Positions 1 through 32,543 of a stretch of 32,543 bases of DNA are shown piece by piece. The notes beneath the pieces are model-generated. The model was not told the origin of the DNA. It made no database searches and was given only the letters and a program-made list of their open reading frames with translations. A program made the position numbers and the translations under genes. The DNA is from Veillonellaceae bacterium. GTDB lineage: Bacteria > Bacillota_C > Negativicutes > UBA1444. The stretch lies in the NCBI GenBank assembly GCA_012798135.1, contig JAAZNU010000004.1:1-32543 (forward strand), read 5' to 3'. The number at the start of each line of letters is the position of its first letter. Position 1 is the stretch's first letter.

Positions 1-480
1 AAACGCCGTTTGACGGAAGTTTTGGAGGAAGCCGGCCGCCAAGGCCTGACCGGCCCGAAACTGGCGGTGGAAACCCATGGAAAACTGAATCAGCTGGGTA
101 CGGTGGCGGAAATCATCGAGGTGTGCAAATTGTCGTCGCAGCTGATTCCGTTGGTCGACTTTGCCCATCTGTACGCCGTGGCTGGCGGCGGGTTCTCGCA
201 AGCCGGCGATTACGGCCGGGTATTTGAACAACTTGGCGAGGCCCTGGGGAGGCAAGCTATTGCGGATTTACATATCCATTTTAGCAGCATTGAATTTTCG
301 GCGGGAGGAGAAAAGCGACACTGGCGATTTCAGGACCCGTTCGGGCCGCCTTATCAACCGTTGATCCAATGGATTGTCGACCATGGGTTGACGCCGCGCA
401 TCATTTGTGAATCCGCCGGCGCCCAAGCCGAGGACGCGAAAACAATGCAGGAGTTTTACCGACAATTATTGAAATCTTAA
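1..480 (+). CDS. Endonuclease IV-like TIM-barrel protein (AP endonuclease family 2), 5' end outside window
   Basis: The frame is open from the first base, so this is the C-terminal ~159 residues of a longer protein. Seen: an ETHGK segment, VDFAHLYA, LHIHFSS and ICESAG, which match in order the metal-binding Glu, Asp/His, His and Glu positions of endonuclease IV / xylose-isomerase-like TIM barrels. The version resembles the archaeal-type Nfo subgroup (the TMGK-SQLGT style segment) rather than E. coli Nfo. Family role: cleavage at abasic sites in DNA base-excision repair, using divalent metals; the exact substrate of this subgroup is less certain. A TTG at 10 could be mistaken for the start, but nothing marks it as one. 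An 79-bp gap separates it from the next gene on the same strand. Confidence 0.75.
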   Translation, partial: KRRLTEVLEEAGRQGLTGPKLAVETHGKLNQLGTVAEIIEVCKLSSQLIPLVDFAHLYAVAGGGFSQAGDYGRVFEQLGEALGRQAIADLHIHFSSIEFSAGGEKRHWRFQDPFGPPYQPLIQWIVDHGLTPRIICESAGAQAEDAKTMQEFYRQLLKS

Positions 481-559
481 TGATAGTAACGGACAAGTTA
501 AATCAACGGCAGCGATAAATTTTTCGGATAAAAATTGACCAACAATAGGAGGAATTACG

Positions 560-913
560 ATGAATGTACATGACAAGGGGAGCGAATTGTCCCGGGCGTT
601 GAAGGAATCCGACGAATATACGGCCCTCTGCCGGGCGCGGCAGGAATTGGACAAGGATTCGGCCGCCAAGGAAATGGTCAGGGACTTTTTACGCAAACAG
701 ATGGAAATGCAACTGGAAATCATGTCCGGCAAGGCGGACATCCAGGAAAAGCAGGCGGCGCTGCAAACCTTGTATGGAGTGTTGGCCGTAAACGCGCGGG
801 CGCGCGATTTTGTCGCCTTGCACATGCGCTTCCAACAAATCATCCAGGATGTGTATAAGATGATCAACGACGCGGTCGGGGAAGGACTGGATCCGTTTGC
901 AGAAAAGAAATAA
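560..913 (+). CDS. YlbF/YmcA family protein (DUF964)
   Basis: A 117-residue, almost entirely helical, charged protein matching the YlbF/YmcA (Com_YlbF) family in length and pattern: an N-terminal helix ending in the ALKESDEYTAL segment, then a long K/Q/E-rich helix and a C-terminal helix. In Bacillus subtilis YlbF, YmcA and YaaT form the Y-complex that works with RNase Y in mRNA maturation. The presence of a beta-CASP RNase gene two positions downstream makes an RNA-processing role reasonable here, but that is inference. Start ATG is set by AGGAGG nine bases upstream. The end overlaps the next gene (murB) by 17 bp, suggesting translational coupling. Confidence 0.8.
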   Translation: MNVHDKGSELSRALKESDEYTALCRARQELDKDSAAKEMVRDFLRKQMEMQLEIMSGKADIQEKQAALQTLYGVLAVNARARDFVALHMRFQQIIQDVYKMINDAVGEGLDPFAEKK

Positions 914-1832
914 ACCGTTGACGCGGGAGTTGACGGCCAGCTTGTTTGAACGATTGGCGCCGTGTTGTAAAGTGTTGGTTCAGGAACCCATGTGCCGCCA
1001 CACTACGTTTGAAATCGGCGGGCCGGCCGACTGGATGGCCTTGCCGGCGTCGGCTGCGGAAGCGGCCGCGGTGGTCCGGGTGGCGGCTGGGAGCTCCCTG
1101 CCGTTGACGGTGATCGGCAAAGGCTCCAATCTTTTGGTGCGGGATAAAGGCGTACGGGGAATCGTGCTGAAAATTGGCGAATCCATGGCTTCATTACGCT
1201 GCGAGGGGGAAACCGTCATTGCCGGCGCCGGCGCTTTGCTGTCGGATGTCGCCAAGTTTGCGGCGCAGTGGGGATTGGCCGGCCTGGAATTTGCGGTCGG
1301 CATTCCCGGCAGCATCGGCGGGGCTGTCTTTATGAACGCCGGTGCGTACAATGGCGAAATCAGCAATGTTGTGGAGAGGGTGACCGCGGTTGCACCGGAT
1401 GGGACGATCCATGAATATTCGGCGGCTGACATCCGTTTTGGCTATCGATACAGCGTTTTTCAGGAAAACCGCTGCATTATCTGTGAGGTTCTCCTGCGGT
1501 TGCGTACAGGTGACAAAGAAACGATCGACGCCGTCATGGCGGATCTTACCCGGCGACGGGAAAGCAAGCAGCCACTGGAATGGCCGAGCGCCGGCAGTAC
1601 CTTTCGTCGTCCGCCGGGCTATTTTGCCGGCACCTTGGTCGAACAGGCCGGCTGCAAGGGGCTAAGGTGCGGCAACGCCCTGGTGTCGGAAAAGCATGCG
1701 GGGTTTATTATCAACGCCGGCCAAGCCAGTGCGGCTGACGTCCAGGAACTGATCCGCCAGGTGCAGGAACGCGTCAAGCGCGATTCAGGAGTGGATTTGT
1801 GGCCAGAAGTCATCATTTTGGGTGAGGAGTGA
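897..1832 (+). CDS. murB: UDP-N-acetylenolpyruvoylglucosamine reductase MurB
   Basis: MurB reduces UDP-GlcNAc-enolpyruvate to UDP-MurNAc with NADPH and FAD in cytoplasmic peptidoglycan precursor synthesis. Seen: the FAD-binding segments TFEIGG near residue 40, GKGSNLLV near 80 and VGIPGSIGGAVFMNAGAYNG near 140-160; Arg184 in GYRYS, Ser234 in SAGSTF (proton donor) and Glu304 in PEV, the catalytic set of the family. The compact C-terminal part fits the type II (Gram-positive) MurB. Length 311 is normal. The assigned start is a TTG inside the end of the ylbF-like gene, with GGGGAAGGA upstream; a second TTG at 918 is an alternative. It lies outside any division/cell-wall cluster, between RNA-processing-type genes. 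Confidence 0.95.
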   Translation: MQKRNKPLTRELTASLFERLAPCCKVLVQEPMCRHTTFEIGGPADWMALPASAAEAAAVVRVAAGSSLPLTVIGKGSNLLVRDKGVRGIVLKIGESMASLRCEGETVIAGAGALLSDVAKFAAQWGLAGLEFAVGIPGSIGGAVFMNAGAYNGEISNVVERVTAVAPDGTIHEYSAADIRFGYRYSVFQENRCIICEVLLRLRTGDKETIDAVMADLTRRRESKQPLEWPSAGSTFRRPPGYFAGTLVEQAGCKGLRCGNALVSEKHAGFIINAGQASAADVQELIRQVQERVKRDSGVDLWPEVIILGEE

Positions 1833-1841
1833 AAACAAATC

Positions 1842-3452
1842 ATGAAGTTGACCTTTTTGGGCGCTACCATGGGAGTAACCGGTTCCAGTTTTTTGCTGGA
1901 GATCGGGACCCGGCAAATATTGATCGATTGCGGCATGTTTCAAGGCTCAAAAATTGTCAGCGCCATGAACCGGCGAGAGTTTGCCTTTTCACCGGCCGAA
2001 CTCGACTGTGTGTTATTGACGCACGCTCATATCGACCATAGCGGACTGTTGCCCAAGCTCTGTAGGTCCGGATTCCAGGGATCCATCTATGCGACCAAGG
2101 GAACGATTGAGCTTTGTTCCATCATGTTGCCGGATAGTGCATATATTCAGGAATTCGACGCCGAGATCGAAACCCGCAAGGGAAAAAGAATGGGCCGGCC
2201 GCCGGTGGAACCGTTGTATAGCGTGGAAGAAGCCCAAGCCTGTCTGAAACAGTTTAAGCCGGTCGACTATGAGGCCGCTTTTAGTATTGGCGATGGCGTC
2301 CATGTTCACTTCCACGATGCCGGGCATATTTTAGGCTCGTCGATGTTGGAAATCCATGCGACGGAAGACGGCGAGGAAATCCGATTCCTGTTTTCCGGTG
2401 ATTTGGGCCGGCCGCACCAACCGATTCTGCGGGACCCGGCATATGTCAAAGCCGCTGATTATGTGGTGTTGGAATCCACCTATGGCGACCGGGAGCATGA
2501 GGAAGTCGACTGGGAGGAGAAAATAGCGCAGATTATCAATGAAACCGTGGAACGACGGGGAAATGTGATTATTCCGGCGTTCGCGGTAGGCCGCACCCAG
2601 ATGATTCTATACTATTTGCACCGCTTGTATCATGCCGCCCGCATTCCGGATATTCCGGTGATTATCGACAGCCCTCTGGCCACTGCCGCTACGGCCATTT
2701 TCCGTCGCAATACCCAGTACTACGACAAGGAAGCTCGGGAAATCCTGAAAAATGAGCAGCAGAGTCCGTTGGAGATGCCGCAGTTGCAGTTCACCGTGTC
2801 GGTTGCGGAATCCAAAGCGCTGAACATGTTGGAGGAACCGGCCATCATCATTTCAGCAAGCGGTATGGCGGACGCCGGGCGGATTTTGCATCACTTGAAG
2901 CATAACTTATGGCGGCCGGAAAGCAGCGTATTGTTTGTCGGCTTTCAGGCGGAAGGAAGCTTGGGCCGGCGATTGGTCGAAGGCGGCAAGAAGGTTCGGA
3001 TTATGGGCGAAGAAATCAGTGTTCGGGCGCATATTTATAATTTGAACGGCATGTCGGCCCATGCCGACCGTAATGACATCGTGGATTGGCTGGCTTGTTT
3101 CGAACAAAAGCCAACGCAAATTTTCCTGGTCCATGGCGAACCGACGAGCGCCGAACAGTTAGCGAAGCTTATCGGCCAAAAGCTGGCGGTCCCGGCATAT
3201 ATTCCCCGCTATGGCGATGTTGTCACCTTTGCGGGCCGTTCGTGGCAAGTCGCGCAACTACCGGGGCTGCCGTCGCTGGAACCGGCGGTCCGGCAACTTC
3301 AGGATATTCTGGGCGAACTCGACAGCGCTTGGGCGGAACTCAAGGTGAAACTGGAAAATCTCGTTGCCGCCGATGGTTCAAAGATTGCGGACATCACGGC
3401 AAGGATCGAGAAAATCAAAAAGTTTGTCCGAAAAACATTGGGGGATTTGTAG
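1842..3452 (+). CDS. Metallo-beta-lactamase/beta-CASP RNase (CPSF-like, MBL fold exonuclease)
   Basis: A 536-residue protein with the full metallo-beta-lactamase motif series: THAHIDHSG (His61, His63, Asp65, His66), DAGHILGSS, FSGDLGR, then the beta-CASP insert with ESTYGDREH, PAFAVGRTQ, SASGMADAGR, NGMSAHAD and finally LVHGEP. This is the bacterial CPSF73/Ysh1-like RNase group, which processes RNA using two zinc ions. A C-terminal stretch of about 60 residues looks coiled-coil and is an addition to the catalytic core. GAGGAG precedes the ATG; only 9 bp separate it from murB and 12 bp from sepF, so co-transcription is likely. The exact RNA substrates cannot be read from sequence. Confidence 0.9.
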   Translation: MKLTFLGATMGVTGSSFLLEIGTRQILIDCGMFQGSKIVSAMNRREFAFSPAELDCVLLTHAHIDHSGLLPKLCRSGFQGSIYATKGTIELCSIMLPDSAYIQEFDAEIETRKGKRMGRPPVEPLYSVEEAQACLKQFKPVDYEAAFSIGDGVHVHFHDAGHILGSSMLEIHATEDGEEIRFLFSGDLGRPHQPILRDPAYVKAADYVVLESTYGDREHEEVDWEEKIAQIINETVERRGNVIIPAFAVGRTQMILYYLHRLYHAARIPDIPVIIDSPLATAATAIFRRNTQYYDKEAREILKNEQQSPLEMPQLQFTVSVAESKALNMLEEPAIIISASGMADAGRILHHLKHNLWRPESSVLFVGFQAEGSLGRRLVEGGKKVRIMGEEISVRAHIYNLNGMSAHADRNDIVDWLACFEQKPTQIFLVHGEPTSAEQLAKLIGQKLAVPAYIPRYGDVVTFAGRSWQVAQLPGLPSLEPAVRQLQDILGELDSAWAELKVKLENLVAADGSKIADITARIEKIKKFVRKTLGDL

Positions 3453-3464
3453 GAGGGAACGAAG

Positions 3465-3857
3465 ATGGGACAAGGAATCTTGGCGAAACTGACCGGCGTT
3501 TTTTCCGGCGGCGGCCAGTCTTCGGAACGAGATGCCGACGAGGAAAGGCGGTCGGGCAGATCGGGGGACAGTATTCAATTTGCCATATTCATGCCTTCCT
3601 CCCAGGAAGATGCCTTGAAGTCAGCCGATGCCATGAAAAACGGCAATGGGGTGGTCATCAACGGCGAATATTTAGACGAAGCCGTCTACCGGCGGGTCAC
3701 GGATTTTCTCGATGGCGCCGCTTATGTGCTGGGGGGAACCGGTCGCCGGGTATCCGATAACGTTCAGGTTTATACGCCGGCGTTTATGGAAATCGTCGAC
3801 GAAACGGTATCGTATTACGGGAATCTGAGTACGGGGAAAAAACGGCCGGATGCATGA
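3465..3857 (+). CDS. sepF: Cell division protein SepF
   Basis: SepF is a cytoplasmic, membrane-associated FtsZ partner that helps align and anchor the Z-ring in Gram-positive-type bacteria. Seen: an N-terminal helix MGQGILAKLTGVF suited to membrane binding, a short polar linker, and the core from about residue 45 with MPSSQEDALKSADAMKNGNGVVIN, YLDEAVYRRVTDFLDGAAYVLGG and ISDNVQVYTP-like strand (here VSDNVQVYTP). Length 130 is typical. AGGAGG lies eight bases before the ATG. Usual neighbours of sepF (ylmE, ylmG, divIVA) are missing; it is the last gene of a plus-strand run and is followed by a terminator. Confidence 0.9.
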   Translation: MGQGILAKLTGVFSGGGQSSERDADEERRSGRSGDSIQFAIFMPSSQEDALKSADAMKNGNGVVINGEYLDEAVYRRVTDFLDGAAYVLGGTGRRVSDNVQVYTPAFMEIVDETVSYYGNLSTGKKRPDA

Positions 3858-3888
3858 GTGTGCATGCTTGACGGCGACAAAAAATAAA

Positions 3889-3924
3889 GACGACGAAACT
3901 CGCGTTGAGTCCGTCGCCTTTTTT
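3889..3924 (+). terminator. Rho-independent terminator after sepF
   Basis: Stem arms GACGACG (3889-3895) and CGTCGCC (3912-3918) with one mismatch, an inner ACTC/GAGT stem, and six T residues at 3919-3924. It closes the sepF transcript and sits 25 bp from the end of the convergent acetyltransferase gene. Confidence 0.75.
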
Positions 3925-3949
3925 CATTTTCTCCGGGAATGTTCGGGTA

Positions 3950-4591
3950 TCAGTCGCTGAACGTCAAATCCTTGACGATTTTTGCCGGTACGCCAACGAC
4001 CAGTTTATGATCCGGCACGTTTTCCAATACCACTGCGCCGGCGCCGATCACCACGCCAACTCCTAATTTGACCTGTTCGATAACCGCGGATCGCATGCCA
4101 ATCCAACAAAGATCGTCAATGGCTGTTTCGCCGGCCAGACTGGCGCCGGGCGCGACATGGACAAAATCGTTCATCACGCAATCATGGCCAACGGTGGCGC
4201 CGGTATTGACGATACAGCCTTTGCCGATTTTGGCGTTGGCATTCACCGCCGCCTGATTGTTGATGATGGTTCCGGGCCCGATTACGGCAAACCGGCTCAC
4301 CGCTGCCCGGGGATGAATTAGAACCGGTAGCTCGAATCCTTCCGTTTCAGCCCATTTCATCAGTTTTTTTCGTATGGCGTTGTCGCCGACCGCAACGAAA
4401 ATGGCGGCAAAATCGCGGCGATACATTCCCAGGTTGTCAATATTGCCGATGACGGGCCAGTCCAACACCTGCCGCAATTCCGGGTATTTATCATCCAGGA
4501 AGGCGATGGATTCCCATTGGCCAAGGGCTGAAGCAATATCGGCGATCACTTTTCCGTGGCCTCCGGCGCCTATAATCAACAAACCATTCAA
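3950..4591 (-). CDS. NeuD/PglD-family sugar O-/N-acetyltransferase (left-handed beta-helix)
   Basis: Acetyl-CoA-dependent acetyltransferase of the NeuD/PglD type, acting on nucleotide-linked amino sugars or sialic acids in surface polysaccharide pathways. Seen: an N-terminal Rossmann-like PglD-N domain opening with LLIIGAGGHGKV, then hexapeptide repeats (VIGPGTIINNQAAVNANAKIGK region) and the closing GVGVVIGAGAVVLENVPDHKLVVGVPAKIV. The start is taken as the TTG at 4591 because AGGAGG (complement of 4601-4606) lies nine bases before it and the family begins right at this point; a longer frame to ATG at 4675 would add 28 residues with no family match and no ribosome site. No neu, pgl or other sugar genes lie nearby, so the substrate is open. 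Confidence 0.85.
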   Translation of the reverse strand: MNGLLIIGAGGHGKVIADIASALGQWESIAFLDDKYPELRQVLDWPVIGNIDNLGMYRRDFAAIFVAVGDNAIRKKLMKWAETEGFELPVLIHPRAAVSRFAVIGPGTIINNQAAVNANAKIGKGCIVNTGATVGHDCVMNDFVHVAPGASLAGETAIDDLCWIGMRSAVIEQVKLGVGVVIGAGAVVLENVPDHKLVVGVPAKIVKDLTFSD

Positions 4592-4729
4592 TGAGTATCG
4601 CCTCCTGCTGAAAAAATCCAGGGGGTCTGAATATACGGCGGTGCGGTTTTCCACATTCTGGGTACGGTTATACATGCGAGCGCAGCTGGAGAGTAGTTTT
4701 TGACCAAATTATATCAGGCCCTTTTTTAT

Positions 4730-4841
4730 ATTATACTTGAAACGACTTCACAAATATTGCGTTTTTGCATTTTTCAAAAAATATTGAGTTGTTTGGGAAG
4801 GCGGTTCGGGGGTTTTTAACGCAACCCAAGTCAAGTATAAT
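4730..4841. promoter_or_regulatory. Divergent promoter region with an 11-bp inverted box
   Basis: The spacer between the acetyltransferase and dnaE contains the same 11-mer, TCAAGTATAAT, on the plus strand at 4831-4841 and on the minus strand at 4740-4730. Each copy contains TATAAT facing its own gene, so both are good -10 candidates. Neither has a convincing -35 hexamer at 17 bp, hence moderate confidence. The shared TCAAG in front may be part of an operator or an activator-assisted promoter. Nothing else was recognised in 4592-4914. Confidence 0.4.
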
Positions 4842-4914
4842 GATAACCATAGGGCGGAATGGTTTTCGTTTATGACGGATGTTGACATAGGAACAGGAAG
4901 GAACCGAGAAGATT

Positions 4915-7900
4915 ATGAGTGCTATTCAATCAACGGACTCACAGACGCCGTTTGTCCACTTGCACGTACACAGCGAATACAGTCTGCTCGATGGAGCGGG
5001 GCGCGTCGGCGACCTGGTTCGCCGGGCGAAAGAAGCAGGCATGCCGGCGGTAGCGCTCACGGATCATGGAAATATGTACGGTGCGGTGGAGTTTTACAAG
5101 CAAGCCCAAAAATGCGGCATTAAACCTATTATCGGCTGTGAAGTGTATATTGCCCCCCGGAGTCGTTTCGATAAAGCCGCCGGTGAGGGCGAGGCCTATT
5201 ACCATCTGGTATTGCTGGCCGAAACCCAGGCTGGATACAGCCAACTGGTCGAACTGGTTTCACTCGCCTATACGGAAGGGTTTTATTATAAGCCCCGCAT
5301 CGACAAGGAGCTTCTGGCGGCCCACCATGAAGGGTTGATCGGCCTGAGCGCCTGCATTGCCGGTGAGATCCCTTCCTTGATCCTGAAGGGCGATGCGGTG
5401 GGAGCAGAGGCGGCTGCCCGCGAATACGTCGACATTTTTGGCCCGGATCATTTTTTCATCGAGATTCAGGATCATGGCATCCCGGAGCAGAAAGAGTCCA
5501 ATCCGGCTCTGGTGGAATTGGCGCGCAAGCTGGGAATCGGTCTGGTGGCCACCAATGACATTCACTACATTGACCGGGCGGATGCCGACGCCCACGACGT
5601 ATTGCTGTGCATACAGACGGGAAAATGCGTCGAGGATACTGGCCGAATGCGCTTTCCCACCTCGGAATTTTATCTGAAAACCGGCGGGGAAATGGCGGAG
5701 TTGTTCCCGGAATATCCCGAGGCGTTGGCCAATACCTGCCGGATTGCGGAACGCTGCCAGGTCGATTTTGAATTCGGCCATTTACGTTTACCAGATTTTC
5801 CTTTGCCGGACGGTGTTTCCGCCGACGACTATCTGCGCGATCTTTGCGAGCAGGCGTTGCCGGGACGCTATCCTGCGGCCGGACCGCGGGAACGGGAGCG
5901 GCTGGATTACGAATTGTCCGTGATCCGAAATATGGGTTTCTCCAGTTATTTCTTGATCGTCTGGGATTTTGTGCGGTATGCCCGCCAGTCGCGAATCCCG
6001 GTCGGCCCGGGCCGGGGATCGGCTGCAGGCAGCATCGTGGCCTACCTGTTGGAAATCACGAATATCGATCCACTGAAGTACGGCTTGTTGTTCGAACGGT
6101 TTCTGAATCCGGAACGCGTGACCATGCCGGATATCGATATCGACTTCTGTTATGTCCGACGGGGCAAGATCATCGAATATGTCGCATCCCGCTATGGCGC
6201 CGATCATGTGGCCCAGATCATCACTTTTGGGACGATGGCCGCCCGCGCCGCCATTCGGGATGTCGGCCGTGCCCTGAATGTGTCGTTCGGCGAAGTGGAC
6301 CGGATTGCCAAACTGGTGCCCACGGTCTTGAATATTACGCTGAAAGATGCGCTGGTCATGAGCCACGAACTGAAAAATAGCTATGAAACCGAGCCGACCG
6401 CCCGTAAAATCCTTGATTTGGCAATGGCGCTGGAGGGGTTGCCGCGTCATGCCTCCACCCATGCCGCCGGGCTGGTGATCGCGAAAGATTCGTTAAATTG
6501 TCAGGTGCCGGTTCAGAACTCGGCGGATGGATTCATTACCACCCAGTTCGACAAGGACTGCATCGAAGAAATCGGTTTTTTGAAGATGGATTTGTTGGGG
6601 TTGCGCACGTTGACGGTAATCGGCGATGCGGTGGAGATGATCCGCCAAAACCGGGGCGTGGATCTCGATATGGACAAAATCCCCCTGGATGACGCGAAAA
6701 CTTGTGACATGCTTACGCGGGGCGAAACCGTGGGCGTATTTCAGATGGAATCCGGCGGCATGACCAACCTGGTTCGCGAACTTCGGCCCGGTTGCTTTGA
6801 AGATCTGATCCCCCTGGTGGCTTTGTATCGTCCAGGACCATTGAACAGCGGCATGGTGGAAGATTTTGTCCGGGGTCGGCATGGCGAAAAGAGGGTTGTA
6901 TATCAGCACCCGCTGCTCGAACCAATTCTGAAAGATACATTTGGCGTGATTCTCTACCAGGAGCAGGTCATGCAGATTGCCTCCGTGATGGGAGGATTTA
7001 CCCTGGGGCAGGCGGACCTGCTGCGGCGAGCCATGGGAAAAAAGAAACATGACGTGCTGGCGGCCCAGCGGGAACGCTTCCTGAAAGGCGCCGCGGAACG
7101 AGGCGTCGAGTCCGGCCTAGCCAATGAAATTTTTAGTTTGATGGAAAAATTCGCCGATTACGGATTCAATAAGTCGCACAGCGCCGCGTACGCATTGGTG
7201 GCTTACCAGACAGCGTACCTCAAGGCGCATTATCCGGTGGAATTCATGGCGGCGATGTTGACCAGCGTCATGAGTGACAGCGACCGGGTGGGCTATTTTA
7301 TCGAAGAGTGCCGCAAGCAGGGGATCAAGGTGCTGCCCCCCGACATCAATCGCAGCGGATTGAATTTTTCCGTGGAAGAGAGCGCAATCCGGTTTGGCCT
7401 GGCCGGCGTAAAAAATGTGGGTGAAGGAGCTATTGAGAGCATTCTGCAGGCGAGGGCCGATGGGAATTTTAAATCGTTAGTGGATTTTTGCGAACGAATC
7501 GACATGCGCGTGGTCAACAAACGAGTTTTGGAGAGCCTGATTAAATGCGGTGCCTTGGATTCGACCGGCTGGCGGCGTTCGCAACTGTTGGCAGTGAGTG
7601 AGCAGGCTGTCGATTTGGCGCTGTCTAGACAAAAGGACAAGGCCAATGGACAGTTGGGCTTGTTTGGCGATGACGCCAGCCATTCGTTCCAGGAGTTAAC
7701 CCCGCCCAATCTGGAGGAGTTGCCCAAAGCCCAGATTTTGGCCATGGAAAAAGAAATGACGGGTTTCTTTGTGACCGGACACCCCCTTGATGAATATCGG
7801 CGGCAACTTCGCGGCATGCAGGCGCTCGGCGCACTGTCGTCTAATGAATGTACGGACAATCAGACAGTGCGGATTGCCGGGATCGTGACGGGGGCCAAAC

Positions 7901-8340
7901 GGATTCCCACCAAAAACGGCGAAACGATGTGCTTTGTTACTCTTGAAGATTTTACCGGTTCGGTGGAAGTCATTGTATTTCCGCGAACGTTTGAACGGAC
8001 CGGGCCCTTGTTGGCGCCGGATCGGCCGCTTGCCATATCCGGACGGGTCAGCATCACCGAAGACAAACTCAAAGTGATTGCCGAGTCGATCAAGCTGTTG
8101 GGGCAGCAAACGGCCAGGGAAGTACGAGTCCGCATCCGCAAGGAACAAGAAACAGCGGAGATTTTTGAGGACCTGAAACAAGTGTTCACGTCCTGCCATG
8201 GCGACGCGACGGTATTTCTCCAACTGATCGACCAGCGGCGGATTATTAAAACCGACCGAAATTTCTGGATTCAACCGACACCGTCAGCCGTTCAGAAAAT
8301 TGAAGAAATCCTGGGGCCGGGTTCGGTTTTTCTGGCATGA
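4915..8340 (+). CDS. dnaE: DNA polymerase III alpha subunit DnaE
   Basis: Replicative C-family DNA polymerase of 1141 residues, the usual DnaE1-type length. Seen: an N-terminal PHP domain starting HLHVHSEYS (His17, His19), the palm with GPGRGSAAGS near 363 and the catalytic aspartates Asp406 and Asp408 in PDIDIDF, and Asp559 in KMDLLGLRTL. Then HASTHAAG, the QEQVMQIA and FNKSHSAAYA segments, a helix-hairpin-helix part near 830-860 and an OB-fold near 980-1060. The metal-type residues of the PHP domain look kept. No exonuclease domain is inserted, so this is not PolC. Start ATG follows a purine-rich AGGAAGG/GAGAAG stretch. Its stop codon lies inside a sigma-54 promoter for the next operon, and no terminator separates the two. 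Confidence 0.97.
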   Translation: MSAIQSTDSQTPFVHLHVHSEYSLLDGAGRVGDLVRRAKEAGMPAVALTDHGNMYGAVEFYKQAQKCGIKPIIGCEVYIAPRSRFDKAAGEGEAYYHLVLLAETQAGYSQLVELVSLAYTEGFYYKPRIDKELLAAHHEGLIGLSACIAGEIPSLILKGDAVGAEAAAREYVDIFGPDHFFIEIQDHGIPEQKESNPALVELARKLGIGLVATNDIHYIDRADADAHDVLLCIQTGKCVEDTGRMRFPTSEFYLKTGGEMAELFPEYPEALANTCRIAERCQVDFEFGHLRLPDFPLPDGVSADDYLRDLCEQALPGRYPAAGPRERERLDYELSVIRNMGFSSYFLIVWDFVRYARQSRIPVGPGRGSAAGSIVAYLLEITNIDPLKYGLLFERFLNPERVTMPDIDIDFCYVRRGKIIEYVASRYGADHVAQIITFGTMAARAAIRDVGRALNVSFGEVDRIAKLVPTVLNITLKDALVMSHELKNSYETEPTARKILDLAMALEGLPRHASTHAAGLVIAKDSLNCQVPVQNSADGFITTQFDKDCIEEIGFLKMDLLGLRTLTVIGDAVEMIRQNRGVDLDMDKIPLDDAKTCDMLTRGETVGVFQMESGGMTNLVRELRPGCFEDLIPLVALYRPGPLNSGMVEDFVRGRHGEKRVVYQHPLLEPILKDTFGVILYQEQVMQIASVMGGFTLGQADLLRRAMGKKKHDVLAAQRERFLKGAAERGVESGLANEIFSLMEKFADYGFNKSHSAAYALVAYQTAYLKAHYPVEFMAAMLTSVMSDSDRVGYFIEECRKQGIKVLPPDINRSGLNFSVEESAIRFGLAGVKNVGEGAIESILQARADGNFKSLVDFCERIDMRVVNKRVLESLIKCGALDSTGWRRSQLLAVSEQAVDLALSRQKDKANGQLGLFGDDASHSFQELTPPNLEELPKAQILAMEKEMTGFFVTGHPLDEYRRQLRGMQALGALSSNECTDNQTVRIAGIVTGAKRIPTKNGETMCFVTLEDFTGSVEVIVFPRTFERTGPLLAPDRPLAISGRVSITEDKLKVIAESIKLLGQQTAREVRVRIRKEQETAEIFEDLKQVFTSCHGDATVFLQLIDQRRIIKTDRNFWIQPTPSAVQKIEEILGPGSVFLA

Positions 8341-8348
8341 TACTTGCA
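8333..8348 (+). promoter_or_regulatory. Sigma-54 (-24/-12) promoter of the thiolase-bcd-etfBA operon
   Basis: TGGCATGATACTTGCA: GG at 8334-8335 and GC at 8346-8347 with exactly ten bases between, matching the TGGCAC-N5-TTGC sigma-54 consensus. The dnaE stop codon TGA (8338-8340) lies inside it. The element differs at one position from the promoter at 15612-15627 over the surrounding 18 bases. Transcription would begin near 8359, about 70 bases before the thiolase ATG. Confidence 0.88.
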
Positions 8349-8430
8349 TATTGTTAGATGATGGTGTACAATTTGTCCTGTGAAAAGATTGTGAATTTCT
8401 GAACAAACTTTAAAGGAGGAAGGGGAGTCG

Positions 8431-9615
<1,185 letters not shown>

Positions 9616-9648
9616 GACTTGCTTTTGTCGCCAACCATCGGCTGAGCG

Positions 9649-9681
9649 ATGCGCCGGGGGTCGGAGAGTCCCCCGGCGTAT
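9649..9681 (+). other. Intercistronic hairpin between thiolase and acyl-CoA dehydrogenase genes
   Basis: Perfect 9-bp stem CGCCGGGGG (9652-9660) / CCCCCGGCG (9670-9678) with a 9-base loop, extended by AT/AT. There is no T-run after it, so it looks more like an mRNA-stabilising or processing hairpin than a terminator. Confidence 0.65.
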
Positions 9682-9726
9682 GTATTGCGTTTTCTCTCCG
9701 TCAGAAAAAGAGAGGAGTGTATAAAC

Positions 9727-10866
9727 ATGTTGTACGAATTGACAGAAGATCAAAAGATGATGCAGAAAGTCGCCCACGATTTTGCCGAGAAGCAGGTCGC
9801 TCCCGGTGCGGAAGAACGCGACGAACACGAAACGTTTTCCCGACCGTTGTATGATGAAATGGTCGGCCTCGGCTTGTCGGGAATTTGCTTCCCGGAACAA
9901 TACGGCGGCGCTGATGGCGATGTCCTGAGCTACATTCTGTCTGTGGAGGAAATCAGCAAAGCGGATTCCGGCCTCGGCATTTCCTTGTCGGCGACGGTAT
10001 CGCTGTGCGCCTGGCCAATTTTTGCCTTTGGTACGGAAGAACAAAAAAAGAAATATTTGATTCCGCTGGCGGAAGGAAACAAAATGGGCGCATTCGGACT
10101 GACGGAGCCGGGCGCCGGCACCGATGCAGCGTCTCAGCAAACCGTCGCTGTCCGTGACGGGGACAACTACATCATCAACGGCAGTAAAATTTTCATCACC
10201 AATGCCGGCGAAGCCGAAGTATATGTCGTTTTTGCCATGACGGACAAGTCCAGGGGAGTCAAGGGAATTACCGCATTTATTTTGGAAAAAGGGATGCCGG
10301 GCTTTACTTTTGGCAAGAAGGAACATAAAATGGGGATTAGGTCCTCGCAAACCATGGAGCTGATCTTCCAGGATGTCAAAGTACCTGTTTCCCAGATGCT
10401 CGGCAAAGAGGGCGAAGGCTTCAAGATTGCGATGAGCACGCTGGACGGTGGCCGCATCGGCGTAGCGGCGCAGGCTCTCGGTATTGCCCAGGCGGCTTTT
10501 GACGCGGCGGTCAAGTATTCCAAGGAACGCGTTCAGTTCGGCAAACCGATTTCCGCCAACCAAGCCATCTCGTTCATGATCGCCGACATGGCGACCAAGA
10601 TTGACGCGGCCCGTTTGCTGGTCTATCGGGCGGCAGCCCTCAAGGACGCCGGCAAGCCGTTTTCCAAGGAGGCGGCGATGGCCAAACTGTTCGCTTCGGA
10701 CATGGCGATGGAAGTGACCACCGATGCTGTGCAGATTCTCGGCGGTTACGGCTATATTCGCGAGTACCCGACGGAACGGTACATGCGGGACGCAAAAATC
10801 ACCCAGATCTACGAAGGCACGAACCAAGCTCAGCGTCTGGTCATCGGCGGCGCGGTGCTTCGGTAA
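9727..10866 (+). CDS. bcd: Short-chain acyl-CoA dehydrogenase (butyryl-CoA dehydrogenase type)
   Basis: FAD enzyme interconverting crotonyl-CoA and butyryl-CoA. Seen: an N-terminal helical domain ([24 protein letters not shown]), the FAD-binding beta domain with [14 protein letters not shown] and [15 protein letters not shown], and the C-terminal bundle ending IYEGTNQ, where Glu363 is the catalytic base. The 379-residue length is normal. ATG 9727 is chosen because GAGAGGAGTG precedes it and the family starts there; an in-frame extension to 9649 runs through the hairpin. Directly followed by etfB and etfA, as in bcd-etfBA sets, so a Bcd/Etf complex is likely, possibly electron-bifurcating. Confidence 0.92.
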
Positions 10867-10903
10867 GTATAGTACATTTCAAACGTAAGGAGGAATCCGA
10901 TCA

Positions 10904-11689
10904 ATGGAAATCGTGGTCTGTGTCAAGCAAGTGCCTGACACAACGGAAGTTAAGATCGACCCGGTCAAAAACACGCTCATCCGCGAAGGCGTGCCCAGCA
11001 TCGTCAATCCCTTTGACAAGATTGCGGTGGAGGTTGCCCTGCAACTGAAAGAAAAGCACGGGGGAAAAGTGCGCGTCATTTCGATGGGGCCGCCGCAGGC
11101 GGCGGATGCGCTGAAAGAATGTCTGGCCATGGGCGCCGACGAAGCCGTGCTAATCAGTGACCGTGCCTTTGGCGGCGCGGATACGTTGGCGACAGCCTAT
11201 GCCCTGTCCGCGGCGATCGAAAAGATGGGCCCGGTGGACTTGATTCTCTGCGGCAAACAGGCCATTGACGGCGATACCGCCCAAGTGGGTCCCGGCATTG
11301 CCGAAAATCTGGGGATTCCGCAAATCACTTATGCAGCAAAAATTGAAATTAACGACAACTCGCTTAAAGTGGATCGCGAGCATGAGGACGGCTATGAAAT
11401 CATGGAGACCAAGCTGCCCGCCATGGTAACTGTCGTCAAGTCGATTGCCGAACCGCGATTCCCGACTGTCAAGGGAACGATGAAAGCAAACCGGACCCAG
11501 ATTCCGGTCTGGACGGCTGCAGATATCAATGCCGACGAAAAACGAATCGGCATGCCGGGATCTCCAACCCAGGTGCGTCGGATCTTTACACCGAAGCAAC
11601 GGGTTCAGGGCGAACTGATCCAGGAAGAAAGCGCGCAACAAGCAGTAGCGGTACTGATGCAAAAGCTCAGCGACGCTAAAATAATCTGA
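10904..11689 (+). CDS. etfB: Electron transfer flavoprotein beta subunit
   Basis: EtfB pairs with EtfA to carry electrons to or from acyl-CoA dehydrogenase. Seen: the MEIVVCVKQVPDT start, NPFDKIAVEVALQL, the EtfB signature-type stretch near 125-145 (GKQAIDGDTAQVGPGIAENL) and LPAMVTVVKSIAEPRFPT. Length 261 is standard. AAGGAGG lies ten bases before the ATG, 37 bp after the dehydrogenase and 19 bp before etfA. The clostridial-type EtfB fold and the gene order would fit a bifurcating Etf that binds a second FAD, but that function is inferred. Confidence 0.95.
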   Translation: MEIVVCVKQVPDTTEVKIDPVKNTLIREGVPSIVNPFDKIAVEVALQLKEKHGGKVRVISMGPPQAADALKECLAMGADEAVLISDRAFGGADTLATAYALSAAIEKMGPVDLILCGKQAIDGDTAQVGPGIAENLGIPQITYAAKIEINDNSLKVDREHEDGYEIMETKLPAMVTVVKSIAEPRFPTVKGTMKANRTQIPVWTAADINADEKRIGMPGSPTQVRRIFTPKQRVQGELIQEESAQQAVAVLMQKLSDAKII

Positions 11690-11708
11690 GGCAAGGAGGA
11701 ACAATGAA

Positions 11709-12911
11709 ATGGCTGTAATCGTAAATCAGGAAAAGTGCATTGGTTGCGGCGCTTGTGTTTCTGCTTGCCCGTTCGATGCGATTGTGATGCAGGATGGCAA
11801 AGCCCTTATCACCGAAAAATGCACCATGTGCGGCGCCTGTATTTCCGTATGCCCGGTGGAAGCGATTTATCGGGAAGAAATCGAGCGCGTCGTCGCCATG
11901 GACAAGACCCAATATAAAGGCGTCTGGGTGTTTATTGAGCAAGCCGACGGAACAGTGAAAGGCGTGGCTCACGAATTGCTCGGCGAAGGCCGCAAGCTGG
12001 CCGATGAGCTCGGCGAAGAACTGGCCGGCGTCTTGATCGGTCATCAGGTGGAAGGATTGACCGGCGAACTGTTTGAAAGCGGCGCCGACAAGATCTATCT
12101 GGTGGAAGGCCCGGAATATGAGCACTATAACACGGAAGCCTACACTACTGCGTTTGTTGATTTGATTCAACAATACAAACCGGCGGCCATTCTGGTCGGC
12201 GCGACCAATGACGGCCGGGATCTCGGCCCCCGTATTGCGGCCCGGACCCGCACCGGCCTTTGCGCCGACTGCACCGGTCTTTCTATCGATTCGGAAACCC
12301 GGTTGGTGGTCTGGACACGTCCCGCTTTCGGCGGCAATATCATGGCCGACATCATCTGCCCGGATCATCGTCCGCAAATGGGCACCGTCCGGCCGAAAGT
12401 ATTCAAACGCCCCGTTCCGCAGCCCGGCCGCACCGGTGAACTCGTCAAGGTGGCCAGCAAAGTAAAGGCGGAAGATCTGAAAGTCAAGTTGCTGGAACTT
12501 ATTTCGGTCTGTACCTCTAACTGCAAGTTGGAAGAAGCCGATATCATCGTTTCCGGCGGCCGCGGCATGGGCAAACCGGAAAACTTCTGCGTAGTGGAAG
12601 ACTTGGCCCAGACATTGGGCGGGGCAGTCGGCGCTTCTCGCGCGGCAGTCGATGCCGGCTGGAAACCCGCGCTGCATCAAGTCGGTCAGACGGGTAAAAC
12701 CGTTGGCCCGAAAATTTACTTTGCCTGCGGCATTTCCGGCGCCATTCAGCATTTGGCCGGCATGTCCTCGTCGGATACCATCATTGCCATCAACAAAGAC
12801 CCCGATGCGCCGATCTTCAAGGTTGCCGATTACGGGATCGTGGGCGACGTGATGGAAGTGCTGCCGCTGTTGAATGCGGAATTCAAGAAATACAAAGCGT
12901 CGTGCAAATAA
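11709..12911 (+). CDS. etfA: Electron transfer flavoprotein alpha subunit with N-terminal 2x[4Fe-4S] ferredoxin domain
   Basis: A 400-residue EtfA, longer than the common ~320-340 because residues 1-65 form a bacterial-type ferredoxin domain with two CxxCxxCxxxCP motifs ([12 protein letters not shown] near 10-21 and [12 protein letters not shown] near 38-49). The EtfA core follows, ending with the FAD domain: [47 protein letters not shown] and [20 protein letters not shown]. Known relatives with this extension are the CarE subunit of caffeyl-CoA reductase and lactate-dehydrogenase-linked EtfA in acetogens, where it supports ferredoxin-coupled bifurcation. Start ATG lies eight bases after AAGGAGG; a nearby ATG at 11704 is out of frame and stops at once. 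Confidence 0.95.
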
Positions 12912-12948
12912 GCGCTAACGGCGCAAAAAACTGCGGATGAACCAGTTC

Positions 12949-12983
12949 GTCCGGCGAAGTCACGGACTCCGCCGGACTTTTTT
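12949..12983 (+). terminator. Terminator after etfA
   Basis: Perfect 8-bp stem GTCCGGCG (12949-12956) / CGCCGGAC (12970-12977) with a 13-base loop, followed by six T residues (12978-12983). It ends the thiolase-etfA operon or attenuates read-through into the MaoC gene. Confidence 0.85.
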
Positions 12984-13037
12984 GACGAGAAGTGTGAATA
13001 AATTCACGAATTTCAAGATGGGAAAGGAGCGCTGTTT

Positions 13038-13454
13038 GTGGTTCAGGATATTTCTTTTGCGGAAATTAAAGTGGGTGACAAGGCCAGCATGGCCAAAACC
13101 GTCACGGAATACGACGTGTACACCTTCGCCGGCGTTACCGGCGATTTCAATCCCGTTCATATCGATGCGGAATTTGCCAAAACCACCATGTTTAAGGGCC
13201 GGATCGCCCATGGTATGTTGTCGGCCGGTTTTATCTCCGCCGTGCTGGGAACGGCTTTACCTGGAAAAAATACGATTTACCTGGGTCAGGAATTGCAGTT
13301 TAAAGCGCCAGTCAAAATCGGCGATACCGTCACTGCGACTGTCGAAGTGCTGGAGAAGATCGAAGGCAAGAATCGCCTGATTCTGCGGACTACGGTAACC
13401 AATCAGGACGGGGTTCTGGTTACCGACGGAAAAGCGACAGTGCTCAAAAAATAG
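13038..13454 (+). CDS. MaoC-family (R)-specific enoyl-CoA hydratase (PhaJ-like)
   Basis: Hot-dog-fold hydratase that interconverts crotonyl-CoA and (R)-3-hydroxybutyryl-CoA. Seen: the hydratase-2 motif as Asp36 and His41 in TGDFNPVHID, followed by GRIAHGMLSAGFISAVLG and YLGQELQFKAPVKIGDTV. The 138-residue length suits single-domain PhaJ. The GTG start is set by GGAAAGGAG eight bases upstream; a longer frame from 12937 lies in a different reading frame and is a shadow. It sits 54 bp after the etfA terminator, so it is either reached by read-through or has a weak promoter of its own. No crotonase (Crt) gene is nearby, so this is the local candidate for the dehydration step. Confidence 0.9.
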   Translation: MVQDISFAEIKVGDKASMAKTVTEYDVYTFAGVTGDFNPVHIDAEFAKTTMFKGRIAHGMLSAGFISAVLGTALPGKNTIYLGQELQFKAPVKIGDTVTATVEVLEKIEGKNRLILRTTVTNQDGVLVTDGKATVLKK

Positions 13455-13484
13455 TTTTTCGGCAAGTGCAAACGACGAAAAAAG

Positions 13485-13522
13485 AACTGGCGGCTACTCT
13501 CTTTGTGGAGTAGTCGCCAGTT
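13485..13522. terminator. Bidirectional terminator between maoC-like gene and permease gene
   Basis: A 15-bp stem (13485-13499 with 13508-13522, one G-T pair) and an 8-base loop. On the minus strand it is followed by TTCTTTTTT, a strong tail for the permease gene; on the plus strand by TTGTCGTTTT, a weaker tail for the hydratase gene. Confidence 0.85.
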
Positions 13523-13555
13523 TGTCGTTTTGTGTGAAATCAATAGGAACGAGTG

Positions 13556-14968
13556 TCACACCAGACCGGTGATGGCGTGGAAGGCAATCATTACAAAGCT
13601 GACGGCCACAGTGGCGACAACGGTGATCATACCGATGTCGATGTAGGATTCTTTGTGGGTCATGCCGCAAACGGCCAACAAGGTGATGACCGCACCATTG
13701 TGCGGAAGGCTGTCCAGACCGCCGCAGGCAAGAGAAGCAATCCGGTGCAGCATCTGCGGATCCAGGTTCACTTGTTGCGCCCATTCCAACCAAGGTTTGG
13801 CCATGGCACCCAATGCGATGGACATGCCACCGGATGCGGACCCGGTGATGCCAGCCAAAATGTTGACGGTTAAGGCTTCGGATACCAGCGGAGAGCCGCC
13901 AACTTTGATGCCGAGTAAGAATGTGGCGATGGTTTTGAAGCCCGGTAGGGAAGCAATAACGTTGCCGTAGCCGACCTCCGACGCGGTGTTCATGATTGCC
14001 AGCAGGGATCCGATCGCGCCAGCGTTGATGGCTTTAGCCATGGTCATACCTTTCGGCATTGATTTGTAACCAATCAGGATAGCAGCGCCGATACCGACTA
14101 CCAAGGCGATAATCAACGACCAAATCCCGAGTACGTTTTTCACGGCGGGGGCCATCAACGGCGATGGTTTGCCGACGATTTTCACGAGGACTTCCATGAG
14201 TTTCGGGTCGAAAGTGACGAAGAAAGTTACAAAGTAGTTGACCGCGACAACCAGAAATAATGGCACCATGGAGAGAATCGGCGAGGGAAGATTGGTGATA
14301 TCCATCTGTTCAGGTTCGTTGAGAGTGTGTTTGCCATAGCCTTCTCCCCTGGCTTTGGCCTGGCCCAGCCGAAATTTAAACCAAGTGACGGTGCACAAAA
14401 AAATGAGCAGTGATGCCACAATGCCGGTAATCGGCGCGGCGTAGGCATTCGTGCCGTAGAAATTGGTCGGAATGATGTTTTGGATCTGCGGCGTTCCGGG
14501 AATCGCTGTCATGGTGATAGTGAATGCACCAGCGGCAATGGCGCCCGGGATGAAGCGCTTCGGAATGTCGGCTTCTTTGAATAGGTTAGCGGCGAATGGG
14601 TAGATTGCGAACACCACAACAAACAGGCTGATTCCACCAAAGGTCATGACGTAGCAGGCTACTACAACAGCCAGAATAGCATTCTTGTGGCCGATTTTTT
14701 CAACGATCCAGTGGGCGATCGATTTGGCAAGGCCAGTATCTTCCATGACTTTGCCAAAAACAGCACCTAATAGGAAAACTGGGAAAAACGATTTCACGTA
14801 GGTGACGGCATTACCCATGAAGAGTTCCGTGTAAGCCGGCATAATGGGCAAGCCTTGCAGAAAACCTGCCAACAATGCAAAAATCGGTGCAAAGACGATA
14901 ACTGAATAACCTTGGTAAGCAATAAACATGAGGCACGCTAAACTTAACCAAATACCCAATACTTCCAT
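13556..14968 (-). CDS. GntP-family permease (organic acid transporter)
   Basis: A 470-residue polytopic membrane protein with about twelve hydrophobic segments and the GntP-type repeats (TFGGISLFVVVFAIYPFA; GVGTP-like AIPGTPQIQN; SASGGMSIALGA; DSLPHNGAVITLL). GntP relatives carry gluconate and other hydroxy acids, and several in Firmicutes lie beside 3-hydroxybutyrate or CoA-transferase genes. Here it is divergent from a CoA-transferase operon and has a matching sigma-54 promoter, so an import role for 3-hydroxybutyrate, crotonate or another short-chain acid is a reasonable inference. Ribosome site AGGAGG lies 13 bases before the ATG, a little far; an intervening ATG is out of frame. Confidence 0.88.
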   Translation of the reverse strand: MEVLGIWLSLACLMFIAYQGYSVIVFAPIFALLAGFLQGLPIMPAYTELFMGNAVTYVKSFFPVFLLGAVFGKVMEDTGLAKSIAHWIVEKIGHKNAILAVVVACYVMTFGGISLFVVVFAIYPFAANLFKEADIPKRFIPGAIAAGAFTITMTAIPGTPQIQNIIPTNFYGTNAYAAPITGIVASLLIFLCTVTWFKFRLGQAKARGEGYGKHTLNEPEQMDITNLPSPILSMVPLFLVVAVNYFVTFFVTFDPKLMEVLVKIVGKPSPLMAPAVKNVLGIWSLIIALVVGIGAAILIGYKSMPKGMTMAKAINAGAIGSLLAIMNTASEVGYGNVIASLPGFKTIATFLLGIKVGGSPLVSEALTVNILAGITGSASGGMSIALGAMAKPWLEWAQQVNLDPQMLHRIASLACGGLDSLPHNGAVITLLAVCGMTHKESYIDIGMITVVATVAVSFVMIAFHAITGLV

Positions 14969-15081
14969 AAGTCCGTTTCATCCTCCTTTTCGTTTTTGGG
15001 TTGTACTGTTTGATTCTGTTACCCCTTGATATTAGCAAACCGAACTACTGCAAACAGCGAAACCCTAATGTCTGAACATTA

Positions 15082-15097
15082 TGCAAGATTTATGCCA
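15082..15097 (-). promoter_or_regulatory. Sigma-54 (-24/-12) promoter of the GntP-family permease gene
   Basis: On the minus strand the sequence reads TTGGCATAAATCTTGCAT. GG (complement of 15095-15096) and GC (complement of 15083-15084) are ten bases apart. It shares TGGCAT and CTTGCAT with the other two sigma-54 promoters in the window. Predicted start near 15071, about 100 bases upstream of the permease ATG. Confidence 0.85.
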
Positions 15098-15302
15098 ACA
15101 AGCAGGAAAAGAGACAACTCAATGCTTTATAGAGCGATATCCTGGGTTCCGGAATGATACAAACATTGGCAAAGTGGATAATATGACGACATTGAAAAAC
15201 ATATCACTATCATTAAATGGATAGTATTGTATTCGATTTGATTCATTATCAATTGATTGAAGGTCATAAAAATGTGGCGGTTTACGCGATTCGTTTAGCA
15301 CG

Positions 15303-15321
15303 CAATAGATGCAGTCTATTG
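15303..15321. promoter_or_regulatory. Candidate activator-binding palindrome
   Basis: Perfect 7-bp arms CAATAGA / TCTATTG separated by TGCAG. It lies about 215 bp from the permease -24 element and about 290 bp from the CoA-transferase -24 element, distances usable by a sigma-54 enhancer. Assignment as a binding site is inference; other palindromes in the gap compete with it. Confidence 0.3.
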
Positions 15322-15586
15322 AAGAAGAGAATGAAGAATGTTTGAACTACTTGTGCGTATTGCTGCCGGTAAATGTGTTTTGAAAAATAGACAGTGTATA
15401 GAAAAATAAACATAATTGTTAGACAAATCAAACAATTGAATTATTGTCGGTCTCGTTGCGCCCCATAACTTCTAGGCTCGCAAATAATTATTGTTTTTGA
15501 ATTTTTAACTAAAAATTCATTGATTGCCCGATAGGTATATCGTTCAATAGGCTTTTGAAGGTTGAATTGCAACGGGTAGTAAACTG

Positions 15587-15600
15587 TTGTTCGGGAACAA
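15587..15600. promoter_or_regulatory. Inverted repeat next to the CoA-transferase promoter
   Basis: Perfect TTGTTC / GAACAA arms around GG, ending 12 bases before the -24 GG. Its position suits a repressor or IHF-like modulator more than a looping enhancer site. The binding protein is unknown. Confidence 0.35.
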
Positions 15601-15611
15601 GTCCTATATTC

Positions 15612-15627
15612 TGGCATGATATTTGCA
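15612..15627 (+). promoter_or_regulatory. Sigma-54 (-24/-12) promoter of the CoA-transferase operon
   Basis: TGGCATGATATTTGCA: GG at 15613-15614, GC at 15625-15626, ten bases between. Predicted start near 15638, leaving a leader of about 36 bases. The surrounding CTGGCATGATAYTTGCAT is shared with the promoter at 8333. Confidence 0.9.
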
Positions 15628-15673
15628 TGGAAAAAAAGTGATGCATTTTTTATAAAGGAGAGTGTTTTACCGA

Positions 15674-17233
15674 ATGGCTAAAATTATTTCTGCGACTGAA
15701 GCCGCCAAACTCTTGAAAGACGGAGACATGATTGCCACTAGTGGGTTTGTCGGAAACTGTCATCCGGAAGCTGTGTCCGCTGCTTTGGAAAGAAGATTCC
15801 TGGCGGAAGGCGCCCCGCGCAATCTCCAGTTGACCAACTGCGCCGGACAGGGGGACGGCAAAGACCGTGGTTTGAACCATTTTGGGCATGAAGGAATGGT
15901 CCGGCGGGTCGTCGGCGGGCATTGGAACTTGGCCCCTAAGCTCGGAAAACTCGCTATGGAGAATAAAATTGAAGCTTACAATTTTCCACAGGGAACGATC
16001 GGACAATTGTTCCGAGCTATAGCCGCTCATCAACCAGGAGTTGTTACAAAGGTCGGGTTGAATACTTTTTGTGACCCGCGTATTGAGAGCGGAAAACTTA
16101 ATCAGATGACTTCCGAGGATCTTGTGGAAGTTGTCCAATTACGCGGGGAAGAGTGGTTGCTGTATAAAGCTTTTCCGATCAACGTTGGTTTAATCCGCGG
16201 TACCACTGCTGATGTAAACGGCAATATTACCATTGAAAAAGAAGCGCTGTCTCTGGAAATTCTACCGATCGCCCAAGCTGCCAAAAATTCGGGTGGAATC
16301 GTGATTGCGCAGGTGGAACGGATTGCATTGGCAGGAACGCTGAATCCGAAAGCTGTCAAGGTACCGGGACACCTGGTGGATTACATTGTGGTGCCAGAAG
16401 ACATGAGCGAGCATATGCAGACGTTTGCCGAGCAGTATAATCCTGCTTATTCCGGGGAAATCCGGGTGCCGCTGAACAGTATCAAGCCGATGGATCTCGA
16501 CGAGCGGAAAGTGATTTCCCGCCGGGCAGCGATGGAACTGATCCCGAATGCCATCGTCAATTTGGGAATCGGCATGCCGGAAGGGGCAGCGAATGTTGCC
16601 AATGAAGAGGGAATCGGCAATATGATGACGTTGACGGTTGAGCCGGGAGGAAGCGGGGGAGTGCCGGCCGGTGGCTTGAGCTTCGGTGCGGTGACCAATG
16701 CTGATTCCTTCATTGACCAACCCTATCAGTTTGATTTCTATGATGGCGGCGGCTTGGACCTGGCTTATCTGGGGCTGGCTGAGACCGATAAACACGGCAA
16801 CATCAATGTCAGCAAGTTCAAAGGCCGGGTAGCCGGTTGCGGCGGCTTCATCAACATTACCCAAAATGCCAAACGGGTCATTTTCTGCGGTACGTTTACT
16901 GCTGGCGGCTTAGAGGTCAAGGTGGGTGATGGCCAGTTGACCATCGTCAAGGAAGGGCGGGCCCGTAAATTCCTGGATCATGTGGAACAGATCACGTTCA
17001 GCGGCGACTATGCCAAAAAAGTGAAGCAACCGGTGTTGTACATCACCGAGCGCGCCGTGTTTAAATTGACGGCGGAAGGTATGATGCTGATCGAAATTGC
17101 GCCTGGCGTCGATTTGGAAAAAGACGTTTTGTCCTTGATGGATTTCAAACCGATCATCTCGCCCAACTTAAAATTGATGGATTCACGGATTTTTAAGGAT
17201 GAACTCATGGGTTTAGCGGATATTGTGCAATAA
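15674..17233 (+). CDS. Fused-subunit acyl-CoA:acetate/propionate CoA-transferase (Pct-like)
   Basis: Class I CoA-transferase of 519 residues with both alpha and beta halves in one chain, like propionate CoA-transferase of Clostridium propionicum. Seen: the N-terminal half starting [31 protein letters not shown]-type segment (here [14 protein letters not shown]), [14 protein letters not shown], and the second half with [12 protein letters not shown] and catalytic Glu323 in [15 protein letters not shown]. The glutamate is kept but the next residues (PGGS) differ from the common SGAI. It moves CoA between acyl-CoA and free acids such as acetate, propionate, butyrate or 3-hydroxybutyrate; the preferred acid is not readable. 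ATG 15674 follows AAGGAG at a longish 13-base spacing; an in-frame GTG at 15662 is too close to that site. Confidence 0.93.
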
Positions 17234-17252
17234 CAAATAAGTGGGTCAGTCT

Positions 17253-17280
17253 CAGACGGATGGGGGATCCCATCCGTCTG
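17253..17280 (+). other. Intercistronic hairpin between CoA-transferase and second thiolase
   Basis: Perfect 12-bp stem CAGACGGATGGG (17253-17264) / CCCATCCGTCTG (17269-17280) with the four-base loop GGAT. It is followed by TCCCAAC rather than a T-run, so it is probably an RNA processing or stability element within the operon. Confidence 0.7.
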
Positions 17281-17318
17281 TCCCAACAGGAGCGACGACA
17301 AAAACAGGGGGGAGAAGA

Positions 17319-18497
17319 ATGCAAGAGGTTTGGATCGTTGGCGCGAAGCGGACCCCTATCGGCGATTTTCTGGGCAAGTTGAAAGATGTCAGTGCGGTCG
17401 ACTTGGGCGTGACGGCGGTTAATGCAGCATTGGAACAGGCTTCAATACCTGCGGCGAGTATTCAGGAACTGGCCTGCGGACAAATCTACAAGGCGGGCGT
17501 CAAAGGGAATCCCGGTCGGCAGATACAACTGAAATGCGGCATGCCGGTGGAGGGTTATGCCTGTACCATCGATCAGCAGTGCGGTTCCGGAATGAAAGCC
17601 TTTGAAGTCGTCAGTCAGTCGATCATGCTTGGCAAAAGTGACATCGCGGTGGCCGTCGGGATCGAGAGCATGAGCCAGGCGCCGTATTTGCTGAAAGGGG
17701 TCCGGGAAGGCTATCGAATGGGCAACGGGGAGATTGTCGACAGCATGCTCCATGATGGTTTGATCTGCGCCATGATGGGGTACCATATGGGGATGACGGC
17801 AGAAAATTTGGCGCAAAAGTATCAGGTTAGCCGTCACGAGCAGGATGAATTGTCGTTGCTCAGCCATCAACGAGCGACACGGGCGATTCAGTCAGGAATC
17901 TTCGATGCGGAGATTGTGCCGGTTACGATCGAAACTAGGAAAGGTCCGGTTGTCGTCAAGCAGGACGAACATCCCCGGGCGGATGTTTCCCTCGAGAAGT
18001 TGGCGGCTATGAAACCGGCTTTCAAAAAAGACGGCACAGTGACCGCCGGCAACGCTTCCGGTGTGAATGACGGTGCGGCGGCGTTGGTGCTGGTTTCGGC
18101 GGAAAAAGGCAAAGCGCTGGGACTGACGCCTTTGGCAAAGTTGCGGTCCACGGCGAACTACGGCGTTCCGCCGGAAATCATGGGGATAGGCCCGGCTTAC
18201 GCTGTTCCCAAGGCAATCGAGCTGGCGGGCCTTACAGCGGCCGATATCGGCTACTACGAAATCAACGAAGCCTTTGCGGCGCAATTTTTAGCGGTCAACC
18301 GTGAACTGAAGCTGGATCCGGCAAAAGTTAATGCCAACGGTTCCGGGATCGGTTTGGGACATCCGGTTGGTTGTACGGCGGCGCGCATCATCGTATCCTT
18401 GATTTATGAGATGCAGCGCCGAAATGTCCAGTTCGGACTCGCTTCCCTGTGCGTCGGCGGCGGGCCGGCCATCGGAACAGTCATAGAAAAAATGTGA
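17319..18497 (+). CDS. Thiolase family protein (acetyl-CoA acetyltransferase), divergent paralogue
   Basis: A 392-residue thiolase with Cys88 in DQQCGSG, His348 in LGHPVGCTAAR and Cys378 in LCVGGGPAIG, so the catalytic residues are present. It differs from the first thiolase around the active site: GSGIGLGHPVGCT replaces the usual [13 protein letters not shown], and GGGPAIG replaces GGGQGCA. Such changes may alter chain-length or substrate preference. Family role: thiolytic cleavage or condensation of beta-ketoacyl-CoA. Start ATG 17319 follows GGGGGGAGAAG; an in-frame GTG at 17241 would translate the upstream hairpin and is rejected. It lies between the CoA-transferase and an SDR reductase. 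Confidence 0.9.
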   Translation: MQEVWIVGAKRTPIGDFLGKLKDVSAVDLGVTAVNAALEQASIPAASIQELACGQIYKAGVKGNPGRQIQLKCGMPVEGYACTIDQQCGSGMKAFEVVSQSIMLGKSDIAVAVGIESMSQAPYLLKGVREGYRMGNGEIVDSMLHDGLICAMMGYHMGMTAENLAQKYQVSRHEQDELSLLSHQRATRAIQSGIFDAEIVPVTIETRKGPVVVKQDEHPRADVSLEKLAAMKPAFKKDGTVTAGNASGVNDGAAALVLVSAEKGKALGLTPLAKLRSTANYGVPPEIMGIGPAYAVPKAIELAGLTAADIGYYEINEAFAAQFLAVNRELKLDPAKVNANGSGIGLGHPVGCTAARIIVSLIYEMQRRNVQFGLASLCVGGGPAIGTVIEKM

Positions 18498-18512
18498 GGA
18501 AAAGGGGGTTGT

Positions 18513-19259
18513 ATGATCATGAGAGGATTGAAAGACAAGGTCGTCATCGTTACCGGAGCTGCCGGCGGAATCGGCAAGGCCACTGCGCTGCGTTTCGCCG
18601 AAGAGGGCGCGAATATCGTTGTGGCGGATTTTGTTGATGGCTCGGGCACAGTGCGGGAAGTGGAAGCTAAAGGGCAAAAAGCGATTTATGTGCAGACTGA
18701 TGTGACAAAAATTGAGAGTGCGCAAGCCATGGTGGCAAAGGCTATCGAAGTGTTCGGCCGGGTCGACGTACTCATCAATAATGCGGGGATTACCAAGGAC
18801 GCGATGATGAAAAAGATGGCCAAGGACGCTTTTGACGCGGTGATCGCCGTCAACCTGACCGGCGTGTTCAATTGTACTTCTGCGGTTCTGCCCAACATGT
18901 TGGAGAACAAATCCGGCGTTGTCCTGACGACCTCATCCATCGTCGGCATTTACGGCAATATTGGGCAGACCAACTATGCGGCCAGCAAATGGGGCGTTAT
19001 CGGCATGACCAAGTCCTGGGCCAAGGAAATGGCCAAGAACGGTCTGCGTTTCAATTGCGTGGCGCCGGGATTCATTGGCACGGATATGGTGAAAAAAATT
19101 CCGATGGAAGTGCTGCAGGAAAAGATTCTGGTTAAAGTTCCGGCCGGCCGTTTGGGTGAACCGGAAGAAATTGCCGCCGCCTTTGCCTTCCTGGCTTCCG
19201 ATGATGCCAAATTCATCAACGGTGCAGTTCTGAGCGTGGACGGCGCGGCTACGATCTGA
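18513..19259 (+). CDS. SDR-family 3-oxoacyl-(ACP/CoA) reductase (FabG/PhaB-like)
   Basis: NAD(P)-dependent short-chain dehydrogenase of 248 residues. Seen: the cofactor motif TGAAGGIG (14-21), NNAG near 90, and the catalytic Ser142, Tyr155 and Lys159 (TTSSIVG, YAASK), then the PG motif in VAPGFIGTDM. By family it reduces 3-oxoacyl thioesters to (R)-3-hydroxy products. Between a thiolase and a CoA-transferase, and with an R-specific hydratase gene nearby, acetoacetyl-CoA / (R)-3-hydroxybutyryl-CoA (PhaB activity) is the most likely reaction; a fatty-acid FabG role is the alternative. Asp39 after the second strand (VVADF) suggests NADH preference. A second ATG at 18519 has better ribosome-site spacing. 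The operon ends at the terminator after it. Confidence 0.9.
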   Translation: MIMRGLKDKVVIVTGAAGGIGKATALRFAEEGANIVVADFVDGSGTVREVEAKGQKAIYVQTDVTKIESAQAMVAKAIEVFGRVDVLINNAGITKDAMMKKMAKDAFDAVIAVNLTGVFNCTSAVLPNMLENKSGVVLTTSSIVGIYGNIGQTNYAASKWGVIGMTKSWAKEMAKNGLRFNCVAPGFIGTDMVKKIPMEVLQEKILVKVPAGRLGEPEEIAAAFAFLASDDAKFINGAVLSVDGAATI

Positions 19260-19287
19260 TTTTCAAGTGGATTCCTTTGGCAGTTTG

Positions 19288-19323
19288 CAACAGACTCCGT
19301 ATATATGCGGAGTCTGTTGTTTT
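19288..19323 (+). terminator. Terminator after the CoA-transferase operon
   Basis: Perfect 12-bp stem CAACAGACTCCG (19288-19299) / CGGAGTCTGTTG (19308-19319), 8-base loop, then TTTT. It separates the enzyme operon from the activator gene. Confidence 0.85.
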
Positions 19324-19408
19324 GTGCTACAATTAGACAGAGATGTCTAACGAAATGGACAATTGGGAATGCTACCAATGCAATCTTGTGGCTGAGGAGG
19401 CTGATCCA

Positions 19409-21511
19409 TTGAGAGTCCGTGATTTGATGAGCAAAAAATTGATTACCTTACATTTGGGAGTTTCGCTGTCGGATGCTGCCCGGATTTTTTTTGAAAAGAA
19501 TATCGACGGTGCGCCGGTTGTCGACGATGACGGGACGCTGATCGGCCTGCTGACCAAAACCCATCTGATTCAGTCCATTGCCCGTCAAGAAGACATCGTG
19601 CGTCAACGGGTATGCGATGTCATGACGTCGCATGTCGTTACGCTCACGGATTCCATGTTGCTCCAGGATCTGCAGCAGAACAACCTGCTGTCCAAATACG
19701 GGCGCTTTCCGGTTGTGAATGCCCAGAACAAACCGATCGGCTTTGTTACGCGTACGGATCTGGTGCGGTACCTGTCGGAAAAATCCGTGTTTATGGCGGA
19801 AGAATTTGAGGCGGTGCTGAATTCCGCCAGTAATGGCGTGATGGCGATCAATTCCGCCGGGATCGTGACGTTGTTCAACCCGGCGGCGCAGGCGATCACC
19901 GGCATGAAAGCGGATAATGTCATCGGCCGGTCTGTCGTCGATGTGATGCCGGATCCCAATGGCTTCATGAGCGTGTTGCAAACCGGTAAGGTGCAGCTGA
20001 ATCAGAAAATCCAGTTTGGTAGCTCGCAGATTATCACCCGGCGTTCGCCGATCATCAAGAACAACAAAATTGTTGGCGCCGTGGCCATTTTCCAGGATGT
20101 CACCGAATTACAGAAGGTGGCGTCGGAGCTCGAAGAAGTCAAGGATCTGAAAAGCACTTTGGACTCGATCGTAAACAGTATTTTCGACTGCATCGTGGTA
20201 GTCGACAAGAACGGCTATGTGACGATGATGAATGATGCGTACGGTGAATTTTTGCACACGGATCCCCAAAAAGCGGTGGGGCGTCACATCACCGATGTGA
20301 TCGAGAACACCCGCATGCACATCGTGGCGCAGACCGGCAAGGCGGAGATCTGCGACATGCAGAAAATCGGCGAGCACAATACTGTGGTTACGCGAATCCC
20401 GATTGTCAAAGACGGTGAAGTGACCGGGGCTGTCGGCAAGATGGTGTTTCGGGATGTTAAGGATTTGCGGGTTTTGGCGCGCAAATTGACTTCCCTGCAG
20501 TCGGAACTGGAATATTACAAGGAAGAGTTACAAAAAGTGCAAGGCGGTCGCTATACGATCGACAGCATCATTGGCTCCGGTGAAAAGATTCAGTGGCTCA
20601 AAATGATCGCTCTGCGCGCCGCCAAAGGAAAATCGACCGTGCTCATTACCGGCGAGAGCGGCACCGGCAAGGAACTGTTCGCCCAAGCGATCCACTATGC
20701 CAGTAGCCGCCGCCATGGACCATTCATTAAGATTAACTGCGCGTCGATCCCGGAAAATCTGCTGGAATCGGAGCTGTTCGGCTATGAGGACGGCGCTTTC
20801 ACTGGCGCCCGCAAAGGAGGCAAGCCCGGAAAGTTCGAACTGGCCAACGGCGGCACGATTTTTTTGGACGAAATTGGCGATATGTCGATGCCAATGCAGG
20901 CCAAATTGCTGCGGGTTCTGCAGGAGCGGGAAGTGGAGCGGGTGGGCGGTACCAAAATTACACCAGTGGACGTTAGGGTAATTGCCGCGACAAACCAGGA
21001 TCTGGAGGCGATGATGAGTCAGGGCACGTTTCGGCAAGATTTGTTCTACCGACTGAACATCATTGCCCTGCATATTCCGCCGTTACGGGAGCGCAGGGAA
21101 GATATGCCGGAATTATGCGAAGCGTTGCTCCGAAAAATCAACCGTAATTTGCAGTTCGACGTGGACGGGGTTTCACCGGCGGCGTTGGCGCTGTTGATGA
21201 AATACGATTGGCCCGGTAATGTCCGGGAGTTGGAGAATGTCTTGGAACGATCGGTGAACCTGATGGACGACGTGGGAGACATCCTGCCGGAGCATCTGCC
21301 GCCGACACTTCGTCGGCCCGGCGCCAAATCGGAAGCGGCGAATCAGAAAATGGCGCAGGAACTTGCAGGAATAATGGAGGATGCAGAGAAACAAGCTATA
21401 TATAAGGCGCTGGAAGCAGCCGGCGGGAATCGAAGCCAGGCGGCAAAAATTTTGGGAATTCATCGTTCCGGCTTTTATCAAAAATTGAGCAAGTATCAAA
21501 TCAAACTTTAA
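19409..21511 (+). CDS. Sigma-54-dependent transcriptional activator with CBS pair and two PAS domains
   Basis: A bacterial enhancer-binding protein of about 700 residues. Order seen: two CBS repeats (about 1-125; [12 protein letters not shown] and [12 protein letters not shown]), PAS 1 (about 125-235), PAS 2 (about 255-355), a short coiled coil, AAA+ domain with Walker A GESGTGKE (415-422), intact GAFTGA sigma-54 contact loop (462-467), Walker B FLDEIGD and [15 protein letters not shown], and a Fis-type helix-turn-helix (about 660-700). CBS pairs commonly bind adenine nucleotides; PAS may bind a small ligand. The TTG start at 19409 has GAGGAGG eight bases upstream; an ATG at 19343 has none. 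It most likely controls the three sigma-54 promoters here, though this is inference. TACAAT at 19327 is a possible -10. Confidence 0.93.
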
Positions 21512-21526
21512 CCGGAGGATGGCGAC

Positions 21527-21727
21527 ATGTGGACGGTCATTCATATTGCAGCCAACCGGGCGCAGGCGGATATGCTGAAAAGTTTGCTGGAGAGCGAAGG
21601 CCTGATGGCGGATATTCGGCCTGCCGGGATTTCGATGCTGGGTGATGGCTTGTTCGAAGTAATGGCTCTGGAATCGGAAGCGGAAGAAGCCCGCGATATT
21701 CTGAACGATATAGGAGGGTGCCGATGA
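21527..21727 (+). CDS. Small DUF2007-like putative signal-transducing protein
   Basis: A 66-residue protein of the ferredoxin-like alpha/beta type: WTVIHIAANRAQADMLKSLLESEGL, then a strand-turn region and the acidic end ESEAEEARDILND. The pattern of an opening strand, a helix that ends in LLESEGL and a final helix fits the DUF2007 (putative prokaryotic signal transducing protein) family; the function is unknown. GGAGG lies eight bases before the ATG. It starts 15 bp after the activator gene, and its TGA stop overlaps the pyruvate kinase ATG (ATGA), indicating translational coupling. Confidence 0.7.
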   Translation: MWTVIHIAANRAQADMLKSLLESEGLMADIRPAGISMLGDGLFEVMALESEAEEARDILNDIGGCR

Positions 21728-23478
21728 AGAGGACGAAAATTGTCTGTACGGTTGGACCCAGTACGGATCAACCGGGAATTTTGGAGACAATGATCCGCGC
21801 GGGGATGAATGTCGCCCGCTTTAACTTTTCCCATGGCACGCATGAAGATCATGGCCGGCGTATGCGACAGGTCCGGGAAGCGGCAGCGGCGCTCAAAGAG
21901 CCGGTGGCCATCATGCTGGACACCAAGGGCCCGGAGATTCGCATGGGGACCTTCGTCGACAAAAAAGTGACACTTCAGGCGGGCGCGGCCTTTACCCTGA
22001 CGACGCGCGATGTTCCCGGCACGGTATCGATTGTGTCCGTGAATTACAAAAATCTGCCGCAGGAAGTGTCTCCTGGGCAGGCGATTTTGCTGGCTGATGG
22101 ATTGATCAGTTTGCGCATCGATAAAGTGTCCGGGCCGGATATTTTGACAACCGTCGAAAATACCGGCGAGGTTGGCAATTTTAAGCGGGTGGCCGTGCCG
22201 GACGTGCAACTGGGACTACCATTTTTGTCGGACCAGGACGTCCAGGATTTGTTGTTCGGCATTGAACAGGGGATCGATTTTATCGCCGCGTCCTTTGTGC
22301 AAAAGGCGGGGGATGTTCTGTCCATCCGGCGGGTTCTGGAGTCGAAAAACGCAGACTGTCACATCATTGCCAAAATTGAAAACGCCGCCGGGGTCAAAAA
22401 TATTGATGAAATTTTGACAGTCGTCGACGGAGTCATGGTGGCGCGGGGCGATCTTGGGGTCGAGATCCCGGCTGAAGACGTGCCAATCGTGCAGAAAATG
22501 TTGATCCGCCGCTGCAATATGGCCGGAAAACCGGTCATTACCGCGACCCAGATGCTGGAGTCGATGATTGCCAATCCCAGGCCGACTCGGGCGGAAGCGA
22601 CGGATGTCGCCAATGCCATCATGGATGGTACGGATGCGATCATGCTGAGCGGCGAGACGGCTTCCGGAAAATATCCGGTGGAAGCGGTGACGGTCATGGC
22701 GACGTTGGCGCGCCGGACCGAGGCGGCGCTCAGCTATAGCGACATGATTTTGGCGCGGAATGCTTCCTGCGGCATGATTACCACGACCGACGCCATCAGC
22801 CATGCCACGGTTCAGGTGGCGCATGAGCTGAACGCGGCGGCCATTGTGACTTCCACCGAGTCCGGCTATACAGCCCGGATGGTATCCAAGTACCGGCCGC
22901 AGGCCGTAATTGTCGCGGTGACCCCCAAAGAGAAAATCGTCCGCCGGATGCTGCTGCTATGGGGTGTGATGCCGGTATTCGTTCCCCAATCGGCCAATAC
23001 CGACGAGATGATGTCCAATGCCGTGGCCGGGGCCATGGAATCGGGATGGGTAAAAAGCGGCGACCTGTTGGTCATCACGGCGGGAATTCCTGTCGGGCTC
23101 ACCGGTACCACCAATATGATCCGGGTCCATACGGTCGGGCAGATTCTGTTGCGGGGAACAGGCATCGGCCAGCGGAAAGTCACGGGAGAAGTTTGCAAGG
23201 TCGCCACGCCGGAAGAATTCACCCAAAAATTCAAACCGGGACAGGTGCTGGTCGTGCCGTGCCTGATGGATGAAGTGGCGGCTGAGGCGGCGCGGGCGGC
23301 AGCGATCATCGCCGAGGAAGGCGGATTGACTTCGCAGGCGGCGATTGTCGGGGTCAGCTTCGGGGTTCCGGTGGTGGTGGGCGTGGAAGGCGCCATGGAA
23401 AAACTGTCGGACGGCATGGTAATCACGGCAGATACGGAACGCGGCCTGATCTACAAAGGCGAGATCCATGTCCGTTAG
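21724..23478 (+). CDS. pyk: Pyruvate kinase with C-terminal PEP-utiliser-like domain
   Basis: Converts PEP and ADP to pyruvate and ATP, the last step of glycolysis. Seen: TKIVCTVGPS, NFSHGTHEDH, MLDTKGPEIRMG (barrel and start of the B domain), then DFIAASFVQ, AKIENAAG, MVARGDLGVEIP and ITATQMLESMI, and the allosteric C domain to about 465. The extra C-terminal domain (about 475-584), found in Bacillus-type enzymes, resembles the phosphohistidine domain of PEP-utilising enzymes, but the position normally occupied by His in TSHAA is Gln538 here (TSQAA). Start ATG 21724 follows AGGAGG by five bases; a GTG two codons upstream overlaps that site. Length 584 is normal for this two-part form. Confidence 0.96.
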   Translation: MKRTKIVCTVGPSTDQPGILETMIRAGMNVARFNFSHGTHEDHGRRMRQVREAAAALKEPVAIMLDTKGPEIRMGTFVDKKVTLQAGAAFTLTTRDVPGTVSIVSVNYKNLPQEVSPGQAILLADGLISLRIDKVSGPDILTTVENTGEVGNFKRVAVPDVQLGLPFLSDQDVQDLLFGIEQGIDFIAASFVQKAGDVLSIRRVLESKNADCHIIAKIENAAGVKNIDEILTVVDGVMVARGDLGVEIPAEDVPIVQKMLIRRCNMAGKPVITATQMLESMIANPRPTRAEATDVANAIMDGTDAIMLSGETASGKYPVEAVTVMATLARRTEAALSYSDMILARNASCGMITTTDAISHATVQVAHELNAAAIVTSTESGYTARMVSKYRPQAVIVAVTPKEKIVRRMLLLWGVMPVFVPQSANTDEMMSNAVAGAMESGWVKSGDLLVITAGIPVGLTGTTNMIRVHTVGQILLRGTGIGQRKVTGEVCKVATPEEFTQKFKPGQVLVVPCLMDEVAAEAARAAAIIAEEGGLTSQAAIVGVSFGVPVVVGVEGAMEKLSDGMVITADTERGLIYKGEIHVR

Positions 23479-24673
23479 CGGCTGGGCGTTGTTGCGGCAA
23501 CAGATCGCGACCGGTGATTACGAACTGGCGCTCCAGGCTATTCCGCACCTGACGGAGTCGAAAGCAACCAAGCTGGCGGACTGTGCGGCGGCGACCCGGC
23601 ATGCCGTTTATGCCCGGCGGCCGGAGCTGGTTTTGGCATTGTTGGAGGGGAGCCGGCGTTTTTTGGATACGGTGCCCCTCCAGGCGTTACCCGAGCTGTT
23701 GGAGACGTTGACGGATCTTCTGGCCGTCTGCATCCGCGAAAAGCAACTGGACCCGGCATGGAAAATAACGGATTTGGGGTTGGGGCTGATCGGTTCCGCC
23801 AATTCAGCGCCGACTGTGGCAACGGCGCCGCTGGTTGTGAAATTTGCGGGACTGGCCGGCCGGTATGCGTTGCGCCGTAATGACGGCGGACGGTTTGCCG
23901 AGATCGCCGCCAAAACGGCAGATTGGGCGACCCGGGACAACAGCGGCCAGTCAGGGACGGCGCTGCTGGAGGCGATCGATTCCTGGCTGCACCGGATTGT
24001 GCGGTACGACCGCGTTGAAGCGGTTCCCGCTGTTTTTGAGGCGTTGTCTGCGCTTTATACCGCGGCCGACAAGAATGCTTTTCTAACACTGTTCCTGCAG
24101 CAATGGCGCGCCGTGGCGGCAATAGCCTGCCTGAATCCCGAGAGCCCGGCGGCGTCTATTCTTGTCGAACAGTTGCTGACTTTTGCTGTTCGCGGCAATG
24201 AGCCGGAACTTTGGCCACCGGTGACGGATAAGATCGGCGAGGTTGCGGCACTGGCGGTAACCCGGCATGGCGTTGTTGCCGGGTTCCCCGTGTTTCGGCC
24301 ACTGCTGGATGTGGGGCGGATTCAGTTGAATGATGAACTGAAATTCGGCACTGGTCCCGATACGGACAACCCACGGCAACGGATCATCCGTTTGGTCTGC
24401 CTCGCGGCGCTCAAGATTGCGGATGTGGCGGCGCATGGCGATATGACGGCGGCAGCCGGTGACAAGATTGAGGAAATGTACCGGACCTGGATGAGCGATC
24501 CCCGGTTTGAGCCGCATGCCCGTTCGATCCAGCGGTTTTGCCAGCTACTGCTGATTTTTTGGTCCAACAACCGAAAACGGGCCGCCCGGAAATGGGCGCC
24601 CCGTGAGAAAGCCTTGTCGGAACCGTTGTTGCTATCGGAAGAAGACCGGCAGAAACTATCCTTCCTGTTGTGA
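23468..24673 (+). CDS. Hypothetical alpha-helical protein downstream of pyk
   Basis: Not recognised. A 401-residue, Ala/Leu-rich, apparently soluble all-helical protein with no signal peptide or membrane segment; the spacing of Leu/Ala patches suggests TPR- or HEAT-like alpha-alpha repeats. Its ATG lies in the last codons of pyk (11-bp overlap) with AAAGGCGAG upstream, so it should be co-translated with pyruvate kinase. Its base composition matches its neighbours. Its last 18 bp overlap, tail to tail, with the acyltransferase gene on the other strand. Confidence 0.75.
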   Translation: MSVSGWALLRQQIATGDYELALQAIPHLTESKATKLADCAAATRHAVYARRPELVLALLEGSRRFLDTVPLQALPELLETLTDLLAVCIREKQLDPAWKITDLGLGLIGSANSAPTVATAPLVVKFAGLAGRYALRRNDGGRFAEIAAKTADWATRDNSGQSGTALLEAIDSWLHRIVRYDRVEAVPAVFEALSALYTAADKNAFLTLFLQQWRAVAAIACLNPESPAASILVEQLLTFAVRGNEPELWPPVTDKIGEVAALAVTRHGVVAGFPVFRPLLDVGRIQLNDELKFGTGPDTDNPRQRIIRLVCLAALKIADVAAHGDMTAAAGDKIEEMYRTWMSDPRFEPHARSIQRFCQLLLIFWSNNRKRAARKWAPREKALSEPLLLSEEDRQKLSFLL

Positions 24674-25747
24674 AAACAAATACCGGCGCGCCGCCAGCCA
24701 GAGCCGGACGGCGCCGAGGCTCGACAGTACCGTGGCCGCATAAAACAGCACGGTGACCGGCACGGTCATCGACCAGCTCAGCGCGGTCAGGCCCTGGGAA
24801 AAATAGTGGATGAACAAAGTGTGAATCCAGAATATCCCGTACGAATGGCGACCTATACTGTTTAGCGCGGATTGAAGCGGGAACGGCAGCGGCCCGTCAA
24901 ACCGCTGCATCAGATACAGGCAGGCGGCCAGCGTGTAGAGCATGCCGCCGGGACTGAGCTGGTGGACGGTGTTGACGGACTGTTCCAACGAGTAGTGCCG
25001 GACCAATAGCAGATAATAATAGTGGGCGAGCAGCAACCCCAAGGACAGGAAAAAGAACAGGCTGACCTGCTGCCGACAGCGGCGCAGCCAGGCCATGATT
25101 TCTTCGTAGCGGACGGCGAAAACGGCGCCGAACAGAAACAAAAACAAGTAATGAACGAGCCACCAGCTCATCCGGTACTGGATCAGCAAATCGAGATAGA
25201 ACAGGCCGGAGTTCGGGCGCAGTTTGTAACTCGAATAGTAGTTGAAAGCGATCTGGCCGGCAAACAGCAGGCCGAGCCAGACTGTCGGCCGGTGCAAAAT
25301 GGTCCGGACCCAACTCCGCCAGAGCGGCATCAGCAGATAAAACCAAAGCAGGATCACTAGAAAATACAGTTGATAGGACGCCATGCCGAAACCGAAGAAC
25401 TGGTAGACTAAAATCGGATACCAGATGCTCCAGTCGCCGGTGAGCCAGGAGTAGTGCAACATATACAAGACCGAGCCGGCCAGATAGGGAAATAAGACCC
25501 GGACAAAGCGGCGTTTGTAAAACCGGCCGGCATCAAACGGCCCATCCAGCGGATATTGGCGAAACAGGGAAAAGGCCGATACGAAGAAAAAAATCGGCAC
25601 ACTGAACCGGCTGACGATTTCCAGCACGGCGAACAGATGGATATTGGCCTGAGGGTTGGACAACAGTTCCGAGCCGGTATGTATACCGACAACGCCCAAC
25701 ATCGCCAGACCACGGATGTATTCAATCGACAGGATTCTTTGATTCAT
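24656..25747 (-). CDS. Acyltransferase 3 family integral membrane protein
   Basis: A 363-residue polytopic protein of the Acyl_transf_3 (OafA/NodX/WecH-like) family with about ten hydrophobic segments. Seen: the family opening IEYIRGLAMLGVVGIHTGSE, where the His in GIHT is the usual catalytic position, then VPIFFFVSAFSLFRQY and the RRFVRVLFPYL segment, and near the end SYGIFWIHTLFIHYF. Members transfer acyl groups to extracytoplasmic sugars or glycans. The substrate is unknown and no polysaccharide genes are nearby. GGGAAGG lies five bases before the ATG. Divergent from the peroxiredoxin gene with only 39 bp between, too little for two separate full promoters without overlap. Confidence 0.85.
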   Translation of the reverse strand: MNQRILSIEYIRGLAMLGVVGIHTGSELLSNPQANIHLFAVLEIVSRFSVPIFFFVSAFSLFRQYPLDGPFDAGRFYKRRFVRVLFPYLAGSVLYMLHYSWLTGDWSIWYPILVYQFFGFGMASYQLYFLVILLWFYLLMPLWRSWVRTILHRPTVWLGLLFAGQIAFNYYSSYKLRPNSGLFYLDLLIQYRMSWWLVHYLFLFLFGAVFAVRYEEIMAWLRRCRQQVSLFFFLSLGLLLAHYYYLLLVRHYSLEQSVNTVHQLSPGGMLYTLAACLYLMQRFDGPLPFPLQSALNSIGRHSYGIFWIHTLFIHYFSQGLTALSWSMTVPVTVLFYAATVLSSLGAVRLWLAARRYLFSQQEG

Positions 25748-25786
25748 AGATACCTTCCCGGAGAAAAAGTTTGAGGGGGTCGAAAC

Positions 25787-26260
25787 ATGGAGACAGTTCA
25801 GGTAGGGGCTACGGCGCCGGTATTTTGTCTGCCGGCAACGAGCGGAGAAATCTGCTTGTCGGATTTTCGATCAAAAAAAGCGGTGGCGCTGTACTTTTAC
25901 CCGAAAGATTCCACGGCCGGTTGAACGGAGGAAGCCCGCGAGTTTCGCGGGATCCATGACGAGCTGACCGCATTGGATGTGGTGGTATTGGGAGTCAGTC
26001 GCGATGATTTGAAATCACACGAAAAATTCATCCGCAAGCTGGAGGGATTGCCGTTTCCATTGCTGTCCGATGTAGAGAGCAAGGTTTGCACGATGTACGA
26101 TGTGATCAAGGAAAAGAACATGTACGGGAAAAAGGTCCGGGGCATTGAGCGATCGACATTTTTGATCGACCGGGCAGGAATCGTTGCCGCCGTCTGGCGC
26201 AAAGTCAAAATCGACGGGCACGCGCTGGCGGTGCTGGCGGCGGCGAAAGAGCTGCCATAG
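25787..26260 (+). CDS. bcp: Selenocysteine-containing peroxiredoxin (BCP/PrxQ family), in-frame TGA read as Sec46
   Basis: Thiol/selenol peroxidase that reduces H2O2 and organic hydroperoxides. Reading through TGA at 25922-25924 gives a 157-residue BCP: VGATAPVFCLPATSGE, YFYPKDSTAG-U-TEEAREFRG, VVVLGVSRDD, FPLLSDVESKVC, MYGKKVRGIERSTFLID. The TGA falls exactly where family members have the peroxidatic Cys of PG-C-T. Both sides stay in one frame with full family similarity, which argues against a frameshift. The usual resolving Cys five residues later is Arg51; other cysteines are 14, 23 and 101, so recycling may use another thiol. GAGGGGGT lies six bases before ATG. A SECIS-type hairpin follows the TGA. 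A naive call would begin at 25973 and lose the active site. Confidence 0.9.
25930..25955 (+). promoter_or_regulatory. Bacterial SECIS-like hairpin
   Basis: Perfect 6-bp stem CCCGCG (25935-25940) / CGCGGG (25946-25951) with loop AGTTT, extended below a small internal loop by GGA (25930-25932) / TCC (25953-25955). The loop starts 16 bases after the TGA and carries G as its second base, matching the general bacterial SECIS model (loop 16-37 bases after UGA, G in the first two loop bases). Confidence 0.8.
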
Positions 26261-26316
26261 GGGATAATGTAACTATCATAAACTATTTTGGCGATGAAGT
26301 GAAGGAGGAAACAAAC

Positions 26317-27174
26317 ATGGGAGCACTGGGGTATATCGATGGGCGGACTGTGGATTTGAAGGAACTGGTCATTGCGATGGAAGATCGCGGTTATCAGTTT
26401 GGCGATGGCGTGTATGAGTACACCAAGGTCTACAATGGCAAGTGCTTTGCGCTGAAACCGCATATCGACCGCTTGTACCGTTCGCTGCGCGAATTGAAGA
26501 TTCCGGCGGTATTTACGTTCGACGAGATGGCCGACATTCATGAACGCTTGATTGCCGAAAGCGGAATCCAGAACGGCGGGATCTATTTGCAGATTACCCG
26601 GGGCTGGGCGCCGCGTGGTCATGCTTTTCCGGAACAGGTGATTCCCTGTCTGACGATGACCATCCGGCCAAGCAATTTCAAACCGGAACAGTGGGAGACG
26701 GGCGTGGGCGTGATTTCGGTTCCGGATGAACGTTGGCTTCGCTGCGACATCAAGTCGCTGAATCTGTTGGGCAACGTTCTCGGCAAACAGAAGGCAAAAG
26801 AAGCCGGTTGTTACGAAGCCATCCAGATTCGGGACGACAAGGTGACGGAAGGAACCAGCAGCAACTTTTTCATCGTGAAAGACGGCGTCCTCTGGACCTT
26901 CCCGGTCGGCAACCTGATTTTGAAAGGCGTGACCCGAACGCTGGTCATGGAAAAAATCTTGCCGGAGCATGATTTGTCGGTCCTGGAAAAAGCCTTTGCC
27001 TTGGATTTCGCCCGGAAAGCCGACGAAGCGTTTCTGAGCGGTACGACAACCGAAATTATGCCTGTCGTCACTATTGACGGCAGACCGGTTGGCGATGGCA
27101 AGCCGGGTCCGATCACCCGCAAGATTCAACAATCCTACCAAGACATGATTGCCCAGGAGTGCAACCTGGCATAA
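26317..27174 (+). CDS. dat: D-amino-acid transaminase (PLP fold type IV)
   Basis: Converts D-alanine and 2-oxoglutarate to pyruvate and D-glutamate, supplying D-amino acids for the cell wall. Seen: EDRGYQFGDGVYE near residue 28, YLQITRGWAPRGHAFPE, the PLP lysine Lys146 in RCDIKSLNLL, EAIQIRDDKVTEGTSSN, KGVTRTLVMEKI and SGTTTEIMPVVTIDG. This runs closely parallel to Bacillus Dat along its length (285 residues); branched-chain transaminase or ADC lyase is less likely because of the Dat-type RGWAPRGH and DIKSLNLL stretches. ATG 26317 follows AAGGAGG by eight bases; a GTG at 26299 would contain that site. Followed by a hairpin terminator. Confidence 0.93.
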   Translation: MGALGYIDGRTVDLKELVIAMEDRGYQFGDGVYEYTKVYNGKCFALKPHIDRLYRSLRELKIPAVFTFDEMADIHERLIAESGIQNGGIYLQITRGWAPRGHAFPEQVIPCLTMTIRPSNFKPEQWETGVGVISVPDERWLRCDIKSLNLLGNVLGKQKAKEAGCYEAIQIRDDKVTEGTSSNFFIVKDGVLWTFPVGNLILKGVTRTLVMEKILPEHDLSVLEKAFALDFARKADEAFLSGTTTEIMPVVTIDGRPVGDGKPGPITRKIQQSYQDMIAQECNLA

Positions 27175-27210
27175 GATCGTTCCCGAACTCTTTTCGTCGA
27201 ATGAGACGGA

Positions 27211-27237
27211 GAAAGGCCGTTTTTCACACGGCCTTTC
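27211..27237 (+). terminator. Probable terminator after dat
   Basis: Perfect 10-bp stem GAAAGGCCGT / ACGGCCTTTC with a 7-base loop TTTTCAC. The downstream T-run is poor (CTGATATT), so termination may be partial, with read-through into the S-component gene. Confidence 0.5.
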
Positions 27238-27275
27238 CTGATATTCCAGCGGATTTTCCCCTGATTGACGGTGAA

Positions 27276-27818
27276 ATGGAGGCGAAACACGGCTTGCCTG
27301 ATCCGAAGCTTCGCAGTTTGTCCCGGACCGCATTGCTGCTGGCATTGACGATCGTGTTCCAGTCGCTGCGCTTTATTGTTCCGTTGCCGGCCATCGCTTC
27401 CACTTTTTTGGTCGGCTCGCTGGTTAACGCCTGTTTGTTGGTGGCGGCATGTCTGACGGGGCGGACGGCGGCGTTTCTGATCGCTTGCGTCACGCCGGTT
27501 ATCGCTTACATTCAGCAGCTATTGCCGCTGCCGGTGTTCATCCTACCGGTCGCGGTCGGCAATGTCTTGTATGTCTGGCTGTTCACTCAGCTGGCGAAAA
27601 TCGGACCGATAGTGCCGGCCATCGGCGGAGCGGCTCTGGGAAAAGCGATCTTTTTTTATCTGGCCTTTTCGCAGCTGTTGAAGTTTATTGAATTGCCGCC
27701 GCCGCTGGCAGCGGGACTTTTGTTCGTCATGGGCTGGCCGCAGTTTGTGACGGGCGTTTTGGGCGCGATTCTGGCTCAATGGGTGGTAAAACGGCTCCGG
27801 CGGTTGGATAAGGAGTAA
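27276..27818 (+). CDS. ECF transporter S component-like membrane protein
   Basis: About 180 residues, five to six hydrophobic segments, opening with LRSLSRTALLLALTIVFQSLRFIVPLP and continuing with FLVGSLVNACLLVA, PVIAYIQQLLPLPVFILPVAVGNVLYV, ALGKAIFFYLAF and AGLLFVMGWPQFVTGVLGAILA. This is the pattern of a clostridial substrate-binding S component that would work with shared EcfA/EcfT energising subunits encoded elsewhere; its vitamin or other ligand is not known. The ATG at 27276 is preferred since it lies after the dat terminator; its ribosome site (GGTGA) is weak. A frame back to GTG 27159 would run through the dat stop and the terminator. Confidence 0.75.
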   Translation: MEAKHGLPDPKLRSLSRTALLLALTIVFQSLRFIVPLPAIASTFLVGSLVNACLLVAACLTGRTAAFLIACVTPVIAYIQQLLPLPVFILPVAVGNVLYVWLFTQLAKIGPIVPAIGGAALGKAIFFYLAFSQLLKFIELPPPLAAGLLFVMGWPQFVTGVLGAILAQWVVKRLRRLDKE

Positions 27819-27845
27819 CAACAAAAATAAAAAAAGGCGGGTATT

Positions 27846-28301
27846 TTGGTGAAACCTCAGACAGAAACGGAAAAAGCCCTATATGAGGCGGCAGGCCGCA
27901 ACTACAGGGCGAACTACAATTGCGCGGAATCAGTATTCCGGGCTTTTTGCGAACACTTGCAACTCAATGTTACACCTGATGCGCTCCGGGCTGCCGCCGG
28001 CTTTGGCGGGGGCATTTCGTCCAAGGAAGGCCCTTGCGGCGCCGCGACCGGCGGCATTATGGTCCTCGGAATCCTAGCCGGACGCACCGATCCGTCACAG
28101 GATAAGAAGCCCATGAAAGACCTGACGCGCGATTTTATGGACCAGTTTGTGGCGAAATTCGGCAACCTGAGTTGCGGCTGCCTGAATCCCTATGAGAATG
28201 GAACGCCGGAGTCGAAGGAAAACTGCCATGCTATCACGGCGGGCGCGGCCGCGCTGCTGATGCGGTTTATTGCCGAGCGGGGCCTTCATAACGGCATTTG
28301 A
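27846..28301 (+). CDS. C_GCAxxG_C_C family redox protein (copy 1)
   Basis: A 151-residue protein with the defining cysteine series: NYNCAESV (Cys near 27), GGGISSKEGPCGAATGG, LSCGCLNPY and ENCHAI. Members of this family (TIGR01909-type) are presumed redox or metal proteins, with no established reaction. Start is TTG 27846 or GTG 27849, both after AAGGCGG; the GTG spacing is slightly better. It lies 27 bp after the S-component gene and ends in a 35-bp tail-to-tail overlap with the flavin oxidoreductase gene. A second copy lies at 29452. Confidence 0.85.
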   Translation: MVKPQTETEKALYEAAGRNYRANYNCAESVFRAFCEHLQLNVTPDALRAAAGFGGGISSKEGPCGAATGGIMVLGILAGRTDPSQDKKPMKDLTRDFMDQFVAKFGNLSCGCLNPYENGTPESKENCHAITAGAAALLMRFIAERGLHNGI

Positions 28302-29370
28302 GTCCTTGCGGATTAAAACACAAGTTGCAGGAAACACAGGTTGCCTTCGGTTGTCCGGCTGCCAGCTTGTTGATCAGATCCGGCTCGCGGATGAAGGGGC
28401 GGCTCAGGGAAATCATGTCGGCGGTTCCGTCTGCTAAGATATTTTCCATCACGCTGAGCGAGCGCAGACCACCGACCAGAATGACCGGAACCTTCACCGC
28501 CGCCTTGATCTGTTTGGCGGCCGGGGCGAAATAGGCTTCCTGATCGGGGGACAGGATTCCGGGTTTGGACATGACCACGCGGGTTTCCTTGATGGTGCCG
28601 CCGCTGGTTTCAATGGCGTCGATGCCATGCTCGGCGATCATCTGGGCGGCATAGACCACATCGGGCAGCGTCAGCTGCGTTGCCGCCGTGACCCCGTCGG
28701 TGGTGTTCAACTTGGCGAAGACTGGATATTGTCGGCCCACGGCGGCCTTTACCCGGTAGGACAGTGCGCACAACAGGCTGATCCTGTGGTCGATGGAACC
28801 GCCGTATTCATCCTCGCGGTGGTTCGTGTAGGGCGAGAGAAACTGTGCCAGCAGGTATCCGTGCGCCATATGGAGCTGGACGCCGTCGAAACCGGCCCGC
28901 TTGGCCCGTAGCGCGGCGGCCTCGTAATCTTCCTGCAGCCGGTCGATTTCCTCGAGAGTCAGCGCCCGGGCGACCTGCCGGCCTTGTTCGTCAAACAGGT
29001 CGGACGGCGCGACCGGCATTTGGCCGTCGATGAAATCCGGCGCCGTCTGCCGGCCGGCATGGGCCAACTGCAGAAAAATTTTGGCGCCGTGCTGATGGAC
29101 GGCTTCTACCATCTTTTTATAGCCGTCGAGAAACCGTTCGTGAAAAATTCCGTTCTGGGGAATGCTGGCGCGGCCCAGCGGGTGCGAGACATAGGAGTGG
29201 CCGGTCATGATCAGGCCGACGCCGCCGGCTGCCAGGTTTCGGAACAACTTGAGCTGCTCCTCCGAGACCTCGCCATCCGGCTGCATCAACCGATCGTGAG
29301 TGGCCGACCGGACAAAACGGTTGCGAAATGTAAGGGCACCGATTTGATAAGGTTCGAATAATTTGCTCAT
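28267..29370 (-). CDS. NADH:flavin oxidoreductase, Old Yellow Enzyme family
   Basis: FMN-binding TIM barrel of 367 residues that reduces enoate-type or other electron-poor double bonds. Seen: LTFRNRFVRSATHDRL, GLIMTGHSYV, QLAHAGRQT, FDGVQLHMAHGYLLAQFLSPYTN, NHREDEYGGS, AKLNTTD, PVILVGGLRS and ISLSRPFIREPDLINK. The end, CVSCNLCFNPQGLKC, has four cysteines as in the iron-sulphur site of 2,4-dienoyl-CoA reductase-like enzymes, but the C-terminal FAD/NAD domain of those is absent. Start ATG at 29370 has AGGAGG eight bases upstream; the frame stays open to 29808, but that extension overlaps the divergent gene and has no family match. Confidence 0.9.
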   Translation of the reverse strand: MSKLFEPYQIGALTFRNRFVRSATHDRLMQPDGEVSEEQLKLFRNLAAGGVGLIMTGHSYVSHPLGRASIPQNGIFHERFLDGYKKMVEAVHQHGAKIFLQLAHAGRQTAPDFIDGQMPVAPSDLFDEQGRQVARALTLEEIDRLQEDYEAAALRAKRAGFDGVQLHMAHGYLLAQFLSPYTNHREDEYGGSIDHRISLLCALSYRVKAAVGRQYPVFAKLNTTDGVTAATQLTLPDVVYAAQMIAEHGIDAIETSGGTIKETRVVMSKPGILSPDQEAYFAPAAKQIKAAVKVPVILVGGLRSLSVMENILADGTADMISLSRPFIREPDLINKLAAGQPKATCVSCNLCFNPQGLKCRYEGPARQ

Positions 29371-29404
29371 AGGATGGGCCTCCTCTTTTTCGTTTTCAGG
29401 CACA

Positions 29405-29422
29405 GCCGGACCATAAACCGGC
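29405..29422. promoter_or_regulatory. Possible operator between divergent oxidoreductase and redox-protein genes
   Basis: GCCGG / CCGGC arms separated by eight A/T-rich bases (ACCATAAA), in the 81-bp spacer that must hold both divergent promoters. Short arms in a GC-rich genome, so only suggestive. Confidence 0.25.
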
Positions 29423-29451
29423 AACCAAACAATCTGAAAGGGGTTTGAGTT

Positions 29452-29907
29452 ATGACAGACAGAGCAACAGAGGCGAGAAACGCCGCCGGACAATACTTCA
29501 AAGATGGATTTAATTGTTCGGAATCGGTACTGCGGGCTACCACCGACGTTTTGGGAATTCCCGCTGACGAGCAATCGCTCAGGATGACCACCGGCTTCGG
29601 CGGCGGTTTTGGGCATGCCGGCTGCGTCTGCGGTGCGCTGGCGGCGTCGGTGATGGCGCTGGGACTGCTGCGGGGCAGAAATGCGGCGACGGAAAGCCGC
29701 GAGGAAGCCTACGCCCTGTCCAAAGAGTTTCACGACCGGTTCCGGGGAAAATTCGGCGCTACTTGCTGCCGCGCGTTGAATCCCCATCCGTTTGATACAC
29801 GCGAGCATTTGGTGAACTGCGTCAAAATTACCGGCAACACGGCGAAACTACTCATGGAGTTTTTGGAGGAAAAGGGACTGACGGAGCCTGCCGTTTCAAC
29901 CCGCTAA
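29452..29907 (+). CDS. C_GCAxxG_C_C family redox protein (copy 2)
   Basis: A 151-residue paralogue of the protein at 27846. Seen: GFNCSESV, GFGGGFGHAGCVCGALAAS (an extra Cys two before the GCA-type Cys), GATCCRALNP and VNCVKI. The cysteine pattern is close but not equal to copy 1 (TCCRALNP against SCGCLNPY), so the two may bind different metals or partners. AAAGGGG lies upstream of the ATG. It is divergent from the OYE gene and overlaps the metallopeptidase gene tail to tail by 12 bp. Confidence 0.85.
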   Translation: MTDRATEARNAAGQYFKDGFNCSESVLRATTDVLGIPADEQSLRMTTGFGGGFGHAGCVCGALAASVMALGLLRGRNAATESREEAYALSKEFHDRFRGKFGATCCRALNPHPFDTREHLVNCVKITGNTAKLLMEFLEEKGLTEPAVSTR

Positions 29908-30630
29908 AATCTTCCCCAGCAGGTCGCCGTTCTGTTTCAGCCAGCGCCGCTGCTCCCGGCAGTCGGGAATCCAACGGGCGACTTCCCGCCAGTAGGCGGG
30001 AGAATGGTTCGGGTGCAGCATATGGCACAACTCGTGTACAACTAGGTAATCCAGCACTGCGGGCGGCGCCATGATGATTCGCCAGTTGAAACTGACGGTT
30101 CCCCGGGAGGAGCAACTGCCCCAGCGGGTCTTCTGGTCGCGCAGGGAAATACGGGCCGGCCGAACGCCGATTTGCGCCGACCAATACCTTGTCCGTTCCA
30201 GCAATTGCTGATGCGATTGCTCCAGATACCACTGTTTAAGCGATTGCCAAACGGCGGGGTCGTTGTCTTCCCCCACGAGTTCCGGCAAATGAACGGCAAT
30301 ATTGCAGGCCGAGTAAGTCACGTTCGGACGACCGGCTGCGTCGGCCAGCAACAGCAACGTATGCGGTTGTCCCCGATATAGCAGCGTCGCGCCGTGCGTC
30401 AATGAAGCATTGGCCGGGTTGGCGGCGACGGCTTCCAGTCGCCGGACTTGGCGCAGGACCCAGACACGTTTGGTTTCCACCAGCTGTTGGATTTGAGACC
30501 AGGACATTCCCGTCGGCGCGGCCAGTTCCAGGCAATCCGGCCGGGAAACGCGGATCTGCACCGACTGGCGGCGGGGACTGAACCGCAGGCTGCAGGTAAA
30601 AGACCTGCCTTCGAGAGTAATAGTTGTCAT
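29896..30630 (-). CDS. YgjP/DUF45-type M48-like metallopeptidase
   Basis: A cytoplasmic-looking protein of about 245 residues with the zinc motif HELCHMLHPNHSPAYW (HExxH plus following residues, His about 199 and 203) after the family block TRWGSCSSRGTVSFNWRI. The N-terminal half contains the strand-rich region SVQIRVSRPDCLELAAP. Relatives are YgjP/SprT-like predicted zinc peptidases with unsettled targets. The start is taken as the ATG at 30630, because AAGG lies eight bases before it; an ATG two codons upstream (30636) is nearly on top of that site. No membrane segment or signal peptide was seen. Confidence 0.88.
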   Translation of the reverse strand: MTTITLEGRSFTCSLRFSPRRQSVQIRVSRPDCLELAAPTGMSWSQIQQLVETKRVWVLRQVRRLEAVAANPANASLTHGATLLYRGQPHTLLLLADAAGRPNVTYSACNIAVHLPELVGEDNDPAVWQSLKQWYLEQSHQQLLERTRYWSAQIGVRPARISLRDQKTRWGSCSSRGTVSFNWRIIMAPPAVLDYLVVHELCHMLHPNHSPAYWREVARWIPDCREQRRWLKQNGDLLGKILAG

Positions 30631-30677
30631 TGTCATACCTTAGAATATTTTCCGCGCGAGGCGATTAATCCTGCTTG

Positions 30678-30706
30678 TTGACAAGAAAAGAAGCCGGTGG
30701 TATCAT
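30678..30706 (+). promoter_or_regulatory. Sigma-70-type promoter of tRNA-Leu
   Basis: TTGACA at 30678-30683, a 17-base spacer and TATCAT at 30701-30706, about 30 bases before the mature tRNA 5' end. Confidence 0.85.
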
Positions 30707-30736
30707 ATTTCTTGCCTGCTAAAGGCAACCTGACGT

Positions 30737-30823
30737 GCCGAAGTGGCGGAATTGGCAGACGCAGCAGACTCAAAATCTGCCGTCAGCGATGGCGTGCCGG
30801 TTCGAGTCCGGCCTTCGGCACCA
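30737..30823 (+). tRNA. tRNA-Leu (anticodon CAA)
   Basis: Acceptor arms GCCGAAG (30737-30743) and CTTCGGC (30813-30819), discriminator A and encoded CCA (30821-30823). The anticodon stem GCAGA/TCTGC encloses the loop CTCAAAA, giving anticodon CAA for TTG codons. A long variable arm and GTTCGAGTC T-loop are present, as expected for a class II leucine tRNA; 87 bases with CCA. Confidence 0.97.
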
Positions 30824-30833
30824 CAGCAAAATC

Positions 30834-30868
30834 AAGGCTTCCGACGATTTCGTCGGAAGCCTTTTTTT
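30834..30868 (+). terminator. Terminator after tRNA-Leu
   Basis: Near-perfect stem of about 12 bp, GGCTTCCGACGA / TCGTCGGAAGCC around TT, followed by seven T residues. Begins 11 bases after the tRNA, so the tRNA is a single-gene transcript. Confidence 0.9.
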
Positions 30869-31106
30869 CGAAGTCTGCCGTCAACTGAACATTTTTTGAC
30901 TACTTTGCTTTTGGGGCGGCAATTTAATTTTCCCAGTATTTCATTCCATTTACAGTCTACGGCTTGAGCGGAAACGGCAGAGATTTATTCATCTCGTCAT
31001 TAATAAATGTTTGTGGCGGTTTTGTTTTGGCAATAGTGAATAGTGTGCAGATTCATGCCTGGATTGAGGCTCTGAGCCTTTCAGGGCCCTGGTTGATTTT
31101 GCTTTT

Positions 31107-31427
31107 TTAGAGGAAGGTATCTCGTTCCACTTTGCACACCCTCAGGCCAAAAGTTGAATACCATTGCTCTTTGCCCAAGAGTTGTGCTTTCCTATGCCGG
31201 GCTTCATTTTTGAACTTCCAGATCGACTCCAGGGAGTCCCAATAGGAAACCGTTATGCCGACCTTATCCGGATCTCGGGCGCTCTCGGCTCCAAGAAATC
31301 CTGGCTGCTGCTCAGCGAGCTTTAGGACTTCTTCGGCGAAAGCCGCATACCCATTATCGCCCTCCGTCCTTTTGGAAGTAAAAATAACCGCATAGTAAGG
31401 CGGAGCGGGTGTTTTTGCCACTGTCAC
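31107..31427 (-). CDS. ABM-domain (antibiotic biosynthesis monooxygenase-like) small protein
   Basis: About 106 residues forming a dimeric alpha/beta (ferredoxin-like) ABM fold by pattern: PPYYAVIFTSKRTEGDNGYAA, LAEQQPGFLGAESARD, GITVSYWDSLESIWKFKNEARHRKAQ and EQWYSTFGLRVCKVERD. Members range from heme-degrading to quinone-forming monooxygenases and many have no known reaction, so a specific activity is not claimed. Start is taken as the GTG at 31427, eight bases after AAAGGAG; a longer GTG start at 31436 would overlap that site. It lies 19 bp after the Ntn hydrolase gene on the same strand and may be co-transcribed. Confidence 0.82.
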   Translation of the reverse strand: MTVAKTPAPPYYAVIFTSKRTEGDNGYAAFAEEVLKLAEQQPGFLGAESARDPDKVGITVSYWDSLESIWKFKNEARHRKAQLLGKEQWYSTFGLRVCKVERDTFL

Positions 31428-31446
31428 ATTCAACACTCCTTTGACG

Positions 31447-32307
31447 TTACCTTACCGTCGTTACGTCGTACTTTCCGGAAAAAGCATCCGCGAGAGGAAT
31501 TTCATAGGATGCTTCCTGGTTTCCGGGGTTCGCCATGATTAAGTGCAGTGTGGAGTTGCCATTGCTGTAATGGCGAACGGTCCATGCCGACAGAGTCCTA
31601 ACCGATGTTGGCGTTGCTCCTAATCGCCATAGCACGGGGTTTTTGCTGAAAGAATCGGAGTCATCCATATCGAGGATATCCTTGGAATTCAACAATTCGT
31701 TGATTTTGGCATAACGTTTTAAGCTGCTTACGCTGATTTTTTCCGGGTTAAGTTCGATCAGATCGTCGCTAAGATAGTGATTGGTATGAAACACTACGCC
31801 ATTTGACTTTCTCTCTATCACCGCGTGTTGTCCGCCCATACCGAATTCAATGCTGGCGATTTCGGCTTTGTCGGCCATGATCAAAAATTCTGGACCACAT
31901 TTCCATTCACCCGCTTCAAGAGCCTTTAGCGCATTAGCTACACTTTCATATCGTGACAACAGTGTCGCAGTGTTGGTTTTACCCTGAAAGTTCACTTTTT
32001 TATCAAGATGGCTAGGCGCCGAAGCCGTTACAATGACCAGCCCTTCACTATTGACGCCCGCCTTGGTTCCGATCCACTCATTTCCTGTAGTATATAGGCT
32101 CAAATAGCGAAAACCTTTCTTGGGAGTCACCAGACGCAGCTCCTGCTGATGGTTCGGACTCCAGTCCCGGTTTTTGTGAATCATCGTGCCACCGTCAGCA
32201 ACTCTGTCACCAGCTGCTGCCCAGAGCGTGCAGGCGCTGGTTAGCGTTGGCACTGACAGAAAAAGCAGTAAGGTTATACAAGAAGCCAATAACAATCTAC
32301 GGCGCAT
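31447..32307 (-). CDS. Secreted Ntn hydrolase (acyl-CoA:6-APA acyltransferase / linear amide C-N hydrolase type)
   Basis: A 286-residue protein with an N-terminal signal peptide (MRRRLLL, a hydrophobic core, then PTLTSA) and cleavage predicted directly before Cys26 in ACTLWAA. The Cys would become the N-terminal nucleophile, as in C45/C59-like Ntn hydrolases; GGTMIHKNRDW about 15-25 residues later is the conserved companion motif, followed by GVNSEGLVIVTAS and FLIMADKAEIASIEF. The fold suggests amide or acyl hydrolysis outside the cytoplasm. Start ATG 32307 is chosen from the signal peptide; the ribosome site (GGTGG) is weak and an in-frame ATG at 32373 has a stronger AAGGGAAGG but would put 22 polar residues before the signal. 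Codons look more AT-rich than in the upstream regions. Confidence 0.82.
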   Translation of the reverse strand: MRRRLLLASCITLLLFLSVPTLTSACTLWAAAGDRVADGGTMIHKNRDWSPNHQQELRLVTPKKGFRYLSLYTTGNEWIGTKAGVNSEGLVIVTASAPSHLDKKVNFQGKTNTATLLSRYESVANALKALEAGEWKCGPEFLIMADKAEIASIEFGMGGQHAVIERKSNGVVFHTNHYLSDDLIELNPEKISVSSLKRYAKINELLNSKDILDMDDSDSFSKNPVLWRLGATPTSVRTLSAWTVRHYSNGNSTLHLIMANPGNQEASYEIPLADAFSGKYDVTTVR

Positions 32308-32543
32308 AGTACCACCAACTTTTCTGTAATTTACCGACCTGAACTGACAAGATGATGGATGGGTGATGCGCATACCTTCCCTTGGACACTCCATTTTTAG
32401 CTTATACCTGAATCCGTGACAGACGAGACGCTATCAAAGAAACCCATGATTTGAGCGTTGCAAACATTCTTCTCTGTCTACGGCATTGCTTCTCTGATGG
32501 CGTTTCGAGGCAGTATTTCTCAGAGCAGAGGTTTTCTGTCCGA

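Follow-up and report, generated by a model that had tools for sequence, protein, structure and literature searches.

Previous studies listed the peroxiredoxins of COG1225 (Bcp), with selenocysteine (Sec) in a TxxU motif, as a selenoprotein family, and they appear as such in review tables (PMC9312934, PMC13188914). According to these reports, the family was already known in 2005, with 43 sequences from the Sargasso Sea (PMC1088965), a survey of 2006 gave 12 Sec-Prx proteins and 5 Cys-to-Sec events (PMC1794560), and a study of 2016 gave 91 Sec-Prx proteins in 78 organisms (PMC5029168). The bacterial SECIS (bSECIS) is described as having a small apical loop that holds a guanosine (PMC1088965). 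Among the Cys enzymes, the majority of prokaryotic BCPs are reported to be without a resolving Cys, and the 1-Cys BCP of Burkholderia cenocepacia is described as being reduced by thioredoxin directly and more efficiently via the glutathione/glutaredoxin pathway (PMC8945050). Among the open-licence papers that our literature searches listed, no title or abstract opening dealt with Sec-BCP in Negativicutes or with the loss of the resolving Cys. Here we analyzed a stretch of 32,543 nucleotides (the window), in which the original prediction had placed a Sec peroxiredoxin hidden by an in-frame TGA and had stated that such enzymes are known in some anaerobes, a statement in keeping with the reports on the COG1225 TxxU family (PMC1088965, PMC9312934). 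We consider that a Sec peroxiredoxin is very probably the right reading and by far the best explanation of the gene, because TGA and Cys alternate at the same site among relatives, the hairpin is conserved, purifying selection is seen on both sides of the TGA, and the Sec machinery is present in most TGA relatives.

Reading frame and protein family

The open reading frame at 25787..26260 of the forward strand (ATG at 25787, TAG at 26258-26260) is interrupted by a single in-frame TGA at codon 46 (25922..25924, forward strand). Reading this TGA as a predicted Sec codon gives a BCP/PrxQ peroxiredoxin of 157 residues with Sec46 at the peroxidatic position (T43-A-G-U46). A putative Shine-Dalgarno-like sequence, GAGGGGG, lies on the same strand at 25773..25779, 7 nt upstream of the ATG. 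When promoters and terminators were scanned for, nothing was detected ahead of the Sec-BCP gene and only two promoter-like sites behind it, and a PLSDB search with 25700-27300 gave no match. Under the standard code, a 95-aa ORF starting with TTG at 25973 remains in the same frame, which is the truncated product that the original prediction expected from automated annotation. Indeed, two database proteins, P0046 (95 aa, 90% identical) and P0076 (90 aa, 96% identical), have sequences that start past the TGA and, as protein records alone, suggest that gene callers do truncate such genes.

The read-through protein matched Pfam PF00578 (AhpC-TSA) with 113.7 bits (cut-off 26) in one continuous stretch from residue 6 to 135 (E 6.5e-33), so that the continuity of the family match across the TGA, as originally predicted, held in a single frame. 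The best NCBIfam matches were NF053650 PrxQ (130.8 bits) and NF006960 (121.8 bits), under their equivalog cut-offs of 260 and 140, respectively. By sequence, the best PDB match was 5enu from Burkholderia, followed by Xanthomonas PrxQ, and the alignment with 5enu had no gap at the TGA. When the protein was aligned with BCP homologues, Cys stood opposite the TGA in all 24 other rows of the 25-row alignment, which confirmed that the TGA occupies the site of the peroxidatic Cys. The motif P39-K-D-S-T43-A-G-U46 is the family motif Pxxx(T/S)xxC with Sec for Cys, and Arg72, Arg122 and Arg138 were invariant in the 25 rows, Arg122 being, by its position, the presumed catalytic Arg. The AlphaFold2 model, built with Cys replacing Sec and the 25 aligned rows, had a mean pLDDT of 95.4, and the solved folds nearest to it were 5enu (TM 0.93) and PrxQ/BCP structures. 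Domain and full-length matches, together with the motif and the distant Arg, assign the predicted protein to BCP/PrxQ (COG1225).

Several other features of the window were recorded. Two long antisense ORFs, 25897-27345 (482 aa) and 8707-10827 (706 aa), both on the reverse strand, lie opposite well-supported genes and are probably codon-bias shadows. On the forward strand, 8431-12911 holds a thiolase, an acyl-CoA dehydrogenase, EtfB and a ferredoxin-fused EtfA in a row, a set which resembles acryloyl-CoA reductase/Etf sets below their cut-offs and could encode an electron-bifurcating complex. The forward-strand gene at 19343-21511 encodes a sigma-54 dependent regulator nearest to PrdR (578.7 of 795 bits, below the cut-off) and adjoins CoA-transferase, thiolase and FabG-like genes. 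The product of 1842-3452 (forward strand) is a metallo-beta-lactamase/beta-CASP protein whose best NCBIfam match was type VII Cas14 (444.5 of 800 bits, below the cut-off), and it is more likely a plain beta-CASP nuclease than Cas14.

TGA and Cys at one site among relatives

We searched 380 genomes of the class of G001 (a MAG of the order Selenomonadales, class Negativicutes, and the genome of L023), and 99 of them had a match with an E value of 1e-20 or lower. An inner TGA was flagged in 10 of these 99 genomes; one further locus, L090, was flagged with a TAA, yet its active-site codon was Cys. Across the 30 class loci listed, codon 46 was TGA in 10 and Cys in 20, a pattern opposite to the Cys-free homologues with random stops that the original prediction had named as evidence against itself. 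The nearest class locus, L081, was 79% identical to the window protein and L082 was 73% identical. Wider searches gave matches in 100 of 395 genomes (phylum of G384) and 65 of 391 genomes (class of G385), with 24 additional flagged TGA places, 22 of them Sec and two with a Cys active site; the latter, L210 and L211, had been flagged with TGA by the genome search and were counted as Cys because of their active-site codon.

For the comparisons below, 34 Sec genes (the window gene, 10 from the class, 22 from the wider searches, and L042 from Latescibacterota) were set against 151 Cys genes. The latter comprised the best-scoring loci (at most 30 per wide search) plus L210 and L211, while all flagged TGA places were read, so the Sec and Cys sets were drawn differently. 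The loci of the machinery search (L111-L148), L023 (the same as L096) and the duplicates L008, L019 and L063 were left out of the counts.

The gene is flanked by a divergent neighbour of 363 aa (24656..25747, reverse strand; no NCBIfam match), which we label acylT as a guess, and by a D-amino-acid transaminase gene (26317..27174, forward strand; TIGR01121 over cut-off), whose listed ORF opens with GTG at 26299 and has an ATG at 26317. Homologues of both were found inside the 1.5-kb flank on the corresponding side of all 10 class TGA loci, directly adjacent at 3 loci for the 363-aa neighbour and at 6 for the transaminase, and the remaining TGA loci had space for another gene between the neighbour homologue and Sec-BCP. 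Both homologues were also near the Cys loci L084, L085 and L090. Since TGA and Cys loci share these neighbours, Sec and Cys seem to be exchanged at a single orthologous locus. A 46-row tree showed 8 changes between Sec and Cys, with at least 5 of the changes forced by well-supported branches: the Cys protein P0002 fell in a supported clade (99/97) with the window protein, L081 and L082, and the Cys gene L090 in a supported clade (97/84) with the Sec genes L083 and L087. The tree was unrooted, and therefore no direction of change was inferred. Against L081, dN/dS was 0.133/0.671 before the TGA and 0.136/0.964 from codon 58 onward, values which indicate purifying selection on the codons of both sides.

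SECIS-like hairpin and selenocysteine machinery

Bacterial SECIS elements have an exact loop rule and characteristic sizes and UGA distances. In the window, a SECIS-like hairpin with a 7-bp stem (CCCGCGA/TCGCGGG) is predicted at 25935..25951 of the forward strand, with arms at 25935-25941 and 25945-25951 and the loop GTT at 25942-25944. Its stem starts 10 nt past the TGA, and 17 nt separate the TGA from the loop; the SECIS-like geometry claimed originally was thus found, but not directly after the TGA as had been stated. As a stem-loop near the UGA with a G in a small loop, the predicted hairpin fits the description of a bSECIS. An Rfam search of 25700-26300 at a loose threshold found no SECIS. 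An antisense Moco-II match in the same Rfam search (17.2 bits, gathering score 35) was taken as chance.

The 13-nt core of the hairpin, CGCGAGTTTCGCG (25937..25949, forward strand), has a single exact copy in the window and was identical in all 11 class members (the window and 10 relatives), including one relative with just 53% protein identity. Across codons 47-57, dS was 0.000 against L081 and 0.330 against L082 (11 codons only), compared with 0.964 and 1.948, respectively, for the other codons after the TGA, so synonymous change is apparently depleted across the hairpin codons. When 20,000 synonymous variants were generated at the codon usage of the window, only 49 equalled the stability of the hairpin. 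When each gene was compared with its synonymous shuffles, the mean stability z was -1.50 for the 34 Sec genes and -0.29 for the 151 Cys genes (Mann-Whitney p 2.8e-7, kin counted separately), and 15/34 Sec and 10/151 Cys genes reached the 5% level singly. In the scan for the best hairpin (loop 3-10), -3 kcal/mol or better was reached by 34/34 Sec and 56/151 Cys genes, and a G lay within the first two loop bases in 33/34 and 26/151, respectively (kin counted separately). The hairpin was present in 11/11 class members when a 24-nt stretch was folded, but it belonged to the minimum-energy structure of only 6/11 when the 48 nt that follow the TGA were folded freely. Among ten aligned sequences (L088 and L094 being the same there), 91.4% of cells were paired and one pair was UA in 6 and CG in 3; 5 of the 7 pairs were invariant and uninformative, and 357 of 500 shuffles also reached one double-change pair.

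At the Cys46 codon of L090 (G308), the sequence GCCCGCGGATTTCGTG takes the place of the perfect hairpin of the Sec genes. In the unrooted tree, this gene resembles a reversion from Sec to Cys that has left a decayed SECIS behind.

SelB was over the cut-off in 8/10 class TGA genomes and in 36/370 others (Fisher p 6.7e-7), and SelA, SelD and tRNA-Sec were examined in 26 hand-picked genomes. SelA was over the cut-off in 7/10 class TGA genomes, with two fragments under the cut-off in G319; SelD was over it in 8/10, each of these eight genes itself carrying an in-frame TGA and that of G319 being in two pieces; and tRNA-Sec scored above 65 bits in 8/10. We set the 65-bit line ourselves because matches of about 50 bits occur in genomes without SelA: the Rfam gathering score of 47 was passed by 23/26 genomes, including four near 50 bits without SelA, and by 5/14 control genomes, in which a SelA match was found in E. 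coli alone. Outside the class, SelA was over the cut-off in 22/22 Sec-BCP genomes and 17/26 Cys genomes. In G319, the nearest genome, selA, selB and selD were fragmented or carried a stop, and no tRNA-Sec match passed the gathering score. In G001 and G314, no SelA was found at 1e-40, no SelB over the cut-off, and only sub-cut-off matches to SelD. G001 retains a tRNA-Sec match of 75.5 bits; that of G314, with only 51.3 bits, is over the gathering score but of the doubtful kind, and matches of about 50 bits were also seen in G326, G082, G097 and G095, all without SelA. In G313, the genes for SelA, SelB and SelD are found on the same contig within 18 kb of one another. The absence of a single contig from an assembly could thus take out all three, and this may be the reason for the gaps in G001 and G314.

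Two further observations were made in these genomes. G314 (L091) has a TGA-type BCP with an intact hairpin core, yet no SelA, no SelB over the cut-off and no full SelD were found in it; either the assembly is incomplete or the organism has lost the Sec system. Two SelB matches over the cut-off per genome were present in G303, G304, G302, G307, G296, G334 and G344.

The occurrence of the TGA at the same site in 10 class relatives, the hairpin core identical in 11/11 members, and dN below dS on both sides all argue for a Sec peroxiredoxin, and they also bear on its rivals. A sequencing error with a true codon TGC or TGT, which the original prediction had itself raised, or a recent, dying pseudogene might be suspected since the TGA is one base from a Cys codon and the Cys homologue P0002 is as close as 71%. 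The same TGA in ten other class genomes contradicts an error, both halves of the gene are under apparent purifying selection, and the 90-96% identical database proteins beginning past the TGA (protein records alone) suggest a TGA in closer relatives as well; we therefore regard error or decay as extremely improbable. The post-TGA ORF might instead make its own 95-aa protein from the internal TTG, as proteins of such a kind (P0046 and P0076) exist in databases, but this piece would be without the peroxidatic residue and the strand preceding it, and the pre-TGA codons are conserved with dN below dS, so that a two-gene arrangement appears very improbable. If TGA stood for a different amino acid, for example Trp, throughout the genome, the frame would likewise be open; however, TGA ends 7 of 18 window genes, picked as standard-code ORFs and full length without TGA read-through, and all 66 Trp in them are TGG, which leaves reassignment a vanishingly small probability.

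Proposed catalytic cycle and relation to known enzymes

Besides Sec46, the window protein has only Cys14, Cys23 and Cys101. The residue at +5 is Arg51, and the stretch aligned to the alpha3 resolving position (FIRKLEGLPF) has no Cys, so the enzyme lacks the resolving Cys at +5 (alpha2) or alpha3 that characterizes a two-Cys BCP; a departure from the normal two-Cys cycle, as had been predicted, is likely. The original prediction had also considered this variant, with Arg51 and no +5 Cys, to deserve attention. The residue is indeed Arg, but the missing +5 Cys alone is unremarkable, because 86/151 Cys homologues and most prokaryotic BCPs lack it (PMC8945050, as reported there). Since 59/151 Cys homologues lack both resolving positions and a 1-Cys BCP has been described (PMC8945050), we consider the window enzyme likely to be a one-selenol peroxidase recycled by external thiols.

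In the cycle that we propose, SelB with Sec-tRNA(Sec) would bind the hairpin past the UGA as a bacterial SECIS, and Sec46 would be inserted in place of termination. The Sec46 selenolate, activated by Thr43 and the conserved Arg (Arg122 by position), would reduce H2O2 or an alkyl hydroperoxide and become a selenenic acid. Because Cys is found neither at +5 (alpha2) nor at the alpha3 site that Xanthomonas PrxQ uses, an external thiol, such as thioredoxin or a small thiol, would then reduce this acid directly, in the manner reported for a 1-Cys BCP. As a joint explanation, a BCP/PrxQ peroxiredoxin with Sec46 inserted via SelB and SECIS and cycling as a one-selenol peroxidase through an external thiol is, in our estimate, highly probable, with Sec insertion, activity and reductant all inferred.

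We also considered whether Cys101 could act as an unrecognized resolving residue in a two-residue cycle. In an initial alignment of 12 Sec proteins, Cys101 was the one other Cys that every sequence shared, and it did not vary across the 25 rows, but in the wider set it is present in only 14/34 Sec proteins and is equally common in Cys homologues (82/151). Moreover, of the 20 Sec proteins lacking it, 16 contain no further Cys across the aligned stretch, which makes such a role improbable, and the one-selenol cycle is preferred.

Among all the genes compared, both resolving positions were absent in 33/34 Sec proteins and 59/151 Cys homologues, and no other Cys at all was found in the aligned stretch of 16/34 Sec proteins. 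A resolving Cys was thus present in 1/34 Sec and 92/151 Cys genes (Fisher p 6e-11, related sequences counted apart), the sole exception being L042 (Latescibacterota) with Sec plus the +5 Cys. On a quick 185-row tree, the association of Sec with resolving-Cys loss had the expected direction and was not significant, as the 7 supported independent pairs gave 2.1 the same way, 0.1 opposite and 4.8 undecided. The case for SECIS placement as a family-wide cause of the loss was weakened by our scan, as the +5 codon lies entirely inside the best hairpin in just 17/34 Sec genes and the hairpin begins later in the others. Chemistry is therefore the broader explanation, since a selenenic acid can do without a resolving Cys. 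We tentatively suggest, with rather more doubt than confidence, that Sec gain in BCP goes with loss of the resolving Cys, so that Sec-BCPs would be one-selenol, glutathione-peroxidase-like enzymes. Under the same suggestion, the SECIS of the window lineage would have taken codons +4 to +9 including the +5 site, Arg51 would be maintained by constraint on the RNA no less than on the protein, and Cys members that share this Arg but have a decayed hairpin (L090, which groups with Sec members) would be Sec-to-Cys returns with a SECIS fossil. If this one-selenol rule were true on a larger, kinship-corrected set, it would tie Sec use to resolving-Cys loss and show a coding-region RNA signal limiting active-site residues. 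With the reading of the gene given here, an antioxidant enzyme that had been wrongly annotated is returned to its genome. Sec/Cys exchanges have occurred repeatedly in the lineage, which makes it a good natural series in which to ask what a peroxiredoxin gains from Sec.

Compared with known systems, PrxU (NF040737), a name which we link to Eubacterium acidaminophilum, is likewise a Sec peroxiredoxin of an anaerobe but belongs to another subfamily, to which the window protein scored 56.2 bits (cut-off 270). The PrxQ of Xanthomonas campestris (3gkn, 5iph C84S, 5io2 C48S) shares subfamily and fold with the window protein and has a resolving Cys in helix alpha3, C84, whereas the aligned FIRKLEGLPF is without Cys. 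The BCP-type protein of B. ambifaria (5enu) has the same fold as the window model (TM 0.93, 50% identity), with Cys and not Sec. The 1-Cys BCP of B. cenocepacia, as described (PMC8945050), has Cys and needs no SECIS, whereas the window protein has Sec and is likewise without a Cys at +5 or alpha3. With the Sec-Prx family (COG1225, TxxU), as far as its published descriptions go, the window protein shares the domain, the peroxidatic Sec in TxxU and a small-loop stem-loop with G after the UGA, and it shows no difference in kind. Therefore, the enzyme type is already known, and the window gene is very likely a new, well-supported member of it.
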